Source of the DNA: Mucidula mucida
Taxonomy: Eukaryota; Basidiomycota; Agaricomycetes; Agaricales; Physalacriaceae
Assembly (NCBI GenBank): GCA_015501055.1
Contig: JADNYV010000188.1
Location: 1-64,000 of the forward strand
Direction of reading: 5' to 3'
Length of the DNA: 64,000 nucleotides
Every line of letters starts with the position of its first letter. Within the stretch, counting starts at the first letter, position 1. Made by a program: the position numbers and the translations under genes. Below are positions 1 through 64,000 of this stretch, piece after piece. The notes below the pieces were generated by a model. That model did not search any database. It was not told the DNA's origin and was given only the letters and a program-made list of their open reading frames with translations.

Positions 1-2001
1 ATAATTGCGCTCACTTCGTTCAGCGCGCGAGACGAAAGCTACTGGTCTCCATTTTCCGTCAACAACTGGGAAAGAACCGCCCCGTTCGCATAGTTCGAGG
101 AGTCTGCCTCGACTCAAAACTTGCCGTCGTCGCGTGGTACGGTCAGAACGGGTTCTTCTGTCATCTCCGTTTCAACTCCCTCAAACGCCTCATGCTGCTC
201 CTCTCCCCAAACCCATTCGCCCTTCCCGGTTAGCAATGTCAACGGCTTCGCTACTCCCGCAAATCCCCGATGAAACATTGGGTAGAAGTTGCAGAAGCCC
301 AGGAATGACTGTACTTCCTTCTTCTTTGTCGGCTCCTTCCATTCCTTCACTACGGCCACTTTTGCCAGATCCATCTTCACTTCTCCTCCTCCAACAATAA
401 CTCCCAAGTAATCTACAGTATGGTGCTCAAAACTACATTTCTCGGGGTTTTAAATACAACTTATTTACTTGTAATATTTCTAATACCCTTCGTACAATCT
501 GTCTATGCTCCTCAAGAGTGTTTGTAAAGATAAGTATATCGTCCAAGTAAACGATAACATGTCCGTCGTCAATTAATTCCTTCAGAATGTGATTCATGAA
601 CGATTGGAACGTTGCCGGCGAGTTTGTAAGTCCGAAGAACATGACTGAGGGCTCGAACAGGCCTCGGTTTGTTCTAAACGCCGCTTTCCACTCATCACCT
701 TCTTTGATCCGGATGTTATTGTAACCCCATCGGACATCCATCTTCGTGAAAACCTTTGCTCCCTTCAACTTGTCGATAAGCTCCTGAATCAACGGCAAGG
801 GGTATCGGTTCTTGATTGTCATGTCGTTCAACTTCCGATAATCCTGCACTGGCCGAAGGCTTCCGTCCTTCTTCTTGACAAAGAAGAATGGTGACGCCAT
901 GGGTGAGATTGATGGCCGTATGCGTCCCGTGCGTCTGTTTTCCTCCAAGAACTCGTCTAACGCCTTCTGCTCGGATGGGCTAAGGGGATAAACCTTACAG
1001 TCAACCGGTTTGGAACCAGGCGTAAGTTCTATCGCGTGATCCCAGGGTCTTCGCTCCGGTAACTTGTCAAAGTCCGCCTTGCTAAATACATCGGAGAATT
1101 CCTCAATGTAAGGTGCAGCAGCGGATGAAGGCTGCTGTGATCTCAGCTTTTCACCGCTTTTGCGATAGTTGTCCCAGTCCATCCAGAACAAACGCTCTCC
1201 CTCTTCCAACTTCTCTTCTACGTCTTCTCCTTCATCTTCCGGCGAGTTATACTCGGGTAGGTAGCCGCAACGGTCTGGGCATCGATCAAAAGACAACGTG
1301 GATTCCGTCCAGTTGATCGTGGGATTGTGATATTGTAGCCAGTCTAGCCCCAAAAAGATACTTGTTTTGCCAAGATTGGTGACGGCCAACTTGATCTTTT
1401 TGGCGTGATCACCGATCTTCATCCGGACCTGCACAAAGCCTTTGATTGCTCCTCCCTCGTTTAGGGTTCCATCCGCATTGTAGACAGGGAGCTTGACCGG
1501 TAACTCCTTGATCGGGAGTCTGTTCTTCTCGACGAATTCTTTATTGACACAAGAACCCGTTGCTCCACTGTCAAGAAGGGCACTCGTTTCCCATTCAGAG
1601 CCTGTGTGTACGCTCTCTATGGTTACTCGGAGTTTCATGTCCTGCCCCTTTGTTCCCCGGATATACTTCCTTGACTTTTTTAACTCCGTCACAACTTCCA
1701 CCGCAGCTTCCTTTGTCAACGCTTTGATCGCCATCACCTTCTCCTCCGTCGCTTCTCTCTCTCTCCGTTCCGGCATCCATGCTCTCAAAATTCCCACTGC
1801 TCTCGACACGTCATCCTCTCTTAGCCGTTGTGCAATCCACTCGGGCGTATTTGGCTCAAATCTTTCTTTCGCAGGTTTTGTTGGTGAAGTCGTCGATGAT
1901 ATTTTAGATGTTTCAGCGTACTGTAAATAAATTCTGCATCTGACGACCCTTCCCTTGATGACTGCTCTGGCAGGACTGCGTCTACTGCGGGAGCTTCGCA
2001 A
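1..2001 (-). pseudogene. Ty3/gypsy Pol polyprotein (protease-RT-RNase H), decayed and cut by the window edge
   Basis: This is the pol region of an LTR retrotransposon. The open frame at 433-2001 carries a retropepsin-like site (LLDSGATGS) followed by a reverse transcriptase with the [13 protein letters not shown] stretch and the catalytic [11 protein letters not shown] box. After the RT fingers/palm the frame ends at a stop at 433. The expected continuation (FEHHTVDYLGV-type, then an RNase H-like connection containing FLGFCNFYPMF) is found in another frame at 114-420. The simplest reading is a one-base deletion near 440, where an A-run precedes the Cys codon. Integrase lies beyond the left edge. 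The element is therefore inactive as it stands. The family assignment rests on domain order and motifs; the lineage within Ty3/gypsy is not determined. Confidence 0.9.
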
Positions 2002-2586
2002 AACCCAACTCTTCGGCCAACTTCTTCTTCTCCTCGTCGTTCATTTCGGTCCATAGACCCCGAATCGTCTGGGGTCGACCCTTCTTAGGACAGAACCTGC
2101 TGACATGGCCGTGTTCGCCACAGCTGAAGCAAAGTCCTCTTCGACGTGCGTTGTCGATATCCATCGGTCTGCCGGCTCCTCCATAGGTAACGCCGGTGGC
2201 ATCTCGTCGTGTGATTGGCGTCGGGGGTGGATTCGTAGGGTTGACTCTTGATATAGCTGCCTGCGGAGCTTGGGGCCGGGACTGCATGCCGGACCTCTTG
2301 CTCGCCGCCCGCCTTCTCCACAGCTGATCGATCTGAATGATCTGTGCCTTCCAATCCTTGTACTTCTTTGGCAACCCATCTCGGCTGCCATAGATCTGGT
2401 CAATGATCTTCTCGTTGACATTGGTCTCGCACGGATGTATGTGAACATCGATCGCCACCAGCTCTTGTACTTGGACTTATCCCCGTCATAGTCATAAGGC
2501 TTGTTGACAAGGGATCGACCTTTGGTTTCATCATTGGCGTGATGAGCGGGTGTGTGATGAGCAGCTTTGGGTGCTTCGTTGGACAT
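1982..2586 (-). pseudogene. Gypsy Gag remnant with CCHC zinc knuckle
   Basis: The frame 1982-2458 ends in a classic retroviral zinc knuckle, CFSCGEHGHVSRFCPK (C-x2-C-x4-H-x4-C), followed by a short acidic tail, and it overlaps the start of the pol frame. A Gag-like N-terminus (start at 2586, MSNEAPKAAHH, then YDYDGDKSKYKSWWR) lies in a different frame and joins the knuckle part after only about 45 codons. Normal fungal Gag proteins of this type are several hundred residues, so an internal deletion plus frameshift is inferred. Gag packages the element RNA; the knuckle binds nucleic acid. The overlap of the gag stop with pol fits a frameshift or reinitiation scheme. Confidence 0.8.
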
Positions 2587-3183
2587 GATGGATCGGGGTG
2601 ATGGGATCGGAGAGTGAAAGGGTGAAAGTGGGGATATGGGTGATGCGGATTTGGATGAAACGGGTGAGGGAATAGAGGTTTGGATGAATAGGGAGGGATC
2701 GCCTAGATCTGAAATAGAATCCAGGACTTGGTAGGGTGGGGAATGATGATGTGTATCGTAAGGTAAGTAAAGTAGGTAGGTATCGTAACTGTCTACACTA
2801 TTTTACCGACTACTGACTATGTATCTACGGAGCCCAAGAGCTCGTCACAAGTTCGCAATTGCCCAGCCGACGTCCCTCTGGTGTGAGGTAAGCCGAAGTT
2901 TTCCTGGGAACGGGGGTTGACCCGTAAACAGCGCCCACTGAAGTGCAACTGCCAAAAGTTCGTTCTCGTGAGAGCGGCTACTTCCAGCACCCGAGGCAGT
3001 TATCTCTAACTGTTAGCCGGCGCTACTGGGACTAATACACATGTATGCGGACGTGCGCTGGAATTAGGAATCCGTCGATCTGTAAACAGGAAAGGGAATG
3101 GGGAATGTGCGATGATCAAACAGTGAAGTGCTGATCGACAATCAGGGATGTGTGGTAGGTGGTAGAAAGTAGTTCCGATCTTC
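2587..3183 (-). other. Gypsy leader between LTR A and gag
   Basis: About 600 bp lie between the inner end of LTR A (3184) and the Gag start (2586). No open frame of note is present. I could not find a convincing tRNA-complementary primer-binding site directly next to the LTR; the first bases on the minus strand are GAAGATCGG. The stretch may be an untranslated leader, or it may include deleted gag sequence. Confidence 0.4.
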
Positions 3184-3713
3184 TGTTAGCGACTGACTAA
3201 GCCACGAGACTCAACCAGGTACCACAGCAAGAACTTAAGGAATAAAGTGTTTGTGTTTGTAAGACTAGGCTAGGCCAGGTGTATAAACGAGATCGGAACT
3301 AAAGTACAACAATGCTATGCTACTGCTTATACACTAGTAAGTCTGTGTTTGGAACTCCTTGTCCATACGCGTTTCCACTAGGGATGCTCCACGCCCTTGA
3401 CCCAGTGTGGTATGCTACTAGTCCGTGAAACCATTAAATATGAGTGGTAACTGCATGTAAGTAATAATACTGAAACGTCCATGTGTGCTACGAGTGTCGG
3501 CGGTGTGTATACAATAGGGAGTCCATGTGGTATCAGCATGTATGATGTCATCCATGTGTTGGACGTGTGTCCGACATGAGTACGGCTTCGGTAATGAAAA
3601 GGAGTATGATCGGTGACGAAACAGATGATGAAACAGTCCGTTGGTTGATAAGACAAGCCCCCCGATAAGATATGATAAGATGTGAGAATGTGAAAATATG
3701 GCGATTCATAACA
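3184..3713 (-). repeat. LTR A (530 bp, minus orientation)
   Basis: Begins TGTTAGCGAC and ends TTCATAACA on the plus strand, giving TGTTA...TAACA termini. It is the inverted copy of LTR B (3960-4489) and the same orientation as LTR C (6285-6821). Its orientation matches the minus-strand gag-pol to the left, so it is most simply the 5' LTR of that element. The five bases beyond its outer edge (ATGGG, 3714-3718) would be one target duplication; the partner lies outside the window. Confidence 0.85.
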
Positions 3714-3959
3714 ATGGGAACCGGCATGCAATCTCAAAAATGCCAATGAAGCCATCAGCGATTTCCACCAACAATATCCGAACAAGCCGAAGCCACCCGC
3801 GCTTGCTCGCATTGAAGTCCCCATGTCGCAATTTCCATCACATTTATTCCGACCCATGCCACCGCCTGATACCGAACCCCTTGACGTCATGCTACCCTCT
3901 GCAGCCCTCATGGAGCGACTCTGGCGCAGAATGGAACTTGCGCCTTAAGGAGGGGGTGA
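3714..3959 (+). mobile_element. 3' end of a second gypsy Pol plus polypurine tract
   Basis: In a plus-strand frame without an internal ATG start, the segment reads NEAISDFHQQYPNKPKPP and ends MERLWRRMELAP-stop, which looks like the C-terminus of a gypsy integrase/Pol. Immediately after the stop comes a purine run AAGGAGGGGGTGA (3947-3959), a polypurine tract, and then LTR B. This is the canonical 3' junction of an LTR retroelement. The rest of this element is missing to the left, where LTR A of the oppositely oriented element begins, so one element was cut by insertion or rearrangement. Confidence 0.75.
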
Positions 3960-4489
3960 TGTTATGAATCGCCATATTTTCACACTTTCACATCTTATCA
4001 TATCTTATCGGGGGCCTTGTCTTATCAACCAACGGACCGTTTCATCATCTGTTTCGTCACCAATCATACCCCTTTTCATTACCGAAGCCGTACTCATGTC
4101 GGACACACGTCCAACACATGGATGACATCATACATGCCGATACCTCATGGACTCCCTATTGTATACACACCGCCGACATTCGTAGTACACATGGTCGTTT
4201 CAGTATTATTACTTACATGCAGTTACCACTCGTATTTAATGGTTTCACGGACTAGTAGCATACAACACTGGGTCAAGGGCGTGGAGCATCCCTAGTGGAA
4301 ACATGTATGAACAAGGAGTCCCAAACACAGACTTACTAGTATATAAGCAGTAGTATAGTATCATTGTACTTTAGTTCCAATCTCGTTTATACACCTGGCC
4401 TAGCCTAGTCTTACGAACACGAACACTTTATTCCTTAAGTTCTTGCTGTGGTACCTGGTTGAGTCTCGTGGCTTAGTCAGTCGCTAACA
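3960..4489 (+). repeat. LTR B (530 bp, plus orientation)
   Basis: Begins TGTTATGAATCGCC and ends GTCGCTAACA. It is the reverse complement of LTR A with scattered mismatches. It sits directly behind a polypurine tract, so it is a 3' LTR of a plus-strand element. LTRs A and B face away from each other with only 246 bp between them, which gives this stretch hairpin-forming potential. Confidence 0.9.
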
Positions 4490-4554
4490 TTGTATGTCAC
4501 TCATTGCTCTTTGATATCATTTTCTGACTCTATGGCAGGAACACTGCACAGTTT

Positions 4555-7213
4555 ATGCTTGGATACTTCACTCCCAAGACCACGACGATGCCAATCACGA
4601 TGACACCAACCACTCCTCCGCCAGATCCATCTGCCCTCACTGTACCATCACCTGCACCTGATCGTGCATTCCCCAGTCCGTATATCGCCTCTCCCGAGCT
4701 CAGACACAAACGTGAAGCCGTAGCTACATCCGTCTCAGAAAGCAATGAGAACCTTGTTGATGACACTCTTGGATACACGTCAGATCTTGAGTCAGACACC
4801 AAAAGCAATGACGAATCGACACCGCTCAATGAGCCAGCCAGAAAACGCCAGAAACTCAACATCCCATATCGAGCTCAGTGCCAACAGAAGCACGACCACA
4901 TTGTCAAGGAACGCGAGCTGGCACTTGCTGCCATCGACAAACTGCTGCGGTCAGAGGTTGCATCGAAGGCACCCAACTCGCTTCAAGCAATATGTGCGCG
5001 CGCTGTCCAGAGCTGTCTCCGTCTTGTTGTGAAGACTGGCTCCAAGATAATGGAGGCATCCAAAGTGACGGCAATTGCTCATGGGTTTTTGCCCAAATAC
5101 GGTGGACGACTTGTTCGTGATTGGGTTCGGATGTGGACCAATAAGCAAGAGCTGCCTTCTTCAGCTTGTGGATCTCATGTCAAGTCGTTCTCGGTGCTTG
5201 ACGACCCGGTCGTTCTTGAAGGCACTTGGACGTATCTTCGCACCCATAAATGGGTGACGGATCCGCAAAAGTTCCAGCGGTTCATTAATAATGAACTGCT
5301 TCCGGACGCGCAAGTTTGTGGTGGACACGGTGGAGCCAGCAATGCGAAAGGGACTGCAACAATACCTTCAGCTCGAGCTCTTTCCCCGTATCTATTTCAA
5401 GGCAGCTGGTGGTGTCTCACTGAAGACCTCTGAACGTCTTATGAAGAAGTTGGGCTTCAGATATGTCAAGCATGCTAAAGCTGTCTATTTTGATGGCCAT
5501 GAGCGTCTGGACGTGGTCGATGATTGTCAAGATCGCTTCATTCCGGAGATCAATGCCTTACGCAACCAGATCATCGAGTATGTGGTTGGCAATGTTGACA
5601 ACAAGCAAATGAAGTCGCCACTGCAGGGTGAAAGGTACAACAACAACTGTGTCAAGCCTCAATATGTTCTTGTTGCCCACAACAAAATGACTTGTCAGGC
5701 TAACAATGACAAGGGCAAGAGTTGGGGCCCGGTGGATGAGCAGCCGTTGAAGAAGAAGGGTGTTGGTCGTGAGGTTCATCATAGCGAGATTATCTGTTCA
5801 AGTATGGGATGGATGAAGGATGCTGGGGAGAGTATGGATTATGGAAAGAATTATGATGGTTGGTGGACCGGTGAGATATTCTGCAAGCAGGTACGTGTTG
5901 AATTCAAGCTTTGATCCTTAACTGACATGTTTGAAGCTTCGAGAGAAGATCATTCCAATCTTTGAGCGGATTCACGGAGCCGGTCATATAATGATCTTAC
6001 TTGTCGACAACTCGCAAGGCCATTCCGCTTATGCTCAGGATGCATTGCTCACATCTCGCATGAATCTCAATCCCGGTGGGAAACAAGCTCATATGCGGAA
6101 TGGCTGGTTCATGAAGGACGGAGTCTGTGTCTCTCAGCCCATGGACTTCGAGCCAGATCATCCTGTTCATCCATCCGCACCCAAAGGAATGAAGGTGGTT
6201 CTTCAAGAGCACAGATTATGGCGGCCCATGCTTATAAAATGCAAGGATGGATGCCCCAGTAGAAGCATGACATGTTGTGCAAAGTGTTAGCAACTGACTA
6301 AGCCATGAGACTCAACCAGGTACCACAGCAAGAACTAAGGAAGAAAACGTTTGCGTTTGTAAGACTAGGCTAGGCCAGGTGTATAAACGAGATTGGAACT
6401 AAAGTACAATGATACTACACTACTGCTTATATACTAGTAAGTCTGTGTTTGAGACTCCTTGTCCATACGCGTTTCCACTAGGGATGCTCCACACCCTTGA
6501 CCCAGTGTTGTATGCTACTAGTCCGTGAAACCATTAAATACGAGTGGTGACTGCATGTAAGTAATAATACTGAAACGACCATGTGTACTACGAATGTCGG
6601 TGGTGTGTATACAATAGGGAGTCCATGAGGTATCGGCATGTATGATGTCATCTGTGTGTTGGGCGTGTGTCCAACATGAGTACGGCTTCGGTAATGAAAA
6701 GGAGTATGATTGGTGATGAAACAGATGATGAAACAGTCCGTTGGTTGATAAGACAAGGCCCCCGATAAGATATGATAAGATGTAAAAATGTGAAAATGTG
6801 AAAATATGGCAATTCATAACATAAAGCGGTGCTTGGATTCCCAGCCAGACTTTCAATTGCAGCGCTCTCTGGTTCACGAGATTTTGGCAGAAGCAGGGCA
6901 TATTTGTCTCATGCTGCCAAAATATCACTGCGAGCTTAACTTTATCGAGTTCTTCTGGGGCGCAACAAAACGATACTTGCGAGAGCACTGTGATTATACC
7001 TTTGACACATTGAAGGCTAATCTCCCCTTAGCGATGGCATTGGTATCATTGCAGACGATCCGTCAATGGGAACACCAGATGGTCAGATGGATCAATGCTT
7101 ACCGAGGAGGAATGGATGCTAAGGATGCTCAGACCGAGGTGAAGAAGTACAGCAGCCGTGTATACAAGTCCCACCGTCGCCCCTCGGAGCGCGTGGCTGC
7201 CCTCCTTGATTAA
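4555..7213 (+). pseudogene. DDE transposase gene, frameshifted and split by LTR C
   Basis: The gene can be followed in four blocks. 4555-5308 gives the N-terminus: Ser/Pro-rich, a basic ARKRQKL stretch, then helix-rich sequence. A frame change near 5308 leads to 5309-5890, which holds YFDGHERLDVVDD, a likely first catalytic Asp region. A 46-bp intron (5891-5936) precedes 5937-6284, which holds ILLVDNSQGHSAYAQDALL with the second Asp. LTR C interrupts at 6285. After it, 6827-7213 holds YHCELNFIEFFWGATKRYLREH with the catalytic Glu, and the frame ends in AALLD. The D...D...E layout and the ELNFIEFFWG box resemble Tc1/mariner DDE_3-type transposases common in agaricomycetes, but I cannot name the family. 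The single-base frameshift and the LTR make it non-functional. Confidence 0.8.
6285..6821 (-). repeat. LTR C, solo LTR inside the transposase gene
   Basis: Termini TGTTAGCAAC...TTCATAACA match LTR A. No gag or pol flanks it, so it is a solo LTR left by LTR-LTR recombination. The flanks are CAAAG (6280-6284) and TAAAG (6822-6826), a 5-bp target duplication with one change. Removing the LTR and one duplicate joins the transposase reading frame exactly (codons GCA AAG then CGG TGC), which confirms the insertion point. Confidence 0.9.
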
Positions 7214-7939
7214 TATCACGTGTATCATTGCGCCACACCTTCCTAATATAGTAAGCGGCCAAATAGGACCGTGATTCACATGGTCAACTTTTTATTTATT
7301 GCTCGGAGCAACTATCCCTCAAACAGATTGATAGTATACTTGAATAGCTTTCTTTTCACCAGAGGGATAAGGGATCAAGGTTGTCCCTGGAAAGCGGTAC
7401 TCATTGCACATCATTTGCGGTGACTAGGTGACCGGCACCATAAGTACTATGACAACGCCAAACTTGCGACTCCCTATATCAACATACGAACTGCCGAGCG
7501 TAACAGCTCCTCGCAGAACACCTTCCACCGGACGGGCGTATATCGTTTCGCGCGCGCCAGCTGCGCTTTCTTACTAAGCCTAGCTGATGGAGCGGATGTA
7601 TTATGTGAATCAGCACAATAATGCCGAGCGCGAAACAAGTCGTTGCATCCTGCGTCTCGACACTGTCACACAGAAAAGCATACCACCCCAACTCTGCGAG
7701 TTCGGAATTTTCTTCAGTACGAATCCCAATGCCGCTTGAACTTTGCCAGTTCCCGTAAGCTGGTCGTCACTAGGCTCGCCCTAGAAAAAGAGTTACAACA
7801 GGCTATGAATGACCACAAATGACACCAATGGTACGGGAGAGTGTGTATGTACAAGTGTTAAGAAGGGGTGTAAAAGCTACCAGTAGGATCATATATATAT
7901 TGAGATTCCGATTCTAATGATTATCTACTTGTTACCGAT
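7214..7939. other. Intergenic, nothing recognised
   Basis: Only short scattered frames are present. I saw no terminal inverted repeat for the preceding transposase and no RNA gene. Confidence 0.5.
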
Positions 7940-9588
7940 TCAACGATCCAACCAGCTACTGACGATGCGTTGAACTTCAGACGCGTGTCGTTGAAGCAGC
8001 AGTAAGACAGCAACAACATCTGCAATGTCAAATGGGTTCGGGCGCATAAAGCTATCAGCGAAGTAGGTGGAAAGAAGTACAGAAACGTAATGCCATTCGC
8101 TGTCGTGTTCGCTCTCCCTGGCATAGTGTGCGTACACTTCTATTCCACGGGGCGTATACAACACGCCAAGAAGCGAGCACATTCGAGGAAGTCCCTCCCC
8201 AGGGCGTACCAATGAATGGAGGTGGACGATGAATGCTAGAGACCACTCAAAACGCTTTGCAAGTTCGGCGGCACCCTCCTCCCGAGGACGACCATCCCAG
8301 GGAATGGCGACGAGGAGTGGAAGCCACATACAAGCCGGAACGCCGGCTATGGGAAGTCGGCATTCTATACTTTCGTGGAATTGTGGAACAGAGATGGCCG
8401 GGTGACGCGGCGGACTTGGAGGGTTGCTAAATGCCCATGAGAATTTGAAGTGAAGAGACAGTGGACAAACAATACCCGAGAACTCGACATCCCGGGATAT
8501 GAAAAAAGCCAGGCAGAGTGACCTGCATCACGTCGATCAAATCACGTTCAAACGATCCAGCATAGGGATGAGAAAATAGTCTGGCCATACACCGCTTCAG
8601 CGAATGCGGATGGTTGAAAGGAAGGTCATTCAGGTAAACCATGGGGGCCGGATAGGTGGGGTGCTTGTCGAAATCGTCATCCGGCACGACAATGAGGACA
8701 TCTCGTCCGTTATTAAGGTCTCGGAAAATCTCTCGAAGCGACTTTAGCAAAATTTGATCAAGGTGGGCATCCGGCATAGCCTCATCCAGCGTCTCTTCCT
8801 GGACCGAGCTCTAAGAGGTTTCCCATATCACAAGAAACGACGTACCATCCAGCTTCTTGGGATTGTGAAGTGCCGCTTCTCAGCCCGGAGGTTGGCCGCT
8901 ATATCAAAGCGTACATAACTGCCTGGAAGGGATATGCGTGTCTCCTTATCACAAGTTGCCCCGCAATTGAAGAACAGCCAACGTCTACGGAACGTTAACG
9001 TCAGAAACAGAGTCGACGAGGTGCGTTCATAGCACACCTGGAAAACGGAAGACTGCTGCTGCCGAGAGCCGCACAAAAGGTATCCATTACTGAGACGGGG
9101 TCAAAAGCAATGTGGTAGAGATGTAGGGAGCCTTTGCATGTAAGAGCTACAATTACGCTCAGTTTCGCTATATGCATGCAGTATGCAAGCGAAAGAATGG
9201 AACCAGTTGGCGGTGATGGTCTAAGCGATCAATTGATTCAGGGTCACATTAATTTTATCATTGACGCCCTCTACTAGCAGTGGCATGCACCTGGGACTGT
9301 CAAGTCACTGCCTTCCCGGTGCGCGACGAAGAGAAGTACAGAATGTATCCCATTCCCGAATACTCAAATTCAAAGAACTCGGGACTCAAAATTCTTCCGA
9401 CTTACCGCAGCAGTGGTAGTCGTGATGAGTGGAACCGTTGATACACAATGGTTTCCGTATGCATCATTTCTCGTGAAATTTGCCGATGAAATGTAAATGA
9501 TCATTGTGATTCGTGCCAGGAAATGGAATGGACGTCCATGTGACAGACACGTGGGAATAAGTTCGACCAGCATTGCCCCCATGGACAT
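7940..9588 (-). CDS. Multi-exon gene of unknown function (basidiomycete-type)
   Basis: I do not recognise the product. Three long minus-strand segments look coding: 8828-9076, 8427-8777 and 7940-8329, with a possible 5' exon at about 9395-9588 that ends at a GTAAGT donor. The last segment has a pattern, SVLLSTYFADSF...VVAVLLLLQRHASEVQ, that resembles the segment SYLVDSL...LRVLVALLTLQRHVHRLGSVW of the plus-strand gene at about 9.7-11.0 kb. The two genes are therefore probably diverged, oppositely transcribed paralogues. No signal peptide, membrane segment or catalytic motif is evident. Exon borders and the start are uncertain. Confidence 0.4.
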
Positions 9589-9699
9589 CTCCTCAAAGAA
9601 CGACGTTCATGTCAATCTTGTAAGGTTCCTTCTGTCAAAAATTCCGTTCCCCCCAAAGGCACCATCCCAGTACGTTTCTTTCAACTTTGGCGTCATCAC

Positions 9700-11242
9700 C
9701 CATCCTTTTTCAGATGGCAGTTTACCTCAACGGAGAGTCGACTGGATGAGAGCTTAGCGCGTCTTCATCGCCAATATGCTACGCTGGAACGAATGAAAGA
9801 CGTCTGGCGTCGAGACATTCTTGAAGTTCCGCATACATGGCTGGTCAGAGACGTCCTCAACCAGAAGTTGTCACTTGGACTAAAATCTTATTTTCACAGT
9901 TGACCGACCTCCATGCTACCGAAGTCGAGGGAAACATAGCGACTATGAACTTGGGGTTCTCAGTCAGTCACTGTACGGTGTCTCGACTGTCAACGGATGC
10001 GGTCATTGACCGCCATAACAAAGCGGATTGCGTGGCTCCCGATTTCTGTTTGACCAAGCAGCGAAGTGGACTTCACTACGCCTATTTCCATACCCTCGGC
10101 GTCAAGCTCAATCCGCCTAAGCGCCTGGAGGACATGTATCAGCATTGTACACAAACAGCATCGGATGTTATGATGTACGGCCACGAGGAAGTTTTGGCAA
10201 GTTTTTCCGTTCAGGGATATTCGTCGGTATCCCTGGTTGCTCGATGACTCGGTACGTCGCCTGCTTATCTCAAGGATGTAACCACTGATATATTAGCAGT
10301 AATACCCGTACATGTTTACCGCCGTCGTTGATGCCGATTTCAACGATGGACGACCTCCATCCTTTAGATTTCTCGGTTCTTGCACACCCTATAGGCTCCT
10401 CGTCGCCAGAGAGCGTGAGCCGAGACAAAGCGTTATATATCTCTGTGAACCGTCCTGCTCTTCTCCTTGGCATGAAAGGCCCGACGGGTTGGCAAAACGG
10501 CGGGACTGGCAAAAGCCTGCAAGAACTGATTGCTGCCATGTCAGTCCACGCCGAAGCCAGTCTTGATATCATCAACAAGGGATGGCAAGACCATCACCGC
10601 TACAACTCTTCCCTCTGTCCACCACTACCCGATGAAGCTATAATCTTCGGTGTCATTTATGACTCTTCCCAGCTGCATATCATCGCTCATATCCTCAAAG
10701 AGGACTCTCCGCGTCACTACGTCTCATACCTCGTTGACTCTCTCGAATTTCCTGCTGTCCCCGACGGCCACGGTCCTGCTGAATGGTTTACGGGAAGACT
10801 GCGGGTTTTAGTGGCGTTACTCACGCTCCAGAGACACGTTCATCGGCTGGGTTCTGTCTGGGGAGAGACTGCATTCAGCTCAGGTTCGAATGCTCTACAT
10901 CTGTCAAAGAGAATTGACGAGAACGAAATGGATCCCAAAAGCCTGATGATCGTGCTCCCCGCCATGTTGTGTCCGGCACCTGTACTTTGAGCCTATCAGA
11001 CGTACTCGATGACTTTGTGATGGGCCCCGACCCCAGGCGTCCGTATGAGCCATCTGATAAATCCTCGACGGAGGCGGAGGACGAGGAGGACGAGGAGGAG
11101 GAGGATGACGAGGACGAGGAGGACGAGGAGGAGAGAGGACGAGGAGGAGCAGGACGAGGAGGAGCAGCAGCAGGACAAGGAGGAGCAGCAGCAGGACAGG
11201 AGAGCAGGAGAGCAGGAGCAGGACAAGGAGGAGGAGCATGAG
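9700..11242 (+). CDS. Multi-exon gene of unknown function, possibly ending in an acidic/Gly-rich tail
   Basis: The clearest coding block is 10328-10870 or so, with AIIFGVIYDSSQLHIIAHIL, then SYLVDSLEFP and LVALLTLQRHVHRLGSVW; the last part resembles the minus-strand gene at 7.9-8.3 kb. Upstream blocks at about 9720-9890 (ARLHRQYATLERMKDVWRRDI) and 9899-10247 look like earlier exons. Downstream, a frame at 10969-11242 begins with SLSDVLDDFVMGPDPRR and runs into Glu/Asp repeats and then RGGAGRGG/AAAGQ repeats before a stop. It may be a spliced C-terminal tail or an unrelated low-complexity tract. No domain is recognised. Confidence 0.4.
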
Positions 11243-11275
11243 CAGGAAGAGCAAGACGAGCAGGACGAGCATGAC
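11070..11275. repeat. Purine-rich (GAGGACGAG)-type low-complexity tract
   Basis: A strand-asymmetric A/G-rich stretch built of GAGGA, GACGA and GAGCAG units. On the plus strand it can encode poly-acidic or Arg/Gly/Ala/Gln-rich sequence in all three frames, and on the minus strand Ser/Leu/Pro/Cys-rich sequence, so open frames here are not evidence of a gene by themselves. Confidence 0.85.
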
Positions 11276-11319
11276 CCAGGACCGGACCTCGGAGATGGAA
11301 GGACACCATCCTTCAAATA

Positions 11320-12440
11320 GAATGTTTGCCGCCGAAACTACAAAGGGGCAAGAAAAGAATGTACTGTAGCGACGGCCATGACATCTATCGATCTCACTCT
11401 GGCCGAACTGTAGTCTGAATTCATTCTGAAATACTATATTGCTGATATGACTCCAATTCTCGCGTATTCGGTCATGTAGCGGTGAATGGTATGACATGAG
11501 CGAAGACCAGTCGGGATGCAGTAGTCTAGATGGGATCATGACGGCGGGAGGCGGATCCGATAACGTAATCTATCCTCCTTCTTGCTATCATCCGATGGGC
11601 CACGGTCCACCATTGGCGTTAGCGCGACGGGGGCAGGCGCGCGTCCACCGTACTGTCATGAATCTGCACTCTAGGTATAATCAATCCGCGCGAGACGCGT
11701 CATAATGTCGATGAGCGCCTGTCGAGGGCGCTGAAATGGCCAGACTCTCCCGTGGATTTAGTATTGTCGACTCGTCACTTTTATTCGGTTGGTCATGAGA
11801 TACCGTGGACCGGTCAACTGCCAATAATTTTTTCGGCCGCGCGGCGAATCATAAAGGTGTGTTGTTGTCCTGTACTACTCTGGAGTCAATCATTGACTGG
11901 TGGTAGTAGACGCACCGGGTAAGGTGATGCTGGACCGCAAGGTCAAGATTGTTGCTACTACATGAGAACAAGGTCGAGAAGGATACATTTCTGTACGCCC
12001 GACTGCACGGGCCAGTCATCGTTTACTTTGAACGCGTTGTGCTTTTAGGGGTGGGTCCCGGTTTTGCAATCCACGTTAGAGCCTAGAGCTGAGCCTATCA
12101 GAAGAGGGTTCTTCTGAGTCTTGGGATGCGGTCGTGGTTTGCCTGCTTTCTTTGTGTCATGGCGATCTAGTTGACGAGATTCTGCCACAGTTACATACGT
12201 CGTTATATGCACCGGTTACTACTAGGCAAATTGTCAGTAGAATGCTTTCGAGACGATTATTGATACCTCACGTGCTCAGGACTCCAACTCCCATCACCAA
12301 CATTATGTTTAGGACTTCTGAATTGTTGAAGATTCGCGTAAACGTGGGAGATTTTCCGACCATTTTTTTATATTGTATTCCTGAATTCCTTGCTGATAGG
12401 CACTGTCGACTGCTGTACATTCCGGATCACTAGTAGTGGC
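11320..12440. other. Intergenic, nothing recognised
   Basis: Short frames only. I see no domain, repeat family or RNA gene here. Confidence 0.45.
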
Positions 12441-13560
12441 GCAGGATCCTGTCTTTCTCGCGCGACTGGCAGTTTCAAAACTCCTGCACACGCAAAATAT
12501 TCTAAACTTCGACCTAATGGGCAAACGAACGCTGCGGTGATATGCGCACTTGAAACATTCAGTTGATCTCCATCGCCTTGAACGCGGCAGACAGCCTTCT
12601 TTCGCTGCGTCTACTTCGCAGTTTATGATACCCGCGATGGGAACCCTCTTACCTCTGATCGAGGTCTGGATATCGTATATGACGGCTCTCTTCTTCGCAG
12701 GCCCAGGCGAAGTCGTGGGCTTGGAAGACTTTATCGCAATCATTGAAGTCCTCCTCGCCGAGGTGATGAGACTTGTTTCGATCAACTTAACTACTCTCAT
12801 CGGATCCCTTCGCCGTTCATACACGGGAAGACTTCACCTTCAATCAAAGCCTCATGCGCCTCTGGATACATCACGTATTCCACCGTCCCGCACTGAACGT
12901 GACCGCACTCATCCATGCCATCTCACTTTCTCGCGGCAGCAAGCTTGATAGCAAAGCTGTGATCTCTGCACTCAATATGCATTCAAACGCTGAGATCTCT
13001 GGCGCGTCGTCTGCCCATCTCCAACTTGCAGCTATCCCAGCGCGCCATGGACAATTTTTTTTGGTCAGCGCCCTTGCCAGTATCGTCGCGACGACGAGTA
13101 TCTCACGCTCGAGGTCGTGAACAGCGGATATCTCCCAAGTTGCTGTTCCGCTTAGTTTCGGAATACTTCCTTTCTTACAGTGTGGTGAAGCAAGTCTTTT
13201 TAATCTCGACAAAATCGAGGGTAGACCTGGGGGTGCGCTCGAAGCGGCGTGGAACACCTCGAGGGCGCTTTTGATACTGTTTGGGAGATGGAACGTGATT
13301 TCTTCGCGACGTCCGGCATAGTGACGAATGAACGTTGTGGGAATCCTGAGGTAAACGAGTCATTTTACGCTTTCGTTGAACTAAATCGCTGACTGTTCGG
13401 GAAAGTGTTTAAGGGAAGGCGAATTGCCACTTCTGAGGCGCTGTGGAGGGTGTCTACATGTCCTCTACTGCTCGCGGCTATACCAAAAGAAGGACTGGAC
13501 ATCTGGACATCCCCGCTATTGCACAGACAGAGTCCGCGATCGAAGTCAGTCGTGCTCCGT
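12440..13560 (+). pseudogene. Gene-like but broken coding region
   Basis: Protein-like segments alternate between frames (for example LTTLIGSLRRSYTGR in one, and LMRLWIHHVFHRPALNVTALIHAISLSRGSKLDSK in the next) without clear splice sites between them. The stretch 13405-13590 (SEALWRVSTCPLLLAAIPKEGLDIW) is loosely reminiscent of agaricomycete F-box/LRR-like proteins. Either a decayed gene or a multi-exon gene I could not splice. Low certainty on function. Confidence 0.25.
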
Positions 13561-13570
13561 CGTGTCTTGA

Positions 13571-13960
13571 AATCCTTCCTACTCACTCACTTTATGCCAC
13601 AGACTTTGGGAGACTGTATACCACGAATATATCGACGAAGAGTTATGGCTCGCCCGCACTGACAGGATCCTGCGGCAGAAATTACACAAGCTGCCGCCTA
13701 ATCCAGACGGGAACGTCGTCGTTGTTGTTAATATCTCGGAGAGCACCATTCGCTGGCATCCCCTCCCAATATGTGCTGATTACTGGGATCAGTCGGACGA
13801 GGAGGAGCCGTGGACGGTGTTTTGCGGACGCATGGAGGATGTGCTTCGAGTGGACGAGTTTCCCATGCTGTTTCTTGTGCCTATGAAGGATTATAGTCGG
13901 CCGTTGGGAGTTGTGACGAGTATTCAGCGAATACAGGAACGACGGTGTTTTCATGAGTAA
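13571..13960 (+). CDS. Probable terminal exon of an unknown gene (frame lacks an early ATG)
   Basis: The frame ending at the TAA at 13958-13960 is open from 13571 and reads like a real protein: LWETVYHEYIDEELWLARTD, then LHKLPPNPDGNVVVVVNISE, STIRWHPLPICADYWD, an acidic DEEEPW and FPMLFLVPMKDYSRPLGV. It has no methionine near its beginning, so ATG-based ORF calling misses it. A CAG acceptor at about 13602 would start the exon at LWETV. It may belong with the upstream gene-like stretch. No family recognised. Confidence 0.45.
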   Translation, partial: NPSYSLTLCHRLWETVYHEYIDEELWLARTDRILRQKLHKLPPNPDGNVVVVVNISESTIRWHPLPICADYWDQSDEEEPWTVFCGRMEDVLRVDEFPMLFLVPMKDYSRPLGVVTSIQRIQERRCFHE

Positions 13961-14144
13961 GTACAGTAGTAGATTCTTTCATCTATGAAGTTGTTCAATT
14001 GATGTGAAGTTATGAGTCGATACACGGCTAGCGTTTGACGGTATCTCTCAGGGCTATTTAAGCACCCAACTTCAAGGTCACATTTCAATTTGGAGACGTG
14101 TAGACAGCGATAAAAACACACCTCTGGTAAATATGGAGTAAAAG

Positions 14145-15239
14145 ATGGTGCGGTCCAACAGAGTCTCGATGTCTGGATTCTCCGAGCCATTCTTGGTACA
14201 GATCGACATCACTGTCTTCGACGACAAACCCGTAGATGGATGGAGTACTCTTCACCGTGCAAACCGAAGACCGCGTTGTGGTGTAAGACTGAGGTCATCT
14301 GTATGGCAAGCTGTTGGACCCGGGACCTCTTGTATTGTGCTCGAATGTCCGCAAACGGGCTCCACCCTCATGCCGTTTCATCACATTGGTCGGTGATCTA
14401 TGATTCCCTTTTCCTGCGCGCAAAGCAGGATTATGAGGATTATTCCATCGTCTTCGAGTTAGTCTTCCATGCGGTTTTTGTTGTGACCACGTCGGCTCAC
14501 CGTTTACTATGTAGATCCTACCCCCAATGGAACCTGCATAGGAACTTCCGTTCTGTCCGTTCGAAGACGGGGAGACCTTTACTTGACGAGATCCGCCCAA
14601 GTTGTGCTTTGTCGTACCGCCTTATTCAAGATCAAGTCCTTATGCGGAAATGCAAGGCAGATATAGACCATCTGAAGCCGGAATTCACCGTCAAATGCTT
14701 GGTATCCTACTTGACTGGATGGAATACTGTGGAGATTCCGGTGATGGTGGCCGAATACGTCTTGGTCCCCGATGATGCCGACGAGAAAGCTAAGCATATT
14801 GCGCATCTCGCTATGACAATGCGATCGGCACTTGCACTCTGGGAGATCCATTGCCTAAAGGGTCCCGTCATTGGTTTTCTGATGGAGCGTAACATTGTCG
14901 AGACGAAGTTGGGCTGGATAGACGATGACGGCAAGGTATGCTTCTCAAGCGATTGGATGAGATCGTAGACTGACATTACCATAGTGCATAATCCGTGACG
15001 CCCCAGAGTACAGGTTTGACCTCATGGCTCCTAACGAGACGTTTCGACTGTTCAACTTCTTGAAAGCCTATTGCCAGGAGCCTTCCAGGGCTCAGCTGGA
15101 ACGGAAGGTGGACGAGCATGCAGTGCAGGCCATAGCCAGACTATGCGAACCGACCTACCACATGTGGAGGGACCTACCTGATGACGATGGGAGTGGTGAT
15201 GAGTATGGCCAAGACACCGGCGAAATTGACATAGAATAA
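14145..15239 (+). CDS. Unknown protein, at least two exons
   Basis: The 3' half is well supported. A frame through 14600-14935 includes VMVAEYVLVPDDADEKAKHIAHLAMTM and LWEIHCLKGPVIGFLMERN, ending GWIDDDGK at a GTATG donor. A 49-bp intron (14936-14984, ends CCATAG) joins in phase to CIIRDAPEYRFDLMAPNETF, and the protein ends in an acidic tail DDDGSGDEYGQDTGEIDIE with stop at 15239. The 5' part (from 14145) probably has one or two further introns, for example GTCTTCG...TGTAG at 14452-14512, but I could not settle them. No known domain is apparent. No signal peptide is seen. Confidence 0.5.
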
Positions 15240-15599
15240 GTATTCTCCCTACTCTTTAGTAACTCGTGTAATGTACTTCAACTGTACTTAGGAATCGAAT
15301 GACCTAACCCGTCAACCGGGCTATACATCTACGACATATCTGGCTGATACGGGCTGATCTGCTTCTCGTTCGCACGAGGTATGGCAATCAAAAGACTTCT
15401 AAAGTTCGTGGGTGGCAATAGCAAAAGTATACGACCAGCGAGTCACCTCAGCCACTTCTAGGAAATGTATAGGCATTGCCATGTATCATATACGAACTGC
15501 TATCATAACCTCGTCAAAGAATCTGGTATGTATAAGGTCATAAAGAAATATCACAAGGACCTAACACTGCGATGTCGCAGGCTCATCTGCCTCAACATT

Positions 15600-15712
15600 C
15601 GGGCACATAGAAAGTAGCGGCAACCCTCGCGGGACAGTGCGCCAGCGCATCCCGCGACAGCGCAAGCTGCGCTAGGGTTCCCGCGACGATGCGCTAGGGT
15701 TACGCGCTAGGA
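15600..15712. repeat. GCGC word array 1
   Basis: A degenerate array of short words such as GCGCTAGGGTT, TCCCGCGA and CAGCGCA in a stretch far richer in CpG than its surroundings. Same vocabulary as arrays 2 and 3. Confidence 0.7.
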
Positions 15713-15726
15713 CCAGTGTAAGAGTA

Positions 15727-15766
15727 GAATTGTCTACCGTTCTTTGGAATTGTCTACTGTTCTTTG
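15727..15766 (+). repeat. 20-bp tandem duplication
   Basis: Two adjacent copies of GAATTGTCTACCGTTCTTTG, the second with one C to T change. Confidence 0.9.
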
Positions 15767-16304
15767 AGTATTAAATTACAAATGTGCTCCATATTGTTAC
15801 TTGCGTATGGGCGTGACATGGAAAACATAATTGTAGTCTGATTGAGGATGCCACAACAGCGCTCGCCCCTAAGATCTTGCCAATATGGGAAGACGTGTCT
15901 GCAAACGATCAATCCATCCTTAATTGCTACCATCATGTACAGATCATGCTGACGATGGCTGATTTCGACACGACAAGTCTCCTCCGATAGCCCTCATGCT
16001 ACAAACCCTTCTCAGATGAACTTTGATGGCCTACCGAAGTTTCCAGTCAGAGCTTCACATCGGCCCCTGCCGTTTCGATGTACGTCGCGCCACTAGTCCC
16101 GACCTGATGATGCGACATTTACGCGTTATTTACAACAGGTGTACTCCCTCGGAACATTGTTACGACCCCCACGAGGTCCGTCTCTGATGTTGTCCGAATA
16201 GTACTTCAATTACGCATATGATCCTGCTCTGTCTTGGTAATTTTTTTGTTTTGTGTGTGTTCTGCTTGATCTCATGTTCTTCATTACAGTAACCTATCCC
16301 GCTA

Positions 16305-16515
16305 CACCCTTGCGCCTCGCGCAGTAGACCGCTAGCGCATCTCGCGCAGTCCCGCTAGCGCATTGCGCTTGTGCGCTTGTGCGCGAGGGTGCGCGAGACT
16401 CCCGCGAGCATTCCCGCAAGTGCGCTACGAACTCTCCCGCAAGTGCGCAAGTGCGCTAGGCTTGCGCTATGACTGCAGCGACCTGCGCTAGAAATCCCGC
16501 TAGCATTGCGCGAGC
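16305..16515. repeat. GCGC word array 2
   Basis: Repeated words CCCGCAAGTGCGC, GCGCTAG, CGCTAGCGCAT and TTGTGCGC in degenerate tandem. CpG dinucleotides are dense. The word CCCGCAAGTGCGC recurs in the array at 22.5 kb in the same orientation. Confidence 0.75.
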
Positions 16516-16987
16516 CGATCTTCACTTGGTCGGCATTGTCGAAGTATTCATAGTAAGTCGCGCCATATAAATGTTCAAAAGAGCGTCTTAATTATATCAA
16601 ATGTAGGTTGTTGTAAATGTAATCTATCTAGAAAAGAAATCCATTCACCTCTTTTGCCTTTTACTCCTCCTTGGCTCTGTTTTTGAGTTATCTGCCGAGG
16701 CGTCTTGGGTTTCTGCAGGACACTTATTTGGGTTGCTCTCGAACCTGAGACCAGGCTAGAAAAGGATGAGATTCAAGGCATGTCGGAAACTCTTTTTACT
16801 TACAGCTCGCTCCTTGTCTAATCCAACTCTTAGATTATCCTTCCAGCACTCCGGACCCTCGTCGTAGGGTACCCAGTCACTCTGAGGAAAACGAATATCA
16901 AGACCCCACTGTCCAAAAAAGGCAATTTAAGGGTCTGTGAAGCTGTTCGCTGTAACTTCAGACCATAATGGGTCACAGGCTGTGAAG

Positions 16988-19900
16988 TTACGGTCGAAAC
17001 GCTACAGTAATTCGCAGGATGGTGTCATGGTACGGCAAAAGGACTCGGTCAATTTTGCTGGTAAATGGTGTCCCTTTCGTATCAAGCAGAATGCTGTCGA
17101 ATTGACTTTCGCTCATAGAAGCCAGTTGCCATTTCCCAATCTATTACAAGGTCAGTGACCGCTTTTGCATTAATTTTGCTCTTACTGGTGTCTGACGCCG
17201 GCTCTTCTTGTCCTTCCAGTATTCATCGGCCATGTCTGACTCTGAAACTTTCACCGTTTCCCCAGTCTTGGGTGAGGAACCATCCGGATAAATGTTGCCT
17301 CGCCATGAGCGTACAAGCCACCAACGCTCGCTATGGACCTCTCCTACAGCATCAAGAATCCTTCCCGGATATTAGTAGTTGCCTTGTCGCACCAAGGCTG
17401 CCGTTCCGGGTCTATAAAACAGTGGTAAGTCAAATTAGTCAAGCGCGAACAGACAGATAGGCTGACATGAGACGTTCTGCTAGCGTCTTTTTACTAGCAC
17501 TATAAGAGTCAGTAACTTCGACGCCCTGAAAATAGACTTGAACATACAGGCGCGCTGATTCCTTCTTCTCGAAAGGGTTTCCTCCATGCAGTATCTCCTT
17601 CATTGATGCAATCGAACAGATATGGCAGATGAAGTCAATCTCGTCATCCATTGCCTTTCCATCAAGGCCGCGTTGACAGGCAACATGCGATGCAAGTCCA
17701 CACATGTCACACTCGACTGTGTTTTGAGGGAGTTCAACTCGATCTCCATCACCGTGTACACCACATCGGCATTCAAGACGGATCGGAGAAGAAGGCGGCG
17801 GCAAACTGGAGTCAATCAGAACCGTCTCCTCCTTGTCTTCCGACTCCGGTGTGGAGCAGGGTGTAAGAACAACTACGGGCGGTGTGGGGATGAGTTCGTA
17901 TTCTGAGAAGTTTTGCTTTTTTGTCCACCAAATATCCTTCCCATCGAGCTGACGGTACCCCTTGCGATTAAGATCAATGTCAGGGATCTCCGCCCACGTA
18001 TCTGAAGAGAAATCAAGTCCGAACAGCTCGTGTGCTCTGGCCTGCTGATGCTTGATAAAGGTAGCCTGTGCAGAGATTCCTCCTCGCAGCCGATAAACAA
18101 GGTCCGTCGTATAACAGGAACTGTAGCCAGAGGCAGTCGCATCCTTCTTGAACAGGTGGGTCTGAATGTCGGTCGAGTTCTCCTCCAGGACTAAACAGCC
18201 GCCAGATTTCATTCCATCGTAGCGATAGACATGCCAGCCATGATCAGAGTTAACCTTGCTGCGCATGATGTAGTGGTTCCCATTGACGAAGAATACTCGT
18301 GAGACGAGCTCGTACACAAGGCCATCTTTTACGTAGCTGGCAGGCATATTGGTGAGAGGTCTTAACACCTCGGGAGTGTCCCATCCTTCTTGTATGACGA
18401 CATCACCATAGGAGACAATGAGAAGGGTAGGAATACAGATGACGAGGTTGAGAAGGTTGGCGTTACCAAGGCAGGACGTCTCGCTGGCTGATGAACGCCA
18501 ACACGAGATAGCGTCTCCGTGGCAATCAATGGCTGTCCATTCCTGAAGCCAGCGCTCAAGACTGCCTTGAAGTCGCTGCTGATGTTGCGGCGGCGGGTGA
18601 TGGGCAACAAGAGTAGTAACCTCGTCAATTTTGATATGTTCAGGACGAGTCAATGAGCCTGAGGCACCGGTGCATCGACGAACGGTGAACTTGGTACTTT
18701 GGAAATATGATTGGCGCTGGAATTTGCATTGTCCCGTGAACGGTCAAGAATCTTTTCAATCCATGCCTGCCAGTAGGGATCAATCAATCAACTGAAAGTT
18801 CTGATTTGCAGAAGGAACTTACAAAGGATGGCTGATTCTTGTTTGCATTGCGAATAAACTTTGTTGGTGTATGGAATACGACCTTTTCAGCGTCCAGTGT
18901 CTTCAGAAATGCCGTCTTCTTCTGGAAAAGGACAGCATTCGAAGCCTTGTGGTTTGCAATGACGTTACGCGAATCAGATGTGCCATGGAGATCATACTGT
19001 GTGTGAATTGAGATGAGCAGCTCAAATAAATGTCGAAGAAGTGGAAACTCGGCTCTATCGGGGCGAGTCTGTGTAAGAGCAAACATGTCCCAGTTGTCGC
19101 GAATACCAAGATAGATAGCCATGAGCGAGGTGTCCAGCCAGCAAGACATGTCCTCCCAGGGAACTCCTGGCAGTGTCAGCGGGAGCACTGCCATTGGAGA
19201 AGGCGATCTAGGCTCAGTGATGGGCTTCACTGGCTTGTGTCTGTGCTGTGTAGATAAACGAGGTGGTGTATGAGGTGCAGGTGAAGTGTGGGTTGTTTTC
19301 TTGCGCTTCCAAGCCGGCAGTGAACCCAGTCCATTGCCATCACTGGCAATTGTGTCTGATTCGGCGGCTGTTTTCGTGGAAGATATGTTACCAGCATTGT
19401 CCTCTTCCGATTGCTTGCGTTTCCGCAACTTTGATGTGCCTGCCGATTCTTCCTGCCTTCCCTTCCTTGTCTTATCACCCTTGGCTGAAGATGACTTTGT
19501 CAATTCATCCAACGACTTCTCAAAATGTGCCTTAGACTTCTGTGTTGCACCTTTGTGGAGCTCCTTCACAGTGTCTGGAGCACGTCCATCATTCTTGATT
19601 TGTCGACGTGCTGGAGCATCAGGTGCTCGAGTGGGTTTAGTGCGGCCAATCTCAGCAGCAACAATCTTCCACGGTTCGGGCTCGCCATAGCTTGTCGGAC
19701 TCCCAACTGTAAGACACTGTCAGTACTTATTCAGATCTGTTACAAGTCCCAACTTGCCTAATTTGTGCTGGAAAAGTCTCTCAAAGTATTCGGCCATTGC
19801 CTTGAGGGCGTAAAATCCGTCAATCACGTCATGGTCCCGACCAGCGCCACAATACAACTTCCAGTGCATGGCCTCCTCTGCATTGCTAGAGTCGGGAATA

Positions 19901-22124
19901 GAGAGCCAGAGATCCATATCCATCACTATCTGGGATTTGAATATCATCGAGGCATGAGAAGGCCGACACCACCAAGCAAGCCAGGTATCGAGTTTTGGCC
20001 ATTTCCCGACCATTTCACGAACAACAATCATAAAGGCAGCGTGGTCCTTAACATGATGGAGGCGTTTGCACTGTTGTTCGAAAGTTCGCTGATCATCAAT
20101 CGGAATGACAGAGGAAATCTTCTTAATCCGGGTGCAGGCATTTTTAAAGTGCTGCTCACACCCTTTGAGCAAGCCTTCCGCTAACTTGGTAAGCTCTGCG
20201 TCACTTCGGTGATCCTTCCACCGCCGCTTCAAAAAGCGAACAAGTGCCAAGATGAAGCCTCGACGTTCAGCATTGCTAAAGTCCATAACCTGTAAGACAT
20301 TAAGCAGAGATGTACACCTATGTTTCACCACTTTGGCTTACCGTGGCGAAGTGTCGTAGCTCAAGAAGAAGATCCTTAGCCTTGCCATGGTTATGCATGC
20401 TCTTAAAAAGGGCGTAGAAGTGCCATTGAAAGTGCTCGGCACTAGCACCATTCGAATAACTGAAAATGCCGGGAACCCAGCAATGTAATCTTGGCGAGTA
20501 TGCCGACGACACAATGAGGATGTCATTTCGTTCGCGCCACCAACCATGTGCCCCATCAGAAACGAGACCATTGACAGCTTCAGTCTCGAGGAGTTCCTTC
20601 ACCAGCTGCTTTCGCATAAACTCGTGCTGGAGCGAGATGACAATCACTCCATTACCCGTGAACTTCTCCTGAATAACAAAATCAGGATTCTCCTGCTTGA
20701 ACTGCTTGTACTGATGAAGAAAGTTACTTCCGTTCTGTGCCCGTGAGCCTTTAAGCTTCTTCGTCTCGTAAGCCACACGGTCTGCATTAGCAAGCGGAGT
20801 AGCAATATTGGCGGTGGACTTTCCATGAGGACCAACTAGCGTAGGAAGACCCACGACGGCCTCTAGGGGCTTGAGCTTGGGATGATGGTTGACAAGTTCT
20901 CGAAACTGTGCTTCGGCATTGGCGGTCAAATGGATTTCATGCGTGGGCCGCGGATGACCGTGGAATCCACCGGTTGACGAGGACTGGGGGTTGTTACGGT
21001 AGTAGACACCGTTCTGCCAGTTATACAGAATTGATCTGACGTTCCCAGCGCAGGGGTGATAGTGTAGACGAGAACCACATTGGCATCGGCGAGCCAACTG
21101 CTTCTCACGAGACGACGTCTCCGTCACAGGGCGGAGAATGATCTGGCAGTCGTTGTTTATGCAAGTAATGTGTCCGAGACATTTGCGGTAGGGGCGCTTC
21201 CCGTCCTCCCACCGTGATGCATCCTTTACACGGTTTTTATCACCTCCACTGACTGTTGTCGCCCAGTGGGAGATGAGGTTCTTCGTAGCAGCGAACGTGG
21301 AGTGATCAAGGTCGAGGTCAAAGTCACCATCCGGCCATCCATCCCAATTCTCTGCGAGACCACCAGGTCGTGCATACATGAATGCCGAATTCTTTTCCTC
21401 GTTCGATGCAGCTGTCGAGGGGTCGGGTGCCTTGGTATCAGTTCGGAATTGCAACCGTACGGGACGATCAGATTCAACAGGTGAGCTGACCGCGGGAGAG
21501 GGCTGGGAAGGAGCTTGAGCTGTGTGTTCCGACTTAGAAGAGTCCCTGTGTTTGCCCGTGGCGAAAGGAAGGAATTTGCCTTTGATCTTGCGGTAAAGAA
21601 TGGGTGGGGATAGTGAACGGAGACTACTTGATTTTGAGCGGGAGGATTTGTTGTCGCTCTCGTTCACAGTTGAGGAGGTGGATTTGGAGGACTTGGAGGG
21701 ACTGGACGGCCTGGGGTGGGGACATTGAGGCTTAGGCTCCTTCGCTTTGTGACCATACTGGCTATCATTGAACGATGGATGTACATGATGAGAGGAATAT
21801 TCTGATGGCTCGCGGCGCGTTTCGCCTCCTTGAACGGACACGAGAACCTCGCGGTACTCGATTATATCACCTAGTCGGAGTAAGCATAGAAATCAGGAAC
21901 AAAGTCTCTGACGACGCACCAGCTACATTGCGGACTGGAACTAGCCGACTTTCAGGGGAAGATCGGACCGGCTGTCCAGCTGCATGGGAATGGGGAGGCC
22001 TTTCAGAGGGACCACGATTGTCGTTGCTTGCAGGGCGAACGAAATTTTCGATAAAGCGATCCTGTAGAAAGATTGAGCACAGCGTGATATTCTGAGCTAC
22101 ACATACAAATAGATTTCGAAGCAT
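16988..22124 (-). CDS. MULE-like transposase fused to a USP/USPL1-like peptidase and PHD finger
   Basis: One large gene read right to left. Proposed exons: 22124-22107, 22061-21920, 21870-20342, 20289-19758, 19706-18823, 18716-17495, 17343-17186, 17140-16988. All junction phases agree, giving about 1,545 residues. After a Ser/Pro-rich N-terminus comes a WRKY-GCM1-like zinc finger (KCLGHITCINNDCQ then RRCQCGSRLHYHPC). Next is a MULE-type DDE core: VSDGAHGWW, VMDFSNAERRGF, the C-x2-H motif GCEQHF, and NAEEAMHWKLY with Glu. Then a papain-fold peptidase with Cys box MSCWLDTSLMAIY and His box NGNHYIMR...GWHVYRYDGM. Then a PHD-type finger (CRCGVHGD...CDMCGLASHVAC...FICHIC) and a C-terminal RWWLVRSWRGNIY region. 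Two junctions are tentative: the first exons, and the 106-bp intron at 18822-18717; a shorter intron there would frameshift. One intron (19757-19707) is GC-AG. Confidence 0.75.
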
Positions 22125-23083
22125 GAGAAGGAGTGTCGGCGGTCATAAAGGAGTGACAGGACGTGAAGATTCGCAGTCGGGTGACCGTGTTCGTGGTCAA
22201 AAATTGAGACCAAGATGTACAGCCACCGGATATCCCTTCCGATTCCATATTGGGTACGCACACTTCCAGTGGACTGAACAATGAAATTCGAACAGATTTG
22301 GCATTTATAAGTCCAACACACATATCATGAAGGACATGTACATGGTGGAAAGATGTTAGGATCATCAACTCGGATCAGGATCTGATGTGTCACCTTTACC
22401 TCACACACTGATTAGATCGCCACTCGTCGCTCTATCTAAGGCGTTGAAGATCTACACAGACAGTCTCTCCACACAGACTATAGAAGATATGGACACTCCT
22501 TTGCGCTACTATGCGCGACCATTTATGCGCGATTGCGCCAGGGCCGGGGTAAACACTCCCGCTTCCCGCCAGTGCGCTACGCGCGGGCCCGCAAGTGCGC
22601 GACGGTTCCCGCTAAAATCTGTAGGCCCATCTTGGCATATACTTCTGAGCTATGTGCCTACTGGGAAAATCATTGACAATCGGAGTCGATCGATAAGGAT
22701 TCTTGTTTCATATATACCTCAGTCATTGCTCCCTTCTTGCGGTTGACTGAGGTACGCCGGTTCCGAATGTCCTGGTGGCGGCTAGTAAGTCGCCACCTTT
22801 TGAGGTCATATATGCTCTTGCCGCCACCGAAAGACAGGAAATTCGCAGAGTGAGTACTCTTCTCATCGATCCTCCCTGCATCGCGTACTAGACGTATACG
22901 CCGACATGCGTGGTAACTGGTTTCTTGACTACAAGGGTAGCGCCTCTCAATCCCTGCAGTATTCTGCTTGAGACGTAAGTCTCGTATCATTACTAAACTA
23001 TGAAAACTCTACAGCAGCCGTCGCACATACATGTCCTGCACGTCTATGACAAATAGTCTACAGGTGAATGAGCTTTAAATCTA
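22125..23083. other. Intergenic with GCGC array 3
   Basis: Presumed 5' region of the MULE-like gene, then the array at 22500-22620, then sequence without recognisable coding content up to the ABC gene. Confidence 0.45.
22500..22620. repeat. GCGC word array 3
   Basis: Words TGCGCGA, TTGCGCCAG, AGTGCGCTACGCGCG and CCCGCAAGTGCGCGA in about 120 bp, resembling arrays 1 and 2 on the other side of the MULE-like gene and in the same, not inverted, orientation. Confidence 0.7.
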
Positions 23084-25687
23084 CTAAGCCAGATGAGCAA
23101 TTTTATACATCTCCAAAGGAAAATGGCTTACCTCCACATCCTTAGCCACGCTCGTAAAGGCGCTCGCCTGAATATTGTACAACTTCGCATACTCCCCATC
23201 AAGCGCCATGAGCTCAGCATGAGTTCCAGCCTCGGCCACACTCCCGTCCTTCATGCACCTAAGATCGATCGTCCAATCAGCCATGTCAGCCAATGCAGGG
23301 ACACGGACGACTTACACAATAAGATCAGCATGCTTCGTAAGATGCCCAAACCTATGCGTCACAAATATCATCGTCTTCCCCTCCCGCACCTTGATAAGGT
23401 TATCAAACAGCTGCGCCTCTCCCTCCGGATCCAACGCAGAGCTCGGTTCATCTACAGCGACATACTTCACCCTCCCCGTGTTAAACCTCATAAATGTCCT
23501 TGACCTACTCAACGAATCAGCTCCGGCATATACAACGCACAAGATACTCACGCCACAACGCGCTGCTTCTCCCCACCCGACAGCTCAATCGTCTTCTCCA
23601 CCTTCTCCAGCTCCACGTTCAACGGATGCTCCTTATCATCCGGCATCTGATGCCCATACGCGTCGTTCAACGGGTCCAAGAATGTCTCATACTTCTGCTC
23701 CAGCTTCTCAATACAGTGAGTAGCGCCGCCCATCTCCGCGGCGGCCTTGATCCTGTCTGTGTCGTGGACCATGGCGACGTTCCCAAGGCCGATGTTCTCC
23801 CCGAGCGATAACGGGAATAGCCGGTGGTCTTGAGTCAACGTCGCAGTCGATTCGTGTAGGTCGCGCATGCGGTACTGAGTAATGGGAAGGCCGTCGACGA
23901 GGAGGGAGTCGGGTCCGGACGTAGGATCGTAGGTGCGGCTAAGTAGTTTTAAAATAGTTGACTTGCCACTACCGTTGGAACCGACGATGACCACAAGCTG
24001 ACCGGACTTGATGGTGAGATTGACGTTGCTCAGACTGGGGCTTGTGGTCTTGCTTCCAGGATATTTGAATGCCAGGTTCCTAATGCCGATGAGCGTTAGA
24101 ACGGGACGACGGCATACGCTGAAGCGCTTACCTCAACTCAAAGGACATGCCTTGCGATTTCTCCTCGTCCGTTCTGGGATATGCCACATCACCATCGGTC
24201 AGTACGTTCTTAATCTTCTCGGCCTCGTAGAGGTTACGCAATTCTTGTGACTGTCGACGGAAACTTTGAACGTTGGACACCATGTACCATAATGCCCATT
24301 CCAGCTGCGCGGAAGACTGTTGGAGGATCGCGACCTGGGAGATGGAGAACTTGGAAGGATTAAGGATTGCTTGAAGGGCGCAGTACGCCTAGGATGTCAT
24401 GAGTGCAGTGTCGTCCGCAATAATATGTAGCTTACGATTGGTAAATCACCCAACACGTTCGACGTAACATTACGTATCGGTGTTGACTCCCGCATGTACT
24501 GCGATCCTGGCCAGTCATCCGAGAGACTCCCAAGGAGCGTCGCAGCTTTCTCGTACTCTAGAAACGGAATTCATGAGTAGATACTCGCCGGACGTAGATA
24601 ACAATTTACCATTGAGAATGTACTGAATGAGGTCACCGCAAAGCACCTCCGCCCGATACCCAGGAGACGTCATACCATTAAGCGCCCTCATTCGTTTCTT
24701 GTTCGCGTTGTCAACGTAAACGATGTGGGCTGAGTGAAATTGATATTAGAAGATTCCAGGGTTTCCATGAGGCGCTGTATACGTACGCGTGTACCACAAG
24801 TCTTGCTTGCCGAGCACCAGGAAGAGCGGTTTGAGGATGCAAAGGAGGGCAAATAGAGGAGAGCCTGTAGCGCGAGACGCCTGAAAGATCAGTGCCAACT
24901 GACTGACAGTCCTCGTCGTGTCGACACAGAAGTCTACAACACCATCGAAAGCGTACCACGCATCGCGGGAGGAAACGCGTATCGAGCTCCTTGGCTCTAA
25001 AGTCTTCGTAAGAAATTGGAGCCGATGGATGCAATAAGAAGATACCTTGAGCGGTAGGTACATCGACTCGGAGATTGGCTGTGAATGATGACGTCAGATG
25101 AAATTGGCCTCAGTGGTCAAACTGCTTACCTTGCATGAGGTAAAGTTCGAAGTGTGTAGTAATGCGTGAGCGCAGGCGAGGAAGTATTTGCGCGCTGTAG
25201 TAGGCCCAGTCTGTACATGAAAGAAAGGAGGCAAATCCGTGAACGTACCAAGACCATCGCAGCGCAGCGGCAAACACAACACATATAAGTCGAACAGCGA
25301 CTGCGTTGAAGATCGCAGTTTTGTCGGGAGCGCCATCGACGAGGCCTATCTCAATCTAGAAAGTCAAGGTTATACAATGTCAGAAGGGGCGCAGATAACA
25401 CTTACGATTTTCAGAAGGCGACTGGAGAGATACAACAACAGAGCGCCTTCGATACCATTCCAGAACTGAGAGGCCACGTAGAGAACAGAAAGCAACGGTT
25501 CCAATGCGTATATCTCTGTAGCGAGGCGTCGAATGAGAGGAAGAGCAATGCTAACTTGCTTGAGGCTGTCCCGCAAATCCCAACCCCCGGCAGAGATCGG
25601 AAGGGTGAGCTTATAGATACCTAGCTCGACCGTCTTCAGCGTCACCTCTTCCTTCGGTTTCTTCTCAGATATTTCTTTGTGATCCAT
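23084..25687 (-). CDS. ABC half-transporter (membrane domain plus one ATPase domain)
   Basis: Start at 25687 (MDHKEISEKKPKEE), first exon to 25406, then 25355-25249, 25210-25130 and a series of short exons with introns near 50 bp. The N-terminal half holds hydrophobic stretches (for example ALEPLLSVLYVASQFW, LFALLCILKPLFLVLG) consistent with one membrane domain. The C-terminal half is a complete nucleotide-binding domain: Walker A VGSNGSGKST, Q-loop TLTQDHRLFP, signature LSGGEKQR, Walker B YVAVDEPSSALDPEGE and H-loop VTHRFGHL, split over exons 23548-23994, 23312-23551 and 23084-23293. The protein should dimerise to pump a substrate across a membrane using ATP; the substrate cannot be told. 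The exact C-terminus is uncertain because a GTAAGC donor sits in the last frame at about 23130. Confidence 0.85.
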
Positions 25688-27648
25688 CGCGAGGATAGTT
25701 GGGTAACGAGGAAAGAGAGAAGCGAGGGCGATTGGGTCCGATGTACGCTTTTATATTCGCGGGTCCCATCATTGTGAGTCAAAACAATAGGGCACGTTGG
25801 CGCTTAACGCGCGGATCTCCAGACATCGATTTTCCTGTTGTTGGTCATTAGCGATGCAGGGTAAAATAAAAGACGTATGCGGACGCGAGCGCTCATCGGA
25901 GGCGGTGCCGAGCACATTGTACCAGAATACAGTATTACTCGGAGGCTGTTAAAGCAGTGAAAGAGAGACTAGAGCTCGTTGTGTGCCCATTCCTGTGTGT
26001 ACGGATTCCACATCAGCAGCAAAGCAATCATGGTGTCGATTTCAAAGCCCGCTCTCGTACCTTGGAGTCGAGAAAATTGATGGACGGATTGGCGAGAGTG
26101 AAAGCAAAACTATATTGGTGTGACGGCAATTCCGCTGGTGCGTTCGTTGCTCTTCAACGTAAGGGATAGCGGAGATGTAGCATCGAGGACACGATACCAA
26201 AAGTTTGAGTGTATTCAAGTGTACACCACACGACACTGTGACCAACGATCTACGTGAGCGATGAATGGAGAGAGATAGAAGAGTCACTTGTGCATTCATT
26301 ATTCGGTCAATCGATTGGACCCATGGTACCAAGAAGGAAAGAAGGCACATCATCTCTTCGAGGCGTGCTATCTGAGAAATCATCCCACAAAGTTACTATG
26401 GTCGGGGTCAATATGTCGAATACGGATACAAAGCAATACCCGAGGAGACTGACAAAGATGACTGGCTAGGCGCCCAGTAACTGCGCATCTGGCCTTGAAT
26501 AGCACTGATATGCATCAGAGTTCCTGCGCCGCGCCGACGACAACGCATGCCAAAGGAACACTGCCCTCCAAGTCATTCCTCGTACTGTATTAATATGTCG
26601 TACATGTCTGATTCTGATAAATAGTGAGCACGTGGCACTCCGGAATGAGGAGATGCAGCAGCCATGAGCTTTTATGTAGATGCGACACAGCCATGCACCG
26701 AGACCTACTCACCGTTGTTTAGTACAGGCAACACGTCAGCCATCATGACAGCCCTTCGAGTGCCTGTAATTGCCAGCCGACGGCCACCTATTTCGTGTTT
26801 TACTTAAAATGTGGCGGGAGGCTATCAGCATTGCGATCATGGGCGGCAAAATAACACAATATTAGCCCAAAATAATATGGGGATCAGACCGCTCTTGAGA
26901 CGCACGTCGCCGCCGTGGCCTACAATTGCCGTTGACATCGTCGTAAACGGTGGGAAGCAAGATGTGATGGTGCCAACAAATATCAACAAGGCCGCGTCCC
27001 TGTCGATCTTTTCCTACGCTGTCCCACGAGTGTCTTTGTTGACAATGTCTGGAGACCACTAAGGAAGGAAGGTTTTATTCTCGGTCCGTGGTAAGAATTG
27101 CATGCCAAGCGACCCCGAAAAACCTGAAAGCATTTTGAAAGCATGTCTGCCCATGTAGTATTCACCAGTTGAGGTTTCACGCCCGACTAACGGGTGTGAA
27201 CAAAAAGATGCCTCAGTGCCTCAGAGGTGACCATTTATTTCGATCTTTCATGCCTATGATTGACTTGAACTCGTTAGATCTGCGTACGACTGAGAATACA
27301 CAAGGACCGTTTTTCCTGCGGCTTAATCGAAACTTGCTCAGATGCTGCCCAACAAATCCCCTCAATTGAGTCATTACAGTCGCGTCAGCCCATTCTCCTC
27401 ATACCAAAGTCGCCTCTTCAAAGTTTCGATCCAATAACAATAACGAAACACACCTTGCCACTGCCTCGTCGATTGAGAACAAAGCGCGACGATAACTAAA
27501 AAAGCTCTCCTCACGTGTGTTTGCCGATGTCAGTCGCGCATGTGGTTGTAAGTCACGCTTCCCGTCCGACCTCGATCGGCTCTCGCGGTGTATATAGAGC
27601 ACGGCAAGGTAAGAACCGTCTTGCTTCTCACTTTCCGACCGCTTTCCA
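25688..27648. other. Intergenic between divergent ABC and MFS transporter genes
   Basis: About 2 kb without supported coding sequence. The two transporter genes are divergently transcribed, so this holds both promoters; no specific operator is recognised. Confidence 0.5.
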
Positions 27649-29720
27649 ATGGCGGAGACGCAGCAACAAACGGCCACGCTATCCAACCCCACAGCAACTC
27701 ATTCCGATGACAAGACTGACCCACCCAGTACAGACTCGGACGCGGCAACACAGGAATTGGAAGAAGACATAATCGTCGACTGGGACGGCCCAGATGACCC
27801 GGGAAACCCAAAGACGTACGTGATTCGCTCATGCATCCGAGCCTTTCGTGCACATGAGGTACTATAGCTGGTCATACAAGAAGAAATGGGGCGCAACCAT
27901 AACGGTGTCCCTATTCACACTCATGAGTCCAATCTCGTCGGACATGCTCGCGCCAGCGAACCGCGCCCTTCGAGAGGACCTGGGAATCCACAGTCAAGTG
28001 ATCCTGGCTATGACCGTATCCATTTTTATTCTTGCCTACGCCGTTGGTCCTTTGGTTAGCCTTTCAGATTAAACATCTCTATTTTGTCATTTGACCACAG
28101 GTAACAGGTAATTGGCCCGCTGAGCGAAATATACGGTCGACAAAAGGTACTCCAGATCGGCAATCTTCTCTACTTTGGTGCGTTCCGAACGGCATATTCG
28201 CTGTAACCTATTTAAAATATACTTTAGCGTGGAATCTGGCGTGTGGTTTCGCGCAGAACCAGCAGCAGCTGCTCGCATTTCGATTCCTCAGTGGCCTCGG
28301 TGGATCTGCACCTCTCGCAGCAGGCGGAGGCACATTGGCCGATTTATGGCGTCCAGAGGAACGAGGGAAAGCCGTTTCCATTTATGCTTTGGCCCCGCTC
28401 TTGGGTCCGGTCATTGGTCCTATTGCCGGAGGATGGATCGCAGAGAAGACGACGTGGAGATGGGCTGTGAGTTCAGCATGACGTTTATTCTTCAATAATG
28501 AAAAACTGACATGCGTCTTCAATTCTGGGCTACATGTATTGCCGATCTCATCATTCAAGGCCTTGGGCTACTATTTCTTCGAGAAAGTAAGCCTGCACGG
28601 CACCAGCAGACGTACGCTATGCTAATAATCTATACAGCGTACGCCCCGGTTCTACTAGAACGAAAAGCCAAAGCCTTACGCAAAAGCATGGATCTAGAGA
28701 AGGGACGTCGGCGCGTTAGAACCGTTTACGAAAAGGCGGAAGCTCGCGAGTACGTCTACTCATCCATACCACCTCCCACATCTTATTATCATCGCCAACA
28801 GCTGGAAATCAATCTTCGGGCAAGCACTATCGCGTCCATTTGCTTTATTCGCATACGAACCAGTCGTGCAAGTCGTCGCCATTTACACCGCATTCTCTTT
28901 TGGCATCCTCTATCGTTCGTTTTCCATGCTGTTGCCTATCTCAAACTCTATCCTCTTACACGAGTATTACTACAGTCTTCTTCACGACAATACCACGCAT
29001 CTTCGCCGACGTGTACCACTTTGGTTCTGGTATCACCGGTCTGCACTACATCGCCCTCGGGGTGGGACTCGGCTCCGCAGCTCAAGTAAACGCGCATTAC
29101 ATGGACAAGGTCTACGTTCGCTTGAAAGAAAGTCATGGCGGCGTCGGCAGACCCGAGTTTCGTGTTCGTACGTTGTTCATCCCTTTGACAGAACTTTCGA
29201 ACTGTTGCTGACCGTTATGCGTCTTAGCGTCCATGGTACCAGGATCAATAATCTTCCCCATAGGTATTCTCATCGCAGGTTGGTGCGCAGATGCCGGCGT
29301 GCATTGGATCGGACTAGATATTGGACTTGCGTTAGTGGGCTGCGGGATGATCCTCATTTCACAGAGCATGCAGGCCTACATAGTTGACTGTTTTACACTC
29401 TATGCCGCGTCAGGTATGGATCTGGCAGCTTCTTCGATCTCCTTCAAAACTGATTTATTCGTGAAGCCATATCCGCGGTAAACTGTCTGAGATCGTTGGC
29501 GGGCTTTGGATTTCCCCTCTTCGCACCGGCGATGTACGCCAAGCTTGGCTACGGGAAGGGCGGGACGATATTGGCTGTAGTTGCGATTGCGATAGGATGT
29601 CCCGCGTGAGTGTTCCTCGAAATAGTGATTCGGTCAAACTAATTCCATGCTTCTAGCCCGTTCGCTTTCTGGAAGTACGGAGAGAGACTACGCGAGAAGA
29701 GCCACTTCTCCCAAAGGTAA
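27649..29720 (+). CDS. MFS multidrug-type transporter (DHA1-like)
   Basis: Start ATG at 27649, hydrophilic N-terminus ending VDWDGPDDPGNPKT, typical of the fungal drug:H+ antiporter family. Exon 1 ends 27815; intron 27816-27867 gives TWSYKKKWGATITVSLFTLM. Further exons carry VIGPLSEIYGRQKVL (motif A-like), then LSGLGGSAPLAAGGGTLADL and GPVIGPIAGGWIAEKTTWRW (motif C, the antiporter signature). The second half has a charged loop, YHFGSGITGLHYIALGVGLG, a long TM-rich exon, and FGFPLFAPAMYAKLGYGKG. The last exon reads APFAFWKYGERLREKS with stop at 29720. Introns are about 50 bp and no frame break was seen. It likely exports small molecules at the plasma membrane using the proton gradient. A homologous 3' end lies inverted at the right edge of the window. 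Confidence 0.88.
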
Positions 29721-29739
29721 ACAGAACTTTTGTCCCCTT

Positions 29740-29783
29740 AGATGTCGTAGTATGCTACTATAGATGTCGTAGTATGCTACTAT
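29740..29783 (+). repeat. 22-bp exact tandem duplication with inner palindrome
   Basis: Two perfect copies (29740-29761 and 29762-29783), each containing the near-palindrome TAGTAGTATGCTACTA-like core (TAGTATGCTA). It lies just 20 bp after the MFS stop codon. Confidence 0.9.
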
Positions 29784-30060
29784 AGAAAATCTAATACACG
29801 CAACTTCCGCAATACAATCGTGCTTGTTAAGTTTCATCTAATAAACCGTCGTTTCGATACTCTCATGTCCCGCTCTAGTCTCTGTGTCTCAACTGCCGGG
29901 ATAGGAATCGCCCTCAGCTAGTCAAATCGGTTCTTTCAACGACGACTAGTATGTCCTTCCAAAATGAATCACAATCGAAGACAGTTGTCAGAGGGGAAAT
30001 AAGAATGGGATATACGATTTAAGTATATGATTAGGTTCTTTCCACTATAGGACCACTGTC

Positions 30061-31193
30061 TCAAGGATTCACAAGAGAAAGGCCTCCATCGAGCGAGACA
30101 CACGCTCCAGTAGCATACGTACATGCCGCCAAATACACCGCCGTCATCGCCATCTCCGCCTCCCTGTTCAACAAAGTTAAAAAAATCACTATCACTAGGA
30201 GTCACCACTCACGTCCCAGCCCGTCCCAATGGTGGCGGCACACTACAGCCCGGAAGCGGCGTATCCATATTCTGGAGACTCTCAGCGGGAACCATCTCCG
30301 AAGCGAAAGGACCTGGGTGGATAACATTGACACGAATGGGAATTTTGCGGCTCATGAAATCCGTAGCAAGCCCTATCGAGACTTTCTCCAGCGCGATCTT
30401 TGAGGCTCCGTACGCCGACTACGGTGAGCAAGCGTGTCAATGAATATGCACAAATAGTTCAAAATTGAAACACGCCCTACACTGAGGATGGGTATGAAAT
30501 ATCGGAGAGACACCGACACGGACCCAACGTTGATCACACACGCAGTGCTCCCCCGCGCCTCTGCGCCCTTAACGAGGAGCTCGGAAAACGCCCGGACCAC
30601 GAAGAACGCGGCAAACGCGTTGATGCCGAACACGTCGTGCCACCCAGCGAACGTCTCGTGCTGGAACCCGGCGTCTGCCTTGCCCGCGACGTAGTTCGCC
30701 ATCTTCTTTTCGAAGAAATCGGGGGATGTAGAGGGTAACGGACCGCTGATGCCTGCGCTTTGGAAAAGATGAGTATGAGGACGAGGTGATGTGTTCCGAC
30801 GGCGTACTTGTTAACGAGAATATCGAGTCGCCCATCTGTGGCCTGGATGTACTCGGCGGCCGCATCGATACTCGTTTGGTCCGTCACGTCCATGCGTAGT
30901 CTAAACCATATTGATCGGGTGTGAACTATCTTGGATATGCCACATACGGGATCAGGACGCCCTCTTTGGCGGACACCGACGCAGCCGCCGCGCGGAGCGT
31001 CTCGTCACGCCGACCAGTGATGTAGACTTTCGCGCCGTTGGCGGCGAAGCCCTTTGCGATTGCGAAGCCACTGTGAAGAGGATCAGTTGATCGTCTCTGT
31101 GTGTATGAGTGTTTACATTCCGGTGCCGCCACCAGTGACGAGGGCGACTTGGCCGGTGAGAGACATGATGTTGGAGACGTTCAGCTGAGACAT
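30061..31193 (-). CDS. Short-chain dehydrogenase/reductase, copy SDR-1
   Basis: Classical SDR of about 290 residues with the same six-exon plan as the other copies. The N-terminus MSQLNVSNIMSLTG leads into VALVTGGGTGIG, the NAD(P)-binding glycine motif, split by intron 1. Exon 3 ends in the first Asn codon of NNAG; using the acceptor after CCAAAG at about 30770 restores NNAGIS. The catalytic Ser lies in INVGSVS and the active-site Tyr/Lys in YGASK at the start of exon 5. The C-terminus ends DGGLSLVNP. It should oxidise or reduce an alcohol/ketone substrate, unknown. It is the most diverged of the four full-length copies here and appears intact. Its divergent partner is the F-box gene F-1. Confidence 0.85.
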
Positions 31194-31499
31194 CGTAGAG
31201 GAAATTAGAGCAGGGTACTTCCTGTCCTTGCCACATCCAGACTTTAACCTGACCAAGCCGCTCTGTATATGATGACTGTCGAATCCCTAGTTCCTGAATC
31301 AAAGATGAATAATACTAACAACACTCGCGATATGTCATCTAGGGCAGAGAAGAGCCTGGCGTTCGTTGGTCATCTGCAAATCATTACTGATCAGCGGCGC
31401 AGCATGTATTTTTTGTCAGCACTTCACCTTCCATGTAAAGCCATCAAGTACGCGTCATTTTGATCAAGGAGGGAGTTTGCCCGATTAACGTGCATTCTG

Positions 31500-31615
31500 T
31501 ATCAGCGGCGCACAGAGAGAAAACCAAAACACATTTCGTTTATTAACTTACACCCGTGTATCGATTCTTGACTATATTGATTATGCGTAACTGGGGCAAT
31601 CCATTTCTCCACTGT
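31500..31615 (-). pseudogene. Remnant of the PEX19 3' end
   Basis: On the minus strand this reads a GCCCCAGTTAC motif, then ATATAGT and ACACGGGTGTAAGTTAATAA followed by ACGAAATG. The same order occurs at the last PEX19 codons and 3' flank at 41300-41400 on the plus strand. It is a displaced copy of the PEX19 tail sitting between SDR-1 and F-1, with no coding capacity. Confidence 0.75.
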
Positions 31616-32063
31616 TTTCTGCTCTGTCTTCCTCTCAGACATAACGCTCGGTGTATGGGGTGATGGAGTACTCGTAGAGTGTGTGGTGACGGCGCGCTCT
31701 GTGGGTGCAGCCTCTTGAGATAGAGCGGTCTTGGAGGGACATCGTCGGATGGAGGTGTGAGGGTGCATGGTCATATGGAGCGCTGGTGCGTACATCTTCG
31801 GAGAGTGCGGGGCAGTGACATCTCCTCGCGTGTCCCGGGTGAGAAGTCTTCGCGTCGTGGTGACTTGAAGATGGATGAGTTTCAGCGGTTTTGAACGCGA
31901 TGAGCGCGTCACCTTTGAGAATTTTGACACTAGTTTCGACTCCCAAGAGTCGGAACGAGGACGGGTAAGTATTACCAAGGCCGTGTGAAAGGGGCGGCCG
32001 GCAATCACCGGGGACCGGTACATTTCTTATTGCTTTGCCTCCTTCCACCAAAGCATCAAGTCC

Positions 32064-33391
32064 ATGAGCAAGGCAGACAACCTCTCCATCCCAAATGCAG
32101 ATGTCTCCTTTCCGTTCGAAATCTTCAACTCCATTCTGGAGAATGTGATCGACCGCCAAACGCTCGCCAACTGTGCGTTAGTCAATCGCACTTGGGGGCG
32201 GCGCTCTCAAGAGCTTCTATTCCGAAAAGTCTCCCTGCATACTTTCCGCAATCAGTTGCAGAAACTCCTCCGACTCCTTGTAGACTCGCCGCATATACGC
32301 CTCCTCATCAGAGAGCTGTCCATATACAGCTTATCTGTCAAGCGTAGACAGCCCGCCGAGTTTGATCGCCATCTAGCATTCGTCATTTCATGTGTTACCA
32401 ACCTTGCCCACATCTATCTACAATTCAAGGCAATCGGATATCAGAGCCGAGAGGACCTCCCAGACTTTCTTACCGCGACTGTGCGCCCAGCGCTTCGGCA
32501 GCTGCAGCATCTGCAGTCCGTGACTTTCTCCGACGACGATGGATATATGGCACACAACGCCGTCGACATGTTTAGGGCCTGTGATGGCTTGACAGTCCGC
32601 AAAATCGTAATCAGTGATTGCGAAGGGGTTTTTTCTGTCGAGCAATCATCCGCCGCTGATTGTTTACTCTCGTTCCCCAATGTGACCGAGATTGAGTTCC
32701 TCGGAGGGTGGTTTGAAGCGTCGCTCATTCATCCATGGCTATCGCACCCATTAAACATCTTTCCGCGGCTGCGCACCATGACCTTTGGGGTCTACGAGAG
32801 TCGCGGAGTGTATGACATCCACCTCAACCTGCTTTTGCCGAACGGACTCCCCGGAGTGCGCTGTATCAAAGTTGTGTGGCACGTGTACGTACCGGATTAC
32901 CTGCCAAAACCAACCGGTAAGGCTTCTTTATTCCGCATTTGTGCTCCTGTAGCTGAACTCTACCAGTGCCAAACTCTGCGAGGGAAGAAATAATGCCAGT
33001 GCTCGCCATTGGTACTTTCCCCGAAGTGACCCTCGAATATCGCGTTGATGCCTACAATGACAATGCGGTTCTTTGGTGGTGTCGCGTGTTCGGACACGTA
33101 GAAACAAGCGTCATCGAGACACTCAAGCTTGTCGTGTACACAACGGGCGAGGATCTGACCAATCTCGAACCATGGGCCAAGCTGGATGGGATACTTTCCA
33201 GCTGGAGATTCCGTTCCTTGAAAGAGTTGACGGTACAGTTTTGGGTGACTCCGTTCAAAGGACCTGGGGAGCGTCAGAATGATGGACGGATGGAGTTGGC
33301 GAGACTGGAGTTTCCGGAGGTGGCAAGGAAAGCGAATGCAAGGATCTACATTGACTCGTCGCGTTCTCCAGAGCTCTGGTACCGCTCGTGA
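32064..33391 (+). CDS. F-box protein, copy F-1 (intact)
   Basis: Two exons, 32064-32916 and 32967-33391, joined by a 50-bp intron, encode 425 residues. The intron uses donor CCG|GTAAGG and acceptor TACCAG; without it the frame stops in RGKK, and with it the frame continues NSAREEIMPVLAIGTF. Residues about 16-60 form an F-box: FPFEIFNSILENVIDRQTLA, NCALVNRTWGRR. The remainder is leucine-rich with weak LRR-like spacing (for example HIYLQFKAIG, LQSVTFSDDDG, VTEIEFLGGWF). F-box proteins link substrates to SCF ubiquitin ligases through Skp1; the substrate is unknown. Copies F-2 and F-3 are broken, so F-1 is the only full-length member of this subfamily in the window. Confidence 0.8.
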
Positions 33392-33978
33392 TACTAGTAC
33401 ATTTTGGGCGTGCATCTGCTCGGTGGCGTGTGATCTTGGCAGAAGGAATCATGGACACCACATTTATGACGGGTGGAGGGATGTCAAAGATCATGTAACC
33501 TGTTTTCGACTGCAGCCGAACAGGGATCTCCATTCTCCGTATCTGCCGATGGTATCAATTCAAGATCACTCGAAAGGCGATTCTCAGGCAACCTGAAAGG
33601 ATCTCAGGCTCCATGCCATTAGTCGAAGCCTACGTCCAGTGTATGATGTGGCGCGAGGTATAAGTATCTCCTAGCATCCTTGTCATGAGTATTCAGATCT
33701 GCTCCCGCATCATTCATTGTCAACCACCATTGTAACATTCATTGAGTAGTGGTATCGTCCCTCCTCCCCGTCAGTTCTTCGGTCTTGGTTCTACTTCGTG
33801 GCAGCATTCTCAGCTTCAGCAGCATGCCTAATCTAGAAATCCACCACATATAAAAAGAAAGTGTTTCACTATTCTTCACCAACATTCTCACATTATGTAT
33901 CTCAAGCTGATGCTTGTCGCGTTCGTTGCGCTCATTACACAATCCCAAATGGGTGTGTTTGTTCATGTTTCAGGATTA
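33392..33978. other. Intergenic before the pogo-like element
   Basis: No gene supported. A short frame around 33895 (MYLKLMLVAFVALITQSQMGVF) is signal-peptide-like but leads nowhere; the transposon inserts right after it at 33979. Confidence 0.4.
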
Positions 33979-36900
33979 CTGTACTAATCCGACCGTTAGT
34001 TCACACCATGTTATGCGTTATGGCGTGAACTTATCCAGTCAGACTTCATGGCCGATTGTTACGCGTTATGGGTGGTAAATAGCTTCATGTGAGACACAGC
34101 CACATCTTAGCTTGATCTTCGGCCCTCGCAGCCGAAACTGTCAAAGCAGTGACTCGCGCACTCCCACAAGCCAGATAATAACAAATTAAACATGAATTGG
34201 CAAAAAAAAAAAATAGGATACACGTGCGCAGCCAACAGCCTGCTATCATTCCCTCTAGTACAGCCTACTCCAGTCAAACCTCCTCCATGGCGGCATTCAA
34301 CCCCAGCAAATGGATTGCCAAAGGTCATGTCTACAAGGACGCTCCGCCAAAGGTCAAACGCGCTGCCCGTAAGGCGTTGCGGATGCCCGATCCACTGCTA
34401 CAAAAATTATCTGAGGCCAGCACCCTCCAAGGGCTCATCACCCTTGCCGTTCCCTTATTGCAGGCCATGGCCCACCAGCCAGGAAACCTTACAGACCACT
34501 TCTTCAGCAAATACGAGCCTACGGCTACCGCCAAACTCCTTCCCATCCAATGCGCGCACATGTCCATCCCCGAGGAGAAAATTATCAACTCGCTCATATC
34601 CATCCTCCCGCAAGCATGGCTTGACGGCGCAAAATTGCTGCGCTACGCCCACCTCGACGACAAAGGCCAGACCGCGACACTCTACCCACTCGGTGTTGTA
34701 CACTGGTGGAAGGCCATGGTTGAAAGACGCGACCCGCACTCGAAATGGCTCCAGTGCAGCAGCTGGCTCTCCAAGTATCTCAACCAGAAAAAATTTCCGG
34801 AGAGGGAGGTCCACGCTCAATAGGTTCTCTCCTACATGTCGCGCCTCCCATGGGACGAGAAGCAGGACATCTCCGACTACCAACCCGTCCATCGCCTTAA
34901 CCGTCTCCTCGGGCCCCATTGGCTTTCTAACTCTCACATCAATTCCAAACTTCTTCTTCTCGGTGAATGTGCGTACCTTGAGGCTGGTGAACGTTGCAGT
35001 GTTCGCTTCGAGGCATGCGAGCTTACGAACATCCTCATGGCTGTGTACGACAAGCGCAGTGAGGGAGACATGGATCACCTGTGGCTTGCATCAGTTGGGG
35101 AGAGTATAGCCCGCGGAACCCTTGTACTAACCGTTGCACATCTCGGCAAGGTCAACGGTGTGCCACATTGGGTTGCCATCGGTGTCAATGGCACGACAAA
35201 GGAGTTCCTTTATGGTGACTCTCTTGGACACAACACTCCCGCAAATCTTGAGGCTGCATTTTGCTGGCTGGTGAAGCAATTCATCAGTGACAACTTGATA
35301 ACAACAAAAATGGATATTACCATGCAGCAAGACAGCTTTAATTGCGGTATCTTGGCCGTTAATTATATCAAGAGGCATGCCTTTGCCGTTGCGCTTGCAG
35401 GCTCGTCAGATGGACACCTCGCAATGCGCCGTCTGCAAGACTTTTGTCAGTTTGGAGAACATATTATCTCCCGTGTACGTACCTTACAGCATTTTGACAC
35501 CTGCATATTGACTGACAGTCATATAGATCGAATCCGTTGAATCCGAGGATGAAATGCCGTCAGCATTTGACGGGCAGAGCAATCTGGGCGACAATGTCAG
35601 CGTTAACAAGGATGTGCAGCAGGCAACCCTACCTTCTTCAGAATTCACATTCCAATGCCCGCAGTCAGCGACAAGAACTGTTTCTCCCTCGTTTCTTGAA
35701 AAGCGATCTCGTTCACACCCAAACGTACCCACACCCAATGCTAGTCCGGAGAAGAAGCGCGTGCGCCCACGGCAAATGAAGAAACCCCTCTTCCGCCTAT
35801 CAAGTTCCCCCAGCTAGTCCAAGCTGCTGACAACAATGACAATGACAACATGCCAGCCCTTAGCAATGTTGGTGCCTCTGATGATGAGTTGGGAAGTGAA
35901 TACAATAGCGACAGCAGCGAGGATGATGACAGTGATGATGGGGATGATGACAAGACTCCCGTTGACACTGCTACGCTTCCTAGCAAAACCGATGATATCT
36001 CCCATAGAGTTCTTGCGATGGGTTTCCACGAGGACGATAATGTGGACGGTGAGGCTACGGGCAGCAGATCCGCAGAGGGTGATATTCCTTCTGTTCCTGC
36101 ATCGGTCTCAGCTGTAGTCACAGCACCAAAAGGAACACTTACCTCATTTTGGAAGGTAGAGAGCAAGGAAGAACACTGTCTCCGTCAACTACGTGAGGCG
36201 GAAGTTGCTACAGCACGGCGAGATGAGGTGAAGGTTGCAGCAACGGGGGCGGAGATGCAAAAGAAAGAGAGGGCACGTGAACTGGCTCGACTGCGACAGC
36301 AGAAGTTCCGCAATGAGGTGAAGCAAAAGAAATTGGCGATGGGATGGGAACCTAAACAAGGCAACTTTTGCAAGTGTGTCAGTAATTTCTGCTTGTTTTG
36401 ATAATGAGAGAGACTCACAGAGATAATAGAAACAAATGCTCAGGAGCGTTGATGGCAATGAGGATGTTGACGCTGATGAGGACAGCGACGACAGTGACGA
36501 CAACAATTACAATCACACCGTCGCTGAGAGCTCTCGTCCTCGCCGTCAATTCAAAGAGGATGCACGCAAAGGAGCCAAAAGCTGCGGGAGAAAACGTCAG
36601 AAAACCAAGAAGGACACAGTCCAAACAAACTGGCAACAACCTCTTCTGTGATCCCAGATCACCCAGGTCGTTGCACATCTTGGGCGTCCATGGAGTCCTC
36701 GAGCCATTGTAAAAGAGCTACAGCGCCGGAATCCAAAGGATTTTAAAGGATTGAAGGAGCAGACATTGGGACACTGGATCTGTCCCAAAGCAAAGGCACG
36801 GGGGCAGTTTGCATGGCAAGAGCGGGTGTTGAAGCGCGTGAAACAAGGAAGCAGCCCAGGTGGGGAATCCACTTGCACCGGCATATTGGTAAGCTGTTCC

Positions 36901-38643
36901 TTAATTTATTGGCTCGGTGTCTAAACCGGCTCCTTAGTTTCATTATTCTGCCATTTGTGATGCAATCAATAAGTGTCTGCGCGCTCTTTGTGAGAGCGGC
37001 GTTCCACTTACTCTTTTGTCGGTCCGCGCCATCATGATGAGCTATATGCAGCTCCATGCGCCTGCCGTATTCAAGCTCAAGCAGTTGGATGACAGTCTCT
37101 TTTGCTGTTCAGACAACTTTGTACGCAAATACCTCCGCAATGTCCTCGGATGGAGCGAACATCAAGCTACAAAAGCTGCAAAGAAAGTCCCCAACAACGT
37201 TGACGAGGTTCTTACCAATGCTTTTCTCCGGGAAGCCTACATCATACGCGACCATGCTATGCTGGCGGAACTTTGTGTCAACACTGATCAGACACAGATC
37301 ACCTATCAGCAGGGCTCCAAGACAACTTGGCACGAATGTGGTGCGAAGCAAGTTCCCACCGCTGGGCATGATGAGAAACGTGCCTTCACCCTTGTTCCCT
37401 CCATCTCTGCTAGTGGCGATGTTTTGCCCATGCAGGCCATCTTCCTTGGAAAGTCCACCGGTTCGTGTCCAACGAAATCATCGCCTCTCTATGCCGAATC
37501 TCAAAAACTCGGTCTTCGCCTTCTTCCATTCCGAACCACGACGTACTGGTTGACTCATGGCACCATGCATGACCTTGTTGACAAAATTATAGCTCCTTAC
37601 TTTGATGGGCAGAAGGCCAAACTGGGGCTCAAAGCTACACAGTGCTCGTTATAGAAGATTGATTGTTGGTCGGTCCATAAATCCAAGGAATTCCTCACCT
37701 GGATGAAGGCTAACCACCCGACAATCATTGTCTGTTTTGTGCCCGGAAATTGTACAGAACTCTGGCAACCACTCAACGTCGGCATTCAACGGGTCATGAA
37801 GCTCAGCATCAAGCGAGCTAGCCATTGCGACATTGTAGCTAAGATCAGTGCTCAACTCGACGTCAATCCGGAGTGCACCGTCAAGCTGGATACGGCCTTG
37901 GGGACTCTTTGCAATCGTTCTGTGGGATGGCTCGTGAACTGTATCAGGGATATAAGTGATCTGGATTTCTTTAAAAAGGTCTGTTTTTCTCATTATCTAT
38001 ATACTTTATTTCTAATTCCTATCGCAGTTGTTTGAGCTCTGTGCCGTTGGAGAGCTCAATTGCTCCCAGGCATTGCTCACCTCCAATATGGCCCTTGCTA
38101 TGCTTTGCGCCCTCCCAGACACGAACCCGACTCTCTTTGCAGAGCTCTCTCGTGGACAACTTGTGGATACAACCCACGACGTTGAGCCCAATGATCTGGA
38201 CCCTGATTTCACTGACATTAACGATGACAGCAACATTCCACTTCACATCGTCACAGATGTTATCGAGTCTGGTAATATTCCATCTGGTTTTGTATTGGCC
38301 GATGGCGGATTTCTCGCACGCTCTACAGTTGCAGAAGAGGAAGCCTCGGACAAGACAACAATTGAGGGCAATGAAATTGAGCCGGAGCTGGAGCTGCCAA
38401 CTGTAAGTTGTTGTGGTCGCATTATCAAGCCTTCCCGTAGATACCAGGGCAATGTGTGAGTGCAGGTGTTGATGTAGGATGTGTATGAGAACAATTTGAC
38501 CGTTTTGGACCCGAAAAGAGCGCAATTTACGTTACCTTTGCAACGGACTTCATAAGGCTACATTACGCATTATGAGATACCAATATATTCACGGTACAGA
38601 GCAGTGTTATGCATTATGTGAATTAACAGTCAGATTAGTACAG
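33979..38643 (+). mobile_element. 4,665-bp pogo/Tc1-mariner-like DNA transposon with Ulp1 protease
   Basis: The ends are inverted repeats: left CTGTACTAATCCGACCGTTA at 33979 and, reading inward on the other strand, right CTGTACTAATCTGACTGTTA ending at 38643. The similarity continues for about 30 bp with a few mismatches. Both ends are flanked by TA (33977-33978 and 38644-38645), the target duplication expected for the Tc1/mariner superfamily. Inside each end are two copies of a near-palindromic word TTAYGCRTTA: 34011-34020, 34059-34068, 38563-38572 and 38607-38616. They are spaced about 45-48 bp, and are likely transposase-binding sites. The single gene inside is inactivated. Confidence 0.85.
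34197..38459 (+). pseudogene. Ulp1-like peptidase joined to pogo-like DDE transposase, inactivated
   Basis: Read left to right, the gene encodes an N-terminal helical region (MAAFNPSKWIAKG). Next is a Ulp1/C48-type cysteine peptidase with the His-Asp-Gln-Cys set in PHWVAIGVN, YGDSLGHN and QQDSFNCGILAVN. An Asp/Ser/Glu-rich acidic linker and a coiled coil (ARELARLRQQKFRNEVKQKK) follow, then an HTH-like region (RPWSPRAIVKELQRRNPKDF), then a DDE_1-type core: NTDQTQITYQQG (first Asp), IDCWSVHKSKEFL (second Asp), CTELWQPLNVGIQRVMK. The C-terminus ends RIIKPSRRYQG. Defects: in-frame TAG at 34821-34823, in-frame TAG at about 37652-37654, and Asn where the third catalytic Asp of LWQPxDVGIQR is expected. 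All three can be explained by C-to-T or G-to-A transitions. Several introns are present, including 37979-38029. Confidence 0.75.
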
Positions 38644-38661
38644 TATGTTACTAGCTGATAT

Positions 38662-39154
38662 GGAATAATCTATTTGGGAACCCCGGTTTGTGACATGAAC
38701 CCTCCAGCCCGATTCCCCGACCCAAGTCCTCTTCAAACCGCGGTAGGGCCCTACAGCCTCATTCCCATCTTTAAAGCATTGTGGAGCATATAATTGTGTG
38801 TTAATAATAATACTGTAGGAAGTCTATAGGGAAGTCCCCGGTGTTGTACAGTGCAAGTACAGTGGATAATAGTCATGTATATAGTAGCATATAGTCAAGT
38901 GAAGTGCACCTTGGGGTCTAGAGCCTCCATCTGTGGCAGCTGTCAATAGAGGAATATGTGGTGCTATTTAGTAGATCATGTTATCATGTGTTACGATGTC
39001 TAAATTCATTTGTTGGCTCAGCATATATGTCTTTCAATGAAAGGGGGCCCAATTCTGCCGGGAGAGCACCCTAGAGCACCCGTTTACGCCACATCATTTC
39101 TTAGGGTTCATGTCACAAACGTGATGAACCGGGGTTCCCAAATAGATTATTGCG
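38662..39154. mobile_element. 493-bp non-autonomous inverted-repeat element (MITE), 8-bp target duplication
   Basis: The ends read AATAATCTATTTGGGAACCC inward on both strands and continue CCGGTT...GTTTGTGACATGAACCC, with about 9 extra bases in the right arm. The flanking 8-mers are identical: GCTGATAT at 38654-38661 and at 39155-39162. An 8-bp duplication points to the hAT superfamily or a relative as the mobilising source. No coding capacity inside. Confidence 0.8.
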
Positions 39155-39162
39155 GCTGATAT

Positions 39163-40126
39163 AGATCACTTGTACCTTGTAAGCCTCGCCAGTGATGTCA
39201 ACTCGCTGAGCAAGAACGATGGTGTTGGTTCGCCTGTCTCAGGTATGGTCCCATATAAGCCCTTTATGCGTTGATATTGAAGGACCCATGTCACAGGAGA
39301 GGCGACTAAGCGCAACAACAAGGTCTGCGAGTTCCAAGCGATAAAACGTGGTTCAAGGACGTCGTGCAGTCATCACGATTGTGTCCATACTGGACAGCGC
39401 TTCTGCAAATGGAGCGTCGATTTTGGCGGTTGTACCTCCAACTTTGAGGCTCCAGGCGTTCATAGACCGTTTGCGTGCAAGCGGTGTGCTTGTCTGCCGG
39501 GGGAGTGAAGCACAATTTGAAGTCTGATGGGAAACATGTTTCTTCATAAAGCAACTTGTCTCGAAGTAGTCAAGTCCTTGGTTCGTGTACTTTCAACAAG
39601 TGCGCGCCATAGTATCTGATTTGTTTTTGTGTCAATCAACGTTAGGGTTAGCTAGAGCGAGATTGCATACTAAGGATCGAGGTCATCGCACCGCATGACT
39701 AGTGCTTTGCCGTGTGCGAGTTCTTGACGCGCTCTAAACATGCCTGTCGAGATGGGACAACCCCAAGTTCGACGTTCGTGCCTCTAAAAAGCATACTACC
39801 GTGCAGAGTCAGATTTCTTGTTTGAGCGCCTTATTACGTGCGCTATGTGCGATTATGAAAAAGAAATCATTGACCGCAGGACTTCTTCCAGGATCGTATC
39901 CTTGACGAATAGTTCGGCAAATTTCAAGATCGGCAGTCGGCCCATGAGCCGCCATTCACGTGTTTGACGCGATCAATTGTGGGGGGGAAAACCGAGTGCA
40001 ATCCATCTTGCTTCCCGCCACTACCTTGTCGCCATCGCACGCGACGACGAGCACGCTTCTCTTGACGACGACGAAATACCTGCGCTTTTAACCCGCAAAC
40101 GACTGCGATCTGCTTGTTCAAGCGTT
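39163..40126. other. Intergenic with one possible minus-strand exon
   Basis: Apart from the possible exon at 39353-39585, no coding sequence is supported. The right part holds the PEX19 promoter. Confidence 0.4.
39353..39585 (-). CDS. Possible terminal exon of a small unknown gene
   Basis: A minus-strand frame reads NQGLDYFETSCFMKKHVSH, then LARKRSMNAWSLKVGGTTAK and IDAPFAEALSSMDTIVMTAR before a stop. An AAAG acceptor precedes it. It is Ser/Thr/Lys-rich and resembles nothing I know. Could be spurious. Confidence 0.25.
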
Positions 40127-41342
40127 ATGTCTGAGACGAAAACAGAGCAGCAAATAGTGGCGCCGCTTGAGGATGACTTGGACGACTTTGACGGTGAGTA
40201 GGTCTCCTACGACGGCGCGAGAAGTGACCGTATTGCTCTGGGATGGTTGGTTGGCCAACACCGAGCTTCATATCGCACTCAGTACAGATCATTACCCGGT
40301 CGATGTATCCGGTGTACCCCCAACCATGTCATGATCCCGTTTAGTCATTCGCTTATTCACTCTACAGATGTTATCGACGAATTCAACCTCAAGGCCCCGC
40401 CACCATCAGCCGTGCTACCTTCGACACGTCCGCGAACCAACACACGCGTCGACGTAGCCGCACCCTCCCTGCCAGGCGCACCTAAGCTCGGCGCTACAGA
40501 TGAAGTCAACGAAGACGAGCTATCCTCCGAGTTTGCGCGCGAACTAGCCAAGGGAATGGAGAGCCTGATGAAAGAACTGGGTAGTCAGGCAAACGTACCT
40601 GCTGGCGAGACGAACGAGGAGCAAGAACGACAGCTCAAAGCGGCATGGGAGGCGATGCTCATAGAGGGCATGAACGGCGAGGGGAGTACTAGCGCGTTGG
40701 GGACCGAATACAAACCAGAGGCAGGTGGGGTGAAGGACTTTCAGTCAACAATACAAGAGACGATGCGCAAGCTGAAGGAGGGTGACGCCAGTGTTTCGGT
40801 GCGTTGTATTCGAAAACACATTTGATTGCTCATCATCGTACAGACTGATCCAGAAATGCAATCTCTTGAAGCGCTACTCAAAGACCTCGGCATGGGCGAA
40901 GATGGAGAAGGCGGAGATGAGAACGAAATCGCCAGTGTTCTCGAGAAGATGATGGGCCAGCTCATGTCCAAGGACATCCTCTACGACCCGCTCAAGGAGT
41001 TACACGACAAGTTCCCTGCATACCTTGCCAACCCACCGGAGGCGATATCACCAGAGGATAGGGAGCGCTATAACAAGCAGGTTCATTGCGTGGGGGAGAT
41101 TATAAAGGTGTTCGATGGGCCGTCGTACAGCGATACGAACGCGCTCGAGGTGAAGAAAATCGTCGATCTGATGAGCGAGGTAAGTATCCAATTTGACTTT
41201 GCGCAAAGAGTCGGACTAATCGCGTGGATAGATGCAGTCGTATGGGTCACCGCCAGAGAGCATCATGGGTCCGCTACCGCCAGGGCTGGGCTTTGGTGCA
41301 GATGGAATGCCCCAGTTACCGGGTGATTGCACGATCATATAG
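40127..41342 (+). CDS. PEX19: Peroxisomal biogenesis factor 19 (PEX19)
   Basis: Four exons (40127-40193, 40368-40798, 40844-41179, 41232-41342) give 314 residues. PEX19 is the cytosolic chaperone and import receptor for peroxisomal membrane proteins and docks on PEX3. The acidic N-terminus EDDLDDFDDVIDEFNLK is the PEX3-binding type. The centre has the PEX19 core: VKDFQSTIQETMRKLKEGDA, then MQSLEALLKDLGMG, then LMSKDILYDPLKELHDKFPAYL and RYNKQVHCVGEIIKVFD. The C-terminal exon has PPGLGFGADGMPQLPGD and ends in CTII-stop, a CaaX farnesylation signal expected for PEX19. All introns are GT-AG and in phase. This is the best-identified single-copy housekeeping gene in the window. A displaced piece of its 3' end lies at 31.5 kb. 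Confidence 0.95.
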
Positions 41343-41879
41343 TACTGAAGCCATACACGGGTGTAAGTTAATAAACGAAATGTATTTTGTTTTCGCTGCT
41401 GATCAGACACTGCTGAACGATGGATACTGAATCCACGCGAGTCATCTTGGGCCAACTTTCCCTCTGCCGAGCTTCTGCAGAATGACGCGTCCTTGATGGC
41501 CATGAAGTAAGAGTACATAATCAACGTGAGTCGTTATACGTTCATGGCGTGATTTATTCAACTGTATATATGTCATTCATGGAGGTGTCGTATCGATGTT
41601 ACTGACGACAGTCGCCCGAGTTGTTTCAGCCAGTCCTCGCTCCGTTGTCTGGGGCACGAAGTCGTAAGTAAGATTTCTGTATTTTTGCACTCAGGTTTTG
41701 ATGGCGGCTTCGTAGGTTTCTGGTGTTCAAGTCGCTCTTTACACTGGATATACGGTTTGGTCTCAAAATTTGATACGGTTGCGGAGGCTTCAGTGGGCAC
41801 TGTGAAAACATTCTAATCAATTACAGGCGCCCTATGCATTCTCATTATGCAGTCTTCTTTGCTCTAGATGACATACTGT
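41343..41879. other. Intergenic, PEX19 3' flank
   Basis: Contains the stretch (about 41343-41415) duplicated at 31.5 kb. Nothing else recognised. Confidence 0.5.
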
Positions 41880-42118
41880 CAAGGTTGGCGTTGGCACAGA
41901 GGCGCGGGGGAGGACTGCGTGTGTGATCAACGTTGGGTCCGCGGCGGCGTCTATCCGATCTTGGATACCCATCCTCAGTGTAAGGGTGTTTAATCTACCT
42001 GTGCATATTCACTGACACACTGGTTTCACGGTAGTTGGCGTACGGCGCCTTCAAGTCCGCGCTGAACAAAGTCTCAAAAGGGCTTGCGATAGATCTCATG
42101 CGCCAAAAGGATGCATGG
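41880..42118 (+). pseudogene. SDR fragment (exon 4 end, intron, exon 5 start)
   Basis: Reads TEARGRTACVINVGSAAAS then SIRSWIPILS, a recognisable intron ending TTTCACGGTAG, and LAYGAFKSALNKVSKGLAID. This matches the catalytic Ser and YxxxK part of the SDR copies, but Ser of YGASK is Phe here and the sequence ends shortly after. Only the middle fifth of the gene is left. Confidence 0.85.
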
Positions 42119-42432
42119 TTGCAGAGCTATAAGTACTTGAATTAACCGCTTCTCAGTACGGATAGTATCAGAAATTCCTTGCCCTTACCTATTCAGGCTC
42201 GCGAAATATCGTCCAATCTGTCGTCTGAACACGCATAAGTGAACTCCGTGAATCGTATTAACTTAAAAGTCTAGGCAAAGCCCAAAGCACTACTGGATAC
42301 ATCATAACCATAGCATTCTGTATCTGGTCTGGTACCAAGTGCTACCCGCATCGCTCATCGCCTGGTCTTCTTCAACCTGGTCCTCCGGGAAGATAACAGC
42401 CACACACGAAGTGTACAAGGAATACCCTACTA

Positions 42433-43709
42433 TCAAGGTATGCTCGTTGTAGAGTGCCAGTCGGACCAGTACTTTGGCACTGCCGACGAGTCAATGAAGA
42501 TCCGCGCCTTCGCTTTCCTTGCCACCTCCGGAAACTCCAGTCTCGACAACTCCATCCGTCCATCGTTCTGGCGCTCCCCAGGTCCTTCAAAAGGAGTCAC
42601 CCAAAACTGTACGGTCAACTCTTTCAACGAACGGAATCTCCAGCTGGAGAGTATCCCATCCAGCTTGGCCCATGGTCCCAGATTGGTCAGATCCTGTACA
42701 CGACGAGCTTGAGTGTCTCGATGACGCTTGTCTCTCGGTGTCCGAACACACGGTACCACCAAAGAACCGCAATGTCATTGTAGGCATCAACGCGATATTC
42801 GAGAGTCACTTCGGGGAAAGTACCAATCGCTAGCACTGGCATTATTTCTTCCCTCGCAGAGTTTGGCACTGGTAGATTTCAGCTACAGGAGCACAAATGC
42901 GAAATAAAGAGGCCATACCACTTGGTGTGTGCAGGTAATCCGGTACGAGCCACACAGCTTTGATAGAGCGCACTCCTGGGAGTGAGAGTAGGTTGAGGTG
43001 CAGATCGTTCACACCCCCACTATCGGATACCCCAAAGGTCATGGTGCGCAGCCGGGGAAAGATGTTTAATGGGCGCGATAGCCATGGATGAACGAGCGAC
43101 GCTTCAAACCACCCTCCAAAGAACCCAATCTCGGTAACGTTGGGGCAATGAGAGTGTATTACCAACGGCAGATGGGTGCTCGACAGAAAAAGCCCTTCGC
43201 AATCTCTGATTTCGATTTTGCAAACTGTAGATCCTTCGGAGGCCTTGAACATGTGGATGACATTTCGTGGCAAGTGTCCATCGTCGTCAGAGAAGGTGAC
43301 AGACTGCAGCTGCTGAAGCGCCGGGCGCATCGTCGCGGTAAGAAAGTCTGGGAGGTCCCTTCGACTTATAAAGCCGGTTACCTCGAATTGCAGATAGATG
43401 TGGGTAAGGTTGGCGACACTTGAAATGAGGAGTCCTAGCTCGCGGTCGAACGAGGGCTGCCACAACACTGCCAAGTCGTATATGGACAGCTCTTTGATGG
43501 CGAGGCGGATATGTGTTCATAAGGAGTTGGAGGATTGCCTGCAAATGTCCTTTATGAAGAGTGTGCACGGACAAGTTCCGAAATAGATGCTTTTGAGAGT
43601 GCCGCGCTCCAAGTGCGATTGACTAATGCACAATTACTAAATTAGCGAGCGTGGGGTGATCGATTACATTCTCCAAAATGCAGTCGAAGAGCTCTTGGGG
43701 GAAAGCCAT
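42433..43709 (-). pseudogene. F-box protein copy F-2, broken near the 5' end
   Basis: Start ATG at 43709 (MAFPQELFD-like). After the codons for TLA in the F-box, an insertion of about 7-8 bp (TTAGTAA type, near 43635) shifts the frame and brings in a stop; copy F-3 lacks this insertion. The body at 42842-43474 then reads well (HIYLQFEVTGF, LQSVTFSDDDG, VTEIGFFGGWF), and after the conserved intron the C-terminal exon runs to the stop at 42433 (KYWSDWHSTTSIP). The loop NLLS-LPGV is three residues shorter than in F-1. The likely outcome is a non-functional or N-terminally truncated product without an F-box. Confidence 0.8.
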
Positions 43710-44640
43710 GTGCGTGATGGTGGCGTAGATTTCTGTGAGTCTGATTTTCTCCGTGGACTAGAGCCTTCAATGACGGTGGTGAGGGTAGGAATGAACGCCT
43801 GGATGAGAGGGAAGGGACACCTGTGAACCCCGGGCCGGGCCCCGAAAGGTTTCGTACGTTCTGATCATGACTCACAACTATACGAACACGTTGACGAGCG
43901 TTGTGAATATAGTCGCTACGACGTGAGTTTGGATTCGTGAAGACTTTCTTGTAGCGATGGTCGAGACCTCCCCGCCTTCCTCCTCTTGTCATTCAACAAC
44001 GGATTTCCTTCGACCCATATGCAGAAGCCCATCTATGAATGCTGCGCAATGTCGCTGCTCTGGCCTCAGACCTCTAAGCGTCAGACAGAATTGCCCCCCT
44101 CAAGGTGGGATATTTCGTACTGCGTGCGCGCCAATACCCAGGTATAAGCGGAGGACCAGCGAAAGTAAGCAGCCTCAAAGGCTAACGAGAAACGTGTTCA
44201 CAGATTTCCAGAGCCTCCCGAACCCTAACGAGCCTCGGTATCTAGATACTCGGCGTGCTTTGAAGTTAGCCTTGGATACTATTGCCAGGTCTGACTACGT
44301 GTCTGAAGGAACAAAGCTACGTCGCTGTCGCTGTCATAGAAACTCTCTGCATGTTTTGAGTGGGCTGAGTTTCAATCTTGGATGCTGCTCAGAAGGTAAG
44401 ATCTTTTGATCTGTGTTGGCCTAATCGTGCTACAAATTAGTTTCGCTATTTACTCGAATAGGTGCCCGAAAATTATGAGCGCATCGTTGAAACTATCACG
44501 GTCGTCGCAGAATGAGTGGGGCATCTCCAGCATTGCTAAGATTTTCCCAGAGGCCCGATGACAAACTGCGCCCAAAATAACTCTGAACAGACGCTCAGCG
44601 CGATTTTCTCCTGTATCAATGATTCATCACCCGATCTTCC
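43710..44640. other. Shared divergent intergenic region of F-2 and SDR-2
   Basis: About 0.9 kb with no supported gene, although short frames such as one at 43642-43992 are conserved in the right arm (61928-62152). Conservation here reflects recent duplication, not coding constraint. Confidence 0.6.
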
Positions 44641-44714
44641 ATGTTGATCAGCGAAGGCTCACTAACATGAAGGCGCCAAGTAACGGTGCCGTGGTGGGTC
44701 TGCTATTTCTCGAG

Positions 44715-44721
44715 TATAAAA
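44715..44721 (+). promoter_or_regulatory. TATA box of SDR-2
   Basis: TATAAAA 36 bp before the ATG at 44757. The same sequence in the same place occurs upstream of SDR-4 (61209-61215, minus). Confidence 0.6.
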
Positions 44722-44756
44722 CCAGGATTTGAACGCCAACAGAAATCATCCACGCA

Positions 44757-45892
44757 ATGGCCGCCCAACTCAACATCTCTAACATCATGTCTCTTACCGG
44801 CCAAGTGGCCCTCGTCACCGGTGGTGGAACCGGAATGTGAGTGAAGTTTCGCTGGTCGTAACCATTCGCACGTTTCTGAGCTTCCATAGTGGCTTCGCCA
44901 TTGCCAAAGGCTTTGCTGCTAATGGTGCCAAAGTCTACATCACTGGCCGCCGTGAAGAAACTTTACGCGCGGCTGCTGCATCGCTACCTGCGAATGAAGG
45001 CGTCTTGATTCCGTACGTGTCCACTTCGCGACAATACTTCAGTAACACCAACACACGCGTGTAGATTGTCGATGGATGTAACCGACCAAGCCAGCATCGA
45101 CAGAGCTGCCAAGTACATCCAGACCACCCATGGCCGACTTGACATACTCGTCAACAAGTCAGTATACTAGCTCTTCACTTTGATCATATCTCACATATTC
45201 CGTAGTGCGGGTGTAAGCGATCCCTTGCCCTCGACATATCCCGACTTTGGCAAGAGGAAGTTCGAAAACTTCAGCACAGGCAAGGACGCTCTTGAGCACG
45301 AGACATTCAAAGGCTGGACTGATGTCTTCGACATCAACACCTCTGCGCCGTTCTTCATGGTTCGCGCCTTCTCCGACCTCCTTGTCAAGGGCGCGGAAGC
45401 ACGTAATAGTACCGCCTCCGTGATCAACATTGGATCCGTGGCAGCGTCCGTTAGGTCTTGGGTTACCGTCCTCAGCGTACGAATCATTCCCTCTCCGTAC
45501 TTCATACTTAAAACATCCGCACTGTAGTTGGCGTACGGAGCCTCGAAGACTGCACTCGAGAAAGTCTCCGTAGGACTCGCCACGGATTTCGCTCGTCGCA
45601 AGATCCCCATTCGCGTCAACGTCATCCACCCCGGGGTCTTCCCCTCTGCTATGGTCCCAGCGGATAGCCTACAGAAGATGGAGACCCCACTCCCAGGCTT
45701 CATTGCCCCGACCCCACTTGGTCGGGCTGGAACGTAAGCAGCACTTGTCATTGTTATAAGGAAGTCGGCTAATGCGTTACTTTCGACAGAGAGGCAGAGA
45801 TGGTTATGACTGCGATGTACCTGGCCGCGTGTACGTATGCTACTGGTGCATCCATCGCCGTCGATGGAGGACTTGGCCTGGTGAACCCTTGA
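44757..45892 (+). CDS. Short-chain dehydrogenase/reductase, copy SDR-2
   Basis: Six exons (44757-44836, 44890-45012, 45065-45157, 45206-45476, 45528-45733, 45790-45892) encode 291 residues without a frame break. N-terminal Rossmann motif VALVTGGGTGIGFAIAKGF, NADP-type candidate loop TGRREETLRAAAASL, DVTDQASID with the Asp that contacts adenine, NNAGVSDP, catalytic Ser in INIGSVAAS, YGASKTALEKV with Tyr and Lys, then IPIRVNVIHPGVFPSAM and VDGGLGLVNP at the end. A cytosolic classical SDR; the substrate is not predictable. Closest copy is SDR-4 on the opposite arm. Its promoter and 5' end are almost identical to those of SDR-4, so the two are a recent duplicate or have been converted. Confidence 0.9.
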
Positions 45893-46169
45893 TAAAGTAG
45901 CAGCGTGAATTTTAGATAGAACAATGCAAACTTATCTATAGCATTGCTTCGATGTGCGAACATGACCACTTACTTTGAGAAGGTCTTCTTTCAAAGGATT
46001 TTTTCGTCATAGTTTAAATGTGGTTTATTATAATGACTGCTATGCACTCGTATCCAAGTGGTGCACTCGTCTCCGTCGAGGATGGCTCGCCCGACGTACG
46101 ATTCTTTGAATTGAAGACATTCGACATAGAAAAACGGCGCATAGATCTATTTTCGCGAACGAACGAGCA

Positions 46170-46440
46170 ATAACTATTGCAACTTTCTCGACACCTCCGA
46201 AAAGTCCAGTCTCGACAGTTTCAACCGGGCGGAACTCTGGCGATCCTCACATCTTTCGAAGATGTTACCCGGAATTTAACCGTCCAACAAGCGGAATCTC
46301 TAACTCGACAGTAATCCATCCAGTTTATGTTGGGAGATTTGTCTTCATAACAATGTTCTCAGACACGCGGCACCACCAGAGACAAGGCAATCAAGTTGAC
46401 GTCGGTGGCGCGGTCCACACGTTCTCCAGACTGTGGTCTG
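46170..46440 (-). pseudogene. F-box gene remnant (C-terminal part)
   Basis: On the plus strand this stretch follows the antisense of F-2 (compare CCTCCGAAAAGTCCAGTCTC with the F-2 sequence at 42525-42545), and further blocks match the regions encoding the TGEDLTNLEPW and WWCRVFGH parts. It is riddled with small gaps and stops. Confidence 0.75.
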
Positions 46441-47587
46441 CCACTGCCACTGCCACTGGTCAACGAACTCCTGAGGATGACGAATATTCGAAATGAACAG
46501 ACTTTCTTCTTGGCTCATGATATAAATGTTTCGTTTTGATAGAGATGGTGCATGCTGGCAAGAGAGAAACCGGGCACGTGGTCGTGGGTAACAGCCGCTT
46601 GAAAGTTTCGCACGCGATTGTCGACAATGCTTTTCTCTAGAGACCCATGAGCAAAGTCATCCAGGAAACCTGTTGTCCTTACGGGCAAGAGGACTCAGTA
46701 CTCGTAGATCTTGGGTCCAACTTAGGTCAGCGTTATGTTTCCTTCTGAATCTTCGTTTGAACCGTCTGTGGCCGATAACTGCAACATCCCATGGCCCAGG
46801 TGCCCGAGCAGAGGTAGGCACCATCATCGCCTACATTTATCTCGAACAATCATCAAAGATCCCAGGATATCACTTTCTCGGCTACCTGAAAATTCAATCG
46901 TGCCCGTCATATCAGTAATTCACGGATCCGACATATTTCCATCAACAGGTCTTCGGATCTGAGATACATCTGTTCTTGATCTGTTCAAAGGCCGACTCAT
47001 CAATATGATGCAAGAAGCGACGCGTTCCACCACATGTTGTCATGTCAATCCATCACGAGTAAGGAACCCAACAATTTACTCGTTCTTGAAGGATGTGCTC
47101 GTCCAGGCGTAATCTGGTTAACAAGTTACTTGTCAGTCAAGTTCCCGCTCTAGATGTCGGACTCATCCAGCGGCGACCCCGTCCAACTGATCGCAACCTG
47201 TAGACCGACTCTCATGTTATCATGACATCGTCCAGACTCAATATGAATGACTCGGTACGAACCACGCACACGTCATGCCCCTTTCGAGTCAACATTCGCT
47301 CAAAGAAGGAACAATAGCAGCGGTCCCGATGCGCCCTTTCTCGTCCCTCCCAGAAATAGGCGTTCTCGAACATTGGCTCTGATGCTAGTGATATGCATCT
47401 ATACATTCCTAGGTACGAGGTCAATGATACGGCCAGGACGTGCCTTCCGTCTGACGCTACAATTCTCACAGGCCATACTCGAGTCAGAACAGTTGAGGCT
47501 TCGGAGTCGAATAAAGGGAGACAGAAAGGTAGCCAGGTTTCTTCACTCTTTCTCCCCACCAGCATTCAGAGTAACCTCTACCTCGAG
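46441..47587. other. Intergenic, nothing firm
   Basis: No supported gene. The last 100 bp before 47588 resemble the 5' flank of the LysM gene at 56.7 kb. Confidence 0.45.
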
Positions 47588-48056
47588 ATGTTCACCAAAC
47601 TCCTCTTCGCAGCTCTCGCCCTCATCGTTGTCCAAGCTCAGGTCGCTGACTGCGCCAGGACGATTTTTGTGACGCCATCTCTGCCGCGAATAATGCCTCC
47701 ACGTTCGTCTTTGCCACGTCCTCGGAACGTCGAGTTAACCTTCTAGTTACAGCTACCAGCTCGCGCATGTGAACCCGCAGATCAACGCGGGATGCACTAA
47801 CATCTTTGCTGGGCAGACCCTCTGCCTCGGAGAAATCGGCCAAGACTGCAATGAGACACATGTCATTGCTTCGGGCGATGCGTGTGGAGCTATTGGGGTT
47901 CCGCTTGATGTTTTGTTGGCGAACAACCCGAACGTTAATTCGGCGTGCAGCAATATTTATCCGGGAGAGGTTCGTGACTTTATTGTCTCTAAAAACTCGT
48001 CCGACTTATAATTTGGACAGGTTCTTTGTGTGGCAGATGAAGAGGTCTACGTTTGA
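47588..48056 (+). pseudogene. LysM secreted protein copy LysM-1, frameshifted
   Basis: The start MFTKLLFAALALIVVQAQ is a signal peptide. In the intact copy (LysM-2) the next coding part is CARTYTVVGGDFCDAIS. Here about 19 bp are missing after ARGACG, removing YTVVGGD and shifting the frame, so translation runs to an early stop at about 47745. Downstream parts remain clear: YQLAHVNPQINAGCTNIF, GQTLCLGEIGQDC, then the second LysM VIASGDACGAIGVPLDV and NPNVNSACSNIYPGE, and a last exon VLCVADEEVYV (48021-48056). Conserved intron positions show common descent with LysM-2. Confidence 0.8.
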
Positions 48057-48549
48057 GCTGTTCGTATCAAATTGCACTAAGTCTAGTATTTTCATTTGGT
48101 TCTTCTTAGTTTTTGGGAAGAAAGTTTCACTGTGATTGTATATGCACACTATACCTTCAGAGAAAAGACTTGGGATTTTATCTGAAGACCTTCGTCGGAA
48201 TACTCTACGGTTCTTCACAATCCCGCTCAGTTTCAGAACGCTATCTGAACACTGCACAAATTACGTTTCATCTAAGTATTCTTCATTTTGCTCAGTGGCT
48301 GACGTTGCGGATCCGCCACTGCGCGTCTAGATAAGTAGTGTTGAGTACTGAGGTCTGCTATCAAGGTTCTACTACGAAAGCATTCATTGCCTTTGAAGTC
48401 AGGTCTAGCGACATCTTCCGATCTTCCTTCTTAAACTATTGCAACCTACCGAGTGGAGCGACGGTAGTCGAGAGCATTGATTTGAACTTCTTCTGACACT
48501 TCCTTACTACACTACTATAAACAAGAGATCAACTACATAACAGACAGCA
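48057..48549. other. Intergenic, nothing recognised
   Basis: Short frames only. Confidence 0.5.
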
Positions 48550-50108
48550 CTATCGAGTAGCAACACTAGGTTGCATGTACATCGCATCGAAAACGGGATC
48601 GTTGAACGTTCCACCAAGACAGTAAGCTTCGTCCTCGGACGGAAGCTCGACCTCTTCCTCGTCGGAATATTCCGCAGTGCGATAAACCACGACGTCTTCC
48701 AGACCCTCAAAGACTTCCCCGCCATCTCCAACGACATGCAGGCTGATGAGCACACTCCTCCCGACGGCCTGCCTGATCTTCTGCATCGTAACCCTATCAA
48801 CGCCCTCACATTCGCACAGCGTGAGCGTCTCCAAGCTCAATCCCGGCTCGAGCAAGCAATCGACATTGGGCATCCGCTCCATCTCAAGATGCTTCACGCC
48901 CTCACAGACTTCTCGAAGAACGGTGCGGCTAGCATAGACCGCCTTGAGCGTAACACTCTCCAAATCGACGTCGCCGAAGCACGCTAGAATGCCGCTGGCG
49001 TCGGGCACTCCGACGTCTCCTGGATGCGTCTCGCATTCCACAGTCAGGTTCTGAAGACACGGAGCATCGACGAGCCCGGCTTGGACAAGTCCAGAACACA
49101 CGTCGGACCGGAAGCCGATGGTGAGGTGGGTGAGTGCAGGAAGAGATATGGGGGGTAGAGAGCCCGGGATGTACGACACATCCGCATCGTTCAATACTCG
49201 GAGTCTGCACAACGTTGGTGCACAAGCAGACAACATAGCGTGCATCTCCCTTAGCGACGGGCGCACCGAAGCTGCTAAGGAGGAGATGTCTAGCGTCTGG
49301 AGGTGCAGTGGTGCGCTTAGGGTAGGCCAAGCGGCGGGAACGCCGCGTAGGGTCAGATGGCGGAGGGAGGATTGTCGTTGACTGTTTGGGTTGGCATGGA
49401 AATTTAGAGGGCGCGTATATCGCGCGGGTTCGAAGTTGGGTGCATGACTGATGTAGTCGTTGCAGCGCATCAAGGTGAGGTGCTCTAACAGCGGGGCATC
49501 GAGGGGATTTAGAAGCTGGATGGCCATATGCATAGGACGCCATGTATCCGTCATTATGGATAGCGTTCGCCAACGCGACATGTGTGGGAGAAGTGTCCGA
49601 ATCGCCGCGTACATGTGCGGTTCTGCGAATGGGGGCGTGTAGGAACAATATGGGTCAAGGCTGCAATAGACGATCAAAAGAAATTCGTTTGGATGGAGGA
49701 AACAACATACTCGGGCTCTCCAAAATCATACTGCGGGTCCCGGGCATCGATGAGAATGTCAATAGGGCGATTTCGGGACAACTTGAGGTACGCCGAGAAA
49801 TGGGATGTGTCGAATAGTGTTCGCCTTTTACCGGTCTGCGGTACAAAGAATTCGTGGAGAGACCCAATCGTCGCGGAAAGCGTAGTCCATAACGTGGGTG
49901 TCTCCCATGCGATCCGGCGCCAATGTCTGCACACCGACGAAAGCCTAGTCGGCGTCCTAGCCAGATCTACATCGAACAGCGCATCGGTCGTCATACCATG
50001 GGTGTGGGGTGAAGGAGCTGTCAAAGCGAAAATGTACGACAGCAACTCCACGGGAAGGGAATCAACGGGTATGCCAGGCCGTAGCTTATAGGAAATGCCA
50101 GTGGACAT
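48550..50108 (-). CDS. F-box/LRR-like protein
   Basis: Two exons, 50108-49711 and 49660-48550, separated by a 50-bp intron, encode 502 residues. The F-box is at about residues 13-75: IPVDSLPVELLSYIFALTAP, then LSSVCRHWRRIAWETPTLWT, the arrangement typical of agaricomycete F-box proteins. The C-terminal three quarters contain repeated leucine-rich stretches (APLLEHLTLMRCNDYI, SSLRHLTLRGVPAAWP, LPALTHLTIGFRSDV, LSLETLTLCECEGVD) that suggest a degenerate LRR solenoid for substrate binding. An acidic segment SDEEEVELPSEDE lies near the end. It should act as an SCF substrate receptor. It is unrelated in detail to F-1/F-2/F-3 and occurs once here. Confidence 0.85.
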
Positions 50109-50905
50109 AAGCGCGGCTCAGCGGATTGCGAGGGCGGGGCAGGCGAAAAGAGTTTGGGGAAGGAAGGCGAACCCCCGCCTGCACTATATAACCACGCCCC
50201 CTCGTCCTATTGGACCACCTAGAACAAAAGGGAGCATCATGAAAGGACCCATCAAATGCACAAAAAGCAGCGACTTACAACAATAAGCCTTTTGTTTTCT
50301 GGGTTCAGGGTGCACTCAGAAAAAGCTTCTAGCCGTCGTCGCCCGCCTCCCTTCTTATATGAACGCAGGGAACCCAGCAGGAGTGCTCATCAGAGACGTA
50401 GGAGAGAAAGATACATCTGCGGGTTTCATTGTAGCTTCCATAACGATGGAGAGAACAAAGAAAAACTCGGAATGGGATCGTGATCGATCTCAGATCCGGA
50501 CATTGACTCCGAGCTGAATATAAAGCAAGCCCCATAAAAGGCAATTTCAACAATGCTCATCATATGGAGTGTGGGACCTGAAAGCGCGAGGCTCTCATCC
50601 GAGAACGTCAAAGCTGTCCGAAATTAAAAGCATCATGCTGGATTGTCATCGGAGGCTCGCGCGCCTCTTCCTGCCTATTTCGCCGACGTAAACGAACCTC
50701 CTCCAAATCAGAAGCTGCAGAGTTTAATCAATGGACGTTGCCACCATATTTTTCGAATCCAAAAGCGCTTCCCAATAATTATGAGCTTGAGTAAAGAACG
50801 CCACAATTAAGGATTCGAAACATCCCAGTAAATTGTTATATCGTACATCGTCCTGATTACTAGTTATACACACTACATACAGATAAACCAACCACACGGA
50901 GAATC
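50109..50905. other. Intergenic between F-box gene and Zn2Cys6 gene
   Basis: No gene supported. Confidence 0.5.
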
Positions 50906-53627
50906 CTAAGAAGGAGAAGTAACAATCCCATTCATCTTCGCTCCCAGCCCATGCACGCCACTTGGCTCACCATACGACGACTCTGTTCCAAACCCTAATA
51001 TCCCATTCAGGTCCACATTGCCCCCGTCAAACAGCGCCATCACCTCGGGGCTCATATTCATGTACCCCATCTCCCCAATCCCCATGTCCATCCCCATCCC
51101 GTCAAACTCAAACTTGGGCTGAGGTTGAGGCTGAGGCTGCGAACGCGGTTCAGATCCAGCCGAGCTCTGACTCTGGAAGTCGGTCGGGGAGAACGCCTCG
51201 GGACTAGACCGCGCCACAGAGGGCGCTTTTTTCCGTACAGGGCGTACCCATGGCGGTCGCTTGTGATCGCTTTCTGGCGACTGGCTCGGCTCCAAGGGGA
51301 TTTGCGTTACTAGGAAGGATTGGTATGGAATGGAATGATGACGAGATGATACTCACATCGACAGAATTCCTCCATGAGATCGCCTGACCGTAGCCACAAT
51401 GTAACGACCACTAAACCGCCGAAGGAGCCCGATGCACGTACGCAGCGCGTCTAGACCCGACGGTATCAGATGCTGTAATGGCTCCGACTTGCAGTTAAGT
51501 AACACTGCAACAAGCGTCCGACCCGCCTGTGTGAGCTGATGAATAACATGTACACCATCTGCGCGATGTGAGCACAAGCATAAGGTGAAAACCGAAAGCA
51601 CCCACAATATGTCATGAGCCCCTTCCGCGCAATGTGCATATGCGCTCGAGCGATCTCCAACGCCGACGAATGAGCCGAGATCATAGCCTCCCGCTCACTC
51701 TCCTCAGGCACGTGCTCAATCCCATCATCCACCGCATGCGCAACCGTCTCCGAGAACCGATGCCGATAAATCAACAACCGCACAAAATGTTCCGCACAGT
51801 ACAGTCGCTCGGCCTGGGTCAATCGTATCGCGTCGTCGCTCCCAAGAGTCTCGCTCGTCTGCATCCACGCGATCGGCACCCCTCTGTGAATTTCATCCAG
51901 TAGCGCCTCTTCCTCCCTAAGATCCTTGCTCCCCGATCCACGCTTCGCCAGTAATGAAGCAGCCTTTTGCATAAACGGTGAAGACCCATGTCGCGAGGGC
52001 GGTACAGACAGCACGCTCTCCAAAACCACGAATATCCGTATCGAATGCACAAACGCCGCCATCCGACACTCCGTCCCTGGTGGCGGTGAAAGCACCCCAT
52101 CAACTGTGACATATTCGTCGTCCACAGGCGCAGGCTCCGCCACATCGCAGTCCCTCAACCGGATCATCGGCGGACGCCCAAAGTGCGCACTGAGCTGCTT
52201 GTCCCATATGTACACGCACCAGAACGTGCGCTTTCGCACCTCGTCCTCGATGGGGTCGAATAGGTCGTACGTGTCCGCGGAGCGATGTAGACCCGCGTCA
52301 ACCGACACAGTAATAGCCTCGGAGAGTAATGCAGCCCCTTTCGAGAGTCGACCCAAACCCACAGCGTAAACTCCTGCAATGAGGTTTGCCTGGATGGTGT
52401 ACAGCGTCGGTCGGTCTGCAGTAGGCAGGGTACGAAGCTTTCCAAGAAGGTCGAACCAATGCGTCCCAGCAGATATGCTGTCGTTTGGATCTGCCCGTAC
52501 ACGCGGGTCATCCATATGGCGTGAGGCGAGACAGCAGATTGCAACAATAAACGTCGCGAAACCGGGCTCGCCCCACTTTTGGGGATTGCCGTAATCAGCG
52601 AGAAAAGTCGGAATGTGTAGGAAGGGGAGGATGTAATAGGACGTGGAGAGGTAGCACTGCACGAGACTGTTATAGGGTTAGTTGGCAAACCAGCCAGAGC
52701 GACGTAGCCACCCACCTGTCCAGTAGTTCCGGTGCAATGGCAGCTGTTATCATAGACCAGATTGTTTGTGGTTTTATGTTCGTTCTCCGAGGAGTTCGAT
52801 TCGGGAACCACTGCGTCTCTGAAGTTTTGCCAGAGTCCGACTTTGGTGACGGCTCGCTGTTCGTCGCCTCCGGTACTGTATGTCGCTCTACCAAGAGATC
52901 CAGCAACGGTAAACCGGACGTCTCTCCTTGCCACCTTGTGTATCCCTCGTCGTCAAAGTATAGGTACGAAGCGGTGAGCGACATACGCGTCGTGTCTTCT
53001 GCCAAGACTTCGACATTAGGCGTTGCAGAGCTAGCGGTCGAGAAGGCATTGGTAGTAAAATGGGTGGATGGATTGATGATGGGGAAAGGATGCCGTGAGG
53101 GTGGTGGTATTGCTGAAGGGAACGCGGGGAAAGGAAACGCCAATGTCGGGCTTGGGTGTTCTGGAGGTTGTTTTGGGTTGACGGCGGCAGTGCCCGCAGC
53201 GAATACGGCGGGTGGAATTGCTTGGATGAGCGTTTCAAGATGATGCATACGGTCCTCGAGGGTTGTCGTGCGCCTGCGAATGTTAAGCGACAGCGCACAA
53301 GTCGTCTCGACGACTTACTTGGATTTATGTGGATGTGAGCGCTTGCCTGGCTCCTCGAACGTACACGCCGAATTGGCAGTGATACACGCCTGGCATGGAT
53401 GGCCTTCGTCACATTTTATCCGCCGCCGACTGTGGGGTAATAATTAACAACGCGTTAGTCCATGGAAGTGCATTATCCTACCGACAACGGTCGCAAGCTC
53501 TGTATGATACTTTAGCACTTGTTGGACCCGGCCATGATATGACTCACCTGCTTAGCTTGAAGCGGCGCTCCCTGAGGACGGACGCCGTCTGCGAGTCGGG
53601 CGCGACCTCCGTCGTTACTGGCGGCAT
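50906..53627 (-). CDS. Zn2Cys6 transcription factor with fungal_trans domain
   Basis: Start at 53627 ([13 protein letters not shown]). The first exons are 53627-53548, an 18-nt microexon 53499-53482, then 53429-53319 and from 53273 on. Only this splicing builds a perfect binuclear zinc cluster, [21 protein letters not shown] plus ITANSAC (C-x2-C-x6-C-x5-C-x2-C-x6-C). A linker KRSHPHKSK and a short coiled coil ([17 protein letters not shown]) follow, then a Pro-rich region. From about 52690 the fungal-specific regulatory domain begins: [57 protein letters not shown]. The C-terminus is Gln/Pro-, Met- and Gly-rich ([20 protein letters not shown]) and may activate transcription. It binds DNA in the nucleus; target genes are unknown. 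Confidence 0.9.
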
Positions 53628-56252
53628 CGTAATTGGAAAGAAAAGAGATGGATTGTGGGGTATGTTTTCCAAACCCGTTGGTCAAAAAGATTGGGTTTTC
53701 GATCGATCAAGTGACAGCAATAGGAGGCCGACGACGGATGCGCTTAGTTCAATTATTTGTACTGCGCCTAGACAACGCTATGAGAGCACGAGTCAAGGCC
53801 GAAGCAGCGAGAGCGTATTGCAAAGCAGGGCCAATAGCTCCCATGATGATGTCGAGATCGCCCTTTCGGCCCAAGACTTGCCCAAAAAAGCAACATTATG
53901 GTCAAATACGCCTGCCCGGCATGCCCCGATCCATGTCACATGAGGGCAAGATCCTAATTTTGACTAGGGGCCGAGCGATGGGACATACAGAAACCCACGC
54001 GATCATCGCGGCGAGTCCAAGGCGCCTCTATTCAGTTGGAACCTGCTGTACGCCACTAGCAGCAACCCCGCCGACAGGAAAAGGATCGTTTTGATGAAAC
54101 AGGACCCGCGCCAGGAAAAATGGGGTTGGTCGGCAGCAGGTAAGGAGTAGCGGGTCGCCAGGAGGCCATAAGAAGATAACCCCATTATGCCGGAGGTGTA
54201 ACATGCGCGAGAAACATGTAGAGCGCACTGATATCGTCACCGGGGGCGGGAGGACAGCGCCGTTTCGTTGTTGGATAGTCTAACTGCAAGTAATACTTGC
54301 GCTTCTCATCCGCCAAGGCGAAGATACTTCATCACCTCAAAGATAAACGCCAAGGATAATCGTTTAATTCACTCCACTTGAACAACAACTGAGTGGCGAA
54401 TGAGGTCAATATCCAGGTGACATTGGAGATGCCGATGCTAAGATTCGTCCAAGCCTCAGCACTAAATGAAATGATAGTGAATTTCTCACCAAGCCAATAG
54501 GATTAGGGCACAGAAGGAGATAACATGGGGAAATATGCGGGGCACTGCAAACCTGACGCTGAGCGCCATGGAACCTTTCAAAGAATTTTGTAAAATCTGA
54601 GCGATTGATCAGAGAAATCGTCAGCCAAGGGACATTTACACCGCGTCAGGTAGCTGGATATCTCGCAACGGGTGCCAACATTTGTTGCTGCCGACAGCCG
54701 TCACGACAACAATGAATGATTTCGGAGAGAAGGTTGGGTATATCGGTATACTTATACGAGCTGCTTTTAGCCGGTATCGCACTGAAAGTAGTCTGACCAG
54801 TCAGTTAAGGCCCTAATGATGGACTGCAGGTTAGCAACTTGCATATGGCGGGTACTGCGGGCTGACTATTGGCCCGAGCTGTACAGAGGACAGTCGGATG
54901 AAAACGGTGAACGAAGTTCGAGGGTGGTAATGTGTGTGAAGCTTGATTGCCGGCGATACCAAGTACATAGAATGAATACTCTCACCAGAAGGTTGAAGAC
55001 GTGTCTCTTACACACAAGTACACTGTGTCCAAAGCGTGTTGAGCGATGTGGAAGCCGATTAGCCATTGCTAGGATGCTCATCTGCGTAGAAGGAGCCAAA
55101 AAGAGATGCATCGTCCCACACGACGAGGAATCGGCGCTATACAACGCCGGACGTGTCTCTAGTCAGAGCCCTAAGCCACATCAGGCATCGTAACCTCAAT
55201 TGAACCGAGGTGGCGAACGTAAACGTTACGCACTGTGAATGGCCCGAGATTTATGGATCTTGACCTGATTTCCGATACAGTAACGGTAGATCGGACTATT
55301 ACCCAGTCAGTAATGTAAATGCGCGCCTATGCGCGCCAATGACGCGTCAAACGCGATCTCAAACGCAAATTCAAAGGACAGATGACAAGTGTCGTACCAT
55401 ATTAACAACCGCAGGGGAACTCGACAAAGGGTTGTGGGCGGAAGCAGAAACGAATCAGTGGGGTAATGACGCCACGTGTGCGGGGTAACCCCACGCGATC
55501 GTGACAGTACGCGTTCCCCCTGACTAATTATCATAATGCATTCCGCACGGAGTCCCGCACGGGATTATGCAGGGCCTGTGCGGAATAACGGCGTAATGAG
55601 ATCCCGCGTTGCGCCACGTTGGACTGAAGGCTGCGAGGAAGCATAGTGGATCTTATGCTACTCGTACAACATTGGAAGGTTCTGGCTCTCAAGTAAACAA
55701 TCAAATCTATGACAACCTCCTAACCTAGATTGCTTGCCTGTTTCGCAGTCGTATGGTACATTTCGTTCGGTTACTGCGCCGGCCGTGAGTTGCAGTGAAG
55801 AACGGCTCGCTAGACCTGAGATTGATTACTTATTCACTTTGCTTACGAGGAAATCATTGTCCGATTTGTCGTAAGCGGGCATCATACCGTCCGCCATTCA
55901 GTACGTAGTATTGGCAGGTAGTCTGTTCCACTCACACCGATGATACATATGACATGACTGGATACTACTAATAGCAAGTTCGCAAGGTACCCTCGGGGCT
56001 GCACTTAAATGTCGTGTAGACCAATACACTGAGATTCATGAAAAGGATAAAAGACGGCTTTCTCTACAGCCCTCTGGACTGTCGCTCCCCAATTCAGAGT
56101 CACGTCCACCGGGACTGACGAACGTATCATAGAGGAAAAGGTAGACAAGACTCCACTCAAGTGAAAGACAGTTCATTTCATTCAAAGAACCAAATGAGTC
56201 AGGACAATCAACAAGCCATAAGAACTAATTCTTAAGTTAGCGCCAAAGAGCA
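53628..56252. other. Gene-poor stretch
   Basis: About 2.6 kb with only short frames and no recognisable domain. Contains a GC-rich imperfect hairpin near 55530-55615. Confidence 0.5.
55530..55612. repeat. Imperfect inverted repeat around CCGCAC...GTGCGG
   Basis: ATAATGCATTCCGCAC on the left pairs imperfectly with GTGCGGAATAACGGCGTAAT on the right, with CCGCACGG/CCCGCACGGG words between. It could be a short MITE scar or a hairpin. Confidence 0.4.
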
Positions 56253-56743
56253 TCAAGCATAGACCTCCGTAGCCGCCACACAAAGAACCTGCTCACGTAT
56301 TAGCTCTCCAATTTGGCAAAAGAAAACTGCATCGCCTACCTCTCCCGGATAAATATTGCTGCACGCCGAATTAACATTCGGATTGTTCGCCAACAAAACA
56401 TCAAGCGGAACCCCAATAGCGCCGCACGAATCGCCCGACGCGATGACATACGTCTCATTGCAGTCCTGGCCGATTTCTCCAAGGCAGAGGATCTGCCCCT
56501 CGAAGATGTTGGTGCATTCCGCGTTGATCTGCGGGTTCACATGCGCGAGCTGGTAGCTGTCACATGAAGATTAATTCAACGTTCCGAGGACACGGAAAAG
56601 ACGAACGTGGAGGCATTGTTTGCCGCAGAGATGGCGTCGCAAAAGTCACCCCCGACGACGGTGTACGTCCTAGCGCAATCGTCGACCTGAGCTTGGACGA
56701 CGACGATGAGAGTGAGAGCTGCGAAGACGACTTTGGTGAACAT
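56253..56743 (-). CDS. Secreted two-LysM protein, copy LysM-2 (intact)
   Basis: Three exons (56743-56607, 56556-56340, 56288-56253) with 50- and 51-bp introns, in phase, encode 129 residues. A signal peptide MFTKVVFAALTLIVVVQAQ precedes the first LysM: YTVVGGDFCDAISAANNAST, YQLAHVNPQINAECTNIFEG, QILCLG. A spacer GEIGQDCNET leads to the second LysM: YVIASGDSCGAIGVPLDVLL, ANNPNVNSACSNIYPGE, VLCVAATEVYA. LysM domains bind chitin-type N-acetylglucosamine polymers; small secreted LysM proteins in fungi protect or mask hyphal chitin or bind it in the wall. The role here is inferred from the family only. Six cysteines or more suggest disulfides. The inverted, broken paralogue is at 47.6 kb. Confidence 0.85.
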
Positions 56744-57805
56744 GGTGCGATGGGCAGAATGTGTGAAGAAAGTGAGCTACCTTTCCGTCCGCTTTATACT
56801 CGCCTCCTCCTTCTGACTCGAGCCAGAGCATGTGGGAATGGTAACGTTGTATGAAAGGCGCGCCCTGGCCGTACGATGTACACGTACGCAGATGCGTATC
56901 AAAACCACTTTCGAGAAGGCCTATTTTGGGGCGGGACGAGGAAGAGTGCATCGGCACCGTTAGTGTTATGCCTTTCTGAGCACTATTCCGGTCAGAAGAA
57001 ATGGATCAACGCGTGGACAAGGAGTGCCGAGTAATCCCTGTCGAATCTGGGCATGATAATCGGCGGTCGAGTCATCCAGACTTGAAGCGACGAGCTTTCT
57101 ATCAAACATCCATGAGTTCAAAGCGACTGCCAAGTTTCTCGTCAGTGCAGACATGGACCGCTACTTCAAGCACTCACGCGTCTGTGCACAAGATACTTGA
57201 CAATCATCTGTCTAGTAGAATCAGTGATTTTGGGGTGGTGCCTTGTTCGTGATTGGAGGGCGCGGCAGCATGTGGACGCGTCGGTCCCGTACGCTCTGTG
57301 AAGAGATGCATATCAGTCGACTGCACACCTCGGTTTGCCATTCTAGGGTTGGCCGCCGCATTCATCAAACTATGACTCGGTGAGCGACTGGAAGGAGAAT
57401 TATGCCGGAATTGCCTGCCAGCGTGCGGAGAAGTTGGTACAATACTGGTACAATACCGAGTACACATTAAGCCAACGACGTTGCACGTCGACTAAACCTC
57501 ATTTCAACGACATGACGGTCAGAAGGACATGTAACCCTAACCCAGGACTTCAAATTGCGCTTGAAGTCGCTAGTCCCTTCAGCGTTGTCGAGAAGCTCTG
57601 CAGCCTAGAAACAGCGAGAGGCTGTCAGGTGGGGTATTTACTGAAGGGAAGAAACCTAGTCGATGGATTCCATTCGATACCGAGTCCAAGTGTGACGGAG
57701 ACAAGTTTGTCAAGCGCAAACTGAAGCAAGCCACACTACTACCTTGCAACTTCCACATACGGGATGGAGACATTCCCCTTCGATGGCAAGGATGTAGCTG
57801 TCGCA
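56744..57805. other. Intergenic, nothing recognised
   Basis: Only short scattered frames, no domain or repeat recognised. Confidence 0.45.
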
Positions 57806-57930
57806 CCTAACTACCTTAGCAATCACGAAGCCATTAAGAGGATCAGTAAATCGATGATCAGTCATCAAGTACAAAAGGTCATTGCGGTGACGCCACCAGC
57901 AATGAGAGCTAGCGAGATATTCGCTGCCAG
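57806..57930 (-). pseudogene. SDR 5' remnant (exon 1 end, intron, exon 2 start)
   Basis: On the minus strand, GCTGGTGGCGTCACCGCAATG corresponds to the glycine motif codons of SDR exon 1, and CTGATCCTCTTAATGGCTTC to the intron end and GFAIAK start as in SDR-3 (CTGATCCTCGCAGTGGCCTC). The splice acceptor has been lost. No other part of the gene is evident. Confidence 0.65.
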
Positions 57931-58321
57931 AGACGCATTGCATGGTACTACTAGGAGCCTCCGGGGTCGTCGTCTTCATTTGATTTAGATTTGCATTGAG
58001 AAGAAATAGGCCTACCACAACGAATAGGATGCAGACTGTCAATCGAGTCCCTACTTTCAGCATTAGCACTATCTGCATGACTAAGAATAGGTTACTGATT
58101 CCTCGGCTGAATGTCAGACAAATGAAACCTCCCTCCTTTCAACGACTTCAGTCGTTCGAGACATTCAACCAATAGTAAGACTTCCGCGCAGTGACTGATC
58201 ATCAACGATGGGTTAACAGGGCACGCTCACTAAGGCAATGAATTGTCATCCTATTTGTGATCTGTTTCCGCCCGTATAATACCTAGACTCGAGGACTAGG
58301 CTGCAAAAAGCATCTTTCCCC

Positions 58322-59444
58322 ATGTCTCCACTCCATATCTCTAATATCATGTCTCTCACCGACCAAATCGCTCTTGTCACCGGTGGCGGCACTGGGATGT
58401 GCGTTCATCCTCCCTTACCAGAAATGTCTTACTGATCCTCGCAGTGGCCTCATGATTGCGAAGGGCTTTGCCGCCAATGGGGCAAAAGTATACATCACTG
58501 GCCGCCGCGAGGAAACTCTGCGCGCGGCGGCTGCATCGTTGCCGGAGAAGGAGGGCATCCTGATTCCGTATGTGACATTCCCGCTACAATACAATCAGTC
58601 TAACACGAGCGACTAGATTGCGAATGGACGTGACTGACCAAGCCAGCATTGACGAAGCCGCCAAGTACATCGAGACCACCGATGGGCGACTCGACATCCT
58701 TGTCAACAAGTAGGTACATCTTCAGCGTAGCGCAACTCCAGCTCACACTCTCTGTAGTGCGGGAGTAAGCGACCCGCTTCCCTCGACGTATCCGGACTTT
58801 ACCAAGAAGAAAGTAGAGGACTACGTAGCAGGAAAGGACGGTTTCGAGCACGAGACATTCGAAGGCTGGAAAGATGTCTTTAGCATCAACACGTTCGCTG
58901 CATTCTTCATGGTTCGCGCCTTCTCCACACTTCTCGTCAAAGGCGCGGAAGCCCGGAAGAGCACTGCGTGTGTGATTAACGTTGGGTCCGTCTCAGCACT
59001 GGTTAGGGCTTGGCTACCGGTCCTCAGCGTAACGAGAATTGTGCTTCTCATGAGTATCATGTCTGACGCACCTCTTATTGCAGCTAGCCTACGGAGCCTC
59101 AAAGCTTGCTCTAGACAAAGTTTCTGTCGGGCTTGCTACGGATTTTATGCGCCGCAAAATTCCTATCCGAGTGAATGTCATCCACCCTGGTATCTTCCCT
59201 TCGGTCATGGTTCCTGATGGCAGTCTCGATAAAATGGACACCCCGCTTCCAGGGCTCATTGCTCCGACACCACTTGAACGAGCCGGGACGTGAGTAGTAC
59301 TTCTATGTTTGTCGTAATCAGTCTCCTTACCGCGTGCGCAGAGAAGCGGAGATGGTTATGACCGCCATGTATTTGGCGACGTGTACGTACGCGATAGGCG
59401 TATCCATCTCGGTCGATGGAGGGGTTGCTCTTGTTAATCCTTAA
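58322..59444 (+). CDS. Short-chain dehydrogenase/reductase, copy SDR-3
   Basis: Same six-exon plan as SDR-2. Start MSPLHISNIMSLTDQIALVT at 58322, glycine motif TGGGTGIG split by a GTGCGT...CGCAG intron, then LMIAKGFAANGAKVYITGRR, DVTDQASIDEAAK, NNAGVSDPLPST, catalytic Ser in INVGSVSAL, YGASKLALDKV, IPIRVNVIHPGIFPSVM, ending DGGVALVNP at 59444. No frame break seen. It differs from SDR-2/4 at many positions, so it separated earlier; for example it has KKVEDYVAGKDG where SDR-2 has RKFENFSTGKDA. A TATAATA lies at about 58275. It stands tail to tail with SDR-4. Confidence 0.88.
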
Positions 59445-59754
59445 AAAAGCATCATCATAGTCACTGTAGTAGCGCAGATTGTAACATATAGAACAACAGG
59501 TTCAAAAACTGAGGTCCACGAACTCGTGGAGACGTCCGTCGCTGGCCTTGGTACTCCTTGCACACGAGCTTTCGAATGAAGTCGTCCTAGCCCCAGAACT
59601 ACGTAGTTGATAGCGAAGACGCAGCAGTGCACGGAGCGTGCGAATTCCAGTCGGCTCTCACCCACGAACACGTGCCCGAGTTTACATCTTGCCCACTTCC
59701 ACCATCGTGGCTGCCTTGAGACATCTGTAGCTTTCCCGAGGACTCTCTTCACCG

Positions 59755-59980
59755 ATATTCGAGGTGTGAACTTTCCTCATAAACTCTACAACCACATCGA
59801 CCAAATTTTGGAAATTGTGGATGATTCGCTTCCTGTGGTAAATTCTCTCTAGTCCGTCAGCCTCGTCGCGTACATCATGGGCGACGAGCTGACCAATCTG
59901 GAGCCATGGAGGAGTTGATGGTGCAATTCCGGTTAACACCTTCGAAAGATCCTTCGAAAGTGGATGATATTATTCGCACC
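59755..59980 (+). pseudogene. F-box gene remnant (C-terminal part)
   Basis: GACGAGCTGACCAATCTGGAGCC encodes DELTNLEP as in the F-box copies (GEDLTNLEPW), followed by a shifted LMVQFRLTPSKDPSKVDD that parallels LTVQFWVTPFKGPGERQNDG. Stops and gaps interrupt it. It lies between SDR-3 and SDR-4. Confidence 0.75.
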
Positions 59981-60035
59981 TCGTGCTATAGCAGCGTTTT
60001 TCATTGTTCTGTCTAAGATTCGCGCTGCTACTTTA

Positions 60036-61173
60036 TCAAGGGTTCACCAGGCCAAGTCCTCCATCGACGGCGATGGATGCACCAGTAGCATACGTACACG
60101 CGGCCAGGTACATCGCAGTCATAACCATCTCTGCCTCTCTGTCGAAAGTAACGCATTAGCCGACTTCCTTATAACAATGACAAGTCCTGCTTACGTTCCA
60201 GCCCGACCAAGTGGGGTTGGGGCAATGAAGCCTGGGAGTGGGGTCTCCATCTTCTGTAGGCTATCCGCTGGGACCATAGCAGAGGGGAAGACACCGGGGT
60301 GGATGACGTTGACGCGAATGGGGATCTTGCGACGGGCGAAATCCGTGGCGAGTCCTACGGAGACTTTCTCGAGTGCAGTCTTCGAGGCTCCGTACGCCAA
60401 CTACAGTGCGGATGCTTTGAGTATGAAGTAGGGAGAGGGAATGATTCGTACGCTGAGGACGGGAACCCAAGACCTAACGGACGCTGCCACGGATCCAATG
60501 TTGATCACAGAGGCGGTACTGTTACGTGCTTCCGCGCCCTTGACAAGGAGGTCGGAGAAGGCGCGAACCATGAAGAACGGCGCAGACGTGTTAATGTCGA
60601 AGACATCATTCCAGCCTTTGAATGTCTCGTGCTCGAGAGCGTCCTTGCCGGCGCTGAAGTTTTCGAACTTCTTCTTGCCAAAGTCGGGATATGTTAAGGG
60701 CAATGGGTCGCTTACACCCGCACTACGGAAGCTGTGTGATATGGTTTCAAAGTGAAGAGCTAGTATACTTACTTGTTGACGAGTATGTCAAGTCGGCCAC
60801 CGGTGGTCTGGATGTACTTGGCAGCTTTGTCGATGCTGGCTTGGTCGGTTACATCCATCGACAATCTGCACGCATGTTTTAGTGTTGCTGGAGTATTGTT
60901 GTGAAGTGTACACGTACGGAATCAAGACGCCTTCATTCGCAGGCAGCGATGCTGCAGCCGCGCGTAAAGTTTCTTCACGGCGGCCAGTGATGTAGACTTT
61001 GGCACCATTGGCAGCAAAGCCTTTGGCAATGGCGAAGCCACTATGGAAGCTCAGAAACGTGCGAATGGTTACGACCAGCGAAACTTCACTCACATTCCGG
61101 TCCCCCCACCGGTGACGAGGGCCACTTGGCCGGTAAGAGACATGATGTTAGAGATGTTGAGTTGGGCGGCCAT
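60036..61173 (-). CDS. Short-chain dehydrogenase/reductase, copy SDR-4
   Basis: Start ATG at 61173 (MAAQLNISNIMSLTG), stop at 60036. Exon plan, splice sites and motifs are those of SDR-2: TGGGTGIG, TGRREETLRAAAAS, NNAG across intron 3, INIGSVAAS, YGASKTALEKV, VDGGLGLVNP. Amino-acid differences from SDR-2 are few (for example KKKFENFSAGKDA for KRKFENFSTGKDA and NDVFDIN for TDVFDIN). The 5' flank and first exon are almost base-for-base the same. The frame is open throughout. Cytosolic oxidoreductase of unknown substrate. Confidence 0.9.
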
Positions 61174-61208
61174 TGCGTGGATGATTTCTGTTGGCGTTCA
61201 AATCCTGG

Positions 61209-61215
61209 TTTTATA
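61209..61215 (-). promoter_or_regulatory. TATA box of SDR-4
   Basis: TATAAAA on the minus strand, 36 bp before the ATG, as in SDR-2. Confidence 0.6.
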
Positions 61216-62209
61216 CTCGAGAAATAGCAGACCCACCACGGCACCGTTACTTGGCGCCTTCATGTTAGTGAGCCTTCGTGGAAGATCGGGTGATGAATCA
61301 TTGATACAGGAGAAAATCGCGCTGAGCGTCTGTTCAGAGTTATTTTGGGCGCAGTTTGTCATCGAGCCTCTGGGAAAATCTTAGCAATGCTGGAGATGCC
61401 CCACTCATTCTGCGACGACCGTGATAGTTTCAACGATGCGCTCATAATTTGCGGGCACCTATTCGAGTAAATAGCGAAACTAATTTGTAGCACGATCAGG
61501 CCAACACAGATCAAAAGATCTTACCTTCTGAGCAGCATCCAAGATTGAAACTCGGCCCACTCAAAACATGCAGAGAGTTTCTATGACAGCGACAGCGACG
61601 TAGCTTTGTTCCTTCACACACGTAGTCAGACCTGGCAATAGTATCCAAGGCTAACTTCAAAGCACGCCGAGTATCTAGATACCGAGGCTCGTTAGGGTTC
61701 GGGAGGCTCTGGAAATCTGTGAACACGTTTCTCGTTAGCCTTTGAGGCTGCTTACTTTCGCTGGTCCTCCGCTTATACCTGGGTATTGGCGCGCGCGCAG
61801 TACGAGATATCCCACTTTGAGGGAGGCAATTCTGTCTGACGCTTAGAGGTCTGAGGCCAGAGCAACGACATTACACAGCATTCATAGATGGGCTTCTGCA
61901 TATGGGTCGAAGGAAATCCGTTGTTGAATGACAAGAGGAGGAAGGCGGGGAGATCTCGACCATCGCGACAAGAAAGTCTTCACGAATCCAAACTCACGTC
62001 GTAGCGACTATATTCACAGCGCTCGTCAACGTGTTCGTATAGTTGTGAGTCATGATCAGAACGTACGAAACCTTTCGGGGCACGGCCCGGGGTTCACACG
62101 TGTCCCTTCCCTCCAAGGCGTCTACTATTCCTACCCACACCACCGTCTTTGAAGGCTCTCGTCCGCGGAGAAAATAAGACTCAGGAACATCTACGCCACA
62201 ATCACGCAC
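61216..62209. other. Shared divergent intergenic region of SDR-4 and F-3
   Basis: Counterpart of 43710-44700 in reverse complement; no gene supported. Confidence 0.6.
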
Positions 62210-63496
62210 ATGGATTTCCCTCAGGAACTCTTCGACTGCATTTTGGAGAATGTAATCGATCACCCCACGCTCGCCAATTGTGCATTAGTCAATAACACTT
62301 GGAGGCGGCACGCTCAAAAGCTTTTGTTTCGGGACTTGTCCGTTCTCACTCTTCTTAAAGGACACTTGCAGGCAGTCCTCCAACTCTCGCCACATATCCG
62401 CCTCGCCATCAAAGAGCTGTCCATATACGACTTAGCAGTGTTCTGGCAGCCCTCGTTCGACCGCGAGCTAGGACTCCTCATTTCATGTGTACCCAATCTT
62501 ACCCACATCTATCTGCAATTCCAGGTAACCGGCTTTAAAAGTCGAAGGGACCTCCCAGACTTTCTTACCGCGACGATGCGCCCGGCGCTTCAGCAGCTGC
62601 AGTCTGTCACCTTCTCCGACGACGATGGACACTTCCCACGAAATGTCATCCACATGTTCAAGGCCTCCGAAGGATCTACAGTTTGCAAAATCGAAATCAG
62701 AGATTGCGAAGGGCTTTTTCTGTCGAGCACCCATCTGCCGTTGGTAATACACTCTCATTGCCCAACGTCACCGAGATCGAGTTCCTCGGAGGGGGTTTGA
62801 AGCGTCGCTCATTCATCCATGGCTATCGCGCCCATTAAACATCTTTCCCCGGCTGCGCACCATGACCTTTGGGGTATCCGATAGTGGGGGTGTGAACGAT
62901 CTGCACCCCAATCTGCTTTCGCCGAACGGACTGCCAGGAGTACGCTGTATCAAAGTTGTGTGGCACGAGTTCGTACCGGATTACCTGAAAACACCAAGAG
63001 GTGAGGCCTCGTTATTCCGCGTTTGTGTTCCCGTAGCTGAACTCTGCCAGTGCCAAACTCTGCTATGGAGGAAGGAATGCCAGTGCTCGCCATTGGTACT
63101 TTCCCCGAAGTGACCCTCGAACATCGCGTTGATGCCTACGATGACATTGCGGTTCTTTGGTGGTGCTGTGTGTTCGGACACCTAGAAACAAGCGTCATCG
63201 AGACCCTCAAGCTCGTCGTGTACACGGCGGGCGAGGATCTGACCAATCTGGAACTATGGGCGAAGCTGGATAGGATGCTCTCGAGCTGGAGATTCCGTTC
63301 GTTGAAAGAGTTGACCGTACAATCTTGGGTGACTCCGTTCAAAGGACCCGGGGAGCGCCAGAATGATGGACGGATGCAGTTGTCGAGACTGGAGTTTCCG
63401 GAGGTGGCAAGGAAAGCGAAGGCGCGGATCTTCATTAATTCGTCGTCAGCGCCAAAGTACTGGTCCGACTGGCACTCTAGAACAAGCATACATTGA
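62210..63496 (+). pseudogene. F-box protein copy F-3, frameshifted in the middle
   Basis: Start at 62210, F-box intact: MDFPQELFDCILENVIDHPT, LANCALVNNTWRRHAQKLL. The frame is good to about 62755. Two single-base losses relative to F-2 follow: CATTGCCCAACG for CATTGCCCCAACG near 62760, and GGAGGGGGTTTG for GGAGGGTGGTTTG near 62800. Their net -2 shift leads to an early stop in SPRSSSSEGV. The C-terminal half after that is still well preserved, including the conserved intron and the final exon (LEFPEVARKAKARIFINSS). A product of about 196 residues with F-box but without most of the leucine-rich part remains possible. Confidence 0.8.
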
Positions 63497-63771
63497 TAGT
63501 AATAGTAAGTAGCGTATTCCTTGTACATTACGTGTGTTCCTGTTTTCTGCCGGAGGACTAGGTTGAAGAAGACCAAGCGATGAGCGATGCGGCTAGCACT
63601 TTTGCTACGTTTATTGAGTAGTGCCTTGTTCTTTAGGTAAATTTCTAAGTTGATAAAATTCCCGGGAAGGATTGTACCCTAGTCTGCTGTCGATTTACTA
63701 CATCTCCCTAACACATGAAATGCTTGCCTACATAGACCCTGCCAATTCCACGCACGAAGCCAATGCACCCA

Positions 63772-64000
63772 TCATGACACAACTGGTTTCATTGTATGTC
63801 GACTCCGCATCCTCACAGCTTTGCCATATTTCCAAAACAAGAAAGGTCTCCAAAGCACAATGAGCATCATCTCCATATTTTGTTCAGGCACTCACGAAGG
63901 GCATCCGATGACGATGGCCAGCACAGCCAAGATCGTATCTCCCTTCCCATATCCCAGCTTCGCATACATCGCTGGCGCGAACAGCGGGAACCCAAATGCG
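63772..64000 (-). CDS. Second MFS transporter, 3' end only (cut by window edge)
   Basis: Exon 64000-63896 reads AFGFPLFAPAMYAKLGYGKG then DTILAVLAIVIGCP, matching the penultimate exon of the MFS gene at 27.6-29.7 kb (GFGFPLFAPAMYAKLGYGKG). A 48-bp intron (63895-63848, GTGAGTG...GGAG) joins in phase to SPFLFWKYGKAVRMRSRH and a stop at 63772. The splice position equals that of the first MFS gene. This is a paralogous DHA1-type transporter, oriented towards the window interior. Confidence 0.85.

What the first reader, a model, noticed from the sequence alone, without database searches (positions are those of the whole stretch)
16988..22124. Apparently intact MULE-like transposase fused to a USPL1-like peptidase and a PHD finger
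The sequence shows one gene with a GCM-type zinc finger, D/D/E residues with the MULE C-x2-H motif, a Cys box (SCWLDTS) and His box (GNHYIMR...GWHVYRYDGM) of a ubiquitin/SUMO-type peptidase, and a PHD finger. WRKY-GCM1 fingers in MULE transposases are established. The inference is that one polypeptide combines DNA cutting, deconjugation of a ubiquitin-like modifier and histone-tail reading, a plausible anti-silencing or chromatin-targeting design. The exon model stays in phase to the end, unlike every other transposon in the window.
Basis: partly seen in the sequence, partly recalled or inferred. Interest (0 to 1): 0.88.

Follow-up and report, generated by a model that had tools for sequence, protein, structure and literature searches.

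The report
Broken mushroom transposase-deubiquitinase fusion gene
This stretch holds a broken copy of a fungal jumping gene whose unbroken relatives in mushrooms encode one long protein predicted to combine a DNA-cutting transposase, an enzyme that likely removes ubiquitin-type tags, and two domains that would read chromatin, so the family may carry its own tool for acting on the chromatin around it.

Summary

The copy is not intact. A frameshift separates Cys box from His box, a TAA follows the PHD exon, and a MITE end cuts the gene at about 17009, removing roughly the last 200 residues. A second near-identical copy of the locus, most likely the other allele, shares frameshift and TAA and also carries an LTR retrotransposon. 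The genome's complete-looking relative is on contig C156, with inverted ends, a 9-bp target duplication and open frames.

'USPL1-like' is not shown; USP-type is the safe name. The transposase is MULE-like, but no Pfam MULE profile matches. Transposases fused to Ulp1 and PHD domains are published; this USP-type mushroom version I did not find in print. New variant of a known kind.

The parts
22107..22124 (-). exon 1, ATG at 22124 (splice model)
   Evidence: in-phase splice model; no RNA
21920..22061 (-). exon 2, low-complexity N-terminus
20342..21870 (-). exon 3: GCM-type zinc finger and first D (VSDGAH) of the transposase
   Evidence: (GCM 19.9 bits, below the cut-off of 25)
19758..20289 (-). 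exon 4: second D (DFSNAER), C-x2-H (KGCEQHF), E (SNAEEAMHW)
18823..19706 (-). exon 5: linker and Cys box MSCWLDTS of the peptidase
18713..18766 (-). frameshift region: AWIEKIL frame and His-box frame overlap here
   Evidence: the same in the C110 copy
17455..18716 (-). exon 6 remainder: His box GNHYIMR, YRYDGM, PHD core; if not spliced at 17455 it ends at TGA 17441-17439
   Evidence: PHD 13.6 bits, below the cut-off of 24
17186..17411 (-). exon 7 by homology: Tudor-like barrel segment, with in-frame TAA at 17374-17372
   Evidence: fold from the C156 counterpart
17009..17140 (-). exon 8 by homology, start of the C-terminal domain, cut off at the MITE junction
16908..17009 (+). terminal piece of a MITE of about 250 bp with TA ends
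17393..17397 (.). site (CCTTG in gene sense) where the C110 copy carries a 6.5-kb LTR retrotransposon
15601..15631 (+). tentative left end of the element (weak inverted match to 22628)
   Evidence: no target duplication seen
22598..22628 (-). tentative right end of the element, GC-rich array inside
   Evidence: no target duplication seen

Best explanation
The gene at 17.0-22.1 kb (minus strand) is a decayed copy of a MULE-like DNA transposon family of mushroom-forming fungi whose unbroken members encode a single protein predicted to join a GCM zinc finger, a DDE transposase, a USP-type cysteine peptidase, a PHD finger and a Tudor-like barrel, and which would move by cut-and-paste while the peptidase likely strips ubiquitin or SUMO from chromatin at the element. 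Shown by sequence: domain order, conserved catalytic residues, spread of the family, lesions of this copy, and inverted ends with a 9-bp target duplication around the relative on C156. Shown by structure prediction only: USP fold and Tudor-like fold. Inferred and untested: the zinc finger binds the element ends, the DDE domain cuts and joins them, the PHD-Tudor pair holds the protein on nucleosomes, and the peptidase in cis removes ubiquitin or SUMO marks that would silence the element or destabilise the transposase. The window copy most likely no longer makes the full protein.
Confidence: 0.7

Rival explanations
1. The window gene still works in a shortened form: the 106-nt intron 18822-18717 keeps the frame and the protein ends at TGA 17441-17439 after the PHD finger, perhaps as a gene kept by the host.
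For: Such a model is in phase to 17439 (model B), the exon of the His box is open for 434 codons, and the locus is single in this genome apart from the C110 copy and the diverged C156 relative.
Against: It deletes an invariant Trp and needs an intron twice the length of the others; TAA and MITE cut follow; the C110 copy has an LTR element just after the stop; Asn before the catalytic Cys (19 of 22 boxes) is Met here, and the PHD Trp (11 of 17 cores) is Ala.
Confidence: 0.12
2. The peptidase acts in cis on the transposase or on repair factors, for example sparing the transposase from degradation or helping to close the donor break, rather than on chromatin marks.
For: This is the role suggested for Ulp1 and OTU domains of Ginger1 (PMC2836005, Discussion read); protection from degradation is discussed for transposon-borne VTD deubiquitinases (PMC9741609, passages).
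Against: The family's PHD and Tudor-like domains point to chromatin, though these could serve target choice alone.
Confidence: 0.35
3. The transposase belongs to a separate superfamily, near but outside MULEs.
For: No PF10551 match in any of 13 members, in three distant relatives or at the window gene in the own-genome search; profile comparison negative.
Against: 9-bp target duplication and inverted ends lie in the MULE range seen in PMC6446971 (passages); KDZ elements show 7-8 bp (PMC12730594, passages); GCM/WRKY fingers are known companions of MULE transposases (recalled). The hhalign profiles were shallow, so that negative is weak.
Confidence: 0.25

Closest known systems
Ginger1 transposons and Mutator elements of animals and plants with Ulp1, in some cases PHD, domains (PMC2836005)
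   Same: DDE transposase fused to a cysteine peptidase for ubiquitin-like modifiers; Ginger1-9_HM has Ulp1 and PHD, and a figure aligns Ulp1 and PHD domains of Ginger1 and Mutator transposases
   Different: Ulp1 or OTU fold there, USP fold here; here also a GCM finger, a Tudor-like barrel and a conserved C-terminal domain; fungal hosts. Their sequences were not compared here
Trichomonas protein with Transposase_11 and Peptidase C19 (mentioned in PMC2836005)
   Same: transposase joined to a USP-family peptidase
   Different: different transposase family; one protist protein is named; no chromatin readers are mentioned
Helitron-borne VTD deubiquitinases (PMC9741609, abstract and passages)
   Same: transposon-encoded deubiquitinase; activity of family members tested by those authors
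   Different: rolling-circle element and another peptidase family with Asp-x-His active site
Rehavkus elements (PMC6446971, passages)
   Different: arthropod and annelid hosts, minisatellite, no peptidase mentioned in those passages
Mushroom transposons carrying TET/JBP dioxygenases (PMC12730594, abstract and passages)
   Same: fungal DNA transposons carrying an enzyme likely to counter silencing
   Different: DNA demethylation genes in KDZ, Plavaka and others; the words MULE, peptidase, PHD, ubiquitin and protease do not occur in its main text
Human USPL1 (PMC8983731, passages)
   Same: USP fold with Cys-His-Asp triad and very low identity to other USPs; similar CWLD Cys box (recalled)
   Different: SUMO-specific host enzyme without transposase; no specific relation to it was shown here

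Membership tests
MULE (Mutator-like) superfamily | D, D, C-x2-H, E in this order | tested here: met
   C-x2-H also occurs in other superfamilies (recalled)
MULE (Mutator-like) superfamily | terminal inverted repeats and 8-11 bp target duplication | tested here: met
   met for the C156 relative (9 bp); for the window copy ends are tentative and no duplication was found
MULE (Mutator-like) superfamily | match to the Pfam MULE profile PF10551 | tested here: not met
   0 of 13 members; window gene not among 15 own-genome matches. Hence called MULE-like, not filed as a MULE
MULE (Mutator-like) superfamily | GCM/WRKY-type zinc finger (frequent companion, recalled) | tested here: met
   C156 34.4 bits against cut-off 25; P0003 33.0; window 19.9, below cut-off; 1odh E 7.3e-11 for the family profile
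Ubiquitin-specific protease (C19) fold | USP fold spanning Cys and His boxes | tested here: met
Ubiquitin-specific protease (C19) fold | catalytic Cys, His, Asp | tested here: met
   Cys681 of P0053 falls where USP30 Cys77, USP35 Cys450 and USP2 Cys276 lie (row titles and ranges); Cys box 22, His box 26, Asp motif 22 of 32 models by pattern; all three motifs in the window, split by the frameshift
Ubiquitin-specific protease (C19) fold | cleaves ubiquitin conjugates | not testable with these tools
   needs enzyme assay
USPL1 (C98) subtype | profile or fold match to USPL1 above other USPs | tested here: inconclusive
   no Pfam peptidase match; USPL1 not among the 50 rows shown
PHD finger | C4HC3 zinc core, Pfam PF00628 | tested here: met
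   P0042 27.5 bits against cut-off 24; 9 of 13 members match at E <= 1; window 13.6 bits, below cut-off
PHD finger | Trp next to the H-x2-C, part of the methyl-lysine cage (recalled) | tested here: not met
   Trp in 11 of 17 cores found among 26 proteins, and in C156; Ala in the window
Tudor / royal-family barrel | five-strand barrel | tested here: inconclusive
KDZ transposons | KDZ transposase profile; 7-8 bp target duplication | tested here: not met
   no KDZ family in the Pfam scan of 13 members; C156 has 9 bp against 7-8 bp in PMC12730594
Ginger1 | Gypsy-integrase-like transposase with GPY/F motif and Ulp1 or OTU domain | not tested
   no Ginger1 sequence was compared; the USP fold here differs from its published description

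The most novel reading that the evidence does not exclude
Mushroom-forming fungi host a widespread transposon family whose transposase carries its own chromatin-guided eraser: PHD and Tudor-like readers dock it on nucleosomes and a USP-type peptidase removes ubiquitin or SUMO there, so that one protein both de-silences and mobilises the element, the protein-modification counterpart of the TET/JBP enzymes of other mushroom transposons.
Probability: 0.3. Interest if true: 0.75.

Novelty: new variant of a known kind. Interest (0 to 1): 0.5.

Why it matters
Transposons with Ulp1, OTU or VTD domains have long hinted that mobile elements tamper with ubiquitin and SUMO. Here a USP-type peptidase sits in cis with a transposase and two predicted chromatin readers in many mushroom species, so whether a transposon's peptidase acts on chromatin, on repair factors or on the transposase itself could be tested with single-residue mutants of one protein. 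For this window the message is humbler: the copy is a relic.

Tried and rejected
Rejected: 'intact copy'. Rejected: C110 as a newly transposed copy; the same flanking sequence continues on the far side of an LTR insertion, so it is the same locus, most likely the other allele. Rejected: the 104-bp repeat at 16908-17011 as the element's own terminal repeat; it is the end of a MITE of about 250 bp. Three contigs with short transposase matches (C938, C773, C791) are near-identical, flanks included (99.4-99.7%), so one locus or duplicated assembly, with a strongly shortened derivative; a 9-bp repeat beside it was judged chance because only one side shows a likely end.

Led nowhere or weak: PF10551 and hhalign tests of MULE membership; the hhalign alignments are shallow. 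NCBIfam: 0 families for 13 members. The fold search hardly tested the DDE part: its rows cover 670-1013. The shuffle test of the window's ends (1 of 1000 as good) was made after the match had been seen and shuffled single bases of one side only. The first PHD pattern had wrong spacing and found nothing; repeated correctly. The patterns miss true sites in shortened models and over-call a few (for example the E of P0061, the W of P0045 and P0066). In one search the window is misaligned around F-x-W-L because model B lacks it. One search covered 23 proteins but rows of nine were printed. One search counts one TGA in the C156 match; it ends the open stretch at 5978, where I place an intron, without RNA.

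Literature, ten full-text searches of the held library: USPL1 + MULE + transposon, none; five-term Mutator/basidiomycete/peptidase/PHD/transposase, none; USPL1 + transposase, one unrelated adipocyte paper; the six-term MULE/fungi/cysteine protease search, one review, passages seen, nothing on this; a six-term fungal DUB search, none; the others gave the papers cited. 'Not found in print' means these searches only; most subscription papers and Repbase lie outside them. (23 papers with WRKY-GCM1 and transposase) was seen as a listing only.
Full report
What is there. The window lies on contig C147 of a genome of 59.9 Mb. Its nearest named protein relatives are mushrooms, the closest Hymenopellis radicata at 73% identity over a partial protein, so an agaricomycete host is inferred. 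The gene is on the minus strand. A splice model starts at ATG 22124 and runs through exons 22124-22107, 22061-21920, 21870-20342, 20289-19758 and 19706-18823 without a stop; the four introns between them are 45, 49, 52 and 51 nt, three GT-AG and one GC-AG.

Where it breaks. After the next intron (18822-18767, 56 nt) the exon opens with AWIEKIL. Relatives have F-x-W-L here, and that Trp (W774 of P0042) is an invariant column of the 13-sequence alignment A2. In this frame the window meets a stop after 38 codons; His box, Asp and PHD finger lie in another frame. tblastn with relatives puts the switch between 18766 and about 18713. An in-phase model needs the acceptor at 18717, which gives a 106-nt intron and deletes the Trp (model B). 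The following exon by homology (17411-17186) has an in-frame TAA at 17374-17372 where most relatives have an aromatic residue. The last exon stops at about 17009, where a terminal piece of a MITE of about 250 bp begins. Homology to relatives ends there: for P0042 at residue 1318 of 1532, for P0040 at 1439 of 1655.

Contig C110 holds the same locus: 99.93% identical over 2,767 bases on one side and 99.94% over 1,797 on the other. It shares the sequence 18680-18850 and the TAA, and carries at 17393-17397 a 6.5-kb LTR retrotransposon with 529-bp LTRs that are 100% identical. I take it as the other allele.

The family. Three searches returned 39, 26 and 7 proteins. Long models occur in Mycena, Panaeolus, Gloeophyllum, Coniophora, Agaricus, Agrocybe, Crucibulum, Collybia, Flammula and others. 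On the 32 long models P0040-P0071 simple patterns find D1 in 26, D2 in 23, C-x2-H in 28, E in 25, Cys box in 22, F-x-W in 25, His box in 26, Asp motif in 22, PHD core in 21, barrel motif in 17, C-terminal QWG motif in 15 and GCM spacing in 17. Four models (P0043, P0044, P0051, P0070) match all twelve, in the same order. The denominator includes shortened models and three distant proteins (P0063-P0065); the patterns err both ways.

The mobile element. The one other long relative found in this genome is on C156: 50% identical in the transposase exon, 39% in the peptidase-PHD exon (the tool calls its counts lower bounds). It has inverted arms of 34 nt, 82% complementary (L017 1143-1176 and 7887-7920), and the exact 9-mer GTGGAGTTG directly outside both ends (1133-1141 and 7922-7930). 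Its five coding stretches are open. So the family is a DNA transposon. For the window copy I propose ends at 15601 and 22628, which share a 17-bp core with two mismatches, but no target duplication was seen; this is tentative.

What to call it. Finger, D/D/E with C-x2-H, and the 9-bp duplication fit MULEs (passages of PMC6446971) and do not fit KDZ elements, 7-8 bp (PMC12730594, abstract and passages). Yet PF10551 matches none of 13 members. I say MULE-like. Likewise 'USP-type' is supported and 'USPL1-like' is not.

Mechanism. Inferred: the finger binds element ends, the DDE domain cuts and joins, PHD and barrel hold the protein on nucleosomes, and the peptidase removes ubiquitin or SUMO there. 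That it instead protects the transposase or aids repair is about as likely; a repair role was the suggestion for Ginger1 (PMC2836005, Discussion read). In the window copy the PHD position held by Trp in 11 of 17 cores is Ala and the Asn before the Cys (19 of 22 boxes) is Met, in keeping with relaxed constraint.

Known or new. Transposases with Ulp1, and with Ulp1 plus PHD, are published for Ginger1 and Mutator, and a C19-transposase protein is mentioned for Trichomonas; PHD fingers occur in Rehavkus; Helitrons carry VTD deubiquitinases (passages). A 2019 survey of MULE diversity has neither 'protease' nor 'peptidase' in its main text. The mushroom version with USP-type peptidase, PHD and Tudor-like barrel did not turn up in ten full-text searches. 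It is a new variant of a known kind.

Noticed in passing
window 16908-17011; L029-L036: A MITE family of about 250 bp with TA...TA ends (TACTGTAG / CTACAGTA); 44 matches to its end returned from 250 candidates of which 40 were scored, often as inverted neighbours.
   Followed up: partly
L018 2768 to C110 9292; window 2430-3713, 3957-4489, 6285-6797: A young LTR retrotransposon (529-bp LTRs, 100% identical, 5-bp duplication) in the C110 copy; relatives of its LTR lie in the first 7 kb of the window.
   Followed up: partly
L017 1158-1227 and 7503-7920; window 16300-16510 and 22500-22620: GC-rich arrays of short repeats just inside the element ends, with different motifs in the two elements; candidates for transposase binding sites.
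   Followed up: partly
L019 about 4090-4910 and L020 4124-4967 (C938, C773, C791): A strongly shortened relative keeping N-terminal, mid-transposase and C-terminal pieces, probably one locus in several contigs.
   Followed up: partly
P0046, P0048, P0052, P0059 (Mycena): A Mycena subgroup in which the barrel region is diverged and the C-terminal QWGLD motif is absent in the alignment.
   Followed up: no
window 23084-24132, minus strand: Open frames with Walker A (GSNGSGKST) and ABC signature (LSGGEKQR) words read like an ABC transporter next to the element (no search made).
   Followed up: no
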